Virus record (IMG/VR): IMGVR_UViG_3300020608_000013
Coordinates: 62,001 to 126,000 of that record
Source: a virus
Length of the DNA: 64,000 bases
Direction: 5' to 3' (one strand)
This document shows positions 1 through 64,000 of this stretch, piece by piece. A program made the translations under genes and the position numbers. The notes beneath the pieces are model-generated. The model was given only the letters and a program-made list of their open reading frames with translations. It did no database searches and was not told the origin of the DNA. The stretch's first letter is position 1. Every line of letters begins with the position of its first letter.

Positions 1-937
1 AACGCTCTTCTATTTTTAGTGTAAATCTAACAGGGTAAACACAACGGTAGGTAGGTACAATTTCAGTTGCTTTAGCTTTGAAAGGCGTTCCTGATAAGAA
101 TAGTAAATGCGCGGGTCTAATCTTTTTACAAAGCTCTGTGAACAACTTGGTACGGTTTGATTTAAGATCGTTAAAATTGTGCGACTCGTCTAATATGATA
201 ATCGTTTTCTCAGAGGGTTTAGCGCGATAATTTGTATAAAAACTACCTAGTGCCTCATAATGACAAATATAGTGTCGATACCTATCATTCATCGGCGTAT
301 TTTCATCTTTAGACGACCATGCCTTTACAGGGTTTTTATAAATACTCTCTACGGTCTTTACCCAGACTTTATTTATAACAGGTAGCGGACAGACGATAAC
401 AACTTTCACACACTTCTCTAACTCTGCTAAGAATAGACTAGCTGCCGTCTTACCAGAACCAGCAGCGCCGTTTAGTAAAAGCGCGTTGTTACCGTAACGT
501 TGGCATTTAATACTGTAGTCATCAAGAAAGTTTTGTTGATGAGGTAGTGGTTTCCAATGCATCGTGTCCAGTAGTTTCAAATTGTAATGGGGTAAATAAG
601 TTTTACTTAACCGCATTATTTCGGGTAGTTGTTCAAACTGGGTAAGAATATCCTTAATATCTTTCTTAACTCGTCTTGGGAAGCGTGCATAATCCTTGTT
701 TGTAGTTAACTCATGTAAAATACGTTTAGCAAATTCATAAAAATCGCGTATAAAGAAAAGTGGTATCTCTAAACGATTATGGGTAGATTTCTTAAACAAG
801 TAAGTTTTTACGCGTTCGGTACTAAAAACCTTTTTCGCCATATACAGGAATAGGTGCGCGTCTATATTATATACATAGACAGTCTCACCTTTAACCTCGA
901 TAAGTGTAGGTAGAAAACGACTTGTGATGACAGTCAT
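1..937 (-). CDS. SF2 helicase/ATPase, N-terminal part (cut by left window edge)
   Basis: Translating the minus strand from the ATG at 937-935 gives an open frame to base 1 with no stop, so the gene continues to the left of the window. An SD-like AGAGG lies about 12 nt upstream. The middle of the visible protein has a Walker A loop (NGAAGSGKTAAS, near 450-490), then a Walker B box DESHNF (near 170-200), then SGTPF as motif III (near 90-110). The order Walker A, DExH, SGT is that of superfamily 2 DNA/RNA helicases or translocases of the UvsW/SNF2 type. The C-terminal RecA domain lies outside the window. It is divergent from the protease gene at 972 with only 34 nt between them. A role in replication, recombination or early transcription is inferred from the family only. 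A second SF2 helicase is encoded at 12198-13673. Confidence 0.85.
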   Translation of the reverse strand, partial: MTVITSRFLPTLIEVKGETVYVYNIDAHLFLYMAKKVFSTERVKTYLFKKSTHNRLEIPLFFIRDFYEFAKRILHELTTNKDYARFPRRVKKDIKDILTQFEQLPEIMRLSKTYLPHYNLKLLDTMHWKPLPHQQNFLDDYSIKCQRYGNNALLLNGAAGSGKTAASLFLAELEKCVKVVIVCPLPVINKVWVKTVESIYKNPVKAWSSKDENTPMNDRYRHYICHYEALGSFYTNYRAKPSEKTIIILDESHNFNDLKSNRTKLFTELCKKIRPAHLLFLSGTPFKAKATEIVPTYRCVYPVRFTLKIEER

Positions 938-971
938 AAATTGATTATCCTCTTTAGTAAAAGGTTTAAAA

Positions 972-2270
972 ATGTTTAACATGGCTTCAATGGATGTACC
1001 CTCGCTAGAGTACGTCCGACAACAACATGGTGAGGAGGTATTCGTACCCCTAACTCACCATATTGACCAACTCTACGAAATACTCCACATAGATACTATG
1101 AAGGAGGACAAACTTAAAAAGATCAGCGCTTTTTTAAAAAATCGGTTTAAATTGAAATTTAAAGTGCGTGATGTAAAGAACCAAACTATTTGGGTAAACA
1201 TGCCCATCTTCAATGAAGATCATGTCTATAACAACCCAAACATGCCTAAAATGCCCAAACGTAAAAAATACATCGCAACTCAATTACTCGAAAAAGGGTT
1301 TGAGATTGATTTAGATACGGGTGCTGTAAAGGGAGCTGTTAGTGACATATCTGTTAGTATTGAAGTAGATTTTAAATTCATCCTCAACCAGCATAAACTA
1401 AATAGTAAAGAAATAGCGGCCTGTATACTCCATGAGGTTGGCCATGCGATATATTCGATGATACTTATCCATAACATCACTCGAACAAACACGGCATTAG
1501 AAACTGTCGCACGAATGAAAACACCTAAAAAGAAGAAACTTGAATACGTATTCAAACATCTTCTGACAGCAGAACAAAAGAGACAAGTAGAAGACAGTAG
1601 TTCAGAAGAGGCGGGTCGACTCAGAACGATAGACTTCGTATCCGCCCAAGCGGTCGAAAAGTTACCTGCAAGATATGGTAGTTTACAACACCGTAGAGAT
1701 GAAGAATCATTCGCAGATGCTTTCGCTATTCGTTTGGGGGCAGGTAGTGCGCTACTCACCGCACTTGAGAAACTGACTATACGTAAACGGTACTTTTTGG
1801 GTGGTGTTATAATGTTTCTATTAAATAAATTAATGAGTTCGATTAAGTTATTAGCCATCGCCATTGGGTCGACAGGTCTTGCTACCATTGCTAGTATCGC
1901 AGCCCCCTTCTATATAGTTTTCTCCGTTGTCCTAACTTTCTTCCTGCCATCAAGCGAATTTAATTCATACGGTACTTTTCGTATGCGATGCGCCCGAATA
2001 CTTAACCAGTATATTGAACGACTGAAAACCATTGAGCTAGACCCTAAAGATCGACAAGATTTGGCTTACCAAGCTGTTGAATTAAGGGCTAAGATAGACA
2101 CCATCCCAGACGAAGCGGGGTCGTTAGGTGTAGCAATACTATCACGTCTTAATAAGCGGCATATAATGGCACGAGCAATACAACTCGAAGAGTCTATGCT
2201 TGAAGAACTCATTAATAACGATCTATTCGTAACCCATGCACTAATTACAGCTAAAGGAGAAACAATGTAA
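972..2270 (+). CDS. Membrane-associated zinc metalloprotease (HExxH)
   Basis: The 432-residue protein carries a zincin signature: CILHEVGHAI with H154, E155 and H158, and downstream an EExxxD box (E244/E245, D249) placed as the third zinc ligand is in M48-like enzymes. Residues about 292-326 are strongly hydrophobic and form one or two membrane segments, so the enzyme is probably tethered to a membrane. The first 150 residues are basic and resemble no domain I know. AAAGG about 9 nt before the ATG at 972 supports the start, though M4 and M7 are alternatives. Its TAA overlaps the ATG of the next gene (TAATG), so the pair is translationally coupled. The substrate is unknown: a host envelope protein, or a phage protein processed at the membrane, are both possible. 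The protease call is firm, the biological role is not. Confidence 0.8.
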   Translation: MFNMASMDVPSLEYVRQQHGEEVFVPLTHHIDQLYEILHIDTMKEDKLKKISAFLKNRFKLKFKVRDVKNQTIWVNMPIFNEDHVYNNPNMPKMPKRKKYIATQLLEKGFEIDLDTGAVKGAVSDISVSIEVDFKFILNQHKLNSKEIAACILHEVGHAIYSMILIHNITRTNTALETVARMKTPKKKKLEYVFKHLLTAEQKRQVEDSSSEEAGRLRTIDFVSAQAVEKLPARYGSLQHRRDEESFADAFAIRLGAGSALLTALEKLTIRKRYFLGGVIMFLLNKLMSSIKLLAIAIGSTGLATIASIAAPFYIVFSVVLTFFLPSSEFNSYGTFRMRCARILNQYIERLKTIELDPKDRQDLAYQAVELRAKIDTIPDEAGSLGVAILSRLNKRHIMARAIQLEESMLEELINNDLFVTHALITAKGETM

Positions 2271-2713
2271 TGTATCATCTAAACGAAACGACACAAAAAG
2301 AGTTCCTTAAAGAACTCCTCTATAGTGGCAAACTCCGCGACGACTCAACGTCTTTCTTGTATGCTTTAGCCTATGCCGAGAAGAACGGACTCTCAAGAAG
2401 TAAGGACACACCTAGTGAGGAAAATTTCAGAACCCATATTGTCCCTAAACTTATCCATTCTTTAAGAGCATTCACTTTACAAACGAACAATTTAGATACG
2501 CAGGCAATTATTAGACACTTACGAGCAATTTCCAAAGGGTCTGTTTGTAAAGGAACTTTACGCACTAATAGTCAATTTAGCGACGAATTGTTCTTGTTGT
2601 CTTTATTCGGCATCAATGTCCAAACGTTGTCGCCAGCTCTCGTTGAAAGTTTAATGGTCGATAAACCACAGACGAGCCGCATTTATCGCGGTTTTATAGA
2701 GAACATAGTGTAG
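2270..2713 (+). CDS. Hypothetical protein coupled to the metalloprotease
   Basis: This 147-residue protein starts at an ATG that shares one base with the stop codon of the metalloprotease gene (TAATG), so it should be made by translational coupling and may act with the protease. I recognise no motif. It is predominantly helical in appearance, with no membrane segment or signal peptide and only one cysteine. The gene ends 9 nt before a strong 13-bp terminator stem-loop (2722-2752), which separates it from the convergent transglycosylase gene. Confidence 0.75.
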   Translation: MYHLNETTQKEFLKELLYSGKLRDDSTSFLYALAYAEKNGLSRSKDTPSEENFRTHIVPKLIHSLRAFTLQTNNLDTQAIIRHLRAISKGSVCKGTLRTNSQFSDELFLLSLFGINVQTLSPALVESLMVDKPQTSRIYRGFIENIV

Positions 2714-2721
2714 ACAGAAAT

Positions 2722-2752
2722 AAACGTTACCTGCATTTAGCAGGTAACGTTT
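2722..2752. terminator. Bidirectional terminator stem-loop
   Basis: A perfect 13-bp stem (2722-2734 with 2740-2752) closes a 5-nt loop ATTTA between two convergent genes whose stops are at 2713 and 2762. A T-rich stretch follows on the plus strand. It can serve both strands. Confidence 0.8.
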
Positions 2753-2761
2753 ATCTTTTAC

Positions 2762-3631
2762 TTAAAGGTTTGGTGTAACTAGCGCAAAATTAAACTGCCA
2801 GACACTAGCATATACACTAGAAAGTGAGCTTATAGACTTACCTTGTTTTAAGCCGTATCTACTACGTCCTGTACCACGACAGTAATTTTTACGAACACTT
2901 GAGGGTAGGTTATTACAAACAGCATTAACAAATCGCCGTTTCTGTTTAACGGAAACGCGACCGCCGCGATCCACCTGTTGCATCGTTATAACATTACCAG
3001 GTCCCAAATTATGATGAATGAAATTAGAATAAATACTACTGCGCCAATCCTTGGTTACGCTACGGTACTCTCTAATTAAATTCGGTACAACTTTAGCATT
3101 GTGGTAAGGGTTATGTCGACTAGCATTACGCGATGGTTTAAAATCACTCCATGCTGCTCGACCAATTTGAAAAGGACCACAATATCCTTTACTATTACAA
3201 ACATTCCGAAAACGCGACTCATAGAAGCTAATTGCTTTTAATGTTTTCGGAGCAAGGTTATTCACACCGTTCAAAGTATCGAGATATTGTAGATAATCCC
3301 GATTCTTTTTCAAGGTCTTATTGAAGTTTTTATGCACTACACAATATTCACTACCATCGGGTAAAATAGTACATCCTGAAACTCGATCGACTGAACACTT
3401 ATGTCGAGCTGCTGCCTTGGTAAAGACATCTGCTTGCGCTAAAAGCCTTTCTCTAGTTCGCACATCGAGTTGTAAGATAGCTTTTTCACGTAAGTCGTTC
3501 GCACGATCTAGGTTTCTAGTTTTATGTAAACGACAGTTTGCATCTGTAGCAATAGCTTTAGACATCGCGTACACAGAAACAGGTGAAAGCATTAACGAGA
3601 GGACGGTAAAAACATATAATAAAATACGCAT
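2762..3631 (-). CDS. Exported lytic transglycosylase-like protein
   Basis: The 289-residue product starts with a clear signal peptide (MRILLYVFTVLSLMLS, cleavage probably after VYA at residue 22). The catalytic region reads ISFYESRF (E138 the likely acid) followed by YCGPFQIG at 150-157, the spacing of the Slt/goose-lysozyme E...GxxQ fold. Seven or more cysteines in the mature part fit disulfides formed in the periplasm. The frame is open further upstream to 3727, but that start has no SD and overlaps the next gene, whereas AGGTG sits 6-7 nt before the ATG at 3631. A promoter-like element and stem-loop lie at 3659-3693. The likely role is cleaving peptidoglycan, either at lysis as an exported endolysin or to remodel the wall. 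Host export of the enzyme through Sec is inferred. Confidence 0.75.
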   Translation of the reverse strand: MRILLYVFTVLSLMLSPVSVYAMSKAIATDANCRLHKTRNLDRANDLREKAILQLDVRTRERLLAQADVFTKAAARHKCSVDRVSGCTILPDGSEYCVVHKNFNKTLKKNRDYLQYLDTLNGVNNLAPKTLKAISFYESRFRNVCNSKGYCGPFQIGRAAWSDFKPSRNASRHNPYHNAKVVPNLIREYRSVTKDWRSSIYSNFIHHNLGPGNVITMQQVDRGGRVSVKQKRRFVNAVCNNLPSSVRKNYCRGTGRSRYGLKQGKSISSLSSVYASVWQFNFALVTPNL

Positions 3632-3658
3632 AATCACACCTATACTTAAAGGTTGGTT

Positions 3659-3693
3659 AATATGAAACGCATGAATACGTTTCATATTATATA
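3659..3693 (-). promoter_or_regulatory. Promoter-like TATATAATA with immediate stem-loop
   Basis: On the minus strand TATATAATA (3693-3685) is followed at once by an 11-bp stem (3678-3688 with 3659-3669, 8-nt loop), 28 nt before the transglycosylase ATG. It is a variant of the TATATTATA plus hairpin pattern seen before six other minus-strand genes. Confidence 0.45.
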
Positions 3694-3710
3694 AACCATA
3701 AAGTATTTCT

Positions 3711-4382
3711 TTACCAGTTTGAACCACTATAGAAATTAATTAGTCGATTCTTACCCGCTTCAGAAAGCCCTGATAGTAGCTCTGAATTAAGGTTAACTTG
3801 CGAGCGACGTTGAGCATGTGTTAAAGACAAATCACTTGTCACTTTTAGTAAGTTGAGCAGTCCTTGGAACGCACGTAAATGACTTACTGGACCACCCCAC
3901 CCTTCAGCTTGTTGAAAAATAATTGTCTCGTGAAAGGCGGTTTCGCGGTAAGCGTAGAAATACGCCATAATCGCACGCCAGCGAAGGCTAAAACCATCCA
4001 TAGGACTACTCTCCAACTGACCTCTTAAAAACTTCCAGAAGCGGAATAGGGTAGTTCTAGCCTCACTATCCGTTGTGTTTTTAGTAGGTCCCATTGTTTT
4101 TACAAAAGTATCTAATTGATCTAACGCTAAACTATCGTGTAACGACCCTTTGTCAAGAATGTGCGCCTTGAACTTCGCTAGTCTCTCCTCACCACTATCC
4201 TCTTTCACCTTATTTGGTGTTTCAGGGATATTTAACTTACGAGGGTTGCTAACTGTCGTCTCTGTCTTTGAAGTTTTTACAGGTTTGTTTTCAATAACCG
4301 TACGCTCAACCTCAACGCTCTTGACATCAGTTTCCTGATCTTTTTCAGGTTGAGTTTTCTTAGTTAGTGTTTTGTCTTGCAT
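3711..4382 (-). CDS. Hypothetical protein with charged N-terminal tail
   Basis: The 223-residue protein has a low-complexity, Lys/Glu/Thr-rich first 70 residues that are likely disordered, then a compact helical domain with many aromatic residues (RFWKFLRG, AYFYAYRE). No known motif is recognised. It follows the SLOG-like gene by 12 nt (4395), so both are probably on one transcript started near 5080-5110. A disordered tail plus helical domain is common in scaffold or DNA-associated phage proteins, but nothing here decides the function. Confidence 0.7.
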   Translation of the reverse strand: MQDKTLTKKTQPEKDQETDVKSVEVERTVIENKPVKTSKTETTVSNPRKLNIPETPNKVKEDSGEERLAKFKAHILDKGSLHDSLALDQLDTFVKTMGPTKNTTDSEARTTLFRFWKFLRGQLESSPMDGFSLRWRAIMAYFYAYRETAFHETIIFQQAEGWGGPVSHLRAFQGLLNLLKVTSDLSLTHAQRRSQVNLNSELLSGLSEAGKNRLINFYSGSNW

Positions 4383-4394
4383 AATAAACTTTCC

Positions 4395-5078
4395 TTAATT
4401 ACGTGGTTTGTAGTCAAATTGAGTAGGGTCGAAAGAACCTTCCTCAAACATATTGTTGAAATTGTTCATGTGCTCATTAGCACGACTCAACGCATCGTCT
4501 CGTCCTAAATTGAATACAGGTATGTTCAAGTGCGACGCTAACTTAATAGTGATATTAAGTCGCCCTGTACGGGTAGTTACTTCATCTAGCGTCTCTTCGC
4601 CACCTTCAGTCCAACATAATAGTAGACGCACTGGTGCGTCGAGATTACGCCCAGCAATAGTATTCACCGCAGCACCTTGAAACGACCATAGTTTAAAAGA
4701 CTGATCTGCCAAACCTGGACCATAGCGGCAAGCAACAGCTTTCGCTTGTTTTGTGGTTACAAAATCACCTTTACCATCATTAAAAGAAGAGTAGGGTAGT
4801 GTAATCCATTTTAGTTTCGTCTTAATGCTCGCATGGATTGGCGAACCAGACATGGTGCGTGCAACAAACCCGTCGTCATATTGCTGTGAAAAATTACTCA
4901 TGTCATTAATAATATGATCTGGGACATTCTCGTTAGTCATCAATGCATAGTGTATCGGTACTATACCGTTTACAGGCAACGATAGGAAAAGCGGTTTATA
5001 AGCACGGTCTCCCCCACCTCCTGAATAACCGCCTTTCGGCTTTTTGTTCTCTTGAGAAGTCCAGTATTGTGAACTCAT
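4395..5078 (-). CDS. SLOG-like nucleotide-binding protein
   Basis: The 227-residue protein has a C-terminal half resembling the DprA/LOG (SLOG) Rossmannoid family as found in phages: a block reading VRLLLCWTEGGEE, then a helix, then IKLASHLNIPVFNLGRDDAL (about residues 150-195). In relatives the first block ends a strand at the nucleotide-binding site and the second is the LAxxxxIPVFNL strand. The usual GGT loop between them is replaced here by TTRTGRLN, so ligand binding could be changed. The N-terminal 20 residues are Gly-rich. AGGAG is 6 nt before the ATG at 5078. SLOG proteins bind nucleotides or nucleotide-derived ligands and occur in DNA uptake and defence or counter-defence. Function here is open. 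Confidence 0.55.
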   Translation of the reverse strand: MSSQYWTSQENKKPKGGYSGGGGDRAYKPLFLSLPVNGIVPIHYALMTNENVPDHIINDMSNFSQQYDDGFVARTMSGSPIHASIKTKLKWITLPYSSFNDGKGDFVTTKQAKAVACRYGPGLADQSFKLWSFQGAAVNTIAGRNLDAPVRLLLCWTEGGEETLDEVTTRTGRLNITIKLASHLNIPVFNLGRDDALSRANEHMNNFNNMFEEGSFDPTQFDYKPRN

Positions 5079-5111
5079 AAATACTCCTAAATAATTACAA
5101 GGTTATGAAAA

Positions 5112-7124
5112 ATGGCTTTACCTCCAAATGTTGAAGGCATTGAATGCCGCTTTGTTGTCCCTGTTTCTCCTAAAAAATATGGAGAGGATGACGTACATAT
5201 TATCAAAGAATTAATTCATTATAAAGATGGGACTACTAAACCAAACGTCCGTGTTATTAAAGGTTATAAAAGACCTTATTGGATCACTAAACCTCATTTA
5301 CGTAACTACAACGACAACCGAGAATGGGGACGAATGGAAGAAGTTGATAAGTATGTCGCACAAGACAAAGATTTAATCAACGACGCTGGCAATCGATTAC
5401 AAATCTATGGTAAAAATAAATATAAAGTTTTTAAATCCCCTTATTTGTTCGGCGCAAAGACCTCTGCGTCAGTGTATATCAAACACGCTTATCGGAAACG
5501 ATTTGCTAACATAAAAGAAACACCGTTTAACATTGGTTATCTGGATACTGAGGCAGACTTAGATCGTCCTACATATGTCGCCTATAATCTAAAAACGTAT
5601 AAATTATTGAAAAACACCACTGATTTAGACGAGCTTAAAAAATGGTCTGGGCTTTCTGATAAAGTGTTCAATCTCTTCATCTCTTTCGATGAAGAGTACT
5701 GGTTAGAATTTTTAAAAGATAGTTTAAAGAAGAAAAGAATTACGAACGAGATATACAACAAATTCTTAAACGTGCGGTTACGGAAACATTCACCAATCTC
5801 AATTCTAACCTATGTCACTACAGAAGGCGCTTATGCTTTTGTCGACGAACGCTACCTAAAGAAACAGAATTTAACCGTCGAAGAGATTAACGCGTACACG
5901 AAAGAAAAGATTGACGAAAAGAAAGCAGAGTTTAGTAAGGAAAACAAAGATAAGAATGGTTGGGTGTGGACTAGAGATATAAGTATAAACACAATCGCTT
6001 GTAAGGGTGAGGGCGACATACTGGAAAAAGCCTTCGCCACTATACATAAAAGTAAAATAGATTTACTAGCGATATGGAACATCGCTTACGACATGCCCTC
6101 TATGTTAAGAGCCTGCGCCATTAACGGATTAGAACCTAAACATTTATTCAGCGACCCCTCCGTACCTGAAGAGATGCGTCATTTCAAGTGGTGTCTTGGT
6201 CCGTTGAAGAAAGTAAGTCGGTCAGGTCAAGTAAAGCGTTACGATAAACAAGAACAGTGGCATACGGCTGAATTAACCGCAGGGTTCTATTTCATTGACC
6301 AGATGTGTTCTTACAGTGCCATTCGATTAGGTTCACCTAAAGAGCAATTCTATAACGTAGATGCTATTGCAAACAAACTACTAGGCATGGGGAAACTTTA
6401 CCTCGAAGTCGACGAGGGCATTTACCCAGGGTCTATTGAATGGCACTCTTTCTTAACCAACAACCACTTTAAAGAATATACGGCTTACGCGTTCTTCGAT
6501 GTCATAGTCATGTTATTAATGAATGACTACACTAGAGACCTCGATCTACTATTACCCACTTTCGTCAACAACTCACAGATACGTTCTTTCACTACGAGGA
6601 CACAGATGTTATCCGACAACTTCCAGACATGGCTGATGGATAACGAGAACGCTGCGCTAGGTGCGGCAGGGCTATTATCCGTTTACCAAAAACTTATACC
6701 GAATGTTGATTTAGATGATTGTAATCTACAATTAAGGGGCATTATTGTCAATCTAGATGTGTCGTTAGTACGATATAAGCACCGTAGTATGTTTGAAGAC
6801 GCACCTCACTTAAAGTCAACGGTACGGCGATTTGCGTTCGATATGGATGCCGTCTCCGCATACTTATCAGCTATTGTTCGTAGTAACCTTTCAAGAGAAA
6901 CTTGTCTCTACGAGACTTATGCAATCGATGGTAAATCTACTTACGATATACGGCGAGCAGGGCTTGACCTTTTAATGGGTCATGTGAGCGCCATCGATTT
7001 CTGTACAAATATGTTTAATTTCCCCACCATAACAGAATTGTGTACTGAATATGAAAAAGAAATAGCGCTACTAGATGAAAAGAAAACCGATGACGTACCT
7101 GACTTCAGCGGATGGTTTAACTGA
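5112..7124 (+). CDS. B-family DNA polymerase, exonuclease domain and palm motif A (N-terminal half)
   Basis: The 670-residue protein carries the three exonuclease motifs of B-family polymerases: GYLDTEAD (D145, E147), WNIAYDMP (N323, D327) and YAFFDVIVML (Y459, D463). Near the C-terminus is palm motif A, FAFDMDAVSAYLSAI (D579, S582, Y584), the DxxSLYPS equivalent. Only about 85 residues follow, and neither motif B (NSLYG) nor motif C (GDTDS) is present, so this gene cannot make a complete polymerase. The missing palm and fingers motifs are found in the 709-residue product of 40115-42244. AAGG about 9 nt before the ATG supports the start. It converges with the RNA polymerase gene at 7117, with an 8-nt overlap. 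Expected role: proofreading and half of the active site of the replicative polymerase. Confidence 0.85.
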   Translation: MALPPNVEGIECRFVVPVSPKKYGEDDVHIIKELIHYKDGTTKPNVRVIKGYKRPYWITKPHLRNYNDNREWGRMEEVDKYVAQDKDLINDAGNRLQIYGKNKYKVFKSPYLFGAKTSASVYIKHAYRKRFANIKETPFNIGYLDTEADLDRPTYVAYNLKTYKLLKNTTDLDELKKWSGLSDKVFNLFISFDEEYWLEFLKDSLKKKRITNEIYNKFLNVRLRKHSPISILTYVTTEGAYAFVDERYLKKQNLTVEEINAYTKEKIDEKKAEFSKENKDKNGWVWTRDISINTIACKGEGDILEKAFATIHKSKIDLLAIWNIAYDMPSMLRACAINGLEPKHLFSDPSVPEEMRHFKWCLGPLKKVSRSGQVKRYDKQEQWHTAELTAGFYFIDQMCSYSAIRLGSPKEQFYNVDAIANKLLGMGKLYLEVDEGIYPGSIEWHSFLTNNHFKEYTAYAFFDVIVMLLMNDYTRDLDLLLPTFVNNSQIRSFTTRTQMLSDNFQTWLMDNENAALGAAGLLSVYQKLIPNVDLDDCNLQLRGIIVNLDVSLVRYKHRSMFEDAPHLKSTVRRFAFDMDAVSAYLSAIVRSNLSRETCLYETYAIDGKSTYDIRRAGLDLLMGHVSAIDFCTNMFNFPTITELCTEYEKEIALLDEKKTDDVPDFSGWFN

Positions 7125-8397
7125 ACACGCGATCGATACTGATAGTCACATTACGTGAAACCGTACCGTGGAAAACAGCCATTAACGCATATAGGAAGAC
7201 ACTACCTAAATCCAACGCGGCTAGTGATATACCATCTACTTTAGCACTAACTGTTTTACCTAAACAATGTTTACAAAAAGCAGAGTCTTTTGTTAAACAA
7301 AACCCAGGTGAGCGGAAAGTTTGCCAAGTGTCTATTAGTCCTGCTAAATCATCTTCTGTTTCAATCAGAACCCACTTACCTTGCTTACGTACTTCACAGC
7401 CAACAAAGGTTGACCTAATCTCTTTACCGATGTACTGGTATAGCCCCTGTTCTGTACCACAGTCCTCATCAACAATTTTATAAGGTGTAGACACTTTCAA
7501 CATGTCTTTAGTGACCACGCCAGCATACATCGTACGATAACCCCGCGAGTAGCTACCATAACGTACAACGTTAAGTATTGCAGGAAATTGTTCATCAGAT
7601 GTTGGCCAACCTTCCTCTAAGGAAGTCAAGATAGGCTCGCTAAACTCGCCAAACGATTCAGGTGTGCCTAGACCGTGAAGAAGTTTTTTACGCGACACCT
7701 TCTTCACTTTACCCGTCAAGAACTTATTATTCGTCGGGTCTTTGGCTAGATGTTGTTCATCAAACGCAGCCAACTCTTTCTCGTACTCATTGAATTTTAC
7801 TGGGTTTTTAAGCTCGTCACCATATTCTTCGATTTTACGTGCCCTGAAGTCTTTGAAGTCGTCTGCCACAACTAGGTTGGTTGGTGTATCTACTACAGTA
7901 GTAACAAGACTTAAATCTTCTAGGAAGTTAACAGCTTTCTTGAACTTGTGCATCTCATACACTTCAATCGTTTCAGGTGTACCCTTACCATTATCAACGA
8001 GTATCGGTGCAATAATATCACTAATCGTCCCTCCGTCGTGGCGTTTCAATAAGAAAGGTAGCTTCCCATTAAACGGGTACATTAAGGAGATGTAGTTACT
8101 GAATATTAGACCGACAGACACATCTTTCAACTCACTAACATTTTTCCATCGTTTATCAAATATACCCGTCCGTTCATCAAGTAAGAATAAAGGACGTTTA
8201 TTATATTGCTTTGGTTTAAAGCTATGGTATTCGCCCTTATCATAGTAGACGTACTCACCGTCGAAACAGTACACGTCATAAGGCTTTGGCGCTTCTGGTT
8301 TATCTGTTTCTATGATACTAAGTACACTAATCATCCATCGACGTTTAACGTACTTATTGTTGAGTAACGCCAGTCTTAAAAAATCATATTTATCCAT
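7117..8397 (-). CDS. RNA polymerase beta' subunit, C-terminal part (probably virion polymerase)
   Basis: In the last 130 of 426 residues the protein matches the beta' region after the bridge helix: RYGSYSRGYRTMYAG, then DEDCGTEQG (E. coli DDCGTHEG), then CLTKDSAFCKHCLG, which with the earlier Cys forms the four-Cys zinc site, then a helix corresponding to GxxAAQSIGEP (DLGSVFLYALM). The N-terminal 280 residues are highly diverged. The length, near 430, fits the shorter beta' C-terminal subunit that I recall for the phiKZ virion polymerase, whereas the 650-residue paralogue at 13709 fits the non-virion enzyme. Its ATG overlaps the end of the upstream gene (8390-9259) and has AGG 8 nt before it. 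Assignment to the virion enzyme is inference. Confidence 0.75.
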   Translation of the reverse strand: MDKYDFLRLALLNNKYVKRRWMISVLSIIETDKPEAPKPYDVYCFDGEYVYYDKGEYHSFKPKQYNKRPLFLLDERTGIFDKRWKNVSELKDVSVGLIFSNYISLMYPFNGKLPFLLKRHDGGTISDIIAPILVDNGKGTPETIEVYEMHKFKKAVNFLEDLSLVTTVVDTPTNLVVADDFKDFRARKIEEYGDELKNPVKFNEYEKELAAFDEQHLAKDPTNNKFLTGKVKKVSRKKLLHGLGTPESFGEFSEPILTSLEEGWPTSDEQFPAILNVVRYGSYSRGYRTMYAGVVTKDMLKVSTPYKIVDEDCGTEQGLYQYIGKEIRSTFVGCEVRKQGKWVLIETEDDLAGLIDTWQTFRSPGFCLTKDSAFCKHCLGKTVSAKVDGISLAALDLGSVFLYALMAVFHGTVSRNVTISIDRVFS

Positions 8398-9259
8398 CGA
8401 TAACCTCCGTTAACGACATTTGCAATGACCTTAATGTTAACATATATTGGTTACGTAGTAACGGGTCATGCGTGACCGTATTGAAAAACTTTAATAGTGT
8501 TTCACTATAACGCTCTTTTTCCACATCACTGAAAACGACCAAAGTGTAAACAAAATAGACTAATGGCTCATGTTCTTCTTTTTTAACATAATCCGTTATG
8601 TATAAGTCGAACAATTTACAATAGAACTCAAAAGGTTTACCAACTTCCATACCACATTGGTAAAAGGTTAATAAGATATTGTTATTACTCATATCAGTAA
8701 GTTTCTTAACCAAGTCACCAATAGCTCCACTAGAACTAGGTGATTTATGCAATACTTCATGACGGTCTGCTAAATTTTTAAACGCAAATAAAGCGTCGTC
8801 GTAAATAAAATCTATGAGTTCATCAAAGTAGTGTTCAGGACGGTCGTCTGCTATACTAAGTAATGCTGAAAGTTTCTCTCGATTGGTCGTTTCAGGACGG
8901 TCAAACACTTGTATAAAATAACTATAATCTTCAATAAATTGAGCTTTGTATAGAGCAGAGCAAATACTAACTATTTGACTAAGGCTCAAATCTTGTGCGG
9001 TGATAATATAGTGCGATTTTATCACCATTCGTAAATTGTTTTCGATAAGCTCACGCAGTTCAAGGTCTTTACCAGTGAACTCATCATCTTTATCTACAAT
9101 ATTTTGTATCATCGTATCATCAAAATTGTCGTAGAACCCATAAATAAGCACCATACCTTGTAGCAACAAATCCCTCATTTCATCGACATAGTTATCATCT
9201 AAATAGGTGATAATATTGGGATCAATTAAAGTTGTCTCGGTGTCTTGTGAATCTAACAT
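8390..9259 (-). CDS. Hypothetical protein upstream of an RNA polymerase subunit gene
   Basis: The 289-residue, acidic, helix-rich protein has no motif I recognise. I start it at the ATG at 9259, which has AAAGG 8 nt upstream; the longer frame to 9478 overlaps the divergent gene and lacks an SD. Its last codons overlap the ATG of the beta' subunit gene (7117-8397), so the two are co-translated and the product may be a partner or assembly factor of that polymerase. A virion protein is the other simple possibility. Confidence 0.7.
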   Translation of the reverse strand: MLDSQDTETTLIDPNIITYLDDNYVDEMRDLLLQGMVLIYGFYDNFDDTMIQNIVDKDDEFTGKDLELRELIENNLRMVIKSHYIITAQDLSLSQIVSICSALYKAQFIEDYSYFIQVFDRPETTNREKLSALLSIADDRPEHYFDELIDFIYDDALFAFKNLADRHEVLHKSPSSSGAIGDLVKKLTDMSNNNILLTFYQCGMEVGKPFEFYCKLFDLYITDYVKKEEHEPLVYFVYTLVVFSDVEKERYSETLLKFFNTVTHDPLLRNQYMLTLRSLQMSLTEVIDG

Positions 9260-9293
9260 GTATTTACCTTTTTTTAAATAAACGGAAGTGATA

Positions 9294-9683
9294 ATGAGCA
9301 CAGAATATATAAATGATGTCTTCGGCATAGATGACATACTCACAGAACTAAAACCCGCTCCTAGTGAAATGGAGCGTTTACGTTTAGTAGTATTAGATGC
9401 CCTCGATAAATCAGATGTGAACAACAAACCCATTGAGGAGTATTTAACAACCGACCTACCTAAAGAAATCAAAGCCATCGAAGATGGTGTAAGTAAAATA
9501 GAAGCCTACAAAGATACTTTAGGTGAAACAGAGGATATTGACGAGTTAATGGTTGTCATTAACAACTTAGTTGAGATTGGTACTAAAACAACAACCATTA
9601 CTGAAAAACTCACTAATTTATCTAATAACACAACAGGAAATGAACGACATGACGAAAACGTACTATTGGCGCGATCTACATGA
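9294..9683 (+). CDS. Hypothetical acidic coiled-coil protein
   Basis: The 129-residue acidic protein starts at the ATG at 9294, preceded by GGAAG at a 6-nt spacing; a GTG at 9288 is in frame but lies inside that SD. The region from about residue 50 to 115 is heptad-like and likely forms a coiled coil (LMVVINNLVEIGTKTTTITEKLTN is the hydrophobic core). It is the first gene of a plus-strand cluster of overlapping genes reaching to 11719. Small acidic helical proteins before a tail-type gene are often assembly chaperones, but this is context only. Confidence 0.65.
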   Translation: MSTEYINDVFGIDDILTELKPAPSEMERLRLVVLDALDKSDVNNKPIEEYLTTDLPKEIKAIEDGVSKIEAYKDTLGETEDIDELMVVINNLVEIGTKTTTITEKLTNLSNNTTGNERHDENVLLARST

Positions 9684-9894
9684 ACTATTAGACGATGTAG
9701 TTTCAAAAACGAACAATCGTAGCGCTCTGTCCAAAACATTAGTAAATCGTATTGATACTGTACGATCACTGCTACCTACGACCAACACCCCTGTCCAACA
9801 AGACGAACTTAATAAATTTAGTGAATTACATTACACTATATTAGAGTTAAATGAAGCGTTAGATTTACATATTTTCAAAGGTGGAGTACAATGA
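9649..9894 (+). CDS. Small hypothetical helical protein
   Basis: An 81-residue protein whose best start is the ATG at 9649 (MTKTYYWRDL), with AGGA about 9 nt upstream. The frame extends back to 9571 and has another ATG at 9640, so the N-terminus is not certain. It overlaps the preceding gene by 35 nt and the next by ATGA. The product is all-helical by appearance. No function can be given. Confidence 0.6.
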   Translation: MTKTYYWRDLHELLDDVVSKTNNRSALSKTLVNRIDTVRSLLPTTNTPVQQDELNKFSELHYTILELNEALDLHIFKGGVQ

Positions 9895-11312
9895 AAAACC
9901 CATTCACAACCCTAACCATTATTGATAAAAAAGGGAAAAAGACAGGTTTACCTGTTTTAGATTTACCCTCTTTGCGTAAAGACACTATTGAACAAATCTA
10001 CAGTACAGAATACTTAGAAGGTGTTGATACATACTCTAAGGCCTCAGAATGGGCTGAGTGTATCCGTGAAGGCGGTGTTCTAGAAATTGATAATGGAGCA
10101 CTTAATAAAGTCGCAGACGATCCTAATAGAAACTGGTCTCAACAGTATGAACACGATGGGAAGGTGTTTAAGTCTAGTGAAGGCATTTTCAACGAGTTAA
10201 CTAATCGTCAACTTGAAGGTAAAAGAGCCATCGCTTATTACCAACGTACTCGTAAGATTGGTAATGTGTTCAACGTCTACCTACCGCATTCTGGTTTCTG
10301 GGTATCTGTCGAACCACCATCGAATACAAGTATCGTTAACCTAACCTCATTAATCACACAAACCACTATTTCACTAGGTCGTGAAACTAAAGGGTTGTAT
10401 TTATCATGTGATAACATTTTCACCAATTCACATATCACCGACCATGTTCTAAGTCACATTAAACAAACGAACATTAAAAATAGTCCGCATGAAGATTTAT
10501 CGATCATGCGTAAATTAGTAAAACCACAAGACTTACCTATTGTATTCTGGGGAGGCGCTTGTAGTAAATATCGTGATGGGGTAGTATATAGACATGCGTG
10601 TATTAACAAAGATGTTGAGAAACATTGTAACACGATCTACGAAGAGAAGTTGAACTTAGACAATCTTTGTATCACAGACTACGATGTACTAGATGAGGTA
10701 CAGAAGAAGAATCTGATTCAAAAAGGCGCTGGTAGTCTTGAACTGGAAGATATTGAGTCTTATCAAAATAAATTACACAAACCTGTCACGTACGTTAATA
10801 AGACCGAGTTAGATGGGGAAGAACTCACTATTAAAATCACGATCGAGTCTCCTAACCTACATGACTATTTCAATACAGGCATGGACTGGATTAATGGGTT
10901 AGTTGATACGGTTGAAGGGTTTATTGATTCTAGTAAAGAACTCGATCAGGATAAAGAGAGTCTATTGGAAGTGTATAACAAATCAACTAAGATGCGTACG
11001 TACCACCACTGGATCACTAAGATTGAGCTTGATACTAACATCATCACTGACAAACAAACTATCGGTGAACTGTTAACCAATATATCCTCAACAAGTGACG
11101 ATGGTATATTCATTGCTGAAAGTGTGAATAACTACATTAATCAAACAACGATTAGTTTAGTAGGTATACCAGAGTTTGATTGTACGAACTGTGGTAAACT
11201 ACAGGAAACTATAGAGCACGAGGGACTTTCTAAAGTTATTCCGTTGGATTACATGCAGCTTTTTATACTACTAGCTTTGGCACAATTAGCAAAGACGGCC
11301 CGCCAAGGCTAG
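9891..11312 (+). CDS. Putative tail/baseplate structural or assembly protein
   Basis: The 473-residue protein resembles a family of myophage structural proteins by pattern. Near residue 125 it has a LPxSGFWVxxxPP block, followed by a segment ending in SLGRETKGLYLS. Near the C-terminus is a CxxC knuckle (FDCTNCGK), then a hydrophobic end. A GFWV...LGRxTxG pattern followed by a C-terminal CxxC is what I recall from T4 gp26-like baseplate hub proteins; this is recollection, not a search. The start overlaps the previous stop (ATGA). The -1 frame across its last 79 nt is open and runs into the next ORF, which has no good start, so a frameshifted fusion product is likely (see 11234-11719). Confidence 0.5.
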   Translation: MKNPFTTLTIIDKKGKKTGLPVLDLPSLRKDTIEQIYSTEYLEGVDTYSKASEWAECIREGGVLEIDNGALNKVADDPNRNWSQQYEHDGKVFKSSEGIFNELTNRQLEGKRAIAYYQRTRKIGNVFNVYLPHSGFWVSVEPPSNTSIVNLTSLITQTTISLGRETKGLYLSCDNIFTNSHITDHVLSHIKQTNIKNSPHEDLSIMRKLVKPQDLPIVFWGGACSKYRDGVVYRHACINKDVEKHCNTIYEEKLNLDNLCITDYDVLDEVQKKNLIQKGAGSLELEDIESYQNKLHKPVTYVNKTELDGEELTIKITIESPNLHDYFNTGMDWINGLVDTVEGFIDSSKELDQDKESLLEVYNKSTKMRTYHHWITKIELDTNIITDKQTIGELLTNISSTSDDGIFIAESVNNYINQTTISLVGIPEFDCTNCGKLQETIEHEGLSKVIPLDYMQLFILLALAQLAKTARQG

Positions 11313-11719
11313 AAAGGCAACACCATGTTACTAATAGAGATTTTAGTAACGGTATTAATCTAAAGCACTACGTTAACGAGGTATTAGGGTCTGTAAATGT
11401 TAAAAGTAGGACGGATCGTCAGATCATTATGAATGACATGTATCTCCATACGTTCAACATCTACCCTGCGTTAAAACCTGATAGAGTGTTAGGTTTTGCA
11501 GCTCTCCATGAGGCAGAGACCAACATCAACGACCACTTGTTAAACATGTATCACAGGGATTATTTAGACTACCAAATAAAACAACTTTGGGGCTACACAT
11601 TCTCAGAATACATGGATTTAACTTACTCGTATACAAAAAAATTAAACATGTTAAGTGAAGAGGAACTCCAACGGCGTTCCTTAAGAGAGCAACTACTTAC
11701 TGAAAACATGGGAGACTAA
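11234..11719 (+). CDS. Downstream ORF, probably expressed by -1 frameshift from the preceding gene
   Basis: The first ATG of this frame is at 11429, giving 96 residues, but it has no SD at a usable distance. The frame is open upstream to the stop at 11231-11233, that is across the last 79 nt of the 473-residue gene and the 116-nt gap after its TAG. It is in the -1 frame relative to that gene, so a -1 shift would give a fusion adding about 140 residues, the logic of tail assembly chaperones (lambda G/GT). I see no ideal X-XXY-YYZ heptamer; CTT-TTT-ATA (11259-11267) and GCA-AAG (11289-11294) are the nearest. Alternatively a mini-ORF at 11397-11432 with AGGG before it ends in ATGA overlapping the 11429 ATG and could deliver ribosomes. 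A 15-bp terminator follows. Confidence 0.55.
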   Translation, partial: SYSVGLHAAFYTTSFGTISKDGPPRLERQHHVTNRDFSNGINLKHYVNEVLGSVNVKSRTDRQIIMNDMYLHTFNIYPALKPDRVLGFAALHEAETNINDHLLNMYHRDYLDYQIKQLWGYTFSEYMDLTYSYTKKLNMLSEEELQRRSLREQLLTENMGD

Positions 11720-11722
11720 ATT

Positions 11723-11758
11723 AACAACACACACTACCAGAATGTAGTGTGTGTTGTT
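11723..11758. terminator. Terminator stem-loop between convergent genes
   Basis: A 15-bp perfect stem (11723-11737 with 11744-11758) and 6-nt loop CAGAAT lie between the stop at 11719 and the convergent Nudix gene ending at 11765. Confidence 0.8.
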
Positions 11759-11764
11759 ATTGTA

Positions 11765-12196
11765 TTACCGATCGGCACTTTCAACTACGGCTTTCCAAAT
11801 AGCGGAAGCGCGTACCACATCAGAACTATGTCCCGATTTATTGAAATTATAATAGGCTTCTTTATAATCCACCCACATGGTCTTCATAGTATCCATGTCT
11901 CTATTGTTGGCAACTACGCTATTCCCAACGTAACGACTATAGCAGAAGCGTGTATACGTCTCTTCCTTAGCGTTTCGATAAGCGCGACCTTTATGGAATA
12001 TATCGAGTGTTACTACGTTATCGATCTCAACAAGCGCTTCTTCAAGAACTTCAGCGCGTGCCGCTTTAGCTAACGACCCGTGATCACTAATACCACCACC
12101 AGGTAGTGTTGTATAAGACTCCTCGCCCTCACTACCAACAACAAGTAAAACCTGACCTTGATCGTTAAGGACAACAGTCTCTACTCTAAATCTCAT
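11765..12196 (-). CDS. Nudix hydrolase-like protein with degenerate Nudix box
   Basis: The 143-residue protein has the Nudix fold order: an N-terminal strand VETVVLNDQGQVLLV, then LPGGGISDHGS, then the helix AEVLEEALVEI. Aligned to GX5EX7REUXEEXGU, the metal-binding E, E and E of the REUXEE helix are kept, but the first Glu is Gly, the Arg is Ala and the late Gly is Leu. A metal site may therefore survive while substrate handling is altered. Substrates in the family include NTPs, ADP-ribose, NAD and mRNA caps; none can be picked here. AGGTG is 7 nt before the ATG, which is one base after the helicase stop, so the two genes form one transcript. Confidence 0.7.
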   Translation of the reverse strand: MRFRVETVVLNDQGQVLLVVGSEGEESYTTLPGGGISDHGSLAKAARAEVLEEALVEIDNVVTLDIFHKGRAYRNAKEETYTRFCYSRYVGNSVVANNRDMDTMKTMWVDYKEAYYNFNKSGHSSDVVRASAIWKAVVESADR

Positions 12197-12197
12197 C

Positions 12198-13673
12198 TTA
12201 TTTCACCTTCTTATCTTTCTTAAGGGGCGGTGCTCCGTAATAACAAATACGTTTAACACGCTCCTCCATTAATACAATTTTATCGTAATGATATTGTACT
12301 TGTTTAGCAATATCGAGACAATATAAATAACTAAAAAACAACTCGCGCCCTTTAATAGGTCTAGGACGATAAAGCGCTTGTAAATTACTAGACGCTTTAG
12401 ATAACGAGGTTGTCATAATAGCTGATGTTAAATTAGGTATGTCTACTAGTTCGCCAGATTTCGTTAATGTAGACACACATATATCAGTGTTATAAAGGTT
12501 AGCTTCAGGCTCACCTTGCACAAAACGCGTGACGCTCAATTTAGGGTATCGGTTGGCCAAATGGTCAATAATAGCGTCAATCATTTTTAGACTACTCGCA
12601 TAGATAAGACAACAATCACCTTCTCTATAATCTTTAAAGTAAGTACTAATAACAATTTGTTCAATCATTTGCAACCATGCTTTAAGATAGCTACCTGACA
12701 TTAACCACATCTCGAAAGTAATATGATTATACTCGTCACGCCCTGGAATGCGCCAACGTATATCTTTACGCTTAACTCCTTGTAGTTTATAATTAAACGC
12801 GTTAAGTGTAATATACCTATCATAATCCTTATCGATATAACGATTCTTCGTAGGAAAATAGGTTTGATAAACCACTTCGAGCGAATCATCATCTGTGATA
12901 AATGTACCTGATAAATTAATATCGTATGGTGTATCCATAAACAACTTAATACGTGCTACTGTTTTAAACTCGCGATGTATCTCGTCAAATATAAAAGCAC
13001 CAAGCTGTAACTTTTCTAAAACATAATCTAGTTTATAGGGGTACTTATCCTCATCGCAAATTAAATCGTAACATGCTTTAAAACCTATTATTACTGCTTT
13101 AAAAGAACCTACTATTAACCTACCATTAAGATAATTATCAACCATTTTACTTGATTTAAGTATAAGTACTTCACTTTCCTTTATTGCAAAATATTTATCA
13201 AGATCAGATAACCATTTTGACACATAGGTGTTCTTTACAATAATACCTAAACGATATTCAATTAAACTAACGGCTTTCATTGCACAGTAAGTTTTACCTT
13301 TACCCATTACAAGTTCGCAAAGTTTAGAACTAATTTCACTACTACTTAAATACTTTATAGGTTTTTTCTGATAGGGTCTATCAATAAACGTTTCGTTCAT
13401 CGAATAGTCTTGCATTACCCCATAAAAACGCGAATAGTGTAATTCAATATTCGCGTTTTTAACTTCCTCTATTTCTTTAACCTCATCATACAAACCCACT
13501 GGAAAACGCAACTCCGTACCATTATCATAATAATAAGTAGTGTACGTCTCTTCCTCCCCGCTCATATGATCCTGTAATTTTAATTTACCATCGAGAAAAA
13601 ATTTAATAGCGTTGTATTCCTCACTAGTTAGTTCCTTAGCTAATACACGTTGATACCCACATTTTAAAATCAT
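12198..13673 (-). CDS. SF2 DNA/RNA helicase (DEIH box)
   Basis: The 491-residue protein has Walker A VMGKGKTYCA (G124-T128), Walker B FIFDEIHRE (D230-H233), motif III-like NLSGTF (about 257) and a C-terminal RecA domain with CLIYASSLKM (motif IV-like) and QALYRPRP near residue 435 in the place of QRxGRxxR. This is the layout of compact SF2 helicases such as T4 UvsW, which act on branched DNA in recombination-dependent replication. AGGACATATT precedes the ATG at 13673. The Nudix gene follows after one base. A terminator on the upstream beta' gene (13702-13723) separates this pair from the polymerase operon, so it should have its own promoter or depend on read-through. Confidence 0.85.
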   Translation of the reverse strand: MILKCGYQRVLAKELTSEEYNAIKFFLDGKLKLQDHMSGEEETYTTYYYDNGTELRFPVGLYDEVKEIEEVKNANIELHYSRFYGVMQDYSMNETFIDRPYQKKPIKYLSSSEISSKLCELVMGKGKTYCAMKAVSLIEYRLGIIVKNTYVSKWLSDLDKYFAIKESEVLILKSSKMVDNYLNGRLIVGSFKAVIIGFKACYDLICDEDKYPYKLDYVLEKLQLGAFIFDEIHREFKTVARIKLFMDTPYDINLSGTFITDDDSLEVVYQTYFPTKNRYIDKDYDRYITLNAFNYKLQGVKRKDIRWRIPGRDEYNHITFEMWLMSGSYLKAWLQMIEQIVISTYFKDYREGDCCLIYASSLKMIDAIIDHLANRYPKLSVTRFVQGEPEANLYNTDICVSTLTKSGELVDIPNLTSAIMTTSLSKASSNLQALYRPRPIKGRELFFSYLYCLDIAKQVQYHYDKIVLMEERVKRICYYGAPPLKKDKKVK

Positions 13674-13701
13674 AATATGTCCTAAAATAAAAAAGAGTTT
13701 G

Positions 13702-13723
13702 AACGCACCTATTCAGGTGCGTT
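13702..13723 (-). terminator. Terminator overlapping the beta' stop codon
   Basis: A 9-bp stem AACGCACCT/AGGTGCGTT (13702-13710 with 13715-13723) with loop ATTC includes the last codons of the beta' gene ending at 13709. On the minus strand it is followed by a T-rich tract (13695-13683), the form of an intrinsic terminator. Confidence 0.75.
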
Positions 13724-15661
13724 ATATTTAAACCATTCTTCTGGAGAAACCAGTACATCGTAAGCAGAATCTGGGCGATTCTCCTGAAAGTAATTCCTAG
13801 AATTGCGGTATGTCTCTCTATGGCTCTCATAAGCTAGTTGTGCTGAAAGCGATCTATTCTTAAGGACTTCACTTAATATACCCAGTGTAGGGTTATCACT
13901 ATGTCTAGCAAGACCTGTTGTGAGTCCATCACACATCATAGCATAAATAGCCACTTCAGTGATTGCTATGTTAATGGTCATCTTTTTATTAACTAGATTA
14001 TATAGTTCTAACAATACGGAATCGTATCGCCCTTTCTTCACCCTGTCCCAATACAACGATTTTTTAGACTCGAGTAATGAAGCTATCTCGTCGGCAAACA
14101 ACGACATCTTATACTCCATTGCAGGCGCTCTAAATACAGGTGAATTAAAATCCCACTCATCTAAGTGGATAATGATGCGATTACTATCACTTATTGTATA
14201 TCTTTTACGATTAACGTACCTAACTAATTCCTCGCTAAGATGTACGGCTTTCTTGGGGACTATATCGAAAAACACGTCGAGTCCATTCTCCTCATCAACT
14301 AACCCTACAGACATAACCCAAGAGATCGTGTAAATATCTAACCGACGAACATCTTTAGATAACACAATATCATTAAGCCCACGAATATCCTTTGCTTTAA
14401 ATTTAAGATAGGCGTTTTTAGATAGTTTCAAACTCTTCTTAAAGTAAAAAAGGAATGAATGCTCACGCCGCTCAAGTACTGAAGTGGCGCGATCGTCAAG
14501 TTTAATCAAGCTCCCTAAGTCTGTCGAAGCATGGTGTTTCTCTTTCAATACTTTACCCGCCACACTCGCATTTAACTGACTTATCGTCTGTACGCCTAAA
14601 TTACCACCTGTGAATAGATTATAATATAGCTCACCAAAGCAAGTGGAGCACACTTGTGTAGGGTCTTTTAACTGACACTTATGTGCTGAACGGAGTTGTA
14701 GTGTTTCCCCATACAAATGGGTATCCCCTTCCTTAATGACTTGAAGTGCATCGATAGAGGGATCGTAGTAGTACTTACCTATTAAAGAAGGAAGCATATC
14801 AAACCCCTCACCTTTATTGACTTTAATCTCTAGGTACTTTTTCGACCCACAATCACCTTTAACAATCCCTGATACAACCATCATGTTCAGTTGTGACCGT
14901 CGAGCCATATACTCAACCTGACCAAGGTCGTCTTGCTGATAGGCTAAAGCTCGTGCTGCCGTACTAGATTCTGCACACACATCATACAGTGAAGATAGTC
15001 CATTATAATACCCTGTTGTAATAGGGTATTTATAAACCATAGCTGTCGCATCAGACCGTTTACCCACTGGACCAATAATAGATAACAGTTGGTCGACTTT
15101 CGTAGATTTGATCATCACAACAAATCGAATAGGGCTTTTCTTAAACTTGTCCTTTGTAAGTATAACTTGCTTAATACGTTTTTTCGCTTCTACAGCATCG
15201 ATAACCCCTTCATTAGCTTGTTGGTTAATATATTTAATATCTTCATCCAACATAATGAGTCTGTAATCAAACCCTGATAGGGGTATCATATACTCTTCTG
15301 CGATCGAATATATTTTAGTATTAATGTCATTGACTACCCCGTAGATTAAACGGTCTATATGCTCACGATCTTCGAGCGTATTGAAGAACCCGAAAAGTCT
15401 TAACGTTGCGTAAATATCATTAATGATGGTACCGTGGGTATGCTTTGTGACCAACACATCTTTCTGAAGAACATGTGTGGTTTTAAGCGGGATTGCATAC
15501 TGCTCATGTACTTTCCAAAACACCCTTGAGTAGGTTAATCTCGATCGTGTAGTATGTATCTCACCATCATCACACTTGGCTAATAAAGTACCTTTTGGAA
15601 GATCGTCATAAATTTCTTCAGGACTTAAGTTCAACAACTCTCTAACATCAACCACACTCAT
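13709..15661 (-). CDS. RNA polymerase beta' subunit, C-terminal part (probably non-virion polymerase)
   Basis: The 650-residue protein aligns by motif with the bridge-helix to trigger-loop part of beta': TTGYYNGLSSLYDVCAESS (about 215-234), ARRSQLNMMVVSG (253-265), GDCGSKKYLEI (C271), CQLKDPTQVCSTCFGEL (C329, C338, C341, the zinc site), then GVQTISQLNASVAGKVLKEKHH (356-377), the equivalent of [21 protein letters not shown]. The catalytic DxDGD is absent, as expected for the C-terminal half of a split beta'; it is in the gene at 26897. Its ATG overlaps the stop of the beta C-terminal gene (ATGA), so the two large subunits are made in a coupled, near 1:1 way. Confidence 0.88.
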   Translation of the reverse strand: MSVVDVRELLNLSPEEIYDDLPKGTLLAKCDDGEIHTTRSRLTYSRVFWKVHEQYAIPLKTTHVLQKDVLVTKHTHGTIINDIYATLRLFGFFNTLEDREHIDRLIYGVVNDINTKIYSIAEEYMIPLSGFDYRLIMLDEDIKYINQQANEGVIDAVEAKKRIKQVILTKDKFKKSPIRFVVMIKSTKVDQLLSIIGPVGKRSDATAMVYKYPITTGYYNGLSSLYDVCAESSTAARALAYQQDDLGQVEYMARRSQLNMMVVSGIVKGDCGSKKYLEIKVNKGEGFDMLPSLIGKYYYDPSIDALQVIKEGDTHLYGETLQLRSAHKCQLKDPTQVCSTCFGELYYNLFTGGNLGVQTISQLNASVAGKVLKEKHHASTDLGSLIKLDDRATSVLERREHSFLFYFKKSLKLSKNAYLKFKAKDIRGLNDIVLSKDVRRLDIYTISWVMSVGLVDEENGLDVFFDIVPKKAVHLSEELVRYVNRKRYTISDSNRIIIHLDEWDFNSPVFRAPAMEYKMSLFADEIASLLESKKSLYWDRVKKGRYDSVLLELYNLVNKKMTINIAITEVAIYAMMCDGLTTGLARHSDNPTLGILSEVLKNRSLSAQLAYESHRETYRNSRNYFQENRPDSAYDVLVSPEEWFKYNAPE

Positions 15662-17790
15662 TTATAAACTCCTTTAGGGGGTACGTAAACAAAATCACAG
15701 CCAAAACAATTATTTATAAGCCGTACTACTTTTAATGGCCCTGTTGGTAAACGAAGTGTCTCTTTACTAACAGCACGTTCTATCCTAGCTGGGTTTGGAG
15801 CATATAGAATAGATTTAGAAATTTCATGCAGTGCTGCCGTCGTGTTGCGCGACATCTCTTCATAAGTCGTTGCAGGGCCGTTATACGCTAGACTAGCTCG
15901 ACTCTCTGACTCACCTTGGTTACGCGTAGGTACATCACGATGGGGTCTATTAGACATGGTTGACATTTTTGAGGGTATGTCATAGTGTGAAGTGGGTCGT
16001 ACAGAACATACGTTAAAATTGTCTCCTATGCGGTTTAATGCTAAGTAGTAAATAGGCGCTATAATACAAGGGTTTTTAGTAAGTCGTCTACGACCATCGT
16101 GACTCGTAAAATAGACTTGATCAACCACAGGCTTGTAAATTTTCTCCATAGCCTCCATTGCTTCGGCATGTTGGTATGGGTTGTCTATATGTAGCGGAGC
16201 TATGATGTGGATATGTAACGTCTCACCTATAACATGTACTTTCTCATCATGTGTAGCACTCACATAAACATCACTATCATCGGGACAAAAATGTGTTATG
16301 AATAGTAAGTAGTGGGTGTAGGCTTTACTCAACTTATCCTTACCTTCTCTTTGCACAAAAGCCTTAGCCTCAGCAACACTACCGAAACTACCTTCATATC
16401 TAGGCAAGCCATATATTTCACGGATAGCGCCCTCTACTTGCATAGCCATAAAAGTAACATCTTGTTCATGTAGTCTACCTATATTAGTGCGGTTTGTTGT
16501 CGCTCCACCATAAGCAACCACATCAGCTACAATACCATCTTTGGTACAAGGCATTTCACTAGCAGGTAACGCGTTACAATTGATACCTTTACCACCAATC
16601 AAATCCGTCATTTTGAAACGCACGCCCATTTCATGTATTTGTAATGTTTTAATGATTACTTGATAACCATTTATTTTCCTAACCTTATGTTGTAGAGAAA
16701 TGTTATTTTTCGGTACCGATGCAAGTAGTAATGATTTAGACCACACTAACGCAGTATGGAGTTCGTCAGTCACCGTCTCTGGTGAATATGTTAAACCATA
16801 CTCTTCAAGACCGCGATCGACAGCATATTGTAAGTTTCGCTGAAAGGTTAAGTAGGCAAGGGATAAATCATCGAGTTGCTTATGCCAATAGTTTAAACTA
16901 TTACGTACCTTAGCTTGCCGTGTGACCGTAATATCTTGAATAATGCTACCTGTAGGTGCAAGATACTCTGTATCAAAGATGACATCATGTTCTCTCGCAC
17001 GCTCCATTGTTGCGCTAATAGGTATGCCATCATATTCCTTTTTAACAGCAAGTAGACCATTCTTTACTACACCACCAATAACATCAAGCGGTCTGTATTC
17101 CTCATCGTCACCGAATATATTGGCAAGGTATGTCTCACCCCCAACATTAAATCGAGTCGTGTTGTGCGTGACGAACTTCCGTTTCTTTAATGTGTCCTCG
17201 TTGACTAGTAAAGCATCTTCATTACTTAATCGATGTGATATAAAGAGTGTGTTCAAAAGCATACCGAATGAATAATAGTCCTCGTATATCGACTGTGGTT
17301 CAATAATAGATTCGTCTTTTTCGTACACCGCTCCTATTTTTAACTTACCCTCAATTACCTCTTTATACATAAACCCAAACCTTGTATCGAAACGATCCAT
17401 ATATCTAGGTAACTCTAGTAAGCCTATATGCCTGTGCGTAAGTGAATAATAAACTGCATACGTCAATGGGTTATTTTTGGAATTAGGGTATTTCTTAACA
17501 ACATCAATTATCTTTAGATCGCAAGGCGCTCTGACACTAATCGTGGTATTACGTAGACCATCGGTGGCTGTGTTATGCCAATAAGGTATATCGACTAAAC
17601 CACCATTCACTGTAGATAACGATAAACCTTGGCTACGCTGCAACATACTCATAGCTGCCCTCGGTGAAGAACAATACCTCGACCAAGGGTAAGTGCCGTC
17701 AATATGATGGGCACGTATACCCACCTCCGTAGTTAACGGATTATTCAAACGCTCTTTTACCTGTTTTTCTAATACATTGTAGTCGTACAT
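15658..17790 (-). CDS. RNA polymerase beta subunit, C-terminal part (probably non-virion polymerase)
   Basis: The 710-residue protein has beta motifs in order: LSNEDALLVNED at 188-199 (E. coli GYNFEDSILVSE), and GVRFKMTDLIGGKG then ASEMPCTKDGIVADVV and TTNRTNIGR at 389-439 (E. coli GDKMAGRHGNKG, EDMPYDENGTPVDIV, PSRMNIGQ). It lacks the N-terminal lobe, which must be a separate gene not seen in this window. About 700 residues fits the beta C-terminal subunit I recall for the phiKZ non-virion polymerase. AAAAGGA lies 9 nt before the ATG at 17790, inside a 15-nt palindrome shared with the divergent gene. It is followed directly by the beta' C-terminal gene. Confidence 0.88.
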   Translation of the reverse strand: MYDYNVLEKQVKERLNNPLTTEVGIRAHHIDGTYPWSRYCSSPRAAMSMLQRSQGLSLSTVNGGLVDIPYWHNTATDGLRNTTISVRAPCDLKIIDVVKKYPNSKNNPLTYAVYYSLTHRHIGLLELPRYMDRFDTRFGFMYKEVIEGKLKIGAVYEKDESIIEPQSIYEDYYSFGMLLNTLFISHRLSNEDALLVNEDTLKKRKFVTHNTTRFNVGGETYLANIFGDDEEYRPLDVIGGVVKNGLLAVKKEYDGIPISATMERAREHDVIFDTEYLAPTGSIIQDITVTRQAKVRNSLNYWHKQLDDLSLAYLTFQRNLQYAVDRGLEEYGLTYSPETVTDELHTALVWSKSLLLASVPKNNISLQHKVRKINGYQVIIKTLQIHEMGVRFKMTDLIGGKGINCNALPASEMPCTKDGIVADVVAYGGATTNRTNIGRLHEQDVTFMAMQVEGAIREIYGLPRYEGSFGSVAEAKAFVQREGKDKLSKAYTHYLLFITHFCPDDSDVYVSATHDEKVHVIGETLHIHIIAPLHIDNPYQHAEAMEAMEKIYKPVVDQVYFTSHDGRRRLTKNPCIIAPIYYLALNRIGDNFNVCSVRPTSHYDIPSKMSTMSNRPHRDVPTRNQGESESRASLAYNGPATTYEEMSRNTTAALHEISKSILYAPNPARIERAVSKETLRLPTGPLKVVRLINNCFGCDFVYVPPKGVYK

Positions 17791-17805
17791 TTAAAGGTTC
17801 CTTTT
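17791..17805. promoter_or_regulatory. 15-nt palindromic spacer with both ribosome-binding sites
   Basis: Only 15 nt separate two divergent ATGs (17790 minus, 17806 plus). The core AAAGGTTCCTTT (17793-17804) is a perfect palindrome that supplies an SD for each strand. Both promoters must therefore lie inside the opposing coding sequences. Confidence 0.7.
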
Positions 17806-18147
17806 ATGAATATTATTGATTTATTAAAAAGCAATACCGCGAACGTAAGTTACCAAGACCCTTCGTTCGTACATATGTTTCGTACCATGATCCCTGTTTA
17901 TAAAAAGGCTGGGAAAATCACAAAAAAAGAAATCCGACCAGTCGCCACTCATAAACATGAGGGCGACTTTTTTGGACTTCTACAACACTTAGGTATTGCT
18001 AAAGAACTACACGTAGTTCACCTACTGATCAACAATTTAAACTCGCCAGGCGATTACCTGGGCGAGACAAATAGTATCTATGTTATAAATGAAGAAGTTG
18101 TTAACGACTTATATAACATGAGTGCCACAGAAGAGATATTTATTTAA
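17806..18147 (+). CDS. Small hypothetical protein divergent to RNA polymerase genes
   Basis: A 113-residue protein with AAAGG 8 nt before its ATG. No motif is recognised; several His residues (THKHEGD, LHVVHLL) are conspicuous but not in a known metal pattern. It overlaps the convergent gene at 18144 by four bases, stop against stop. Being the only plus-strand gene between 11.8 and 29.7 kb, it is presumably regulated differently from its neighbours. Confidence 0.7.
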   Translation: MNIIDLLKSNTANVSYQDPSFVHMFRTMIPVYKKAGKITKKEIRPVATHKHEGDFFGLLQHLGIAKELHVVHLLINNLNSPGDYLGETNSIYVINEEVVNDLYNMSATEEIFI

Positions 18148-19103
18148 AATATACTCTTATATTTTTGGGAGGTGGGTTGTGACTCAAACAAGGTTTTCTT
18201 CCCACGCTGCTGCTTCGCCCACTCGCTGTATGACATCTTTCCTTTAGGTTTCTCCTCTTGAGGTTTGTTTTTGAAGAGCGGCTCGCTCTTCGGCTCTTTA
18301 GGGTTGGGCGCAACCTTCGGTTGTTTAAGTTCTAATGTTGGGAGTGCGTTTATCACCCCGCTATTGAGATCAAAGTTCTCTATAAAGGTCTCAATAATTT
18401 CCCAATCATCGAATTCAATTAACTCGGTTTTCGATTCAATTGTTTTTATTAACGAATTATTTTTATTAATTCGTTTAATTAAAGAAATGACTGCTTTAAG
18501 GTATGTGTATGTATTAGGCGCAAGCAGCGCTCTTGACTCTATCTTAAACGAGTCAAAACCAACTAACTCCTCATAAAAGTCGCTCATTGGTTCACGATCT
18601 TTAAGCGCAAAATACTTACTATTTTTAGTAGCGGGCACGCTACCTAAAACATCCAGTATATCTGAGGTGACTTTAGTATACACTATTACGCCGTTACTAT
18701 CATTCACTCTACCAATAAAGGTAGATAATAAACTATTTTCCGCCCATAATGTAGGTGTGGATAATAGTTTATTTGCACCTACACTAAGGTTTGTCGGAAC
18801 CTTAGCTAAAAGCTTAACCATTTCATTGCTAGCGGTATGACCATCAATCGCCTTACTAATTTCTAGTAAAGCTTTCATTTGAGCATATATACTCAAATTG
18901 ATTTTAAGGTCAAACGCCTTTTTTAACTCCCATAGTGAATCGTTGGGTGGTGTACCCAATGGTTCACCAAATGGGTGGAACACCTTTTCTAGCGGTGTTT
19001 CACTGAGCACTGCTTCAGTGGGCAGAGGTCTTGCCACACCCTCATCTATCGAGGCACACTTCAAGAGTGTTTGATAAAACACAATTAATTTTTCACGTTT
19101 CAT
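18144..19103 (-). CDS. Hypothetical protein with basic Pro/Lys-rich C-terminus
   Basis: The 319-residue protein has a helical N-terminal 235 residues and a low-complexity, Pro/Lys/Glu-rich tail (about 245-319), ending in a basic KGKMSYSEWAKQQRGKK segment. No domain is recognised. It follows the 455-residue gene by 12 nt. Disordered charged tails are common in phage scaffold, internal-head and nucleic-acid-associated proteins; the sequence does not choose between them. Confidence 0.7.
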   Translation of the reverse strand: MKREKLIVFYQTLLKCASIDEGVARPLPTEAVLSETPLEKVFHPFGEPLGTPPNDSLWELKKAFDLKINLSIYAQMKALLEISKAIDGHTASNEMVKLLAKVPTNLSVGANKLLSTPTLWAENSLLSTFIGRVNDSNGVIVYTKVTSDILDVLGSVPATKNSKYFALKDREPMSDFYEELVGFDSFKIESRALLAPNTYTYLKAVISLIKRINKNNSLIKTIESKTELIEFDDWEIIETFIENFDLNSGVINALPTLELKQPKVAPNPKEPKSEPLFKNKPQEEKPKGKMSYSEWAKQQRGKKTLFESQPTSQKYKSIF

Positions 19104-19115
19104 ATTTTTCCGCCT

Positions 19116-20483
19116 TTAATGGTTAGCGAAATTGAATATAGCTTTTAAATTACTAGAGAAATCAGTAATCTGTTCACTCGTCATTCTTAAAGGACTAAGT
19201 AGGTCAGTCCCACACTTAGGGAAAACATACTCTTGATAGCTATGTTGATCGCCAGCTAATCCAATTTTAATTACATGTGACTCTCTTGTATCACATGTAA
19301 AGACGTAGGGTATCTCAGAACCCTTACTGAGCGTCTTATAGAAAGTTCGTAAGTGACCTTCTAGACACTTTGTAAGCTCTGGGGTAGCTAAAGTATTGCC
19401 ATTGTTACGTAGTATATACGTAACAACGATGGCTATTTTTTCACGCCCAAAGTTATCCACTTCTCCTGCGGCTGTCGCCGAAAACGCGGCAATATTAAAC
19501 TTCCTATGTATGTTAGGAATTTCTTTATTCAAAGTAGCCGCGCCATGGGATACTAAATCACCTCCACTACCACAATCCGTATCGAACTGTTTATTGAAAG
19601 TAAGCATTTTATTTGGATAGTACTCTAAAATATTATCCATTTGTGGATTCAGCTTTACTAAATCCTGATAATCGAATTGTAACGGGTCGTCGTACGATGA
19701 ATAATTCTTCATCAGTCTGAAGAAATCATCGCTGTACCGCACATCTCCTTTCACTAAGTATGCGCTTCGACGACTTACGTCACCATCATCGGCCAATTTA
19801 TCTAAAGTTTTACCGTGGGTGTAGGCTTGAACTAAATCAGACGAAAACTCTATAGGGCTATCCCAGCCCTGTGAATACATAGCGCTCGCGCCCTGATATA
19901 GGATAGTGGTCTCGTCGATAACATCTTGACTAGACCAGTTATCCTTTTCATCAAAGTACATAGACAGAGGCATTTCTGCATGTCTATTAAGTACACCAGT
20001 GACACTGGCGAGATGTACGTCTTCCCCACGGTCATCCTTTTTCGGACTAATTGTGACGTAAGTTTCGTCATCCAGTTTACTTTTATCTATCATAGGGATT
20101 TTAGTTACCCTTTCTACATGAAAGGTAATATCTGGCGGTAGTCTCTTTTTCAAAAGTAACTCCGATGACGGCGGCATATTTTCAGAATAGACATCTACTT
20201 CATATCGTACCCGTATGTTACGGGCAGTGGTATGCGTGAAATGAATTTTAGCCAGTAATCGATCTATCGACCAACCGCCTGGTATCGAGACTGTACTGGT
20301 TTGGTGGGATAAACCTGCGATGCTTTGGTCGCTGGCACCGTTTAAGATTTGGAGCGTTGAGGTGGTTGGTTCCACACTCATTCTACGCCCCTTTACTGCC
20401 GACGCGAAACCACCATAGGGTTTAACCTTCATCGATGTGATTGTAAACAGTGGCTTATTCGCCATATTTGGTAATTGTAACAT
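19116..20483 (-). CDS. Hypothetical protein, probably virion structural
   Basis: The 455-residue protein is soluble-looking, mostly beta and turn, and resembles phage structural proteins in composition (PYGGFASAVKGRRM near the start, then long Asp/Ser/Thr-rich stretches). No named family is recognised. It sits between the 319- and 463-residue genes with gaps of 12 and 2 nt, so the three are one operon, whose promoter-like TATATTATT is at 21894-21902. Confidence 0.65.
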   Translation of the reverse strand: MLQLPNMANKPLFTITSMKVKPYGGFASAVKGRRMSVEPTTSTLQILNGASDQSIAGLSHQTSTVSIPGGWSIDRLLAKIHFTHTTARNIRVRYEVDVYSENMPPSSELLLKKRLPPDITFHVERVTKIPMIDKSKLDDETYVTISPKKDDRGEDVHLASVTGVLNRHAEMPLSMYFDEKDNWSSQDVIDETTILYQGASAMYSQGWDSPIEFSSDLVQAYTHGKTLDKLADDGDVSRRSAYLVKGDVRYSDDFFRLMKNYSSYDDPLQFDYQDLVKLNPQMDNILEYYPNKMLTFNKQFDTDCGSGGDLVSHGAATLNKEIPNIHRKFNIAAFSATAAGEVDNFGREKIAIVVTYILRNNGNTLATPELTKCLEGHLRTFYKTLSKGSEIPYVFTCDTRESHVIKIGLAGDQHSYQEYVFPKCGTDLLSPLRMTSEQITDFSSNLKAIFNFANH

Positions 20484-20485
20484 TG

Positions 20486-21877
20486 CTACCTCTTTTTATC
20501 AATTAAGATGTCGGCGAGAATATACCGAACATCTTTGTTAATTTCTAAAATTTTGTTATCTCTGTACGAATAGTAATCGTACCCGTTTATTAATGCGGTC
20601 ACTTGTCCTATATATGTAACCACCCCTTCGTCACTTAGAGTTTTCACTCTATCTATATCGTCTTTCGTCGATTTTGTCAACCTCCTGGAAATGTGCAACT
20701 GTAAATCTATTTTTTTATGACATACTGCTAACATTATCTCGCTTATTAAAGATGAGAAGTGTACTTTAACATATAACGAGGCTAGGTATGTCACACGATA
20801 AATATCTTTATCGAGAAACTCGATCATTTGAGGGGCAAGCCCATTTAGTATAAACACCCATTTTGTAAGAAGTATGGATGGTTGATTCACATCACCCCCT
20901 ACTGTAACACAGGTGTTGTAATACATCTCATACTCTTCTTCATTAATCAATGAACGATCCAACCCCAGATACTCAGGTAAGTTGGTGTTTAAGAGAAATT
21001 TTAGCTCTTCTATTTCACCCGCACTTAACTTACGCGCCCCTTTAATCGCCTCATAAATAGAAATTTTATCGTTAGGGTTTTTACGAGCATTGTCTAATGA
21101 CTGACTCATATCCCTCCACTTACTCGTGGTATTTAATTTAGCCAACACAGACCTATATATTCTCGTAATAAGGTTATCCTCACCATCGATAGGTGCGAGC
21201 GGTGCAGTTCTGACCAATACCATTGAAAGTAAGTACTCGTTGAGTGTTATAGAAGTTATCTCCGTATCAATCGCTAACTGAGGGTTAACTTTAACATCTG
21301 ATAAGTAGGCTGTGTATCTACTGACCTTTGCGTATGGCGGGAGTTTTTTTATATCGTCTTCCAGTAAATCGACAATAACTTGCGAGTATTTGTATGTACC
21401 GTATAACCGCGAGTAAGCTATTATCGCAGTTGCCATAATAGGACTAATACCCCTTAAAGCTATAATAAAACCTATTAATTCTATATAAGCTTTATTGTCA
21501 TAGGTTAAATCCTCATGGTATTTATAACTCCATTGCCCATTTTTTTCAACATCAATTTTTGGTAAACAATCTAAGGCATACTGCCTGTATTTATAAAATA
21601 TTCTAAACGCGATTGAGAAAATAGAACTTAACTTCTCAGTGTGTTCAAGGGGTGTCTCTAATAATATGTTCGCATATTTAAACATATCAAATAGAGCACG
21701 ACTAGTTTCATCGTCCAGTTTCCCCAAAAGAATATTAATCACTTCGTACGGATCGTTTTTAAAACTAGGTCTACTGTAACCTGAATTAAAACGAATGCAT
21801 TCACCTTTATATAAAACTTCTATATATAAAGGCGAGGGATCATATAACCCACTTACCCTATAATTGATTTTACTCAT
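20486..21877 (-). CDS. Hypothetical helical protein, speculative RNA polymerase accessory subunit
   Basis: The 463-residue, helix-rich protein has no motif I recognise. It is the first gene after the promoter-like TATATTATT at 21894-21902 and lies between the beta C-terminal gene (15658) and beta' N-terminal gene (26897). Phages with split non-virion polymerases carry a fifth, promoter-specificity subunit of about 460-520 residues (phiKZ gp68, AR9 gp226, from memory). Length and position fit, but sequence similarity cannot be shown here, so this is only a candidate. The leader is very short: GGAGG is only 9-13 nt after the TATA element. Confidence 0.6.
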   Translation of the reverse strand: MSKINYRVSGLYDPSPLYIEVLYKGECIRFNSGYSRPSFKNDPYEVINILLGKLDDETSRALFDMFKYANILLETPLEHTEKLSSIFSIAFRIFYKYRQYALDCLPKIDVEKNGQWSYKYHEDLTYDNKAYIELIGFIIALRGISPIMATAIIAYSRLYGTYKYSQVIVDLLEDDIKKLPPYAKVSRYTAYLSDVKVNPQLAIDTEITSITLNEYLLSMVLVRTAPLAPIDGEDNLITRIYRSVLAKLNTTSKWRDMSQSLDNARKNPNDKISIYEAIKGARKLSAGEIEELKFLLNTNLPEYLGLDRSLINEEEYEMYYNTCVTVGGDVNQPSILLTKWVFILNGLAPQMIEFLDKDIYRVTYLASLYVKVHFSSLISEIMLAVCHKKIDLQLHISRRLTKSTKDDIDRVKTLSDEGVVTYIGQVTALINGYDYYSYRDNKILEINKDVRYILADILIDKKR

Positions 21878-21893
21878 AAAATACCTCCATATA

Positions 21894-21902
21894 AATAATA
21901 TA
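21894..21902 (-). promoter_or_regulatory. Promoter-like TATATTATT element
   Basis: On the minus strand TATATTATT precedes the ATG at 21877 by 16 nt, with GGAGG between them. Unlike the other copies no stem-loop follows; the transcript would have almost no leader. Confidence 0.4.
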
Positions 21903-21924
21903 TGTTTATAAATATATAAATTAG

Positions 21925-21955
21925 ATAGCGTGGTAGGTCTTACCTACTACGCTAT
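21925..21955 (-). terminator. Stem-loop after the SSB-like gene
   Basis: A 14-bp stem with one G-T pair (21925-21938 with 21942-21955) and a 3-nt loop lies just after the stop at 21960 on the minus strand. The sequence after it is AT-rich but has no clean T-run, so termination efficiency is uncertain. Confidence 0.6.
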
Positions 21956-21959
21956 ATGT

Positions 21960-22571
21960 TTAATAAGGTATTTGATCTGAGTAATCATCTGCGTTGTTTG
22001 ATGTATTACTATTATAACCGTTGTTCTTATCATTACCAGTTGGTACTTCTACTTTACCTGCCTCTATTAGATAAGTTTGTCGCATGTGTTCAACATCAAT
22101 CACTTCTTGACACCTTAGTAAGGTATCGCACCAATTACGGAAAAAATTCGTCGAAACTACATTAAGCGGTACCTCCGCTTTATTTAACATAAGTTTAACC
22201 CAAGGGGGCGGGCGAAAGTTTATTCTTGTAGTTCCGTCCTCTGTTTTCATCAGAATGTTAAAAACACCTCCCTCATCTTTACTAAAAGATAATATTCGGC
22301 TTTCCTCACTATCTTTCGTCTTTACAAGAATCGTGTAGTCTGTACGACCCTCACGCTCATTCATTTTATCAGTAATCGTTTTGAACGCCACAAAGTTGTT
22401 CTTATGGGTAGACAGTTTAAGATTATTACCATCTTCACGTTGGTGTGTCCAATAGTTAAACGTGAATAAACTTGTTGATGGCGAATACACTACATGGATA
22501 GTTCCTTTATCATTAGAGACTCGACAATCTGGTATACTAATGAAAATTGGGGGGGCTTCTTGTTTTCGCAT
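21960..22571 (-). CDS. Candidate single-stranded DNA-binding protein
   Basis: The 203-residue protein has a beta-rich body (residues 1-170) and an Asn/Gly-rich flexible linker ending in NADDYSDQIPY. An acidic, disordered tail ending in Ile-Pro-aromatic is the protein-interaction tip of bacterial and phage SSBs (DDDIPF). I cannot prove the OB fold by eye, but length, linker and tip all agree. AAGGAG is 8 nt before the ATG, and it sits in the loop of a small hairpin (AGTAC/GTACT) that could modulate initiation. Neighbours include an Mre11/SbcD-type nuclease, consistent with a replication and recombination cluster. Confidence 0.5.
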   Translation of the reverse strand: MRKQEAPPIFISIPDCRVSNDKGTIHVVYSPSTSLFTFNYWTHQREDGNNLKLSTHKNNFVAFKTITDKMNEREGRTDYTILVKTKDSEESRILSFSKDEGGVFNILMKTEDGTTRINFRPPPWVKLMLNKAEVPLNVVSTNFFRNWCDTLLRCQEVIDVEHMRQTYLIEAGKVEVPTGNDKNNGYNSNTSNNADDYSDQIPY

Positions 22572-22604
22572 AATGAGTACTCCTTCGTACTTTTTAACAT
22601 TATA

Positions 22605-23441
22605 TTAATTATACTTGTATTTAATTACAGGTTTTATAAAATCACGGAGGTATGGGTCGTCTTCACGACTCAGTTGTTGTTTAACGAGACCGACACCCGT
22701 AGAAGGTGTCCATCTATATTTCCTACTAAGTTGTTCGACAATTAACCTAGTTTTAATCGGTGCTGCGGTATAGGTCGCACGATCGCCAAAAACTAAGAGT
22801 AGTATAAGGTTAAAAGGTAGTCTTGAAAGATCAATGTTCGTCTTACCTGCTCGCTTGACATATTTCGTATTCCATAAATCATGCGTTTTAACTTTACCCG
22901 TATGTGTTTCAAGTAAACACGATCGTCTATCTGCAATAACGAGGTCATTAACGCGGTGGGTTATTATTAACCCACGTTCTATGCGATAAAGGCGTTCCGT
23001 ATATACATAGTCACTCGATAGCGTAAAGTTATTAATAAAGCTCTCTAACACAGAGTTTGTATATCGTACAACCTTCGCTTTTGATTTACGCAAAAAACGT
23101 TTATCTATATCCACTTCACTTTGTTTAAAAAACAATACCTCTTTATCTTTTGTTGATTCATTTAACTTAAATGTATCTTGTAGTAACTCTAACTCAAGTA
23201 TTAGATCGTCAACAAACAAAACATCTGCAACATCTTCCACGCGTGTAAAACTGGTCACATAATTACGGACAATGGTTTCAATATTTATATAAATAGTTTC
23301 GTACGCGCTCACATCGGGTACGGGTAATGGTTTATTCTCACCATTAACCTCTTCAGTTGGAGAATACAATCCTTCGAGACCTAAAGATGTCCCAATAGAA
23401 AGACCGCTATCACCAACCTCCCTCTCATTGTTCTTGCTCAT
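22605..23441 (-). CDS. Hypothetical protein in recombination cluster
   Basis: The 278-residue protein has a disordered N-terminus (1-45), a helical middle, and a basic block with ADRRSCLLETHTGKVKTHDLW near residue 175 and RTYTAAPIKTRL near 225. No family is recognised. Its ATG lies 17 nt inside the end of the nuclease gene (23425), and there is no strong SD, so it depends on coupling to that gene. Confidence 0.65.
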   Translation of the reverse strand: MSKNNEREVGDSGLSIGTSLGLEGLYSPTEEVNGENKPLPVPDVSAYETIYINIETIVRNYVTSFTRVEDVADVLFVDDLILELELLQDTFKLNESTKDKEVLFFKQSEVDIDKRFLRKSKAKVVRYTNSVLESFINNFTLSSDYVYTERLYRIERGLIITHRVNDLVIADRRSCLLETHTGKVKTHDLWNTKYVKRAGKTNIDLSRLPFNLILLLVFGDRATYTAAPIKTRLIVEQLSRKYRWTPSTGVGLVKQQLSREDDPYLRDFIKPVIKYKYN

Positions 23442-24510
23442 CTATTATATTTTTAAACTCCTCTTTTAGTAATATAGGACTATCCACGACAGATAGTTCA
23501 GGCTCAACTAGAAGCTTGTAAAGCGACTCTGGTGTGTAATGGTGTTGATCTGTCGTAGTATATTCCACTATGACAGACTGAGGTTTTTCGACCATCTCCA
23601 TTTCATACTGTATAATGTAAGTAGGGTAACGTCTATCAATCTCTCTAAAGACATTAGCTAGATACAACGCCTCTTTCATAATAATTTTGAATTGAGACCC
23701 ACTTTTAACATGACCTACTCGTTCAATCTCACTGTAAAGCATCATTAGATCATCAGCTTCGCTGTTAATTGTTATGAACGGTAATGCGTTATCATTATAA
23801 AGTCTTTGATAGGTTGCCTGATCACCTATTAAAGTGCTCAATACACCACCCTTACGCTCACTTTCCCCAAAACGTATACGATCGAAAGAATTTGTTGAAA
23901 TAATTCGATCAAATGTTTTATCGTTATGGATGTGTCCTGTATGAATAAAATATCGAGTGATTGCTAAATAAGCGACTGACGAGTGTGCGGCTGCTGAAGT
24001 AACGGGTAATTGAAAATCAAATTCTCCGTGTACAAAAGTATAGTCCACTTGGTCGAGATTACGCTCCTTTAATAATTCGTACACTTCTTCTAGCGTTTTA
24101 CTACTATCACCATTCCATCGATCTGGAATAAATAGCGCATTCAACCCATTTTCTAAAGTGACGATGGATAATTTATCAATGTAGTATACTATCGCATTAA
24201 TGCCGAACAGGTTATTGAAATGTCGAAATAACTCGTGTTGTTTCCAATCGTGCGAAGGTGTACCGTTTAGTAAATAAGTGACAATCCCTTTACTCTTAGC
24301 AAAATGGAGATACCACCTAATGAACTCGTAAAGCGCCAATGATGCTTTAGAATACATTTGTTGCTGTCCATCTGTAAAATCACCTAAAAAGAAAACATAA
24401 TCAGGAGTATGTTTTTCAACATACTCCTTTAACCAAACTTTTAGATTATCTAATATAAAAGGATTGCGCTTATGCCCACTATGGACATCGCTCACAATAA
24501 GAAATACCAT
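23425..24510 (-). CDS. Mre11/SbcD-like nuclease (calcineurin-like phosphoesterase)
   Basis: The 361-residue protein has the five metallophosphoesterase blocks: SDVHSGH (D8, H10), GDFTD (D44), NGTPSHD (N82, H87, D88), VHGEFDF (H161) and TGHIHND (H193, H195). The size and the GTPSHD variant of GNHD fit SbcD/Mre11 or T4 gp47-type nucleases, which with an SbcC/gp46 ATPase process DNA ends for recombination-dependent replication. No SbcC-like ATPase is in the window. Its ATG overlaps the stop of the preceding gene by one base (TAATG). A phage-specific phosphodiesterase with another substrate remains possible. Confidence 0.85.
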   Translation of the reverse strand: MVFLIVSDVHSGHKRNPFILDNLKVWLKEYVEKHTPDYVFFLGDFTDGQQQMYSKASLALYEFIRWYLHFAKSKGIVTYLLNGTPSHDWKQHELFRHFNNLFGINAIVYYIDKLSIVTLENGLNALFIPDRWNGDSSKTLEEVYELLKERNLDQVDYTFVHGEFDFQLPVTSAAAHSSVAYLAITRYFIHTGHIHNDKTFDRIISTNSFDRIRFGESERKGGVLSTLIGDQATYQRLYNDNALPFITINSEADDLMMLYSEIERVGHVKSGSQFKIIMKEALYLANVFREIDRRYPTYIIQYEMEMVEKPQSVIVEYTTTDQHHYTPESLYKLLVEPELSVVDSPILLKEEFKNIIDEQEQ

Positions 24511-25085
24511 TATTCAACCATATCATCTAAATACGTGTTGTCAGTACCCGCAACACTAACAGCTTCCTCATTAACTACATCACCACCCTCATCATCTTCT
24601 AAAACATTCATCGTCAGACCATAGTCTTTTGCAATCGCGTTCCATTGCTTACGATGTTCTTCGTTGCCAGGGTGTTTAATAGTTTCTCGACACATCGCCT
24701 CTACATTGTCGAAGAGTTTATTCTTCGCATCTATTACGGCTAAATCCAATTCTGGTCGATTCGCTAACACAATCAACTGTTTATCAATCCCATTTTTACA
24801 CGCGTGTTCGATAGGGATAGTTGGTACTAATGGTGGTAAAATATATCTCAATTCATTTGTCTCATCATCTCGTATTTCTATTGATGAATAGATGGCGTTA
24901 AACCACCCTCTATTATTTAAAACATTAGAGATGTCGTCGACAGTAATTTCACCCTCCCCTAGTTGTTTTAAACAAGGTATCATAATACGCTCGAAAAAAG
25001 ATAAGGGTAATACCACTTTTTCATTTTTAATATTATCGAAAATCGTATTGACTTCTTCATTCATCGTAGTTAACATTTCAGTCAT
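24510..25085 (-). CDS. Hypothetical acidic protein
   Basis: The 191-residue protein is acidic, with a disordered Asp/Glu/Val-rich tail (about 160-191). No motif is recognised. It overlaps both neighbours (ATGA with the upstream gene, TAATG with the nuclease gene), so it belongs to the 26.9-22.6 kb operon and might be a partner of the nuclease. Confidence 0.65.
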   Translation of the reverse strand: MTEMLTTMNEEVNTIFDNIKNEKVVLPLSFFERIMIPCLKQLGEGEITVDDISNVLNNRGWFNAIYSSIEIRDDETNELRYILPPLVPTIPIEHACKNGIDKQLIVLANRPELDLAVIDAKNKLFDNVEAMCRETIKHPGNEEHRKQWNAIAKDYGLTMNVLEDDEGGDVVNEEAVSVAGTDNTYLDDMVE

Positions 25086-25870
25086 TCTTCAATCACCTTC
25101 GTTTTAAATTCACTTAATAATAAATCAATTACTCTATTCATACCATCAATTAAACGACGCTCTTTTCCTAACGCAATTAAAAGACCTTTAGAGCAATTAA
25201 TGTAATTTGCTTTAATAGCGCCCAACTCCATACGTTGCGTCTTTGTTAGAGTATTGCCTATTGTTACTAGACTAACTAAAAAACCTACATCTTTTTCAGG
25301 CGAACCGATGCGTCGTGTAATTCTAGGTAGCGCTTTCTCGATAACAGCTACGTTTTTATCGAGTGTCCCTATCCAATCTGTTTTTGAAAATGTTTTAAAA
25401 AAATTACCAAAAACAGGTGCTGTGCCACTCCCTACATGTAACGTAGTTAGTGTGTTCTTAGGATCAACATTTTCATTCAATTCATGGACAGCATTATAAA
25501 AACTGTCAACCTCCTCATTATATTTCTCACACTGAGTAATAAAAGACAATAACCCATCTTGATAAAGTTGCACCTCTGAAGACTTAAGTGTTCTGTGATC
25601 GAGTAATAGTAGATTGATGTTAACCACTAAACTCTCTCTAGCAGAGGCTAGATTAGCGAAACTATCCATTACCCAATTGAGTGTCTCCACATAATCTAAT
25701 AGCGTAACCGTAGTCCCTGTCAGTCGTTTGATATTAGAGTGGAATGTTATATCGAAAGCTATATTATTTTTAGCCTTCACTAATTGCTTAACTGTGCTTT
25801 TATCTGCATTAGTAAACAGTTTAAGTATGTCACGCACACCCTCTAAACTATACCCATCATTCATTTTCAT
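25082..25870 (-). CDS. Hypothetical helical protein
   Basis: The protein is 262 residues from the ATG at 25870; ATGs at 25864 and 25894 are alternatives and none has a strong SD, as the gene begins inside the end of the preceding one (stop at 25857). It is all-helical in appearance, with leucine-rich amphipathic stretches near residues 70-100 and 230-262. It has no recognisable motif. Confidence 0.6.
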   Translation of the reverse strand: MKMNDGYSLEGVRDILKLFTNADKSTVKQLVKAKNNIAFDITFHSNIKRLTGTTVTLLDYVETLNWVMDSFANLASARESLVVNINLLLLDHRTLKSSEVQLYQDGLLSFITQCEKYNEEVDSFYNAVHELNENVDPKNTLTTLHVGSGTAPVFGNFFKTFSKTDWIGTLDKNVAVIEKALPRITRRIGSPEKDVGFLVSLVTIGNTLTKTQRMELGAIKANYINCSKGLLIALGKERRLIDGMNRVIDLLLSEFKTKVIEE

Positions 25871-26273
25871 ACACTCGTTTAGTATAAGTACCATACGTTA
25901 CAATGCGGTTTAGGTTGACTGTCTCGCCTTTATACGCTAAACCTAAGTAGATGTTTAGAATAGTGTTTGTCTTGTCAACCGTTTTTGTATTCTCTGTCAC
26001 CTCGACTTCAACATCGTCGAATACTGTACTATAATATCGTTTTATAGACAGTGTTATTTTCCGAATAATTTCATTAATGTCACTACTCCCGACACTCATC
26101 ATTACGTTCGGTAGGGAGTCAACATATTGGTATAATTCGTACGATTGTGAGTACTCGCTACATAGATAGTATGCGAACATTCTATCGGCAATAGCGAGTA
26201 GATCGAGTGACGGAGACAACATCACTGTCTCATCTAACGTTAATAAAACAGCGTTGTTTCCGTCATCATTCAT
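25857..26273 (-). CDS. Small hypothetical protein, possibly baseplate gp25-like
   Basis: The 138-residue protein ends in a helix followed by alternating strands: SDINEIIRKITLSIKRYY, then DDVEVEVTENT, then ILNIYLGLAYKGE. A helix followed by V-E-V strands and a second I-x-I strand recalls the gp25/W baseplate-wedge family, but the key EPR motif of that family is not visible, so I would not name it. It follows the 207-residue gene directly (26274) and overlaps the next. Confidence 0.55.
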   Translation of the reverse strand: MNDDGNNAVLLTLDETVMLSPSLDLLAIADRMFAYYLCSEYSQSYELYQYVDSLPNVMMSVGSSDINEIIRKITLSIKRYYSTVFDDVEVEVTENTKTVDKTNTILNIYLGLAYKGETVNLNRIVTYGTYTKRVYENE

Positions 26274-26897
26274 TTAAAATTTACCTCCTAGTGGGTCTGT
26301 AGGATCAAGGCCGTCCTCAATCATCAATTCTTGAAGCGCTTGTGCCTCAAGTAAATCTAGGCGATCGTTGTTTTCTATTTTTTTCGGTAAAATACTCGAA
26401 CGGTACTTCCTTGCCGAGTACTCACCTACTTCATGTTGAAGCCTTGCACCATTGTTAACAGCTTGGTAAGTAATATCTTCCGCTGGTTCTATAGTGGCTA
26501 TTGAACGTGGTACGGAGTCGTTGAATCCGTACAACCGTTCTTGACCAATATATCTTTTAACGACAGGACTCGTTAAAAGATAAGGTCTTAGTTCTGGTGC
26601 GATCAATTGTATTTCTTTAGTTTCTAACGCTTCCTCTAGGACAGTAGCGCAATATAAATAACTACTCGTTGAGTTGTAGAGGACATCTAACTCACCCAAC
26701 TCACTAATATTTTTAGTGAGGCTAACGCTACCGAGCGCGTCACTTAGTATCTTTTTACTGATACCCTCATTTACGTTCAATTCAAGCTCACTATTCCTTT
26801 TCTGGAAATACTTCAAGTCATCGACAACTTGCTGATAGTTCCCCGAAGACCCTAATTCAAACCCAAAAAATGCATGTCGTTCATCATATATTTTCAT
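26274..26897 (-). CDS. Hypothetical protein following the beta' N-terminal gene
   Basis: The 207-residue protein has no recognised motif. Its ATG (26897) overlaps the stop of the RNA polymerase beta' N-terminal gene by one base, so translation is coupled. The last 20 residues (LMIEDGLDPTDPLGGKF) are acidic and probably flexible. Nothing shows that it is a polymerase subunit; coupling is the only hint. Confidence 0.65.
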   Translation of the reverse strand: MKIYDERHAFFGFELGSSGNYQQVVDDLKYFQKRNSELELNVNEGISKKILSDALGSVSLTKNISELGELDVLYNSTSSYLYCATVLEEALETKEIQLIAPELRPYLLTSPVVKRYIGQERLYGFNDSVPRSIATIEPAEDITYQAVNNGARLQHEVGEYSARKYRSSILPKKIENNDRLDLLEAQALQELMIEDGLDPTDPLGGKF

Positions 26898-28330
26898 TAC
26901 TCGTCCTCATCTAACCATCGACTTATTGTTTCTAGAGCAGGCATCGCTACCTCTACATTTCTACTAATTTTACCAGGCGTGTCTAGAACAAAAGCATTTC
27001 TATAAATATTGAACTTTTCTTGCTCTAACTGCACACGGTCAATTTTAATAGCGCAGGCTATGTGGTCGCCGTCGTGATCACCACTCACAGCAGGTAGTAC
27101 GAGACTATGCACTGAAATAGTGTAGTCGCTCACATTCGACTTCACGCCCCCTATAAAGAACCGATTGCGTGACCCGAACAACATCGTTGGGAAACGCACG
27201 CCTACACCAGGAAACCCTTTAGGACTATAGCCACCCTTAATAAGGCTATCCATTAGACCAGCTAACCAAGGACAATACACATCGTGCTTATAATACAAAT
27301 ATTTTATAATTTGATTATGTGTCCAAGGTTTTTCACCTCGTTCTATAATAGAGCGGTTCATTAGATTTACTAAATGTAATCTAAAAATAGCTATCCCAAT
27401 ATTCCAAGGAATGAATATTTGTTCTGGGTCGGAGAAGCGCTCTACCGAGGAAATGACAGCATACATAGTGAAATTACTACGTGAGGCGAATATATGTTTA
27501 CGATATAAGCCCTCAGGACCGCCTAAGCGATCTTTTATTTGTGCGTCGTAATATTTTATTAACAACATATATGCTTTACTCAAGCGATTCTCATCTCGTT
27601 TTTCAGGGCGTTGTGTGGTTAAATTACGCAAAACGATAATAGCCTGTGTAGCACTATCTGTGGAGAAATCGAGATAGCTACACATACTAAACTCTTCGAG
27701 AACAATTAGGTGTTTATCAGGTAATGGTAAATGTACTGACAAGAAACTCTCGTGATAGGCCATGAACAGTTCATGGAATATTTCACTACCCTTCTTCTTA
27801 AACTTCTTACACCCATTTAACTTTTCATAGATTTCAAGATAATTCTGTGTGAAGTAGGTTAGTCCTCGTTTAATACCTAAACTCTCAACTGTTTCGTAAA
27901 GCATGGCAGCTTTCGCATTAGCGGGTTTATCAATACTCGTGTCAATCAAGTATTCAATAATATTTGTCCTGAATACCGTAAAACGATCCATTAACTTGGA
28001 TAACATTTTCATATTCGGGTTAAGGGACATACCCTCTAATTGCTTAAACCACAACCGTGTCCCGTCAGGTATACTAGGCGCATCTTTAACAGGCTCGTTG
28101 CATTTTGGACATATTCTACCCACAAGATGTGCGCCTTTCAACGCAATGTTTTCAGGACAAGCGCACTTAGGTATGTATATCCTATCACTGTCGCTGTCAG
28201 TATAACTCACACTGACCAGTTCTCTCATTTTTGTCGTTGGAGGGACGGTTGATAATTCTACTACACGGTACAATTTCGCCATCCGTTCGTAGTACTCATC
28301 GCCATTCACGACTACTTCAATAACGGGCAC
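26897..28330 (-). CDS. RNA polymerase beta' subunit, N-terminal catalytic part
   Basis: The catalytic beta' signature is intact: VSGDHDGDHIA (D418, D420, D422 from the GTG) matches NADFDGDQMA, with the three Mg-binding aspartates. Upstream are an N-terminal zinc ribbon (CACPENIALKG then CPKC, near residues 55-85) and FPTMLFGSRNRF near residue 385. At 477 residues it is about the size I recall for the beta' N-terminal subunit of the phiKZ non-virion polymerase (gp55). I start it at GTG 28330, which has AGGAG at 7-nt spacing. The in-frame ATG at 28387 has no SD and lies inside a terminator hairpin, so it is unlikely. The partner halves are at 13709 and 15658. Confidence 0.88.
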   Translation of the reverse strand: MPVIEVVVNGDEYYERMAKLYRVVELSTVPPTTKMRELVSVSYTDSDSDRIYIPKCACPENIALKGAHLVGRICPKCNEPVKDAPSIPDGTRLWFKQLEGMSLNPNMKMLSKLMDRFTVFRTNIIEYLIDTSIDKPANAKAAMLYETVESLGIKRGLTYFTQNYLEIYEKLNGCKKFKKKGSEIFHELFMAYHESFLSVHLPLPDKHLIVLEEFSMCSYLDFSTDSATQAIIVLRNLTTQRPEKRDENRLSKAYMLLIKYYDAQIKDRLGGPEGLYRKHIFASRSNFTMYAVISSVERFSDPEQIFIPWNIGIAIFRLHLVNLMNRSIIERGEKPWTHNQIIKYLYYKHDVYCPWLAGLMDSLIKGGYSPKGFPGVGVRFPTMLFGSRNRFFIGGVKSNVSDYTISVHSLVLPAVSGDHDGDHIACAIKIDRVQLEQEKFNIYRNAFVLDTPGKISRNVEVAMPALETISRWLDEDE

Positions 28331-28357
28331 ATTCTTACTCCTATTAATTTCACGAAC

Positions 28358-28396
28358 AAAAAAAATATAGTCGTCATGCGTTAACATGACGACTAT
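28358..28396 (-). terminator. Strong intrinsic terminator before the beta' N-terminal gene
   Basis: A 12-bp perfect stem (28367-28378 with 28385-28396, loop CGTTAA) is followed on the minus strand by a run of eight T (28365-28358). It ends the 28403-29605 transcript and lies 28 nt upstream of the GTG start of the beta' gene. Confidence 0.85.
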
Positions 28397-28402
28397 TATT
28401 TG

Positions 28403-29605
28403 TTAGAAGAACAGAGTTCGAGGGTTGGCGCTCTCCTCAACACCAAGGTCCATAGCGAATCCGCCTAGACCCCCAAAGATGTTATTACCAACTTGACCAA
28501 CATTGGTAGAGTAACCGTTGGCATTCATAACCTTTTCGGGCGGGATTACAATGTCACAACCAATCCCTGTTACTGTAAAACCGAAAGTAGTGGAGAATTT
28601 TAGTAGGGATTGAATTGAGTTTTGACTTTCAATAAACCCTGGAGCTTGATCTCTCGCATCATTTGCGAGACGAGACACCTTTAGGAAATTCCCAATGGCT
28701 TCATTATTATAGTCGCCGATTAAGATTGGGACTACTCGATCTCCCTTATATTGCTTAAACAGTCCCCGTGTGTAGTCGGACTCCCGACTAGTGACAGCAC
28801 TCAAAATACTATCGATCCCGAAACCAGTGAGGAATTCTCTCACGTCATCAACCGTCGAAACGGTCACGTTCTGTTCTACCAGAGCTTCCAAGCGCTCTGT
28901 GGCGAGCGCCTTCAAGTACGTCTTCGTTTTCGTAACGAAGTTGAGCGCCATGAGCGCAATACGCTCATACATATCAGTGTCTAGTGGAAGACTATTAGAT
29001 GTAATACCTGTTACGGTATTGACGAGGAATCGCGATCTTGAATCCGCGATGATCTTACTATCCACGAATACAGTGTAGCTCCCACCGTTTTGAGGGGCTG
29101 CAACCTCAAGAACTTGATTGTGCGGGACATAATTCCCAAACAATCGCGCATTTGGCATTTTAACACCATTACTAATGTTATAGTGGTGCTTGGTTTTGTC
29201 CCCCAACACAGTGTCTAGGGATGAGTTTATAACCTGATTAAGGAGGGCCTCGTACTCCCCTGGCGGTAGGTTCTCAGGAACCCAAGTCAGACTGATACTA
29301 TTCCCCTTGCCTTCAAAAGCCTCTTTGTTGAGACTTGACATGGGTGTTATCACGGTCGCGTCGTTGTTTAGATAAACAGAAGACTCGATTAATAAGTGCT
29401 CCAGTTTGAAGGGTGTACCACCCTCGTCCTTAACCAACATTTCTAGAGTAATAGCCTCGCGCTCCCCTAGACGGAGTGGACTAATTCTTACGCTTTTCCC
29501 CCATACGCTATCTTCCAGGGCGCTTAAGGCTTTAGCCTGTAAAGAACCTGTAGGGTTAATTCTAGTTAGAAATGGTACTAGACCTGACATGTCACTGTTG
29601 TTCAT
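28403..29605 (-). CDS. Abundantly expressed-looking protein of unknown function, upstream of beta' gene
   Basis: The 400-residue protein stands alone between its own promoter-like TATATTATA with stem-loop (29636-29665) and a strong terminator (28358-28396), with AAGGAG 7 nt before the ATG. Such a monocistronic unit suggests high expression. It is a mixed alpha/beta protein with a Gly/Asn-rich C-terminal region (VGQVGNNIFGGLGGF, near 375-390) and no recognised catalytic motif. In phiKZ the gene just before the beta' N-terminal subunit gene encodes the nuclear shell protein chimallin (from memory), so position suggests that role, but chimallins are about 600 residues and no similarity can be claimed. 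A virion protein is equally possible. Confidence 0.7.
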   Translation of the reverse strand: MNNSDMSGLVPFLTRINPTGSLQAKALSALEDSVWGKSVRISPLRLGEREAITLEMLVKDEGGTPFKLEHLLIESSVYLNNDATVITPMSSLNKEAFEGKGNSISLTWVPENLPPGEYEALLNQVINSSLDTVLGDKTKHHYNISNGVKMPNARLFGNYVPHNQVLEVAAPQNGGSYTVFVDSKIIADSRSRFLVNTVTGITSNSLPLDTDMYERIALMALNFVTKTKTYLKALATERLEALVEQNVTVSTVDDVREFLTGFGIDSILSAVTSRESDYTRGLFKQYKGDRVVPILIGDYNNEAIGNFLKVSRLANDARDQAPGFIESQNSIQSLLKFSTTFGFTVTGIGCDIVIPPEKVMNANGYSTNVGQVGNNIFGGLGGFAMDLGVEESANPRTLFF

Positions 29606-29635
29606 TTAATTGCTCCTTGTTAATGAACGTTGCTA

Positions 29636-29665
29636 ATGAGCAAGTAAGCTCATATTTATAATATA
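29636..29665 (-). promoter_or_regulatory. TATATTATA promoter-like element with stem-loop
   Basis: On the minus strand TATATTATA (29665-29657) is followed by an ATGAGC/GCTCAT stem with a 6-nt loop (29636-29653), then the leader of the 28403-29605 gene. It is one of six close copies of this arrangement. Confidence 0.55.
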
Positions 29666-29751
29666 CGGTTGAATATATGTATAATCGTTATTACGACGCT
29701 ACATAGTTTCAATGTATAACAAACCTTTGTAAAAAAATACTAGAGTAAATA

Positions 29752-30813
29752 ATGTTAAGAAAATATTTCGATAAAATAAGTGGTACACACGTTAGTACCT
29801 ACGCAAACGATGATTGGTTACGGCGTACCGTTAGTATATCATCAGCGCAAGTCCGACGATATTATATGTACTCAAACCATTATATAAAAACCGAGCATTT
29901 ACTCGTTAGGTTTTTACGTTCCCTTGACCTTCCAATTGAGAAAAGTAAAGAGGCTTATTTAAACCACGCTAAAGTACAAGGTATGCAACTGAGTAAAGTT
30001 TTCCAATTCACTTCACCGTTACAACTTGGTGTGCTCCACGATGATGTATTGTATAGTGGTAAACACCTTATCTACACTTTTAAAGGTAGTTCAAATAACC
30101 AGGTTAGTTGGTATCGACGAAAACCCATACGTTTAATCTATACGCGTGCAAACTACTTAGACTTCCCGCCTCTACACGGTATATTGCCGAGCACCATGAC
30201 AATCATATCGATTAACTTAATAGACCTTATGAGTATGTATTATGAATATAAGGTACACCGTTCTCGTTTAAACAGTCTTTACCGAAAAGTTCGACCCGAT
30301 TTACCTATTTCGGCAGGACATTTTATAAACACAATGATACTACCTTCCTTATCCGTCGATTCTTTTTTAAGTACAATAACAAACAATATTATTAAACCAA
30401 AATCGAGAGAGAAGGCAAATATACACTCTTTCACATTAAGGGAGTATACAAAAGAATTTGATGAAATTATTGAAAACTACCGACAGAATGTAGTGTTACA
30501 GGGTAGTGATTATAACACTGCTTTAGTTAACTACCCTAATTTACTCTACAAGCAACCTAATGGGTTCTTATCCTATAAACTACCCTTTAGTACCTTTAAC
30601 ACTATATCACGGCTTGTAGCTTACCTCATGCGGTTAGACCATATGTATAGTTATATCCATCTAGACCGTGAAGGATTTAAACAATCTAATGGTAGTGAAT
30701 ACTATTACCTCACTCGTTTCTCTCGTTTACTTAAACGTGATAACCAAATGAAGACCTTAGTAAGTGCCTTTAACGACACCGCTTTAGAAGAACGTTTTAA
30801 CTACTTTTTATAA
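29752..30813 (+). CDS. Hypothetical protein, lone plus-strand gene
   Basis: The 353-residue protein is rich in Tyr, Arg, Leu and Ser, with a moderately basic N-terminus. No motif is recognised; a hydrophobic stretch near 150-165 (MTIISINLIDLMSMYY) is too short and polar for a confident membrane segment. No strong SD precedes the ATG (ACTAGAGTAAATA). It is divergent from the 28403-29605 unit and ends before a 9-bp hairpin at 30828-30852 and the long non-coding region. Confidence 0.7.
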   Translation: MLRKYFDKISGTHVSTYANDDWLRRTVSISSAQVRRYYMYSNHYIKTEHLLVRFLRSLDLPIEKSKEAYLNHAKVQGMQLSKVFQFTSPLQLGVLHDDVLYSGKHLIYTFKGSSNNQVSWYRRKPIRLIYTRANYLDFPPLHGILPSTMTIISINLIDLMSMYYEYKVHRSRLNSLYRKVRPDLPISAGHFINTMILPSLSVDSFLSTITNNIIKPKSREKANIHSFTLREYTKEFDEIIENYRQNVVLQGSDYNTALVNYPNLLYKQPNGFLSYKLPFSTFNTISRLVAYLMRLDHMYSYIHLDREGFKQSNGSEYYYLTRFSRLLKRDNQMKTLVSAFNDTALEERFNYFL

Positions 30814-30827
30814 AACGACGTAAAAAG

Positions 30828-30852
30828 CAGGGATCGCGAAACACGATCCCTG
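30828..30852 (+). terminator. Hairpin after the 353-residue gene
   Basis: A 9-bp stem CAGGGATCG/CGATCCCTG with a 7-nt loop lies 15 nt after the stop at 30813. No T-run follows, so termination is probable rather than certain. Confidence 0.55.
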
Positions 30853-31454
30853 AATATATGAACAACGTACAATTCCCCCATTGGCACTGTCTAAACCAGA
30901 GCTTGAGGAGTAGGACCGCAAAGTCACTACAATCTATTATATAAAATAGGTGTTGTTATTCGATAATCTAATCTAGACCTTCTCAACAACTAACATACTG
31001 GGTTATGCACAAACCTATCTAACATGATAAATCACACTTAGTGAATATTACTTATTATCTCTTTTTCTACTATACACTGGTAGTCAAACTTAGTGTAACC
31101 TAAACACTTTAACATTGTTGGATAATCTATACAGATGATTTACCATTAAACACTATTACTAAATTCATCTACACAATACCTATCCTTAGTCTATGTGTTA
31201 TTAATTCATCTTCTATCTGATTATACAAGATGGAAAACTAAACTATAAATACTATCCTTTAAAACAGGGCTACCCCCCCCCCAAGTATGCTTAGTTTAGT
31301 GTTTGATGGCTCGTTCCTTCGTAACTCGTACAATACATTACAACACAAGGTATAAAAATACAGAGTGAAAAATAGGCAAGAAAAAAATAAGGACACAAAT
31401 AAAGTGTACTACGACATTACGCCATAGCACACTCGGTGGGTTAAGGTAACTTAC
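30853..31454. other. Non-coding stretch with first poly-C element
   Basis: About 600 nt without a convincing gene on either strand. It is AT-rich with relatively few G on the plus strand and contains the first copy of the poly-C stem-loop element (31234-31345). A segment near 30950 (GGTGTTGTTATTCGATA) resembles GGGGTTGCTATTCGGTA at 32537, so the two non-coding flanks of the small gene at 31455 share more than one element. No tRNA fold was found by eye. Confidence 0.5.
31234..31345. repeat. Poly-C stem-loop element, copy 1
   Basis: A stem (ACTAAACT 31237-31244 with AGTTTAGT 31293-31300) encloses ACTATCCT, AGGGCTA, a run of 10 C (31273-31282) and AAGT. Outside the stem is GGCTCGTTCCTTCG followed by TAACTCGTACAATACAT. 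Copy 2 at 32422-32521 has the same inner and outer sequences, but its stem is of entirely different sequence and still pairs, so the stem looks selected for pairing. Confidence 0.65.
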
Positions 31455-31940
31455 CTATTTACATAACGACGATCTTGTTTTTACCGAAAGTTGATAAACA
31501 TCGTCAACTAAATGGTAGGTCACGTTGAAGGTTTTAAAAACATCACCTCCAAAAGCTCTCATTAGGGCATCAACGTCTATGGGTGTACTACTCCCTATTA
31601 ACTCAGCCACATATTCAGTAGGCTCTTTAGTCTTCAGACCCACAAAATTTAAAAGGTCGTACTTGTTCACCCATCTACTAAAATACGGCTCTACCCGCAC
31701 TAACTCCTCATCCACCTTTCCTATATGGACTATCGCGTCTATACTCCCCTCATGCCATGTAATTTCAAAACGTTTAACTTCGATAGCATCGTAGCCATAG
31801 TGATTATCCAATACTTCATTTATACCATATACATCCCCTTCACCACACCCAGTGGTGACGACATCAATCAGTTCTAAGTGATCGAAATCGTATACTTCGC
31901 ACAATCCTTTACAAAGGTGGACTTTCATTGATTTAAACAT
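31455..31940 (-). CDS. Hypothetical protein isolated in the non-coding region
   Basis: The 161-residue acidic protein is the only convincing gene between 30.8 and 34.3 kb. It is preceded by TATATTATA plus a stem-loop (31963-31995), the same start signal as other minus-strand operons. The SD is weak (AGAGA) and a second ATG follows four codons later. No motif is recognised; four cysteines lie in the first half (C9, C14, C32 among them) without a zinc pattern. Confidence 0.7.
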   Translation of the reverse strand: MFKSMKVHLCKGLCEVYDFDHLELIDVVTTGCGEGDVYGINEVLDNHYGYDAIEVKRFEITWHEGSIDAIVHIGKVDEELVRVEPYFSRWVNKYDLLNFVGLKTKEPTEYVAELIGSSTPIDVDALMRAFGGDVFKTFNVTYHLVDDVYQLSVKTRSSLCK

Positions 31941-31962
31941 AACGCTATCTCTTAATGGTTAT

Positions 31963-31995
31963 TGACTACTCCATTATAGTCATGTCTATAATATA
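31963..31995 (-). promoter_or_regulatory. TATATTATA promoter-like element with stem-loop
   Basis: On the minus strand TATATTATA (31995-31987) is followed by a TGACTA/TAGTCA stem (31977-31982 with 31963-31968, 8-nt loop), 23 nt before the ATG at 31940. Confidence 0.55.
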
Positions 31996-33224
31996 CCCGT
32001 ATACCAATCTATATTAACCACGATACTTCACTCGACAGACACAAGTAGACCACCTGTAACGCCTTAACGCTACTGATGGTTATACTACGTTCCAACAACT
32101 CACTCTACGCTATCTACAGTCCACGTTATAAGGTTTTCACAACCTAAGTGATGCCTAACCTCACTATCGTGTTATAAACCCTCTCCCTACTCAGTATACC
32201 TTTAACCTTTCTACGACGTTATTACAGTTACCTCACTTTGGTGTTATCAGACCAACCCTAATGACCCATAGGGCATAGGGATAGACATAACGGATACTGT
32301 ATACCTTATGGCTTAACGTTATCACTATGTTATACTTTACCTTAATCGTCTACCTTCGTCTTCCTATATGCACCCAAGGCACGGAAGGTATTATATATCA
32401 TCATGATTACACTATAGGTTAACTATATTACGACACTATACACTATCCTCTTAAGAAGGGCTACCCCCCCCCCCAAGTCGTAATATAGTAGAAGAGGACT
32501 CGTTCCTTCGTAACTCGTTCAACACATAAATAAAGATTGGGGTTGCTATTCGGTATGGGTAAAAAGTAGTCAACTTAAAATAGACCTCAGTAGTCATCTA
32601 CAGATGGTTAAAAAATAGGCTTAAGTAACACACCTCTGGTAGCGGTCTCACCCACCAGACTAGACTCATGTCGAGAAGGTAGTCTAGACTAACCAAGTGG
32701 TACACTAACACAATAACACAGTAAAGCTAGGTTTACCTACCAGTCTAGGCAGAAAGTCTAGAATGGGTAACAGAGTCACGCTTTGTGCTTAGGGAATATT
32801 CTCTACCAGGTTAATAAACGTGCTAATCGTTAAAGTTTCTGGCCAGTCTACTAACCCTTATATTTTTAATATTAGTTAGGTTATTTAGCCTTAGCTTACA
32901 CGCTTAGCGAAGGGGGTAGTTAATGTACCGTTATAAACCTCTCAGTGACGCTAGATTGATTTTTTAACCCTATAGGCAAGCTTACCTACTACCTAGCGTG
33001 GTGATGGGCACTATAGCCCTTTAAAACAGATTTAAGCAATCAGTGTACATACGCCATTGTCAATGACCTTTAACGAGTTTTTGGGTTAGTCACGACACTT
33101 TCTGGCCATTAGTTTCAGAGGACTACCGTAGACCTTATTCCAGCGATCGATCATTGATCAGACGATCTGGAATTAGTCCCTAACGGTGTCGTTTTTAAGG
33201 GTTTTATAGGGTGTCTAACTATTG
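31996..33224. other. Long non-coding stretch with second poly-C element
   Basis: About 1.2 kb with no convincing gene. In roughly 32000-32450 the plus strand has visibly more C than G. Besides the poly-C element at 32422-32521 there are hairpins at 32350-32392 (TACCTTC/GAAGGTA) and a cluster of CTAGACT/AGTCTAG words between 32655 and 32775 that can pair with each other. From 33137 to 33173 TTCCAG...CTGGAA encloses CGATCG and TGATCA words. I see no protein signal in any frame; a replication origin or a structured transcript are the plausible contents. Confidence 0.45.
32422..32521. repeat. Poly-C stem-loop element, copy 2
   Basis: A 13-bp perfect stem (32422-32434 with 32477-32489) encloses ACTATCCT, AAGGGCTA, a run of 11 C (32464-32474) and AAGT. 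Downstream GGACTCGTTCCTTCG then TAACTCGTTCAACACAT repeats the sequence of copy 1 at 31309-31345. Within it ACTCGTTC occurs twice, 15 nt apart. Confidence 0.65.
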
Positions 33225-33301
33225 ACCATTTTAGGATATACCCTTCTATATATAATCTATAGATTATATATAGAAGGGTGGATGGAATCTGAAAAATGGT
33301 A
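33225..33301. repeat. Large inverted repeat (40-nt perfect palindrome with outer arms)
   Basis: Bases 33240-33279 form a perfect 20+20 palindrome starting ACCCTTCTATATATAATCTA. Outside it ACCATTTT (33225-33232) pairs with AAAATGGT (33294-33301). In DNA this can extrude a cruciform with an AT-rich core; in RNA it would be a 20-bp stem without a loop. It is the longest perfect palindrome I see in the window. Confidence 0.85.
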
Positions 33302-34274
33302 CTTTTAGGTCGTGTTATACAAGTAGTCGCGCACGCCCGCATGGTTCCTATTTAGTTTATAATATCTAAGATATTATAAACATGCGCGAGCGCGTGGGCG
33401 CGAACGCGTGCGGTACTTTAGATTTTATTTCTAGCGATCGTGATGGTTTAATTCACCGACCTGTTAAAAAAATCAGGTGGAAGCGAAGAACATCGATCGC
33501 TCTTCAGTTCCAAGCTCAGCTCCCTTAGCGAGAGACTACACACCACCCCTGTCTTAAACCCCAGCCGCTGAAAGCTTGGGCTGGGGTTACTTCGATTCAA
33601 CCGTGGAAATTAATAATCACCACCGAGGGCCTTTTTCTAACCATCGAACCAACCCCCCGAAAATTTCAAAACCCTGAAACACAATGGTGAACGTCGTCAG
33701 GTTGAACACCATGACTCGTCCTGACTTAGGGGTCAGGACTTCGTGGCATACACAGACCTAGCCTATATCGCTCTGTAATCGATTCTAAGCCATTTTTTAC
33801 CTTGAGATGATTCATGTTAGGGGTAGGGGTAGATAAAGGCGATATGAGCTTCTGAGGGCTATAGAAAAAAGATAAACCAAACTAAACAAAACCGAAGGTT
33901 TATCACTAAAATCCCTCGAAGAGGGGATAGAGCGTCTGCAAGACAAAAGTATTATAACCCCGCGACCCCAGGCGAAAAAAAGCGCTGCGAGCGAAACTGG
34001 AGAAAACTGAAAGGTAGATTGTGCGCTATATGGGCGTGAGATCGCCATACAGACGTTTTAGGGGGCTAGCCTATGTTTTGGTATAGGTGGGTGTTATAAA
34101 GTGGCTTAAAATGCATTCTACGGTATTTTAGCATTTTGAGTAATGTAGTGATAATTGATCAATTATCATTCACTATTAAACGACAAATCACTTTGAAAAA
34201 TTTTAATGGTGTTGTGCTGTAGTACAAGATCGGTGTTTTGATAAATTGTTAAAAACAAAGGAGTTATTAAGGAA
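33302..34274. other. Highly structured non-coding stretch, candidate origin or ncRNA region
   Basis: About 970 nt without a convincing gene. It holds GC-rich CGCG-repeat sequence (33326-33415) flanking a 27-nt palindrome, then nested hairpins: GCGATCG/CGATCGC (33433-33501), AACCCCAGCC/GGCTGGGGTT (33557-33588), GTCCTGAC/GTCAGGAC (33718-33739), GATAAACC/GGTTTATC (33871-33904) and the palindrome GATAATTGATCAATTATC (34150-34167). The local GC content differs from neighbouring coding DNA. The density of stems is far higher than anywhere else in the window. Confidence 0.55.
33354..33380. promoter_or_regulatory. Palindrome carrying TATTATA elements on both strands
   Basis: GTTTATAATATCT and AGATATTATAAAC are inverted copies around one central base. 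Each arm contains a TATTATA like the promoter elements elsewhere, and on the plus strand it is followed by ATGCGCGAGCGCG, a short stem, as in the promoter-hairpin pattern. It could be a bidirectional promoter or part of an origin. Confidence 0.4.
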
Positions 34275-35108
34275 ATGGATACGATTAACGGTGTTATAAA
34301 TGCCATCAAGCATCAGATACCTCGGGCGATTCTAGAAGAAACGTTTAATGAACCTGATGCTGGGTTGTTACGCAGTATCGATGATGGAATTTACCGCAAT
34401 GTGATACTAGGTCGAGTCGTTCTAGATTGTAACCTAATCGGAGGTGAAGAGGCTTTAATTTACATAAGTCAAAGCCAAGCCGAACGGGTTAATGACATGG
34501 TGTCGCTTTATGATATACCTGATAGTGCGACACAAAACAGAGAGGTTATATCGCCACTTAGCGTGACTTATGCGACCTCATTAATGTCTAACGCAGGGTC
34601 TAGTCTTTCGATGGGTAGGGCACGGCACATGGGCGCTTCTCAATCGTCTGGTGGATGTAGTCAGAGTGAGCTTTTAAAGCAAGCTAAGAGTATGTTAGAC
34701 ACGATGAAACCATTACCCGTACTTTCCCACACTAACCTGAAAATGACCGCACGTAACGTACTAAGAGTGACGGATAGTAGTGGTATTTTTGGTGATTTCA
34801 TTCTTCGTTGTATCTTGGGTAATTCAGCGAATATGGAGAACCTCCAACCCTACTCTCGATTAAATTTCAACGAGCTTTGTGTACTGGCTTGTAAGGCGTA
34901 TTGTCATAACGAACTTGTCATTAAGCTGAATAAACAAAAAATTGCGTATGGGCAAGGTCTAGGGGTTATAAAGGATATTGTCGATGAGTATAGTGAGGCG
35001 AATGAACTTTACTTAGATTATCTGAAGAATGTGTGGACGACCGTTGCTTTTTGCAATGACCGCGATACCTACCGTAGATTTATCTCGTTGCAAATACCTA
35101 ATTTTTAA
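34275..35108 (+). CDS. Hypothetical protein
   Basis: The 277-residue protein begins after AAGGAGTTATTAAGGAA, where AAGGAG is 13 nt and AAGG 3 nt from the ATG, so the start is reasonable but not perfect. Its middle (about 95-130) is a Ser/Gly/Met-rich low-complexity linker between two ordered parts. No motif is recognised. It is the first gene to the right of the non-coding region, transcribed away from it, and ends before a 16-bp terminator shared with the convergent gene. Confidence 0.7.
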   Translation: MDTINGVINAIKHQIPRAILEETFNEPDAGLLRSIDDGIYRNVILGRVVLDCNLIGGEEALIYISQSQAERVNDMVSLYDIPDSATQNREVISPLSVTYATSLMSNAGSSLSMGRARHMGASQSSGGCSQSELLKQAKSMLDTMKPLPVLSHTNLKMTARNVLRVTDSSGIFGDFILRCILGNSANMENLQPYSRLNFNELCVLACKAYCHNELVIKLNKQKIAYGQGLGVIKDIVDEYSEANELYLDYLKNVWTTVAFCNDRDTYRRFISLQIPNF

Positions 35109-35125
35109 GAAAAAAAAACAAATGA

Positions 35126-35161
35126 CTACTACCAAGATGGGATAACCCATCTTGGTAGTAG
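35126..35161. terminator. Terminator stem-loop between convergent genes
   Basis: A 16-bp perfect stem (35126-35141 with 35146-35161), loop ATAA. On the minus strand it is followed by a run of nine T, giving a strong terminator for the 35168-35683 gene; on the plus strand it follows the 277-residue gene. Confidence 0.85.
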
Positions 35162-35167
35162 CTTTGG

Positions 35168-35683
35168 TTACTCTGTTAAAATTTTAGCATATTCACTCGC
35201 CGCCTCGCTTAACTTTTTGGCGTGGTCTTCCTCACCTTCCGTATATTTAGTAAAGCTGAATACAGGGAGTACGCTTTTACGAAGACGGTTGTCACCATCC
35301 TCTACATCTTTTCCTGGGAGCTTTATCTCGCGAACCACACGTCCGTGATACTCGTGCTTTCCATACGTTGCGCTCAATTGAACCCTGGTGAGTTCAGAGT
35401 TGTCTTTAAGTGCTTTCGCACCTTCATCAAGTAACGCGAGGTCCATTTCCCGCGCATACTTTTCATCGAACTCTTGATATTTTAAGGACACTTCATAATC
35501 CAAGCCCTCTTGTTCAAGGGCTTGTTTATAGGCGCTCTCGTCCACTGTAGTGGTCATGGTTTTTGTTTTCTTATCTTTTTCTCCTATTTCTTTACTTAGC
35601 GCTTCCCCAATATTCTTTTTTAGAATATCGTTTATAGTTAGAAGCTGTTTAGTTTCGATGTTAGGACTATTTGGTTTAGACAT
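35168..35683 (-). CDS. Hypothetical charged protein
   Basis: The 171-residue protein is Lys/Glu-rich with a likely disordered N-terminal 50 residues and a beta-containing middle (TRVQLSATYGKHEYHGRVVREIKLPG). No motif is recognised. It is a single-gene unit: promoter-like TATATTATA at 35753-35761 and a strong terminator at 35126-35161, suggesting separate and perhaps high expression. Confidence 0.7.
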   Translation of the reverse strand: MSKPNSPNIETKQLLTINDILKKNIGEALSKEIGEKDKKTKTMTTTVDESAYKQALEQEGLDYEVSLKYQEFDEKYAREMDLALLDEGAKALKDNSELTRVQLSATYGKHEYHGRVVREIKLPGKDVEDGDNRLRKSVLPVFSFTKYTEGEEDHAKKLSEAASEYAKILTE

Positions 35684-35722
35684 TTTTATTCGCCTTTTAA
35701 TAAGGGTTGATACATAAATAAA

Positions 35723-35761
35723 AATGACATAGTTTAACTACTATGTCATTCATATAATATA
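35723..35761 (-). promoter_or_regulatory. TATATTATA promoter-like element with stem-loop and T-run
   Basis: On the minus strand TATATTATA (35761-35753) is followed by an 11-bp stem (35740-35750 with 35723-35733) and TTTTTATTT. The stem plus T-run looks like an intrinsic terminator for the upstream reductase gene, yet it lies after the TATA element, so promoter and terminator overlap. Confidence 0.5.
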
Positions 35762-35827
35762 TTTTTTTAATAAACTATATTATGACTTCTCGTCACTATA
35801 TAAATAACATTAGTAAAAAAATACTAT

Positions 35828-37990
35828 TTAAATAATATCACAATTTCCACCACCACAAGAGACAATAGTTTTAATAGACCCGTCTTCTGATTCATAGTTA
35901 CGTAATTTAGTCCAATCGATTATTGTAGGACATTTTTCAATTAAGGTATTATAAGTCTCTTCATCAATGTCTTGGAAGGGCGCTTGCGGGTAAACGTGAT
36001 TGTCTTTCGGTAAGAAGGATAACCCTGACAGGTTATTGAATCGTGTAAATACCCAATCAGCTACTTTATCCCACTCGTCATCTTCTACGTAAATTGTGCA
36101 AGAGGGTTTGTGTTCACACCAATGGTTTTGATAAGTATACCATAGTTCTAACTGTTGAATACAATCCACCTCATTTCTATACAATGGTTTATCAGTAATT
36201 GTTTTAAAGGGGAAATAAATTACCACACTATTAAGTGGGTCGTATTTAAGAGGTTCTTTTAAAAGACCTTGATCGCCGATGAATGTACAGATGGGGTCTT
36301 TAATATCGCCTTGTACAGTGCGTCGGTAGAAAGGCGCGTGTCGTGGGTGGATACCTGAACTACATTCTACTAGTGCCGATACAGTCCCCGATGGTTTTAT
36401 ACAAGTGGTTGCTTGCGATTGAGGGATTGATAAATAGCCCGCCCACTCTTTGTTCGTAGCGACAACTTTAGCGCGTAAGTTATTTAAAAAGTTGTCTAGA
36501 GTGGGTGAAGGTGTACGCATCATTTCGTTATCGTAAATGCCTGTAAAGGATACGCCTAATAAACGCCCTCGCTCAGTCGCCTCTTTCCATTCAGTGGATA
36601 GGTAACAGAAGTCTGTTAATGTTGATTGTAGCGTGCCTAGAATAGTCGTATAGACGACTTTACGTTCTATGGTCTGTTTGGTATCATCGTATCGTAAAAC
36701 ACTTTCTGTGAGGTTACAGAATTGACCGTTTTCTAAAAATGTTTCACTACATGGGTTACACCCATAGTGCGCGTCTGGGTCGCGTCGTTGTTTAGTAGGC
36801 TCGTTTGCGAGTAATGCTCTATTATACTCTCGCTCATTCATTTCGTTAATCGCTTTACGTGCCGCGATAGCGTTAAAGAACCCCCGCTCACCTGAACGCG
36901 ATTCTACTAGCGCAGCCCATTCACTATCGAACGCCATTCGGTCAGGTAAATGGTCATAATACACGGAGTTGTTAGCCTTATAATACTCTACATGTAAACT
37001 TTGCCAATCTTCACCGCGTTTCGCATTACGCATGTCCTCATCGTCGAGGTCTGAAAGAGAAATCAGGGCGCTGCGTCGCACACCACCCACCACGATTACA
37101 TGGGCGATCATACAAACAATCCCATGTACCTCGATTGCTTTTAATCGTTTCCGATTTTCATTAATAAGGGTTTTGAATATATTTACAACATACTCGAATA
37201 ATTTCACTAGCGGTCCAGGTCCACTAGCACGCCCACCAAAGGTCTTCAATCTTGCGCCTTTAGGTCGTACAGTGCTAGTATCCCATTGTATATTAAGATT
37301 ACCTTTGTAAAGCTCTGTGATAAGGATACGTACTGCTGAAGCCCAACCATATTTACTGTCATGGACATGTAGTGTATTTTCTTCAACATTAAATCGAGAA
37401 ATTTCTTCTGGGTTTATACCAGGGTAGTTTTCGTTAGTAGGTAGGTAGCGTGAAGTTAAGTCGTCACCTACTTCAGGTAGTTTGTCAATAAATTTTTGTT
37501 GACAATTAAACCCAACGCCAGTCCCTACTGAAAGCAGGTATAAAATTTCATCAAACGCGATAAGGCCGTTGACCACGCGGTACGCACAATTGTAAGCTGC
37601 TGCATTATCACGCTTTACAGCTTTACCAGCCGTCATCAATAAGCGCATCGATGGCATGATCTCAGTTCTTAAAATACTTTCTTTAATAGAGTAGAACAAC
37701 GGGTTTGATTTTGTTAATAGCCCGAGTTCGTCCCAGAAATTCATATACCTGGTTACAGCTTCTTCCCAAGTCTCTCGTCGACCTTCTTCGTCTAACCATC
37801 TTGAATAACGTGAAGCTACGATGTACTCGCTATAAGCTGCATTCGAGATATACGGGCAACGTTTCAAGTACCCGTCAGGGAGGTCAATATGTTCGTCATC
37901 TGCCCAAGGTGTATAGGTTAACGAATTCATGTACTTTTCATAGTCAGGGTTCGTGAAGTTCGGAGCGTTGTAAGAAAAAAGTTGGTTCAT
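35828..37990 (-). CDS. Adenosylcobalamin-dependent ribonucleoside-triphosphate reductase (class II)
   Basis: The 720-residue monomeric-type reductase keeps all redox residues in the RTPR spacing: C135 (YNCAY), the thiyl-radical loop NPCSETFL (C414, E416), C425 (GQFCNLTE, 11 residues after C414 as in L. leichmannii C408/C419), and the C-terminal shuttle pair C712/C717 (SCGGGNC). GGVRRSALISLSD near 302-314 is the family's signature strand. GAGG 8 nt before the ATG at 37990 fixes the start; the frame is open to 38077 without an SD. It converts NTPs to dNTPs using B12, without oxygen or a second subunit, so the phage relies on host cobalamin. dUTPase at 55896 acts in the same pathway. Confidence 0.92.
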   Translation of the reverse strand: MNQLFSYNAPNFTNPDYEKYMNSLTYTPWADDEHIDLPDGYLKRCPYISNAAYSEYIVASRYSRWLDEEGRRETWEEAVTRYMNFWDELGLLTKSNPLFYSIKESILRTEIMPSMRLLMTAGKAVKRDNAAAYNCAYRVVNGLIAFDEILYLLSVGTGVGFNCQQKFIDKLPEVGDDLTSRYLPTNENYPGINPEEISRFNVEENTLHVHDSKYGWASAVRILITELYKGNLNIQWDTSTVRPKGARLKTFGGRASGPGPLVKLFEYVVNIFKTLINENRKRLKAIEVHGIVCMIAHVIVVGGVRRSALISLSDLDDEDMRNAKRGEDWQSLHVEYYKANNSVYYDHLPDRMAFDSEWAALVESRSGERGFFNAIAARKAINEMNEREYNRALLANEPTKQRRDPDAHYGCNPCSETFLENGQFCNLTESVLRYDDTKQTIERKVVYTTILGTLQSTLTDFCYLSTEWKEATERGRLLGVSFTGIYDNEMMRTPSPTLDNFLNNLRAKVVATNKEWAGYLSIPQSQATTCIKPSGTVSALVECSSGIHPRHAPFYRRTVQGDIKDPICTFIGDQGLLKEPLKYDPLNSVVIYFPFKTITDKPLYRNEVDCIQQLELWYTYQNHWCEHKPSCTIYVEDDEWDKVADWVFTRFNNLSGLSFLPKDNHVYPQAPFQDIDEETYNTLIEKCPTIIDWTKLRNYESEDGSIKTIVSCGGGNCDII

Positions 37991-38107
37991 TGATATACCT
38001 CGTTTTGGATTGTATTGCCAACAATTCCATAAGTTTATAGGGCCAAATTTTAAGCTAGGCCATTTAATGTTTGTCATAGAATCACCGTAAGTGTCAAGTA
38101 TATTAAC

Positions 38108-38500
38108 TTAACGGTAAAGGTTTAAATCATAGTTGTACGTGTCAACATCGCCGTAGATAGTCAATTTATTGTCCTTGACGTTTATTATCTTCCCATAGCC
38201 CTGATCATTGAGTTTTTTCTCATAGAGGTCATGTAGATGATGGAGTTTCCCGTTTGTTAATCTATAGAGCATTACTTCACCACCATCGAAAGTGGAGTAT
38301 TCGTAACAATGAGCATAATTGTTAAATATAATAATAATTATATCTTTTTCTAAAAGAGCGTAACTTATTCTATTTTTAAAATGACGGCGATCTGTCTCCA
38401 TTTTTAAAAGAGTGTTTGGTTTAATTTTTTTAATAACCAAATCTTTTTTATTATATTCAATAATGTAATTACTTTCTGTCGTTTCTTTAAAAGGTAACAT
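38108..38500 (-). CDS. Hypothetical protein
   Basis: The 130-residue basic protein looks mostly beta-stranded (IIIIIFNNYAHCYEYST, KIINVKDNKLTIYGD). No motif is recognised and the SD is weak (AAGTGG about 11 nt upstream). It lies between the reductase and a hairpin-T-run terminator at 38544-38579, so it is probably transcribed with the reductase. Confidence 0.6.
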   Translation of the reverse strand: MLPFKETTESNYIIEYNKKDLVIKKIKPNTLLKMETDRRHFKNRISYALLEKDIIIIIFNNYAHCYEYSTFDGGEVMLYRLTNGKLHHLHDLYEKKLNDQGYGKIINVKDNKLTIYGDVDTYNYDLNLYR

Positions 38501-38543
38501 TTTTTATACCACTTATGAAAAAAAAAATAAAGAAATGCATTAA

Positions 38544-38579
38544 AATAGAACCGACTCCTATAAAGAAGTCGGTTCTATT
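38544..38579 (-). terminator. Terminator after the lipoprotein gene
   Basis: A 13-bp stem (38544-38556 with 38567-38579) follows the stop at 38600 and on the minus strand is succeeded by T-rich sequence. TATAATAATAG directly precedes the stem, again resembling the TATA-plus-hairpin pattern. Confidence 0.7.
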
Positions 38580-38599
38580 ATTATATTTAATTAATAATA

Positions 38600-38977
38600 T
38601 TAATCAAGTTTAACTGTTTTAGTCTCGTTTTCTTCGATGCGGATAGTTTTCGTTTTACCCATGTTATATTGGACAGTACATCGATTGGGCGTGAGGTTCA
38701 GATTCACGGTCGTCCCACCTACCACGTTTTGTGCGTAGACAAGTACATGTGGACTACTCATGTTTTTATCCTCTCGACAAGTTACACATACGTTCATACT
38801 ACCTGTGATTGCAGGTACTAATATTTCCAACTTCGCGTTACCAATGTCGTTAATTCCGACATTTTTTACTGCTGGACATAGCCCAGCAGTACCCTCAGCA
38901 TGTGCTGGGGAACATGCTGTTAATGTAGTTGTTAAAACAGTTGCAATGGTTGAAGTGATAATGGTTTTAATTTTCAT
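38600..38977 (-). CDS. Small exported lipoprotein-like protein
   Basis: The 125-residue product has a classical signal peptide (MKIKTIITSTIATVLTT) ending in LTAC-S, a lipobox with Cys at 22; a signal peptidase I site at AHA is the alternative. The mature part is beta-rich with four further cysteines (CPAV, CVTC, RC) that could form disulfides. It is cotranscribed with a second exported protein (39001-39423). Phage lipoproteins often block superinfection or modify the envelope; no specific target can be read here. Confidence 0.7.
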   Translation of the reverse strand: MKIKTIITSTIATVLTTTLTACSPAHAEGTAGLCPAVKNVGINDIGNAKLEILVPAITGSMNVCVTCREDKNMSSPHVLVYAQNVVGGTTVNLNLTPNRCTVQYNMGKTKTIRIEENETKTVKLD

Positions 38978-39000
38978 AATGTTTCTCTCTTGTTAAAGGT

Positions 39001-39423
39001 TTAGTAGTTTATTCCGAATGTACCCGTGTTACGAGGCGGTTCGATTACAATAGTCTGCTCAGGTGTTTTTTCAGTGACGATAACGACACCCGTGAAATAC
39101 CCTGCCGTAACTATGTACTCACCGACTGGCAAGTCTGGCACACTTTTGTTCTTTTCAATCGCTCCACAGAACACGTTGAAGTGTCTTTTCTCGCGTGGGT
39201 TGTCGCTAGGGTTTTTATAGGAGACCCCGACCCATACTGATTCAACTTCATCGGGCTTGATGAACTTAATCACCCCTGGACCGATTTGATCAGAGTTTAG
39301 TTCACTACCCATAGTCGACCCTTCAATCAGGCAGTCCATTCTGTAACCATAGGCTTCTACGTTAGTAATGCCCGCCACTGTTATTGCGAAGCTAAGCATT
39401 AATTTCTGAGCAAGGTGTTTCAC
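39001..39423 (-). CDS. Small exported protein (GTG start)
   Basis: The 140-residue product starts at GTG 39423, with AGGAG 7 nt upstream, right after the preceding stop. The N-terminus (MKHLAQKLMLSFAITVAG) is a signal peptide with likely cleavage after VEA near residue 24. The mature domain is beta-rich and has two cysteines (MDCLIEG, FCGAIE), with a PEGA-like block VPDLPVGEYIVTAGYFTGVVIVTEK. PEGA-like repeats are wall-associated or exported beta folds; the resemblance is loose. It is paired with the lipoprotein gene at 38600. Confidence 0.7.
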   Translation of the reverse strand: MKHLAQKLMLSFAITVAGITNVEAYGYRMDCLIEGSTMGSELNSDQIGPGVIKFIKPDEVESVWVGVSYKNPSDNPREKRHFNVFCGAIEKNKSVPDLPVGEYIVTAGYFTGVVIVTEKTPEQTIVIEPPRNTGTFGINY

Positions 39424-39424
39424 G

Positions 39425-39985
39425 TCATACTCCTGTAATGTATTTAAGGTCAGATGGGTTTGTGGTGGCTAGTACTCTGTAATTTGTACTTCCTAGATGA
39501 CGAATATCGCCGAATGGGGTTTTAATAAGATCGTTTTTACGTCTCAATGTTGAAAGCATGTCGATGACCTCTCGGTACTGTGACGGCGTATGTACCTCGA
39601 AACACACTACTTTTTGCAATGCTAAAGTACCGTGTTGTTTGTAGTTCCCTTCTTCTTCTGGGTTCTCAAAGAGGTAAAGTGTACTAGTTAACACCCCATC
39701 TTTTTCGTGGAAGAAAGGGGCTAGGTGTCCGAGTTTATCCTCGATAAGTTCCTTCTGGTATATTTGTAAACCAGTTCTTGCCCAGTCAACCCCTTTTATT
39801 CGGACTACACCATAGGCAGCCTTTTCTTTAGATGGTATTTTCATACCAATGAAGGCTATTTCAAGTCCAGTCAGTCTTCTCGATACCTGTACCGCTAAGG
39901 CATCTAATAAGTTTTTGGCAGGACGTATCTCTATCAGCCCGCCTGTGTGGGTGAAAATGTTGACAAAAGTTGGTTTCATGCTCAT
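39425..39985 (-). CDS. Hypothetical protein, first gene of the exported-protein operon
   Basis: The 186-residue cytoplasmic-looking protein has AGAGGA 7 nt before its ATG and no recognised motif. It is the first gene after the TATATTATA element at 40041-40049, and its stop is one base from the GTG of the exported 140-residue protein. A helper of the exported pair is possible but not shown. Confidence 0.65.
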   Translation of the reverse strand: MSMKPTFVNIFTHTGGLIEIRPAKNLLDALAVQVSRRLTGLEIAFIGMKIPSKEKAAYGVVRIKGVDWARTGLQIYQKELIEDKLGHLAPFFHEKDGVLTSTLYLFENPEEEGNYKQHGTLALQKVVCFEVHTPSQYREVIDMLSTLRRKNDLIKTPFGDIRHLGSTNYRVLATTNPSDLKYITGV

Positions 39986-40019
39986 TACATGTCCTCTTGT
40001 TTTTTAAAAAAAAGATGTT

Positions 40020-40049
40020 TGAGTTTAGTAAACTCATTATTATAATATA
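40020..40049 (-). promoter_or_regulatory. TATATTATA promoter-like element with stem-loop and T-run
   Basis: On the minus strand TATATTATA (40049-40041) is followed by TGAGTTT/AAACTCA (40030-40036 with 40020-40026), then a run of eight T. It is 35 nt before the ATG at 39985. Confidence 0.5.
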
Positions 40050-40114
40050 GGTTTATATCTATTTAAAATAAGCTAATTAGCTCAACGTTATTATTTCTAT
40101 AGGGTAAAAAAATA

Positions 40115-42244
40115 CTAATAAAATCCCCCATAAATATATTCAGTCAACGTCATTTTTTCAGGTATTACAATTCCGAGAGTTTCTAATACGACGTATATAG
40201 GACTACAGGAATTTGTAATGATGCGCTCGTAGTCGATTACGCGTAGTATCTCATCTGGCATACCTTTAGTACTAATGTTTACACGCGGTAGGTCAAAATG
40301 GTTGACATCTGTCTTTTTACTAAAAGCGAGCCAGTCAACGACGTTTTCTCTAATATAAGAATCCTTTATCGTAGCTATCCACGCATTCAGTGCTGTTTTA
40401 TTAGGGAGTTTTGTCAAGACACGTACCGCAGTATAAGGTATACTACCCACATCACCTTTACTCGGTTTAAAAACTCTATCCCAAAATAAGTAGTGTAGGT
40501 AAGGCGCAGCCTCCTCCCCTAGTGCGTAAGTAAAGACAGATTTTATTTGTTTTATTTGGTAGTACTTTAAGTCAACACCTTCTTTTAAGGTGTCGTAGAT
40601 AACGCGTTCTAGTTTAGTGATTGTAGCTATTACGGTAGCGTAACGCATCATTTTGTTATTTTCAACACAATAACCAATTTCGTTCATGAGGTCGGTTCTT
40701 GTTTGAATAACTTCTTTAGGTAAGGTTGCGTTTATTAGATGTGCGCCAGATACATCGAGTTGTGTTTTTGCGAAGATGTTACCTTCAGCGATATATGTTC
40801 CGCAATAGTAGTGGTTTTTCATATTCATGGAAACGGTTAAGTGTACCCACGACATTTCACTTTTCATAGACAGCCGACCCACATCTTTTAAATCGGTGTT
40901 CATATTAATAGAGAAAACTTTTACAGCGTGGTGGATGGTTAATGTTGCTTGATAGATAATCGCACCTGCTATCGCTGCTGTTTTTGCGTTAAGACGGACA
41001 TCACCCTTAGTGTACCATGTGATAAATTCATCTACTGAAGCGCAAGAGCTGTCTGTGTTTGATACGGCAACAACACGTCGTATAAATTTAGGCATAGCGC
41101 TAACACTAGGGGGTATATTGTCGGTCATTGCAAGCCCAAAGAAATCCCAATACTTCTCTGTCACTTTCTGAATGTGCCTGCAAGTATGGTAGAGTACACC
41201 GAAAGCACCTGCCTTTTTTATCTTCTCTATATCTGTCCCAAGACCTTTAGTTTCCTCATAACAAATTTGACCTGCTAGAATACGAATAGGTTCTGAGAAT
41301 TTGTAAATTGCTTTAGTAGGTTGATCGGTATCACCATGTACCTTCACTGTCAATTCGTTTAAGAAGTTATAGATAAAGGTTTCGTTGAGTTCGCGGAGGG
41401 TTTTTAGATCGCCGTAGTAACAGAACCCTGCTCTTGAAATAGGATCGGATTTTTCCACATAGGTAAGAAAACGAGTCTCGTCAGGGTTGTTTGAGTAAAG
41501 TTTGTAACAGCGTTTCGCTTTATGCACGACATCTTCAACGGTTGGTATTTTTAATTGATAGCGTTCGATAGTATCTTTTAACGCTTTTAGCTTCTCAGGT
41601 TTTCTTTGTAAGTAACTTTCTATTGAGAGAAAGTTGACGAGTGCGTGGTCAGGTGTGAAGAATGCTAAATTACCACCAATAAAACGTTCGTTGCAAGCGT
41701 TACTTAAAGAGGTTATAGCGCGAATAGTACTAGTCATCACAGGATGTGCGCTTTGTGCGTAAAGTGACGACCCCATAACTGACATACCACCTGATATGTC
41801 TAAGAGTCCTTGTTTCACCATTTTTTGTTGAGCATACTTCATTAAGTAAGTTTTCAACATACCGTTGAGCTTGGCATCGAACATCTCACGTTTTAGTCTT
41901 TTTCGATAGGCTAATTGTTCTGTAATAAATTTTGCGACCAGTGATAGCTTGACATCAGCGGGCAGGAATAAAGAAAATGTCGCAGAGGTAATTAAACGTT
42001 TCTCCCTAATGCTTTCTAACATTAGGGAGAGTTTAGTATCTTTCTTAAGACTATCTAAATTACCGTTTACTTTTTTCTCAATTCCACGAACCATCGGGTC
42101 AATCGCTTTACGCTTCACGATTTTTTTAATGATTTCTTTATTTTCAGGTCGATACCCGTAAATTGTGTTAATCATTTTTTCTGTTTGTATATAGTACTCT
42201 TTTATAGGGTCTATATAACGGCTCAATTCGGAATCACGATTCAT
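40115..42244 (-). CDS. B-family DNA polymerase, palm motifs B and C (C-terminal half)
   Basis: The 709-residue protein carries the polymerase motifs missing from the gene at 5112. A fingers-like YRKRLKREMF (113-122) is followed by SGGMSVMGSSLYAQS (151-165, equivalent of KxxxNSLYG) and TVKVHGDTDQPTKAIY (299-314) with D305/D307, the motif C YGDTDS. No exonuclease motif or motif A is present. With 5112-7124 it makes a complete catalytic set in the correct order: Exo I-III, A | B, C. Together the two give about 1380 residues. It is the last gene of a five-gene minus-strand operon started at 44250. The two halves must associate as proteins, since they are 33 kb apart and on opposite strands. Confidence 0.8.
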   Translation of the reverse strand: MNRDSELSRYIDPIKEYYIQTEKMINTIYGYRPENKEIIKKIVKRKAIDPMVRGIEKKVNGNLDSLKKDTKLSLMLESIREKRLITSATFSLFLPADVKLSLVAKFITEQLAYRKRLKREMFDAKLNGMLKTYLMKYAQQKMVKQGLLDISGGMSVMGSSLYAQSAHPVMTSTIRAITSLSNACNERFIGGNLAFFTPDHALVNFLSIESYLQRKPEKLKALKDTIERYQLKIPTVEDVVHKAKRCYKLYSNNPDETRFLTYVEKSDPISRAGFCYYGDLKTLRELNETFIYNFLNELTVKVHGDTDQPTKAIYKFSEPIRILAGQICYEETKGLGTDIEKIKKAGAFGVLYHTCRHIQKVTEKYWDFFGLAMTDNIPPSVSAMPKFIRRVVAVSNTDSSCASVDEFITWYTKGDVRLNAKTAAIAGAIIYQATLTIHHAVKVFSINMNTDLKDVGRLSMKSEMSWVHLTVSMNMKNHYYCGTYIAEGNIFAKTQLDVSGAHLINATLPKEVIQTRTDLMNEIGYCVENNKMMRYATVIATITKLERVIYDTLKEGVDLKYYQIKQIKSVFTYALGEEAAPYLHYLFWDRVFKPSKGDVGSIPYTAVRVLTKLPNKTALNAWIATIKDSYIRENVVDWLAFSKKTDVNHFDLPRVNISTKGMPDEILRVIDYERIITNSCSPIYVVLETLGIVIPEKMTLTEYIYGGFY

Positions 42245-42260
42245 GGGGGAGGTACTTTAT

Positions 42261-42620
42261 TTATGTTTTAACAAATTCTAATTTTAGTTTTTTCATAAGT
42301 GTTTCTAAGGCACTTATTTTTTCCTTAGTAGGTTGTATTATCTTGTAGGTAACATCTTCGTTCAAATATTCTTCAACATCGATCAACCACTCTCGTGCGA
42401 AAATTGTACCATCGTTAAATTCGATATACTCATATTCTTTGTAATTGAGGTGTGTCGTGGGCGCTATAATACTACTTATGGCAGATTGTGTTAGGTCGAT
42501 GTTACCCCCAGCTCGCATCGCTGTTTCGTAGCCGTGTAGAGCTACAACCGTTTTGATGTAACTCCCTCCAAGTATGGCAGGAGCTTTAGTTTTGAATCGA
42601 TAGGTTTTCTTACGTTCCAT
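42261..42620 (-). CDS. Small hypothetical protein before the polymerase half
   Basis: The 119-residue basic protein has no recognised motif. It overlaps the upstream gene by one base (TAATG) and lies 16 nt before the DNA polymerase half. Coupled expression suggests a replication context only. Confidence 0.65.
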   Translation of the reverse strand: MERKKTYRFKTKAPAILGGSYIKTVVALHGYETAMRAGGNIDLTQSAISSIIAPTTHLNYKEYEYIEFNDGTIFAREWLIDVEEYLNEDVTYKIIQPTKEKISALETLMKKLKLEFVKT

Positions 42621-43144
42621 TAGGTAATCTCCGTCGTAAATGTTATAATCTGTGATCGTCGGACGAATTCACTTTTTCTACTAAGTATAGTAGCGATTGC
42701 TCTATCGTGGTCAGAGTCATGGTTTAATAACAAGTTTGTCCAGACGCACATTGTTGTTTCAGTAACAATATTAATGATGTTTTCTTGAGTGTCTTCCGAT
42801 AAGGGTAAAAACCCACCCTCTTTATCGTAAACTTCGCTTATGTTATAAAAGATGTTGTCGACAGTAGCGTGGTATAAATTCTCTAAAAGTGTGTCGTTAC
42901 TACGATCATTCATAATCGTTAAGATGTCGTCTATTAATGAGCAAAGCATACGGTGTACTTGTTTTGGGAATAAAACGCGTCGCTTGCCTTTAGTGTATGA
43001 GAAGTATTCGATATTAAGACTGTTATCACCTACTGCGTTTAAAAAGTTTGGGGCATAATATAGTCTCCAAAAAACTTGGTCGAGGTCTTGGGCGATGGGT
43101 TGTAAGTACGGGTGTATGTTCGGAGTTATTGTGATTTTTCTCAT
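42620..43144 (-). CDS. Hypothetical helical protein
   Basis: The 174-residue helical protein has no recognised motif. It begins in an ATGA overlap with the gene upstream and ends in a one-base overlap with the next, inside the DNA polymerase operon. Confidence 0.65.
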   Translation of the reverse strand: MRKITITPNIHPYLQPIAQDLDQVFWRLYYAPNFLNAVGDNSLNIEYFSYTKGKRRVLFPKQVHRMLCSLIDDILTIMNDRSNDTLLENLYHATVDNIFYNISEVYDKEGGFLPLSEDTQENIINIVTETTMCVWTNLLLNHDSDHDRAIATILSRKSEFVRRSQIITFTTEIT

Positions 43145-43452
43145 TTTCTTAGGTAGATATGTTGTTTAAAGGGTAGGATCGTGTAGTTAGCGTAGAAAAA
43201 ATCGTAAGGCATAATCAGAGGGAGGGTTTCATCATTAATGTAATTAACTAGGTCGAAAATTTCTTCCTCGGTTTTGTAAGGGCAGATTGATTGACTGTAT
43301 TCCAATACATGTCTATTACTGCGAATAAGGTAGTATAAAACATTCCTCGCTTCTTCATCCGTTATGCCAAAATTATCACTTAAAGAGTGGATAATATCTA
43401 GAGGTATCCACACTCGAATGTACCGCCATTTGCTTCTTTCTCTTGTAACCAT
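43141..43452 (-). CDS. Small hypothetical protein with uncertain start
   Basis: The frame gives 103 residues from the ATG at 43452, which lies 55 nt inside the previous gene and has no SD; a GTG at 43413 would reduce the overlap to 16 nt. The product is helical with many aromatic residues and no known motif. Confidence 0.55.
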   Translation of the reverse strand: MVTRERSKWRYIRVWIPLDIIHSLSDNFGITDEEARNVLYYLIRSNRHVLEYSQSICPYKTEEEIFDLVNYINDETLPLIMPYDFFYANYTILPFKQHIYLRK

Positions 43453-44141
43453 TGGTAAATTCTATAATCGATGTGCTTGTTTATCACTATTTCATTAAAA
43501 TTTGAATTAAAAGTGAGGATAGGTAAAGTTTGACCATGAAATAGGAAATTTTCAACGCGCTCATGCATACTATAATAAACAAAAGCGGTTTCTATGTGAT
43601 CGAGAAGAGTATCTTCATCATCGTTGTGGGTGTATTTTTTAAATTTTTGGTAGGCGCTCCACGCATTATTCCTGTAGAAGTTTTCACTAGCAGGTATGTT
43701 GTGAAGGGTTAATATGCTATCCAAGTAATCACAAAGTATAGTGTTAGTCGTGTAACGTATATAGTCGTAGAAAATGTCAGGTGATTTACAGTGTTCGTAC
43801 GACTCATCTGCCCATTCAAAATAAAAAATAGACTTACTTAACATGTTTTTGTGTACTCTATTATGTTTTGGCGTAATGAACACACTGTGTTTTTCATAGT
43901 AGTCCTCGATATGTTCGACCAACTTCGCGTCATTAGGGACAGATGTTTTTTCTGATAGTACGCCTATTTCAAAGGTTTCGATTAATTTATTTTTATGAAA
44001 TAAATTAACTAACGTTCCATCAGGGGTTACTAACAAGTGTTTTTTCTCGTCGATTACCTTTACCATGTCTTGTGTTTTAATACAATACCTGTTTACAGGG
44101 TTCATCAAAGCTTCATGTGTTGTCATAGGTGATTTTATCAT
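43398..44141 (-). CDS. Hypothetical protein, first gene of the polymerase operon
   Basis: The 247-residue protein, rich in His, Tyr and Asn, has no recognised motif. It is the first gene after TATATTATA (44242-44250) and a long leader containing two stem-loops. AAGGGACGT precedes the ATG at 44141. Confidence 0.65.
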   Translation of the reverse strand: MIKSPMTTHEALMNPVNRYCIKTQDMVKVIDEKKHLLVTPDGTLVNLFHKNKLIETFEIGVLSEKTSVPNDAKLVEHIEDYYEKHSVFITPKHNRVHKNMLSKSIFYFEWADESYEHCKSPDIFYDYIRYTTNTILCDYLDSILTLHNIPASENFYRNNAWSAYQKFKKYTHNDDEDTLLDHIETAFVYYSMHERVENFLFHGQTLPILTFNSNFNEIVINKHIDYRIYQWLQEKEANGGTFECGYL

Positions 44142-44164
44142 ACGTCCCTTGTGAGTTATTCTTG

Positions 44165-44250
44165 ATACAAGTAATTATAAACTTGTGTAATGAAATACAG
44201 TCTTAAACCCATTAGTCTAAGACTGTATTATGAGTCGTAATTATAATATA
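44165..44250 (-). promoter_or_regulatory. TATATTATA promoter-like element with two leader stem-loops
   Basis: On the minus strand TATATTATA (44250-44242) covers the stop codon of the gene ending at 44241. It is followed by a 12-bp stem (44218-44229 with 44194-44205) and a 6-bp stem ACAAGT/ACTTGT near 44168-44187. The leader before the ATG at 44141 is about 90 nt, the longest of the set. Confidence 0.55.
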
Positions 44251-44531
44251 CGTTTAAATAAATCTAACCCTCTGTTACAATAAAGTCTATCGATAGAGTC
44301 TTTAGCGTGCCAGATAGAAATACTTTTCATGTAGTATTTCATGGATAGACAAACAAATAACCAAGCTATACCGCAAGTGCCAAGTGTAATAATTAAGCTT
44401 TTTACAAAGTCTAGTGGTGAAAATAAAGTTAAGATTCCCCAGCCTAGTACGGGGATTGTTACCATAACCTTACTGTTTAATATAGGTTTTTTTACCAAAT
44501 AGTTTGACAAAGAGAACATAGAGGTACTCAT
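44241..44531 (-). CDS. Small membrane protein (two transmembrane segments)
   Basis: From the ATG at 44531 the protein has 96 residues, with membrane segments at about 22-43 (VMVTIPVLGWGILTLFS) and 48-70 (SLIITLGTCGIAWLFVCLS), and a basic C-terminus. No SD precedes that ATG, and the frame is open to 44615, so the start is uncertain. It would share CATG with the divergent gene at 44530. Function unknown; a small two-TM protein could be a holin or an inner-membrane factor. Confidence 0.6.
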   Translation of the reverse strand: MSTSMFSLSNYLVKKPILNSKVMVTIPVLGWGILTLFSPLDFVKSLIITLGTCGIAWLFVCLSMKYYMKSISIWHAKDSIDRLYCNRGLDLFKRIL

Positions 44532-44922
44532 GTTAATATTAACGTTACAAGAAATTATTGAATCAGATGTCGACACTGGTCCAACGGCTGATGAAGCTAG
44601 TACAATACCACACAATATAGATGTAAAGGGTTTTTTCCCAGAAGAGATAACTAACGCCTTAAATGAACACTTTGCTAAAAGTAACTTGCCTTTAAAAGTG
44701 GGTAACGAGAGTGTTTGTTTGTACGGTGTTGATCAAGTGGCACTTGAGAGTGGGTTAGAAGACACTTACAAGACTATACGAGATATTGCACAAAGTAAGA
44801 AAACACTAGTTTTCTTACCTGACGGTGACAGTAGGTCTAAGGTTAAACATTTGTCGCGTGTTTTACGATACGACCGAGTGCCTACGTACTCATCTTTAAA
44901 CACTTTATTGGAGGCTTTATGA
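44530..44922 (+). CDS. Hypothetical protein, first gene of the terminase operon
   Basis: The 130-residue protein has AGAGG 5 nt before its ATG at 44530. No motif is recognised; the last half is alpha/beta (KKTLVFLPDGDSRSKVKHLSRVLRYDRV). Its stop overlaps the next ATG (ATGA). With the 395-residue gene and terminase it forms a plus-strand operon. A small terminase subunit would be expected near here but is not identifiable. Confidence 0.65.
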   Translation: MLILTLQEIIESDVDTGPTADEASTIPHNIDVKGFFPEEITNALNEHFAKSNLPLKVGNESVCLYGVDQVALESGLEDTYKTIRDIAQSKKTLVFLPDGDSRSKVKHLSRVLRYDRVPTYSSLNTLLEAL

Positions 44923-46106
44923 AACTCAAACAAGTGCTAGACGGTCATTTTGAGAAGGTTTCGTTCGATCGTGAGTTGATTAAACGACTTTATGAATTTC
45001 AGTTGAAATTCATAAATAGGAATGATGACCATCTGTCTTTTTTCAGTGGTAAATTAATGGGCGTTGAAGTCATACGCTTCACAGAGAAAGATGTTAATGC
45101 GATTTTCGTAGACTTACTTCAATTAGATAAACAGAGATTGAGTAAAGATATTTTGAATGCAGAGGAAATTAACCCTGACTGGAGTATTTCAAGTAACTAT
45201 ATCAATCTAACTTTCCTTTACATAGCACATCGGTTTAACATAGAAGGACGTTTACCTAAAAAGTTAAGAGAGACAGGTGTGGTTTTAGCAATAATGATAC
45301 TCCATTATTATGTCATAACCGCAGAAGTCTCTAATTTTTTCCGTTACCCAACTACACCAGATAAAGCGCAAATGGTGTATGAGCGATTGAGTAAACGTTT
45401 TTTGATAAAGCGTTTTAATAATTGGAACGAAGTGTTAGACCATAGAACATTGATGTCGATCGATCTCCACAAAGAAGTAATACACACGTTATCAGATGAG
45501 AAAAAAATACGCTATTTCGTAACCAATATAGTAGGGTCGATACGAGATATAGTACACGAGCATTTTACGGTATTATTGAAGGTTAACGAATTAGACGAAC
45601 GTGTTAAGAAAACAACTTCACTAGGGAGTACGCCTGACGGCGATGTCGCGTTTAAAGATAGTGTGGAAGAGGTGTCCATCCTAGTTCAAAAACTAACCAA
45701 CACTTTAGTGGATTACGGTTCGTTTTATGTGCCCAGAGATATTGAAGTTGTTCTTAAAGTAGTACGAACTACCCGCGCCAAACATCTACAACGGCTTTGT
45801 TTTTGGCTTGTAGATAACTACTTGGAAAATAACGACAGTATAACAACAACGTTGAAAGATGTTATAGTTTATATTCACGGGCGTATGAATAACGTTAAAT
45901 ACGCGAGTACCTCACTAGAGGATAGGTTAAGAGTGTTAAAAGGTATTATTGGTAGTCCTCGTACGTCTGAGCCAGCGTTGTTAAGCCTACGGGAACGAGT
46001 AGAGCGTTTAGCTACAGATGCAGGGATAGACCTCAGTTACCCTAATATCTGTTCCTTGAGGACAGCCTTCATTATTTACCTCTATTTGAGAATTTCATAT
46101 ATTTAA
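44919..46106 (+). CDS. Hypothetical protein upstream of terminase
   Basis: The 395-residue helix-rich protein has no recognised motif. It overlaps the preceding gene (ATGA) and stops 16 nt before the terminase ATG. Virion or packaging roles are suggested by position alone. Confidence 0.65.
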   Translation: MKLKQVLDGHFEKVSFDRELIKRLYEFQLKFINRNDDHLSFFSGKLMGVEVIRFTEKDVNAIFVDLLQLDKQRLSKDILNAEEINPDWSISSNYINLTFLYIAHRFNIEGRLPKKLRETGVVLAIMILHYYVITAEVSNFFRYPTTPDKAQMVYERLSKRFLIKRFNNWNEVLDHRTLMSIDLHKEVIHTLSDEKKIRYFVTNIVGSIRDIVHEHFTVLLKVNELDERVKKTTSLGSTPDGDVAFKDSVEEVSILVQKLTNTLVDYGSFYVPRDIEVVLKVVRTTRAKHLQRLCFWLVDNYLENNDSITTTLKDVIVYIHGRMNNVKYASTSLEDRLRVLKGIIGSPRTSEPALLSLRERVERLATDAGIDLSYPNICSLRTAFIIYLYLRISYI

Positions 46107-46122
46107 CTAATAGGGGGTTGGA

Positions 46123-48240
46123 ATGATATTATTCCGTGAAGATTGGGATAAATACCCTTACGCCGTTGTTCATGAAGAAACTAAGAACAAAACTTTTAAA
46201 GCATTTAGTTACAAAATGTTAAAAAACGGCGTAAGGAATCACAACTTCCCACTAGTCTTGATGAATAAAGGGTTGGCTAAAGTAGACCCACATAGTAATA
46301 ACCTCAGTAGAGAGACTATTAGCGAAATCGTTGAAGAGTGTGGTATCAACCCTTTTTATAGTTTCCGCGAGATAATACGCGCACCTGCTGGTGAATTAGA
46401 ACCGTTCAGAGCAAATCGCGCAAATATGGCGTTCTTGTGGAGTTTTTTTAACCATGTCACGTTTGTCGCAATACAACCTCGACAAACAGGTAAATCCTTT
46501 ACAGCACATTCGTTAACAGTCGTACTGGCTAATTTCTTAACAAGACGTACCGACATCAGTTGGCTTTTAAAAGACACTGATTTAAGGGTCGGGACGTTAG
46601 TAAAGATTAAGCAAATAGAGAAAGCGATGCCACACTATTTGCAGTTCAGAAAACCATCTGATGCCGATAACACACACGTACTCGAAGTTAGTGCGTTGGA
46701 AAACTTAATTAAATGTTACATCGGTAACGATAACCCTGCTAACGCAGAGCGTGTTGCTCGGGGTATTACTTCTGCGATCTTTTTCGGCGATGAGATTGCT
46801 TTTGTTAGGAATTTAAAAATTGTATTACCCATTATTTTGTCTTCAGGTGGTGATGCCAGAGATAAGGCGGCTCGGTATAATAAACCCTATGGTACAGTTC
46901 TAATGACAACCGCAGGGAATCCTGATGATCGTGATGGTGGTGTCGCGCATCGTGTTGCGTTGCGTAGTGCCGAATGGTATGATAGTTACTACGATTGTGA
47001 GAATCAAGAGGAGTTACATAAGGTAATTACTAGCGTTCGAGGTACGTTAAGAATTAATGGGACGTTCAACCATCGTCAACTAGGTTACACCGACGAGTGG
47101 TTGAGAAGAAAAATTAAAGAGCGTGAGCTTGACCCTGAAGACGATCGTGAGGGCATTGAACGAGACTATCTTAACATATGGCCAGCAGGGACACTATCTT
47201 CACCATTAAACCCTAATCAAACTAGACTTTTAAAAGAAGCGCCTGTAGAACCAGAGTATATAGAAATTGATGATAATAATGGTTTGTCAGTACGTTGGTA
47301 TATTGAGGAGATGTTAATCGAATCTTACGTTAATGGTAGACCTCATGTACTAAGTATGGATAGTTCGGATGCATCTGGTGATGATGACATTGGCATTGTG
47401 TTACGTGATGTGCGTACAGGCGGTACAACAGCGGCAGCAGAGTTCAATGTTGTTAATGTTATTGTCTTTTGTGAGTGGCTGAGTAAATGGTTTATTCGCT
47501 TTCCAAATATTGTTATGATTCCTGAACGCCGATACAATGGTTCTACAATGATCGATTATTTTATTTTAGCGTTAGAAGCGGCAGGTGAAGACCCGTTTAA
47601 ACGTATTTTTAATCGAGTCGTACACGAGCCTGAAAATTATCCCGCGCTGTTTGAAGAGATACAAAAACCCGTAATGCACCGTCAACGAGGTCTCACTGAA
47701 CGGAATAAAAAAGTGTTTGGGTTCACCACATCGGGTTCTGGGTATGCTTCTCGAAGTAACTTGTACGGGACAGTATTAAAACAATGTGTTAATAAGACAG
47801 GAAGGGTGGTCAAAGATAAGAAAATTGTTAGTCAGCTACTCGCGTTACGAAAGGTTAATAACCGTGTCGATCATGACGCGAACGGTAACGATGATTTAGT
47901 TATTGCTTGGTTGTTATCTTTTTGGTTCTTAGTTTATGCAGAGAATACTGATTTTTATGGGTTAGAACCTACCTCCGTGTTACGCGATTTAGATTTAGAG
48001 AATAACCGTGAAGCTGCGGTTAAGAAAGAGACAACTGCGAGAAATTTAAATCGCATACAACAGCTTTCAATGCGATTGAAGACCGTTAAAGATGCGCGGC
48101 TTATTCGTGCCTATGAGGATCAACTGCGTAAATTATACGATGAGTTACCTCAAGATAGTCGAGATAACAATACTAATGTTGCCGATTATATCCAGTCTAT
48201 AAAACAACGACGTGATAGAATGCGTTTTCGTAATCGTTAA
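46123..48240 (+). CDS. terL: Terminase large subunit
   Basis: The 705-residue protein has both terminase domains. ATPase: QPRQTGKS (118-125) as the Walker A variant, and SAIFFGDEIAF with D223-E224 as Walker B and catalytic Glu, then MTTAGNP (261-267) as the coupling motif III. Nuclease: VLSMDSSDASGDDD (D413), MIPERR (E468) and GNDDLVIAW (D590, D591), the RNase H-like acidic triad. It packages DNA into proheads. A 14-nt GGGGTTGGAATG segment gives an SD (GGGGTTGG) close to the ATG. A terminator at 48247 closes the operon. Confidence 0.95.
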   Translation: MILFREDWDKYPYAVVHEETKNKTFKAFSYKMLKNGVRNHNFPLVLMNKGLAKVDPHSNNLSRETISEIVEECGINPFYSFREIIRAPAGELEPFRANRANMAFLWSFFNHVTFVAIQPRQTGKSFTAHSLTVVLANFLTRRTDISWLLKDTDLRVGTLVKIKQIEKAMPHYLQFRKPSDADNTHVLEVSALENLIKCYIGNDNPANAERVARGITSAIFFGDEIAFVRNLKIVLPIILSSGGDARDKAARYNKPYGTVLMTTAGNPDDRDGGVAHRVALRSAEWYDSYYDCENQEELHKVITSVRGTLRINGTFNHRQLGYTDEWLRRKIKERELDPEDDREGIERDYLNIWPAGTLSSPLNPNQTRLLKEAPVEPEYIEIDDNNGLSVRWYIEEMLIESYVNGRPHVLSMDSSDASGDDDIGIVLRDVRTGGTTAAAEFNVVNVIVFCEWLSKWFIRFPNIVMIPERRYNGSTMIDYFILALEAAGEDPFKRIFNRVVHEPENYPALFEEIQKPVMHRQRGLTERNKKVFGFTTSGSGYASRSNLYGTVLKQCVNKTGRVVKDKKIVSQLLALRKVNNRVDHDANGNDDLVIAWLLSFWFLVYAENTDFYGLEPTSVLRDLDLENNREAAVKKETTARNLNRIQQLSMRLKTVKDARLIRAYEDQLRKLYDELPQDSRDNNTNVADYIQSIKQRRDRMRFRNR

Positions 48241-48246
48241 ATAAAA

Positions 48247-48276
48247 AACCTATGGGTGCTATAACACCCATAGGTT
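48247..48276. terminator. Terminator stem-loop between terminase and convergent genes
   Basis: A 12-bp perfect stem AACCTATGGGTG/CACCCATAGGTT with loop CTATAA, followed on the plus strand by TTCTTTTT. It serves the terminase operon and, in the other direction, the gene ending at 48288. Confidence 0.85.
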
Positions 48277-48287
48277 GTTCTTTTTCG

Positions 48288-48587
48288 TCACCACCCTTCT
48301 AAGGGTATCAAGTAAGTGTTTTCTTCGGCAGTGAAAGGTTCTGTGCTATAGGTTATGTAGTCACCTACATTTATCAAAAGAACACTATCCGTCGTATCTC
48401 GTGTTATACGACAAAGTGCGTGACGTTCTTTAGCAGTAAATACGTCAATAGTGCCGTTATGAAGCTCAGTAAACTTCCCATAGAGTTCAGTATCATGGAT
48501 GTCATCCAGTGTTCTCGCAAAGTGTCGTGAGATAACACCTTTGATAGTATTTGATTGACCATCATAGATATTAAACCGTTTACCCAT
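48288..48587 (-). CDS. Small hypothetical protein of the structural operon
   Basis: The 99-residue protein, last gene of a four-gene minus-strand operon (53637-48288), overlaps the 539-residue gene by 8 nt and has AGAGGAG about 8 nt before its ATG. No motif is recognised. The operon context suggests a virion component. Confidence 0.65.
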   Translation of the reverse strand: MGKRFNIYDGQSNTIKGVISRHFARTLDDIHDTELYGKFTELHNGTIDVFTAKERHALCRITRDTTDSVLLINVGDYITYSTEPFTAEENTYLIPLEGW

Positions 48588-50199
48588 CGCCCGTCTCCTC
48601 TATTACTATAGTAAAGACTGTTATCCCCGTAACAATACCTTTATAAGTATCCATAAATGCACAGATTACAATATCATTATCTGCTAAAGGTGTTGTGAAA
48701 TCAATAGGGTTTTCAACAGCTTCTTTGTTAATGAGTACACTACCCTTACCCACTACACTGATTTTAATTTTATCAAAATCTTTGTGTTTGGTTAATGGCG
48801 TGAAGTTTGTTAAAGACCATTCATAGAATGGTTGATTGTCGATCATTTTAAGTTGGTTATTAGTCGCTTTCACAATTTTCTGTTCGATAGGTACACGGTA
48901 CTTATCTAAATAGGCCCAACTACTTCTAACTTGCTGAGGTTCGTTTAATACAACCTCAAAAGTTTGTTGTTTAACATAGGCAAGGTTTGCGGGGTTTATT
49001 TTATCTACCTCAACACCAAGTAGAAGCGACTGTACTTGATTATATAGTTGGTTGTCGAAATAATTACCATTACCTAATACAGTGATTAACTCATTACAGA
49101 CCACATACGTACCATCGCGGTAATTGTATAAAACACCGTTTAAATGGTAGACACCATCCTTAAGCTCAATAAAAGGTATTAAATGGAATTGGTATGAGAT
49201 GATAGGGTCTACAATTTTAATCGTATACTGACGTGTTATCGCAGTGTGGTCGTCAGTTGCTTGATTAGTCGTTTCTTCATCACTTAGTGTATAACGTAAG
49301 GTTACAGGGTATTTAGCACCATTTCTAATCTCGTGGAAGAAAACGTCCCTGTTCATTAGTTTGAATTTACTACCATTGAGCGGGAGATTGAGGTGATCGC
49401 CATTTGAATATTTAACGCGTCCAAATAGGTTTAAATCATCAAGCGTTAGATTTGAAGGACATTGTATAACATCAGGTTCGGTAGGGCTGATAAACGGCGA
49501 TGTTATTTCGATCTGGCTAATATAACGTTGCGTTAAATTGACAGGTCTTATAAAGTTAGTGTTGATGACAGTAAACTCATCCGTGTGGATCACGCTACCT
49601 TGATCGTTATAGAACACAGCCGTAATAGTCTCGCCATCTCTTAACAATTCCCTTGTGCTGGTCGGACGCATTGTTTTTATAGCAATGTTATCATGAGAGT
49701 CAATGGCTACTTTTTCTAGTAAGACTTTGTGTGATGTAATCTCACCAATAGAGTTGTATTGATGTGATAATACATGACCGTTCGTACTAATATCAGTACC
49801 TTTAAATAAGATTGCGTATGAGAGCATTGTACCGCCCACGAAATACGCGCAGCTTATGGTTAGTTGGTAAGGGTCAATTGTAGTATCTAGGTAGGCCTTA
49901 TTTGCAAGATTACCGCGTCGTGTTAAAGAAGTTTCGCTACTTTTAGTGTTAATGTAGATTGGTTCAATTTCTGGTATGAGTGTTGCGGCATCAATGCGTA
50001 CAACTTTAAAGAAAGTGAAGTCTGTAATACGTACAAGGTAGTCGTCAACATTTGGAACGATTTTATTTTTACCTACCTTGCCCCAGTAAATTTCATTATA
50101 GCTTCGTATTTTCCAAGATTCGTTAGGGTTGTGTAGCGGTACGTGACCATCTGTTCCGATTACACTCACTGTGGGTATAAAGTTAATTTGATTTGACAT
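48580..50199 (-). CDS. Large beta-rich virion structural protein (putative)
   Basis: The 539-residue protein is almost wholly beta-strand in appearance, with repeated Val/Ile/Thr alternation and Ig-like stretches (PVTLRYTLSDEE, DPIISYQFHLIPF), typical of tail or head decoration proteins. It lies between terminase and tail sheath, where phiKZ has large structural genes (from memory). No enzymatic motif is seen. Confidence 0.6.
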   Translation of the reverse strand: MSNQINFIPTVSVIGTDGHVPLHNPNESWKIRSYNEIYWGKVGKNKIVPNVDDYLVRITDFTFFKVVRIDAATLIPEIEPIYINTKSSETSLTRRGNLANKAYLDTTIDPYQLTISCAYFVGGTMLSYAILFKGTDISTNGHVLSHQYNSIGEITSHKVLLEKVAIDSHDNIAIKTMRPTSTRELLRDGETITAVFYNDQGSVIHTDEFTVINTNFIRPVNLTQRYISQIEITSPFISPTEPDVIQCPSNLTLDDLNLFGRVKYSNGDHLNLPLNGSKFKLMNRDVFFHEIRNGAKYPVTLRYTLSDEETTNQATDDHTAITRQYTIKIVDPIISYQFHLIPFIELKDGVYHLNGVLYNYRDGTYVVCNELITVLGNGNYFDNQLYNQVQSLLLGVEVDKINPANLAYVKQQTFEVVLNEPQQVRSSWAYLDKYRVPIEQKIVKATNNQLKMIDNQPFYEWSLTNFTPLTKHKDFDKIKISVVGKGSVLINKEAVENPIDFTTPLADNDIVICAFMDTYKGIVTGITVFTIVIEETGDG

Positions 50200-50206
50200 A
50201 GCTCGC

Positions 50207-52693
50207 CTATTTTGTAATTTTAACTAGTTCGTCTAAATCATCGATAGGTGTGTTAATAAACATATCGATAATCTTTTTAAAGAAGACGTATTGTGGTGGG
50301 TTTAACGTTATGGGTTCTTTATAGGTGTGAGGATGTATCTTAATAAAACGTTTATCAAATAAATTATTAGGGTTGATTGGATCAATCTCTAACCAATGTA
50401 AATGAGGTTTTGTTTGCTCGTAAACGTTCTCTGTGGTAGCTGTTACTTTTATTTTTTCGTAGCGAATATAGTGTAACATGGTGGCTAGAAAGGGGCTATA
50501 CAAAAGATATTTGTTTGGGATAACTGTATTGACTACGGAAGGAGATTTTGGGTAGAGCGTCGTTAAATAGTGATCGATTTCAGCGTCTTTTTCAACAGCC
50601 TCCTCTTTTAAAGAAATAGCCTCATCCTCATCTATTTCGATGGCGTTGAGCGTATGGTTTTTTTGAATAACCATATAGGGTAAACCGCTATAATCGTTAT
50701 AAGGGTTTACGCCATCTTCGTCAAACGTGACGTTGCTGAGTGTTTTTAGTTGACCGCCTACGATTAATTTTAAAACTTTATCCTCTTTTGTTTGGTGGTA
50801 AAAATCTCTAGACAACATACCGCGTTCAACAAACCCCCGATTAATTACGCGGTCGGTTAGTGCAGAAACATTCGTCTCGTACACGATTAAGTCTTGCGAT
50901 GTATCGTGCAAGTGTTGTTTATTTAGTATAAGGATGAGATGGTTATAGCGTATATAATCCACACCTTCGATTAGTGTATAACCATTCATGATGACGTTAA
51001 GCGTAGCTTTAGGCGTGTAGTCAACGACACTTTTACCTTCTTTTTTATACGTTAATGGTGTTTGGTATACTCCTCGATTGATTTGTAATGGTTTTTTGTT
51101 AAGGTTGAAACGACCATCTGTTTTGACAAGGGTTTTTATATTGTAATTAAGTTGTTTACGGGTTAGCGTAGTACCTTGTAAACGGTAGTTGTCGTTATCT
51201 ACAATTTCCCAAACAGGTGCTTCAGATTCCTCATAGTTCTGAGGTGACTCGTAGATGGTGACGACATTGCCCTCTAATTCAACCGTACCCACACCTTCAA
51301 AATAACAACCCTCATCACTTCCCGTGCCAGTAATGACTTCAATATTACTCCATACACTTTCAAAATAATTATCTAACGTTTGTTCTTGTAACTCTACCTC
51401 TCGTACAAGACCTGCGTTATTGTAATGGAGTAGCGTAACAGCCTGGTCGTGGAATACGATAGGACGTGCCGCACGACCTCGACGTACTGGAACTGGGTAA
51501 GGTGCGATCATTTTAATAATAGCGTTGTACCCGTACAATGAACTAAAAGAATGGGGTGTTAAGTGCTCAACCGTGTTCGTTTCGACACTGTTGTATATCG
51601 ACGCTTCGAGTGTGCTGGCTTTCCAGAAATTCAGTTGATCGTCTGTGGACAAGAGTAGTTTATTCCTATGCTCTTCAGGTAGTTTTTCTAACTCATGTTG
51701 TTTATTTGTCTCATAAACACCATGTCGATCAATTCCTGTGGCTTTAACTTTTACGGTGATGTAGAGGTTTGTTTCGTCTAAGTTGTTTATAGGTGTTATA
51801 TCGCGCAAATTGTCGATGAAGTTTACTTCAAGACTAATGCGGTGGTGTGTAACATTACGGTGGTAACGTTTGTTAGCGCGATGATAATAGGTGTATAGAT
51901 TCTGCGTACCCACATAGACATCAAGATCATTGTTGTAATAACGTTCGCTAAGCCCTTCTAGCGTTAAAAGGTATTTATAGCAGTTGTCTAACGCACTATG
52001 GAATACAGGTAAGTCTGATAGTTTGAATTGGTAAACCTTTATTATACTGGGGTCTACGATAACGTGTACGTCTGTAGGTTGTGATACATTCCGTAGAGTG
52101 AATTCATGTACTCCCCAACCATTCACGACAATTTCTTGATGTCCTTCAGTGTTCTCTAAATCGTTCCGTAGTTGAGTTACATCGCGTTGTGTTTTCACAG
52201 TTTCGCTGTAACATACTAAACTATTTTTATGTTTAGTGTAGTCGTATGTGTTCTGATAGAAACGAAAGTAGAGGTGATTGTCATTTAAATTAAACACTCG
52301 GTTGGTTGGCGACTTAATAGCAAATAGTATATAACGTTCCCTTGTATACAACGTGTAGGCGTTATGTAATGGTAAGCGTAAGCCGTTATCTAAGTAAATG
52401 TCAATTCTAACGTTATTGTTAGTGACATGCTCATCGATAGGTTGCCATCTCGAAAACGCTAAGTGGTCAGTACGTGTGGTAACGCCTAACTTAGCAGGGT
52501 TACTTATGCCTAAATAGTAGATGTAGTAACGACTGTCTTTAGTAGGTAGTCTGTAAGTTGAACTAAAAGCCGTTACTGTATTTTTAATGTTCCTACCTTT
52601 AGTTAATGGTGTTAGACCGTAAATTAAATGCGATTCTTGATCGGGCGCTCCCCAAATGTCAAAGAGCGCTCTATTTATTAAATACTGACTCAT
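50207..52693 (-). CDS. Very large virion structural protein (putative)
   Basis: The 828-residue protein is beta-rich, Tyr/Asn/Thr-rich and without enzymatic motifs. AAGG is 7 nt before the ATG at 52693, which overlaps the previous stop (ATGA). Size, composition and the position next to the tail sheath suggest a tail, baseplate or neck protein. I cannot assign it further. Confidence 0.6.
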   Translation of the reverse strand: MSQYLINRALFDIWGAPDQESHLIYGLTPLTKGRNIKNTVTAFSSTYRLPTKDSRYYIYYLGISNPAKLGVTTRTDHLAFSRWQPIDEHVTNNNVRIDIYLDNGLRLPLHNAYTLYTRERYILFAIKSPTNRVFNLNDNHLYFRFYQNTYDYTKHKNSLVCYSETVKTQRDVTQLRNDLENTEGHQEIVVNGWGVHEFTLRNVSQPTDVHVIVDPSIIKVYQFKLSDLPVFHSALDNCYKYLLTLEGLSERYYNNDLDVYVGTQNLYTYYHRANKRYHRNVTHHRISLEVNFIDNLRDITPINNLDETNLYITVKVKATGIDRHGVYETNKQHELEKLPEEHRNKLLLSTDDQLNFWKASTLEASIYNSVETNTVEHLTPHSFSSLYGYNAIIKMIAPYPVPVRRGRAARPIVFHDQAVTLLHYNNAGLVREVELQEQTLDNYFESVWSNIEVITGTGSDEGCYFEGVGTVELEGNVVTIYESPQNYEESEAPVWEIVDNDNYRLQGTTLTRKQLNYNIKTLVKTDGRFNLNKKPLQINRGVYQTPLTYKKEGKSVVDYTPKATLNVIMNGYTLIEGVDYIRYNHLILILNKQHLHDTSQDLIVYETNVSALTDRVINRGFVERGMLSRDFYHQTKEDKVLKLIVGGQLKTLSNVTFDEDGVNPYNDYSGLPYMVIQKNHTLNAIEIDEDEAISLKEEAVEKDAEIDHYLTTLYPKSPSVVNTVIPNKYLLYSPFLATMLHYIRYEKIKVTATTENVYEQTKPHLHWLEIDPINPNNLFDKRFIKIHPHTYKEPITLNPPQYVFFKKIIDMFINTPIDDLDELVKITK

Positions 52694-53637
52694 AAAGTAC
52701 CTTCGTTCTTGAACTTCGTGTGTTCGTTAATAATCATATCAACTTGTTTATTAAACGTTGATAAGTCTGTATTTCTAGCTTGACGTTTGATGAGTGAGAA
52801 AAGTCGTGTATTACTGTATAAACTACTCTGTAGCGTAACCGTAATTAAAGCCAGCCATAAGGGTGGGTATTCTAACGCACAGCCTAGCATTGTTTTTGCT
52901 TCATACCCGTACCAAATGTTTGAAGTGATATTGATTAACCCACCTACTTCTAAACTAGTAAGTTGGGGGTTATCTGTTAACCCTTTAATAACTTCACATA
53001 GGTGGTCTAGGTTAGCAATACGTCCAGTGTTTTGGAAAATGGGTAGCACGGTACTAATAGGAATTTTAAAAGTATTCTTAAACGTAAGTGCGAGTAAATC
53101 GATGTCGATTTGATTATTATAGTAAGGTGTGTGGTAATAAGCATAGGCTGCGGCCATTACTTTAAGTTCGTCTAACGGGTTTAGACCGTATCTATTCTTT
53201 AATGAATTTGCAATCCATTGCGTGTAAATAAACGCAGCAATTGGTGAAATAAGGCGGAGTGAATCACGTTTACCATCTAACCACACTTGCGTAAAAATGG
53301 CATGAAGTACCGTTAGTTTAAACCCTTCGTGATTTGAGAATTTATCTTTATTATAGTTGGCTAGTGTTACTTTCTCACCCTTTTTCAAGAATGGGCGTAT
53401 GTCGATAATAAGGTAATCATTACCACCGTGTTCGACAACAAAGGGGTATTTTAACACAGGTATGTCTGTTTGGTAATTATCACTCCCTTGTAAGAAAACA
53501 GGCGTAACTGAACTTTTCTTTAAAATAAATTGTTCGTTCTTTAAGTCGCTTAAAATAAGAACTTGTTTAATGGTGTTGATGAGTTTGTCAGTATGGTATA
53601 CACTACCCATAGTAGTGTTAATAATGTGTTCGTACAT
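52690..53637 (-). CDS. Hypothetical structural-operon protein
   Basis: The 315-residue helical protein is the first gene of the minus-strand structural operon, divergent from the tail sheath gene with 60 nt between them. AGGA lies about 8 nt before the ATG. No motif is recognised. The helical stretch IAAFIYTQWIANSL is amphipathic rather than membrane-spanning. Confidence 0.65.
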   Translation of the reverse strand: MYEHIINTTMGSVYHTDKLINTIKQVLILSDLKNEQFILKKSSVTPVFLQGSDNYQTDIPVLKYPFVVEHGGNDYLIIDIRPFLKKGEKVTLANYNKDKFSNHEGFKLTVLHAIFTQVWLDGKRDSLRLISPIAAFIYTQWIANSLKNRYGLNPLDELKVMAAAYAYYHTPYYNNQIDIDLLALTFKNTFKIPISTVLPIFQNTGRIANLDHLCEVIKGLTDNPQLTSLEVGGLINITSNIWYGYEAKTMLGCALEYPPLWLALITVTLQSSLYSNTRLFSLIKRQARNTDLSTFNKQVDMIINEHTKFKNEGTL

Positions 53638-53697
53638 ATCAGTATCCTGTTACGGTTAAATAGATTGAGTCTGACATTTTTTATAGGAGTTACATTA

Positions 53698-55794
53698 ATG
53701 CCAGTAACAATGATTAATGCTGCACCAATGGTCATCGATTTAGGTACAGAGGATTTATCTACACGGACGCTACCACGCGCACCTGAAGAAATCCCACAAC
53801 ATTTACCTAAAATCTTCCTTTGGGCGCAAAGAGGTAATACACTACCACATTTAGTTGTAGGTAATGAACGTCAGCGTATGTACGGTGACGCAACCTTCGA
53901 TTACTTAGATAAATATTCTAATCACGCGACACCTTTTGCGAACTACATGAATACAGAAGGTAACTCGCAAATGTTGCAACGGGTTATCCCTGAAGATGCA
54001 GGACCTAAAGCCAACATGACTTTCTGGCTAGATGTTCTTGCGACAAAAGTACCGAAATACAAGCGTCATATTGATGGAGCAATCCAGCTTGATGAACTTG
54101 GTGAACCAATCGTTGATAGTATTATCGATGGGTATAAGGTTAAGTGGGTCATCACCCGTGCATCAACACATGAAGAAGCCAGAAAGATCGGGTCTCAGGA
54201 TATTGAGTTTGGCGATCAAGTAGACCCCGATACAGGTGAGCGCTCAACACGTTACCCAATGCATGAATGGGAAGTGTTGTCACAAGGGAGTTATGGGAAC
54301 GATTGCGGTATTAACTTATTCGCACCGACCCAAGATGATACCGTTATGCCTACCACCATGATGTCTGAGAAACGAGCTTATCCTTACAAGTTCCGCATGA
54401 TTGAGCGTCAAGATGGGTTAACTACACCAAAAATCATGCCAACTATCTTTGGTGAGTATGATATTCAAATGGTGTTTAAACCAGAGACTATTGACCCAAC
54501 CACGACACAAGAGCTTTCGGCTGATAAAATCGTCTTTAAAAGCTATCATAACGACGATTCACGCTACCCTACACAGTACAGTAATTTCCCACGTTACGTA
54601 CAATATGTAGATAACATGGAACATGTTTTAAAACTATTCCATCAAGCAGAAATCCCTCATATTGATGAGTTTTCAGATTTTAATGAAGATGAGAATGATT
54701 TTTATTTGTTTAATTTTATTAGTGGGGTTAGTAGCGCTAATGTTCCATACCATTCGTTCCACTTTGTAGATGATAGCGATAGTGTCCGTCTTACAAAACA
54801 TACGAATATTTATGCAGGTGGTGGGTCTGATGGGACAATGAACGACGAAACTTATGCAGCACTTGTTTCTGCACAAATGAATCGTTATGCCGACCCTATT
54901 GATGAAATTCAAGACATTGCTGTGAACGTAGAGAGTATTTACTACGACTCTGGTTTACCGTTGAAATCAAAGTACGATGCGATTAAGTTTATTTCTGAGC
55001 GTAAAGATACTTTCGTAGTGCTATCTACCTTCACGCATGGAGAACCTACCTTTACACCTTCGCAAGAACATGCGATGGCGATTGCTTTGAGAACACGTTT
55101 ACAAATGTATCCAGAGTCTTCGTATTTTGGCACTCATGTTATGCGTGGCATGATCATGGGACGTGATGCGCGGATTCGTAATAGCTTGTATCGTGAACGC
55201 GTACCTTCTTCACTAGAAGTGGCGATTAAATCTGCTCGCTATATGGGTGCAGGGCACGGTCGTTGGAAGGCAGGTAAGAACTTCGATAACGCACCATTGA
55301 GTGTAATCGATTACTTATACGACTTCAATGAAACATGGGTACCTCGTTCAGTGCGTAACCGTAACTGGGATGTTGGTTTAAACTTCGTGTTGAATTTCAA
55401 CCGTCGTGAGCAATTCTTCCCCGCGCTTAAAACGTGTTATGATGACGACACTAGTGTTTTAAACTCATACTTCACAGCGATGGCGATCTGCTACCTTAAC
55501 AAAGTAGCCCATGCGACATGGCGTGATTTCTCAGGTTCAGCAGGTTTGACTAACGAACAGTTAGAAGAACGCATGAACGCTAAGGTTATTGAGTTAACCA
55601 CAGGTCGTTTCGATGGACGTTACATTATCCAACCTCGTGCATTCCACACCTATATGGATAAATTACGCGGTTACTCTGTATCGTTACCAATCGAGATTTA
55701 CTCACCTAACATGAAGACCGTTATGACAACTTACGTACAAGCGCTACGTATCGACGACTTCGGTAAACCTGTTGTTGGTCGTACAGGCATCTAG
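53698..55794 (+). CDS. Contractile tail sheath protein
   Basis: The 698-residue protein begins MPVTMINAAPMVIDLGTEDLS with AGGAG 8 nt before the ATG; the frame is open to 53563 but without an SD there. Length matches the phiKZ sheath (gp29, about 695 residues, from memory). The C-terminal part has FETWVPRSVRN-like and LRGYSVSLPIEIYSPNM/VQALRIDDFG strands, the C-terminal beta exchange region of sheaths. It is the contractile outer layer of the tail. The tail tube gene that usually follows in phiKZ is not here; dUTPase follows instead. A 17-bp terminator follows the stop. Confidence 0.8.
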   Translation: MPVTMINAAPMVIDLGTEDLSTRTLPRAPEEIPQHLPKIFLWAQRGNTLPHLVVGNERQRMYGDATFDYLDKYSNHATPFANYMNTEGNSQMLQRVIPEDAGPKANMTFWLDVLATKVPKYKRHIDGAIQLDELGEPIVDSIIDGYKVKWVITRASTHEEARKIGSQDIEFGDQVDPDTGERSTRYPMHEWEVLSQGSYGNDCGINLFAPTQDDTVMPTTMMSEKRAYPYKFRMIERQDGLTTPKIMPTIFGEYDIQMVFKPETIDPTTTQELSADKIVFKSYHNDDSRYPTQYSNFPRYVQYVDNMEHVLKLFHQAEIPHIDEFSDFNEDENDFYLFNFISGVSSANVPYHSFHFVDDSDSVRLTKHTNIYAGGGSDGTMNDETYAALVSAQMNRYADPIDEIQDIAVNVESIYYDSGLPLKSKYDAIKFISERKDTFVVLSTFTHGEPTFTPSQEHAMAIALRTRLQMYPESSYFGTHVMRGMIMGRDARIRNSLYRERVPSSLEVAIKSARYMGAGHGRWKAGKNFDNAPLSVIDYLYDFNETWVPRSVRNRNWDVGLNFVLNFNRREQFFPALKTCYDDDTSVLNSYFTAMAICYLNKVAHATWRDFSGSAGLTNEQLEERMNAKVIELTTGRFDGRYIIQPRAFHTYMDKLRGYSVSLPIEIYSPNMKTVMTTYVQALRIDDFGKPVVGRTGI

Positions 55795-55824
55795 TTCTTC
55801 AGTAAAAAAATATAGTCTAGCAAT

Positions 55825-55864
55825 ATGTATTGTCACAGTACGATTAAGTACTGTGACAATACAT
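55825..55864 (+). terminator. Strong terminator after the tail sheath gene
   Basis: A 17-bp perfect stem (55825-55841 with 55848-55864) and 6-nt loop, the longest terminator-type stem in the window, fits the high expression expected of a sheath gene. Confidence 0.85.
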
Positions 55865-55895
55865 TTGTTATTAATAACTTAAAGTGAGTAACGTT

Positions 55896-56450
55896 ATGGA
55901 ATTTCATGACAAGATTAAACTTATCAAACATAATCCTGCATTAGGTGTGACGATCGACTACCCTCGACGTGCTACAAAAGGGTCTGTTGGTTATGACATT
56001 CATGCGTGTATCGACGCGCCTGTGGTTGTACCTAGACGTGAATTGTGGTGTCGCCAAGATGAATACTTTAAAGCAGGTCATCTTGTTTATGGTCCTATTG
56101 TAGAAGAGAAACAAGAACATGTGGTGACAATCCCTTGTGGTTTCTCTTTCGATTATCGTGATAGTGGGACATTCCCTTTAATCGCACCACGATCAGGAAG
56201 AGGATGTAAAGAGGGTCTGGTTTTAGCCAACTCTGTTGGTATCGGTGATCCAGATTACAAGGGAGAGTATAAACTATGTGTCATGAACAGAGGGCATGAA
56301 GACATTACCATCAACCCCAACGATCGTATTATGCAGATTGTTTTCTTACCTGCTATTTTCGTGGAGTTTGTTGATGATAAGTTTGAACCACTCGCACCTG
56401 TTGCACAAGTACCTGAGCGAACAGGTGGATTTGGTCATACAGGGAGTTAA
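55896..56450 (+). CDS. dut: dUTPase (trimeric type)
   Basis: The five dUTPase motifs are present: GSVGYDIHA (1), APRSGRGCKEG (2), NSVGIGDPDYKGE (3, with the catalytic Asp and Tyr), NPNDRIMQIVF (4) and ERTGGFGHTGS (5). At 184 residues it is longer than the usual 150, because of an insertion between motifs 1 and 2 (ELWCRQDEYFKAGHLVYG). The ATG at 55896 has AGTGAG upstream; a GTG at 55884 is less likely. It hydrolyses dUTP to dUMP and PPi, keeping uracil out of DNA and feeding dTMP synthesis. Its stop overlaps the convergent stop at 56447. Confidence 0.92.
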   Translation: MEFHDKIKLIKHNPALGVTIDYPRRATKGSVGYDIHACIDAPVVVPRRELWCRQDEYFKAGHLVYGPIVEEKQEHVVTIPCGFSFDYRDSGTFPLIAPRSGRGCKEGLVLANSVGIGDPDYKGEYKLCVMNRGHEDITINPNDRIMQIVFLPAIFVEFVDDKFEPLAPVAQVPERTGGFGHTGS

Positions 56451-56704
56451 CCCCTTGCGTTCACATTAAGCTCTTTTAGAAGATATTCGGTAAAGGCTTT
56501 CATCATCTTGTGATTTTCCTCATACAGGTATGTTGCGTATAATTTTTTATACGCAACCATTGTTTTGTAGGTGTAAGTCGTAATATCTTCTTCGTAATTG
56601 AAGAATTTAGTGAAAGCTCTCACGATACCATCATGGGTTTCAACCATGTCTTTGGGGATATTAACCACCCCAAACCCATGATAATGTTTACTAATTAGCG
56701 ACAT
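56447..56704 (-). CDS. Small hypothetical protein
   Basis: The 85-residue protein starts at the ATG at 56704, 2 nt after the previous stop; a longer frame to 56773 overlaps that gene without an SD. Helical, with many Lys/Tyr/His. No motif is recognised. The last four bases overlap the dUTPase gene, stop against stop. Confidence 0.6.
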   Translation of the reverse strand: MSLISKHYHGFGVVNIPKDMVETHDGIVRAFTKFFNYEEDITTYTYKTMVAYKKLYATYLYEENHKMMKAFTEYLLKELNVNARG

Positions 56705-56705
56705 T

Positions 56706-57302
56706 TTATGTAACGTTCTCCATCTCAATATTGTAAGAATAGTTGTGGTCAACGATCTTAAATATGCGTACACCTTCCACCGTTGTTATTTTAAAGGCGG
56801 CAATGATGTGACCGTGACCCACCAACCCATAAAACTCGATTTTCCAACCGAGTGTAGTTTCCTCAAACGTCGTTTTACGATTTTTAGGAATATATTCAGG
56901 TTGGGTTGCGACGACCCACCCCTTTACCGCGTCCCATTGTTTGAAAGGGCGTGCTTTGTTCACCCGCCCTAAAGCTTCGGCAAACAGTACCTTATCAACT
57001 CTTTTATTTAAGAGTAGAGCGTCTGCTTTTAACTCGTTTACTAAGGTCGTGTACTTAGCATAGCGCAAGAGTTGGCTCTTACCTCCTTTAGTATTAACTA
57101 CTATATAATAGTTACTGTTTTGTTTTGTAACTATTATACTTTCATCAACATCAACTTCTTGATATTGCGTCACCGTTCCTTGATTGCAAAATAAAAGACT
57201 GTTAATATCCACGCCTAGATCGTAGTTAGATGCAATGATTGTTAGCTTTTTGGGATTGATCTTTTTAAGATCAATCCCTTGATCTAAGAATCTTTTGTAC
57301 AT
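56706..57302 (-). CDS. Hypothetical protein
   Basis: The 198-residue alpha/beta protein has no recognised motif. AAGGAG lies 10 nt before its ATG, and TATATTATA (57352-57360) lies 50 nt upstream. It is the first gene of a two-gene unit, separated from the head operon by a terminator. Confidence 0.65.
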   Translation of the reverse strand: MYKRFLDQGIDLKKINPKKLTIIASNYDLGVDINSLLFCNQGTVTQYQEVDVDESIIVTKQNSNYYIVVNTKGGKSQLLRYAKYTTLVNELKADALLLNKRVDKVLFAEALGRVNKARPFKQWDAVKGWVVATQPEYIPKNRKTTFEETTLGWKIEFYGLVGHGHIIAAFKITTVEGVRIFKIVDHNYSYNIEMENVT

Positions 57303-57325
57303 TAGTTTTGTACTCCTTGTTCAGA

Positions 57326-57360
57326 ATTGTGATTTTACAATGTGTCGTTAATATAATATA
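57326..57360 (-). promoter_or_regulatory. TATATTATA promoter-like element with small stem
   Basis: On the minus strand TATATTATA (57360-57352) follows the head-operon terminator and precedes the 198-residue gene. Downstream ATTGT/ACAAT (about 57326-57341) forms a 5-bp stem. Here terminator and promoter are clearly separate. Confidence 0.55.
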
Positions 57361-57369
57361 TGTTCATAA

Positions 57370-57415
57370 AAAAGCATAATAAGCTATTACGCCGTCACAC
57401 GTAATAGCTTATTAT
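57370..57415 (-). terminator. Terminator of the head-maturation operon
   Basis: A 15-bp perfect stem (57376-57390 with 57401-57415, 10-nt loop) follows the protease stop at 57417 and is succeeded on the minus strand by six T. Confidence 0.85.
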
Positions 57416-57416
57416 A

Positions 57417-58229
57417 TTATTTCCAGTTGTAATAGATAGGTTTTGGCACATCGTCTTCAGGTATTCGGCGATGAGTGTAGTCTTCAACCATTACATTCAA
57501 GGATTCGAGAGAGAACATGGGGACTAAATTCGTTTTATCTTTAAGGTCAGTTGGACAGCTATCTCCAGTACACTGCAATGGAAGTGAAATAGACTCCATC
57601 GATGGCACGCTTACATTTCTAGGACAATCGCCTTGGTTAGCGATAGAGATACCACCATCAACAACTTGGTCAAAGGCTAATAAATTTGTTATTTTTTTAT
57701 ACCATTTATTATTGACACGGTGGGCATCTACTGTAGATCGTACACTAAATGCTACGTTCATATGTGGGTCTAATAAATCTTTTTCTAAGCTATTGCCAAG
57801 AGGACCAGTAGGTCTTAGCTTAGCGAGGATGGGTAGTACCCTATTATGTCCATCGCCAATGTTTTTCACATCAGTGTAGTTTTCATCGAAATATAGCCCG
57901 TACATAGTACCGCAAATCCGATCTTCATCGTAGTGTTTTAATCGGTAGATGAACTCTTGTTCAGTCCAGTGAGGTTCCCATTTAGGATGACCGTGCTCAC
58001 TTCTTAAAACCCCACGCTTAGCTCGATCGGATAACACACTATTTTTCTCTACAAGGTCTTTTGCTTGGTCTGCAACATAATACTCTCCTCTACTATTATG
58101 TGCATTGAGTGCGCCAACACAAACGACGAAATACCCATCCTTATCCACTTCTGATTTGAAAAGATTAGGCACCTCTCCTAATCTCCCCACCTCTATACGA
58201 TTCCCTCTTTGGGGAGTCTGATGATTCAT
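57417..58229 (-). CDS. Prohead maturation protease
   Basis: The 270-residue protein has the herpes-assemblin/T4 gp21-type catalytic layout: GVLRSEHGHPKW (H79 or H81) and, after about 80 residues, NVAFSVRSTVD (S162 or S165), matching the HP and xSxR blocks of prohead proteases. The family cleaves scaffold and inner head proteins during capsid maturation. In phiKZ the homologue is gp175, followed by gp176-gp178 in the same order as the genes found here (from memory). A terminator follows the stop. Confidence 0.8.
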   Translation of the reverse strand: MNHQTPQRGNRIEVGRLGEVPNLFKSEVDKDGYFVVCVGALNAHNSRGEYYVADQAKDLVEKNSVLSDRAKRGVLRSEHGHPKWEPHWTEQEFIYRLKHYDEDRICGTMYGLYFDENYTDVKNIGDGHNRVLPILAKLRPTGPLGNSLEKDLLDPHMNVAFSVRSTVDAHRVNNKWYKKITNLLAFDQVVDGGISIANQGDCPRNVSVPSMESISLPLQCTGDSCPTDLKDKTNLVPMFSLESLNVMVEDYTHRRIPEDDVPKPIYYNWK

Positions 58230-58231
58230 TT

Positions 58232-58915
58232 TTAACTCCTTAGAACACGTTCTGCTTCATCTATAACATCATCCTGCGTAACAATCGCGCTAATTATACC
58301 GTCTTGTGAGTAACTATTGAGTAGTTTATTCATAGACCCTTTTGTAGAAAGTATAGGGTTACTTAATCCGATATAAGAGAGGTCTGTTTCGTTTGGGTAA
58401 TGTCTAGCAAGCTTCTTTAAGTCACTTTTTAAACGAGCGGTTAATGACCCCAGTAATTCACTAGCTACTCGAAAAAGTCCTGATTTAGAACCCCCATAAG
58501 CTTTCGCGCTATTTAAAATTGTTAACATATCTTCATATTCAAAGAACCAAGGTATTTTCCCTTTAATACGGATACGTTCAAAAAACTTAAAAGTAAGGTC
58601 CGACGTTTCTGCGATGTGGAGGGACTCGATAATAAAACTACCTGGGTTTATGTGTAATCTGTAATACGTGTCACCATCTCGGTTAAATAGTTCGATCTTA
58701 TCAGGATGCGTTGTCACCATTGCGGTTGCGTTATAAACAGTATACTCGTCTTCACAGATCAATGCAAATGTGCCAAAGATTGAAACAGTATCTGCTATAC
58801 GCATTAAGCCTGTTATTTCATAATCAGCTAGTGTCTCTATAGTCACTAGCTTATCATGTGTAATAGACCCACCAACAATAGTGAACGTGTTAATTAGTTT
58901 ACTATTGCGTTTCAT
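58232..58915 (-). CDS. Hypothetical head-cassette protein
   Basis: The 227-residue alpha/beta protein has no recognised motif. It lies 2 nt from the protease gene and 5 nt from the 486-residue gene, in the head-maturation operon. Position matches phiKZ gp176 (from memory). Confidence 0.65.
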   Translation of the reverse strand: MKRNSKLINTFTIVGGSITHDKLVTIETLADYEITGLMRIADTVSIFGTFALICEDEYTVYNATAMVTTHPDKIELFNRDGDTYYRLHINPGSFIIESLHIAETSDLTFKFFERIRIKGKIPWFFEYEDMLTILNSAKAYGGSKSGLFRVASELLGSLTARLKSDLKKLARHYPNETDLSYIGLSNPILSTKGSMNKLLNSYSQDGIISAIVTQDDVIDEAERVLRS

Positions 58916-58920
58916 AGTAC

Positions 58921-60381
58921 CTACTTAATGAGTAAGTTGTCAGTGTAACGGACTAAGTTGGCTAAGGTTGCAACGGTAGCCGCTTCCCTTGGGTCTTGTG
59001 TACTACCACTTGCTTGACGCATGTAGTAGAGTACTTCACCTGCGTCTGTGGTGTGGAAGATGATCGTAGTAATGCCTTTCTCAACAACAACAGGGATGTT
59101 ATCAAGATCGTCCAGTTTAAGGTCTCTTACAAACGTTTCATATAACGCTTTCGCTTTATTACGATGGGCTTCGGGTGTGGTAGTGCAACAATCAATCCAG
59201 CTCTCACCTTGGATTAATTCAAAGATGAGTTCTTTAAAAACAACCTTAAAGAGCTTCAACCGCTCTGTCTTTAACCGTAACGTATCAAGTCTTAAATGAT
59301 CGTCCCACGCTCGTTTACTCGCCTCTATACGTGATTGTAATCCCTCAAAGTTCTTCGTACTGGGGTTGACTGTCGCCGTAGCGATCAAATCTTCTTTACT
59401 ATGTTTTTGCATCCATGCATCGTATGCGTTTCGCACGATTGTTATTGAGTATTTATCCTCATCGCCTTTTAAAATAACATCGCCTCGACGTACTTGTAGT
59501 TTAAATAATTTATAGTGATAATCGAGACGGCTTACCGTTGTTAAAACCCAATGTTGGATAATGTGTTCATATCGCACATTACTTTCATGGCTAATCAAAT
59601 GATTTTTGAACCCTTTACCTAACTGACGGGCAATTAGCATAAGTAAAACGTTGATAGTTAAACTTTGATATAAGGGTAATTCATCGATTTTCTCGAATGT
59701 GATAGCGTTATCGACACGTTCTTTAGTGAACATGCTCAACCATAAATGTTTCAGTAATGGCTCAGTGTAATCGCTCCCAACTAGGACACGTATTTCACCA
59801 TACCATTCTTGAATAGCGGTGATAGTATGTGGTAAGAACCCTTCTGTGATAATATCAAGAAGTTTCCCTTCACTGAGTGTTTCATGGTTCATCATGCTAG
59901 GCTTACGATTAGTTTTTAATCGTGTACCTTCATACTCACTTAAATAAGTGGTTACGTCATCAAACCGCATGAACTCTGGGTCTGGATAGGTTCGTACAGT
60001 GTACTTATCTTTCGCATTATGTTTAGGGTCTAGTCGATCTAACTGCTGTGTTAACTTATCCGCGCTTTCATTGACTACGGGTATAATAGTATTTTTAAGG
60101 TAGTGTGTTTTTGCCTTAATAATTGTTTTAAACTCATCGACGAGACGATCTAAGTTTAACCCGAAAGATAACGTGTCCTCAGTATTTTCAAGCGCTTTCG
60201 TTAAACCGTAGGCATCAACAACACCATTAAGGTGGTCGTTAATATACTGTTTAATATCGACATCATTAAGTTTATTACGCACCGCTCCAACAGGTGAGCT
60301 ATGATAGGTTAATGGTTTTCGATGATCGCTTAACTCTTTCGCTAACGTATACGCTAGAGTGATACTTGTGTTTGAAATCAT
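58921..60381 (-). CDS. Probable internal head protein of the maturation cassette
   Basis: The 486-residue, helix-rich and charged protein has no enzymatic motif. Charged helical proteins between a prohead protease and a virion RNA polymerase gene are usually internal head proteins processed by the protease; cleavage motifs (a small residue-x-Glu) occur but I cannot choose sites. It follows the 62-residue gene by 4 nt. Confidence 0.6.
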   Translation of the reverse strand: MISNTSITLAYTLAKELSDHRKPLTYHSSPVGAVRNKLNDVDIKQYINDHLNGVVDAYGLTKALENTEDTLSFGLNLDRLVDEFKTIIKAKTHYLKNTIIPVVNESADKLTQQLDRLDPKHNAKDKYTVRTYPDPEFMRFDDVTTYLSEYEGTRLKTNRKPSMMNHETLSEGKLLDIITEGFLPHTITAIQEWYGEIRVLVGSDYTEPLLKHLWLSMFTKERVDNAITFEKIDELPLYQSLTINVLLMLIARQLGKGFKNHLISHESNVRYEHIIQHWVLTTVSRLDYHYKLFKLQVRRGDVILKGDEDKYSITIVRNAYDAWMQKHSKEDLIATATVNPSTKNFEGLQSRIEASKRAWDDHLRLDTLRLKTERLKLFKVVFKELIFELIQGESWIDCCTTTPEAHRNKAKALYETFVRDLKLDDLDNIPVVVEKGITTIIFHTTDAGEVLYYMRQASGSTQDPREAATVATLANLVRYTDNLLIK

Positions 60382-60385
60382 TAAC

Positions 60386-60574
60386 TTAGTCCTCTTCGAT
60401 TAATTTAGTACGCAAGTTTTCATATGCGATTCGCTTGATCGTTTGTTGCGTAAGGGTTTCGCCGTCCTTATTTGGAGATAAGTCGTTTCCTATACACGCA
60501 TGAGTCGTGCGGGCGATAAATTCGATCGCCACTGCTAACGCCAGTGTGTCGTTAATAAGTTTCGTGTTTTTCAT
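60386..60574 (-). CDS. Very small hypothetical protein
   Basis: The 62-residue helical protein lies between the beta subunit gene and the 486-residue gene with gaps of 8 and 4 nt, so it is expressed in the operon. No motif is recognised. Confidence 0.55.
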   Translation of the reverse strand: MKNTKLINDTLALAVAIEFIARTTHACIGNDLSPNKDGETLTQQTIKRIAYENLRTKLIEED

Positions 60575-60582
60575 AAATCACC

Positions 60583-63500
60583 TTATTTTAAGTAATTGCT
60601 AGAAGTTATCTTGCTAAATTTCTTACAAATGAAGACAGACATGCCTAGTAATTTAGCAGAGTTCACAATACGCGCCGCATCACTACGACCACCAAACCGT
60701 AGATCAATTTTAGTCCCGTCTTCGGCTTCCACGTTATCTGGGTATACTTCAGCGATAGTTGCCTTCAACTGATGTGAGATAACCAGTTTGTCTACCGTGT
60801 TAATCGGGATGTCTTTTACCAGAAATATTTTAAGTTCAACCGTATTAGGTGGGAGAGGTTGCCCTTTTGTACGATAACGGCTATCAACAAAACCTGTTAA
60901 AGTTTTGTCTTTAGTACGCTCTTTTAACTCTATATCGGCTTGCTCAACAACTTTCCTTAATTGAGGGCTTAAATCTTCTAACGGTGCGTTATACCGAGCC
61001 TCAATACGATCAACGGTGGCGAGATATTTAGCAGTTGGTTTGTCACTTGCACGATGTTTGATTAAATCAGAAGTCTCTTTATCAAACATCTCTAATGTAC
61101 TAATCGCACTACTTTCAATATACATTAAAACATCGTCAGGTTTAAGGGATTGACCGACCTTCACAATCTTGCGAATTGTATAATCGGCAGGTACTTGTAT
61201 ATTACGTTCGTATATTTTATGCGTCTTAAGTCGTTTAGTGAGCGCCGTAGAGACTGTTACCGAATCCTCCCAAGTGATGCGTTCTTCAGTATAAGCCATC
61301 GTAGCTGTTAAGTAGGGCAGGTAGATTAGTTTAGCAGGGTCGTGTGGATCGGGTTTAAAATAGCTTTTGTTATAGGCAAGCGCATCATAAGGCTCTACTT
61401 TATCACCGACCTTCAAACTCGTTGTTATGTCATGAATATAATTACTCCCTTCAAAAGACCCGTAGTGTCTACCTAAGAAAACATCTTCTGTAGTTCCGTC
61501 TTCGTACTCGACTACTAACCCTTTATCAGAAACCTCTTTAACAACACCTTTACCTTTTGCGTGTCTAGCATGTATTTTATTCACACGGTAAGGGATAGTT
61601 TTCTCAGCCCCTGTACGCACTATAGGGGACTCGTAACCACTTTTCGGTGCGATGACGTGCGACTCCATAATGGTCGCCATATTTGCCCGTTTAGGGTCGT
61701 CTTGCGTAGAGAAGGGGTTTTTCATATTACTGGTCGATATGAGTCGATTGGCAGTCTCTGGGTTATCATCCCATTTCTGTCCTTGCCCACGTAATGTTTT
61801 AAAATCAGGGTCGTTTGTTAAGTATTTAACAATACCTACATCAGAGGAGTCAACTGTCGCTTCTGAATAAATACCCTTTTGTGTTTTATGTACTGCGCGA
61901 AGTTCTTCAGGTATAGCGTCTTTAGACCGCCCCCCTTCACCAACCATTGTGACCACTTCCTTAGACTTGATGTTTTGGAAGGGGTTGATGTCACGCTCTA
62001 GTTCTACACAAGGGTCTTGCATTATCGTCAACCATGTTGCGTTAGGCTTCATTTCTGGTTTTTGACGACGTTTAGCTTTCCTATTCTTGTAATCCTCGAC
62101 CGATTTAAACAATTCTTTATAAGCGATGCTCGGTAGACGTTCATAACCTCTAACGCGTGACATTAACTCACTGTTAGGGTCTTCATGGTAATCGAAAGTT
62201 AATAGTTCTACAGCACGTACAAGTAACGGAATGAACTCGTGGGGTTCGCCCATAGTAATTAACAAGTCTCTTGAGATCGGGTCTATGAATAGTTCGTTAT
62301 AAGTCTCTATTTTCACCAGACCTCGCGCTTCTACGTTTAAGGTGTTTAGTATACCTAATAACCCTTCAGGGGTGTCGTAGTGAGCGACATTGTAATTTAA
62401 GTTGGTTTTGTTGTAGGCGGCTAACCCGCTAAATAATAACTCCTCTTGAAAGTTTATTCGGTTAAATATTAGGTGGTAGTCTTTAAAGGTTATTGCATAT
62501 TGATCAGGTTTTAATACATATTCCTCACCAACAGGTTTTACCGTTACATCTCGTGCAAAATGTTCAATACAGTAAGATAGCCCTTTTAAAGTCGCTAAGA
62601 TTATAATGACAGGGATATTTCTCCCCATAAGTTTAACGGTTGCGTACTCTGTGAGCGAGTGTGTATCGAAGCGTAAAACATCCGTTAAATGTTTTTTATC
62701 AACGTTGTTGTTTTCGTTTAAATAAGTGACTACCCCATCGTTGTTTAAGAAAAGTAATTGCCCTCCGTTATTAGTAACACCTATGAAAGTACCGTACTTT
62801 TTTTCAGGCTTGGTGATGTCTTTTGTAGTCAACGTTTGACGTGTTTTATGGTTAAATGTTAAACGTGTGTCGTCACTAGTCTCGATCCAGTCAAATGATT
62901 TTGCTAATGCGCTATAGTGTCGACCCTGTTGTTTAAAGTTGTTGTCGAAAACAGGTGTTGGGTTAAGTGAATAGTTTTCATATTTTAAACTAGTTTGGTT
63001 CACCGTTTTCTTTAACCATACCGCATAGTTATTTGCCTTACGAATACCTCGTTGTACAAATATTTTACTGACTGCGCTAGAGATAACGACATTTTCAGGA
63101 CCAATTTTTCTAAGCGGCATATCGACGGTTTGCTTACGCATCCGTGATAGATTACCGTTATTCATGAAAACACCGTCTTCATCTACCACAGGTAGCTGTA
63201 TAGTGAGTGTCGTTGCCTCGCCTTGTATGGGTTTATACCTTACTTTATACAACATGTAATTATCCTTAACAGATTTGACATGTTGTTTACTATACCCTTC
63301 TAAAACCCAACCACCTCGTTGAATGTGTGAAATGGTGTTAACCATATCCTTTTCCAACAGTTCTTCGATGTACTGTGTATTATCGTTAAATAACGATGAC
63401 TTTAACATCGACGCTTTAGTCACGCCTTTTATTTTAGGGAGTTTATCCCCTTTTAGTATAAGTTCGTCAGGCTTGATAGCAGTCAAATCATCTAGTCGGA

Positions 63501-64000
63501 TGGTAGGATCATCAGGGCTTTTAATATCGCGCCATTTACCAAGTTTACTTACAGTGTCGCGATGCGTCTTTTCATCAATAAGACCCACTTTAAGTAAATA
63601 ATTTAGTTTATTTTCGTTGAACGTTTCTATTTTCGGGATCGGTTCATTGTAAGTTTTATTTACATAAGTAGGTTTAGTGGTCGGGATTAACGTGTCGTTT
63701 AACTCCTCTTCTAAAATATCTAACTTTTCGACATCTTGATCATCATACTCTTTTGTAACAGTCGCCTCACTAATCCCATTTAAGAAAGACATGAGTTGTT
63801 TATTAAGTACTTTTGAATCTTTTCTAGAACGGGGTGGTATGTTTTTCCCTATAGTGGGTGAATATGTTTTATCTTTATTAAGATTGTGCAACCAACCTAA
63901 ATTTAAAATAACATAGTGTGTATTAAATTTCAAAATAAAGTTTAACCGACTTGCTTGTTCGGGTGTTAGCTTCCCAAGTCGTGTGGCGGTGTCATTTACA
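60583..64000 (-). CDS. RNA polymerase beta subunit, nearly full length (probably virion polymerase; 5' end off window)
   Basis: At least 1138 residues are visible, and the frame stays open to base 64000, so the start is outside the window. A TTG at 63933 is only an internal codon. N-terminal lobe: PVVDEDGVFMNNGNL near 63192-63150, the FVINGxE-type motif of beta. C-terminal lobe near 60640-60850: VDKLVISHQLKATIAEVYP then EDGTKIDLRFGG, aligned with GDKMAGRHGNKGVISKI and EDGTPVDIVLN, though the RHGNKG core is badly diverged. EYEDGTTEDVFLGRHYGSFEG and LKVGDKVEPYDALAYNK lie in between. Position after the prohead protease cassette matches phiKZ gp178, a virion polymerase subunit (from memory). Confidence 0.8.
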   Translation of the reverse strand, partial: VNDTATRLGKLTPEQASRLNFILKFNTHYVILNLGWLHNLNKDKTYSPTIGKNIPPRSRKDSKVLNKQLMSFLNGISEATVTKEYDDQDVEKLDILEEELNDTLIPTTKPTYVNKTYNEPIPKIETFNENKLNYLLKVGLIDEKTHRDTVSKLGKWRDIKSPDDPTIRLDDLTAIKPDELILKGDKLPKIKGVTKASMLKSSLFNDNTQYIEELLEKDMVNTISHIQRGGWVLEGYSKQHVKSVKDNYMLYKVRYKPIQGEATTLTIQLPVVDEDGVFMNNGNLSRMRKQTVDMPLRKIGPENVVISSAVSKIFVQRGIRKANNYAVWLKKTVNQTSLKYENYSLNPTPVFDNNFKQQGRHYSALAKSFDWIETSDDTRLTFNHKTRQTLTTKDITKPEKKYGTFIGVTNNGGQLLFLNNDGVVTYLNENNNVDKKHLTDVLRFDTHSLTEYATVKLMGRNIPVIIILATLKGLSYCIEHFARDVTVKPVGEEYVLKPDQYAITFKDYHLIFNRINFQEELLFSGLAAYNKTNLNYNVAHYDTPEGLLGILNTLNVEARGLVKIETYNELFIDPISRDLLITMGEPHEFIPLLVRAVELLTFDYHEDPNSELMSRVRGYERLPSIAYKELFKSVEDYKNRKAKRRQKPEMKPNATWLTIMQDPCVELERDINPFQNIKSKEVVTMVGEGGRSKDAIPEELRAVHKTQKGIYSEATVDSSDVGIVKYLTNDPDFKTLRGQGQKWDDNPETANRLISTSNMKNPFSTQDDPKRANMATIMESHVIAPKSGYESPIVRTGAEKTIPYRVNKIHARHAKGKGVVKEVSDKGLVVEYEDGTTEDVFLGRHYGSFEGSNYIHDITTSLKVGDKVEPYDALAYNKSYFKPDPHDPAKLIYLPYLTATMAYTEERITWEDSVTVSTALTKRLKTHKIYERNIQVPADYTIRKIVKVGQSLKPDDVLMYIESSAISTLEMFDKETSDLIKHRASDKPTAKYLATVDRIEARYNAPLEDLSPQLRKVVEQADIELKERTKDKTLTGFVDSRYRTKGQPLPPNTVELKIFLVKDIPINTVDKLVISHQLKATIAEVYPDNVEAEDGTKIDLRFGGRSDAARIVNSAKLLGMSVFICKKFSKITSSNYLK

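Follow-up and report, generated by a model that had tools for sequence, protein, structure and literature searches.

Two distant genes of a giant-phage record very probably encode a divergent split family B DNA polymerase with replaced residues in its C-terminal half

The window analysed here, a stretch of 64,000 nucleotides corresponding to positions 62001 to 126000 of a virus record of 212,020 bases (IMGVR_UViG_3300020608_000013), carries two full-length open reading frames, for proteins of 670 and 709 aa, that lie 33 kb apart on opposite strands of the same record and are convergently oriented. Both are present where a first-pass annotation, made from the letters alone, had placed the two parts of a single DNA polymerase. 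The features discussed below, in window coordinates, are as follows.

5112..7124, plus strand: putative N-terminal half of a split family B DNA polymerase (670 aa; phrog_3011; hhalign to T4 gp43; Foldseek to RB69), containing an N-terminal domain, a 3'-5' exonuclease (Exo I-III) and palm motif A (D577, D579, Y584)
6840..6848, plus strand: motif A codons 577-579 (D-M-D), invariant in 42 representatives; D579 corresponds to T4 D408 / RB69 D411
40115..42244, minus strand: putative C-terminal half of the polymerase (709 aa; Pfam PF20286; phrog_2927; hhalign to T4 gp43; AlphaFold), containing fingers (R114, K118), motif B, a helical insert, motif C, the KxY region (477-479) and the thumb
41789..41815, minus strand: actual motif B, residues 144-152 (K144 Q G L L148 D I S151 G152), from the family alignment
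41324..41332, minus strand: D305-T306-D307, earlier claimed as motif C; unconserved, a loop in the model
41048..41062, minus strand: actual motif C, residues 395-399, SNTDS in place of SDTDS; D398 corresponds to T4 D620 and N396 replaces T4 D618
42261..42620, minus strand: 119-aa gene immediately upstream of that for the C half, with a weak phrog_3235 match (E=2.2e-4)

The 670-aa protein is a member of phrog_3011, annotated 'DNA polymerase' (E=4.9e-121). Its 709-aa counterpart scores 448.6 bits against Pfam PF20286, divDNApol ('Divergent Family B DNA polymerase'), far above the curated cut-off of 25.7 bits and over nearly the full length of the model (residues 4-697 on profile positions 3-695 of 705), and it also falls into phrog_2927 (E=1.4e-138). 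Its membership of PF20286 rests on this full-length profile, a DTD motif C being a typical feature of the family and not a criterion for it; as had been claimed, the protein is without an exonuclease. Features typical of phiKZ-like jumbo phages are also present in the record, namely several multisubunit RNA polymerase subunits (identified by phrog), a tail sheath and a major head protein, both of phiKZ type, a DnaB-like helicase and a UvsX-like recombinase. The 119-aa gene probably corresponds to PHIKZ049, a small conserved gene that lies upstream of the polymerase gene in phiKZ, next to PHIKZ050; a small SH3-fold neighbour of the polymerase gene has been described (PMC7824862).

The motifs that the first-pass annotation had read in the 670-aa protein, Exo I (D145/E147), Exo II (N323/D327), Exo III (Y459/D463) and motif A (D579), are borne out by the family alignment, in which the Exo I-III residues together with D577, D579 and Y584 are invariant across 42 diverse N-half representatives. 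A profile of the N half aligned to residues 107-429 of T4 gp43 (hhalign, E=1e-13), with D579 placed on T4 D408, and this alignment stops at residue 429, that is, before motif B. The same profile retrieved RB69 polymerase from a PDB set (E=6.6e-6). A stretch of about 60 extra residues follows Exo I in this protein (residues 155-225; window positions ~5574-5786); it is absent from 18 aligned relatives and is poorly predicted.

The profile of the C half aligned to T4 gp43 residues 610-753 (hhalign, E=1.3e-9), including motif C, where S395-N396-T397-D398-S399 fell on T4 G617-D618-T619-D620-S621. Alignment of this half to the T4 fingers (residues 451-494) was weak; one profile (A5) stopped at the fingers and a broader one (A2) extended past them. 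Matches of the C-terminal family as a whole to Pol zeta/delta and T4 were limited to the fingers, motif B and what follows. Since the two halves are complementary and collinear on T4/RB69 gp43, the polymerase is broken between motifs A and B, where the first-pass annotation had put the break.

Fold comparisons gave the same picture, in keeping with the earlier expectation that both proteins would match RB69 polymerase: RB69/T4 polymerase was the top PDB match for each of the two single-chain models, that of the 709-aa protein included. The N-half model matched RB69 gp43 with a Foldseek E=2.9e-12, and the C-half model, which has a mean pLDDT of 85.6, with E=1.8e-5, yet the global superposition of the latter was poor (TM 0.29). 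For the N half, the N-terminal and exonuclease domains were modelled with confidence. Residues 521-603, the palm segment that contains motif A, reached a confidence of only 30-42 and are thus not predicted to fold alone. Such low confidence would be as expected for a palm strand modelled without its partner, but is not proof of one.

The assignment of motifs in the C half required correction. Motif C had been read as GDTDQ at D305/D307, but these columns are unconserved, aspartate occurring at the first in 5 and at the second in 7 of the 57 representatives. The actual motif, ninety residues further on, lies in a β-hairpin formed by residues 392-396 and 399-402 of the AlphaFold model, and is easily overlooked because it reads NTD rather than DTD; among 122 homologues the sequence is SDTDS in 111 and GDTDS in nine. 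Motif B had been placed about ten residues off, at residues 151-165. In the family alignment it spans K144-G152, with K144, S151 and G152 invariant, and the asparagine equivalent to T4 N561 is Leu148 here. The proposal of metal ligands drawn from two chains is supported by the comparisons of family, profile and fold, although it is D398, and not D305/D307, that the second chain would contribute.

Both genes very probably encode the two subunits of a phiKZ-type split family B replicative DNA polymerase, of which this phage has a fast-evolving member with what would be a composite active site. The 670-aa subunit would comprise the N-terminal domain and the exonuclease for proofreading, together with the first strand of the palm, which bears the catalytic D579; the 709-aa subunit would add the fingers, the remainder of the palm with D398, and the thumb. 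On association of the two chains, D579 and D398 would jointly coordinate the pair of catalytic Mg2+ ions at a single site. The assembly, the shared metal binding and the proofreading activity are inferred.

This arrangement is not peculiar to the present record. Relatives of the two halves were found in 276 and 274 phage records, with a nearly identical make-up of hosts, and in all 19 phage records tested both halves were present, always as separate genes. The two genes are on opposite strands, convergent and about 27-50 kb apart in 16 of these records (distances in FLC9 and PCH45 being counted across the record ends); in phiKZ, PA7 and one Staphylococcus phage both halves are on one strand. 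No naturally fused open reading frame was seen among more than 100 loci. A complete second polymerase elsewhere in the genome, which the first-pass annotation had named as evidence against its reading, was not found: outside the pair, the 212-kb record, which may be an incomplete genome, gave no match to PF00136, PF00476 or PF07733 and hence no further DNA polymerase of family B, A or C, nor did PHROGs reveal one among about 50 of its large open reading frames.

The split polymerase of the phiKZ giant-phage group has been on record since 2012. The same split has been published for OBP, SPN3US (gp18/gp44) and phiKZ relatives (PMC5105663, PMC5694885), and the phiKZ polymerase is likewise stated to be split (PMC5105663). 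OBP_055 and OBP_099 are both annotated as DNA polymerase; SPN3US_0044 was included in our N-half alignment, and the SPN3US C-half sequence (positions 11574-13718 of its record) is taken to be gp18. The phiKZ-type pairs (OBP gp55/gp99, SPN3US gp18/gp44, and phiKZ gp050 with the gene at 77975-79867) belong to the same two families and are broken between motifs A and B as here, and in most members the genes are convergent and some 30 kb apart, again as here. The idea of one family B polymerase in two genes is thus upheld by our comparisons, but it is already published and so not new. What sets the present pair apart from the phiKZ-type enzymes is an identity of about 25-32% to the nearest members, its SNTDS motif C, the replacement of the motif B asparagine by leucine, of the KxY lysine by asparagine and of K499 by serine, and the additional stretch in the N half. 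The pair is ordinary in kind, a divergent addition to a published split polymerase whose active-site variation deserves mention.

Other replicative polymerases offer partial parallels. In T4/RB69 gp43 the domain order is that of the joined halves (D579 and D398 corresponding to T4 D408 and D620), but gp43 is a single polypeptide and is without the long helical insert found before motif C in the phiKZ-type enzymes (PMC7824862). The gp43A/gp43B proteins of T4-like Acinetobacter phages (Acj9, ZZ1 and fHyAci03) are also of family B and were independently split between motifs A and B; unlike the pair described here they are T4-type, do not belong to the divDNApol family and have their two gene pieces on one strand, separated by about 2 kb. 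In fHyAci03 (L200:3992-8679) gp43 is divided at about T4 residue 500, the first piece matching T4 residues 4-500. The split minimal DNA polymerase III of group 2.2 jumbo phages likewise has its catalytic module in two distant genes, but its fold is unrelated (family C type) (PMC7824862).

New here are four replaced residues in the C half at columns that are otherwise invariant. N148L, D396N, K477N and K499S are confined to this protein, the other 121 of 122 C-half homologues having N148, D396, K477 and K499; both aspartates of the motif C DTD are accordingly present in 121 of the 122, and here the first is lost and the second kept (N396-T397-D398). Since a one-residue insertion adjoins K476, the K477N change in the KxY region could be partly a matter of alignment. 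R114 and K118 of the fingers, K144 of motif B, D398 and Y479 are retained. The nearest relatives found, at 29-32% identity, are all canonical at these positions. Close relatives carrying D396N were not found by scans with the single proteins, and alignment scans of viral and genome contigs, among which very near records may be missing, gave only relatives with the canonical DTD.

The replacements are accompanied by rapid divergence. Of 39 near-invariant columns this protein keeps only 30, whereas the representative that comes second in divergence keeps 36. The terminal branch of the present protein in the C-half tree measures 1.65 against a median of 0.41. Relative to the median in a common set of phages, branch length is 3.1-fold for the C half (40115-42244), 2.7-fold for the N half (5112-7124), 4.3-fold for an RNA polymerase subunit (15658-17790), 2.7-fold for DnaB (L175:9333-10856) and 1.1-fold for the tail sheath. 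An acceleration specific to the polymerase was considered and rejected, as the RNA polymerase and DnaB are accelerated too and the tail sheath is not. In this lineage, then, the replication and transcription genes have diverged rapidly as a set, both polymerase halves to a similar degree, and similarly long branches for the two halves are expected of one enzyme.

Several other explanations could be given for these two genes. That a single polymerase gene was broken by an error of sequencing or assembly, or by recent insertion of a mobile element, has a negligible chance of being correct. The divided gp43 of Acinetobacter phages, with its neighbouring 43A and 43B genes, does show that secondary breaks at this place occur, but here the parts are 33 kb apart on opposite strands, an arrangement shared by 16 of the 19 independently sequenced phages described above, and each half has a family-wide, full-length profile. 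It is highly improbable, too, that the 709-aa protein by itself amounts to a whole polymerase core and the 670-aa protein is a stand-alone proofreading exonuclease that docks onto it. This follows a published description in which the group-1 polymerase lacks a fused exonuclease, the exonuclease being encoded apart from it (PMC7824862). Against it stand the invariance of D577, D579 and Y584 in the exonuclease-bearing protein, the continuous alignment running from the exonuclease to motif A that puts D579 on T4 D408, and the start of the C-terminal family only after motif A. The family data thus put the break through the palm, and the motif A evidence argues, contrary to that account of a separate accessory exonuclease (PMC7824862), that the exonuclease-bearing protein would also supply a palm strand.

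The four substitutions could mean that polymerase activity is weakened or lost. In its strongest form this would make the second subunit catalytically dead in this lineage, the genome being replicated by a host polymerase or an unrecognised one, and the pair surviving as an exonuclease or a scaffold; the replacements seen in just one of 122 homologues, the reduced number of conserved columns and the long branch all point this way. We nevertheless regard it as improbable, as both open reading frames are uninterrupted, D579, D398, K144, R114 and K118 are retained, the acceleration extends beyond the polymerase, and a substitute polymerase was not found in the 212-kb record. In RB69 the first motif C aspartate is reportedly less critical than D411 and D623. 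Primer-independent PolBs are without this aspartate yet highly active (PMC7544198), for which reason we judge D396N to be tolerable. Given that the two essential carboxylates and the triphosphate-binding R114, K118 and K144 persist and that the record yielded no other polymerase, the four replacements probably alter but do not abolish synthesis. The broader proposition, that in this lineage the first motif C aspartate and three further invariant residues disappeared from the second subunit alongside rapid change of all the replication and transcription genes, leaving a polymerase with an altered metal site or one that no longer serves bulk synthesis, appears doubtful.

If, as in the preferred reading of a two-subunit enzyme, the two catalytic aspartates of this replicative polymerase are divided between separately encoded proteins, it offers a stringent test of obligate co-assembly; the split polymerase belongs to a widespread group of giant phages. 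The natural variant described here, without the first motif C aspartate, should be useful for asking which palm residues are dispensable.

Some further observations concern the surroundings of these genes. Group I introns (Rfam RF00028) were seen at or near motif A of the N-half gene in at least six viral contigs, some of which carry two. Genes for phiKZ-type polymerases also occur on contigs of 140-286 kb within bacterial assemblies (Caballeronia, Paraburkholderia, Rhodoferax and others), which are probably co-assembled free phage genomes. In the present record, a long same-strand run of open reading frames of ~250-310 aa occupies the region at ~160-206 kb, and is perhaps a paralogous array.
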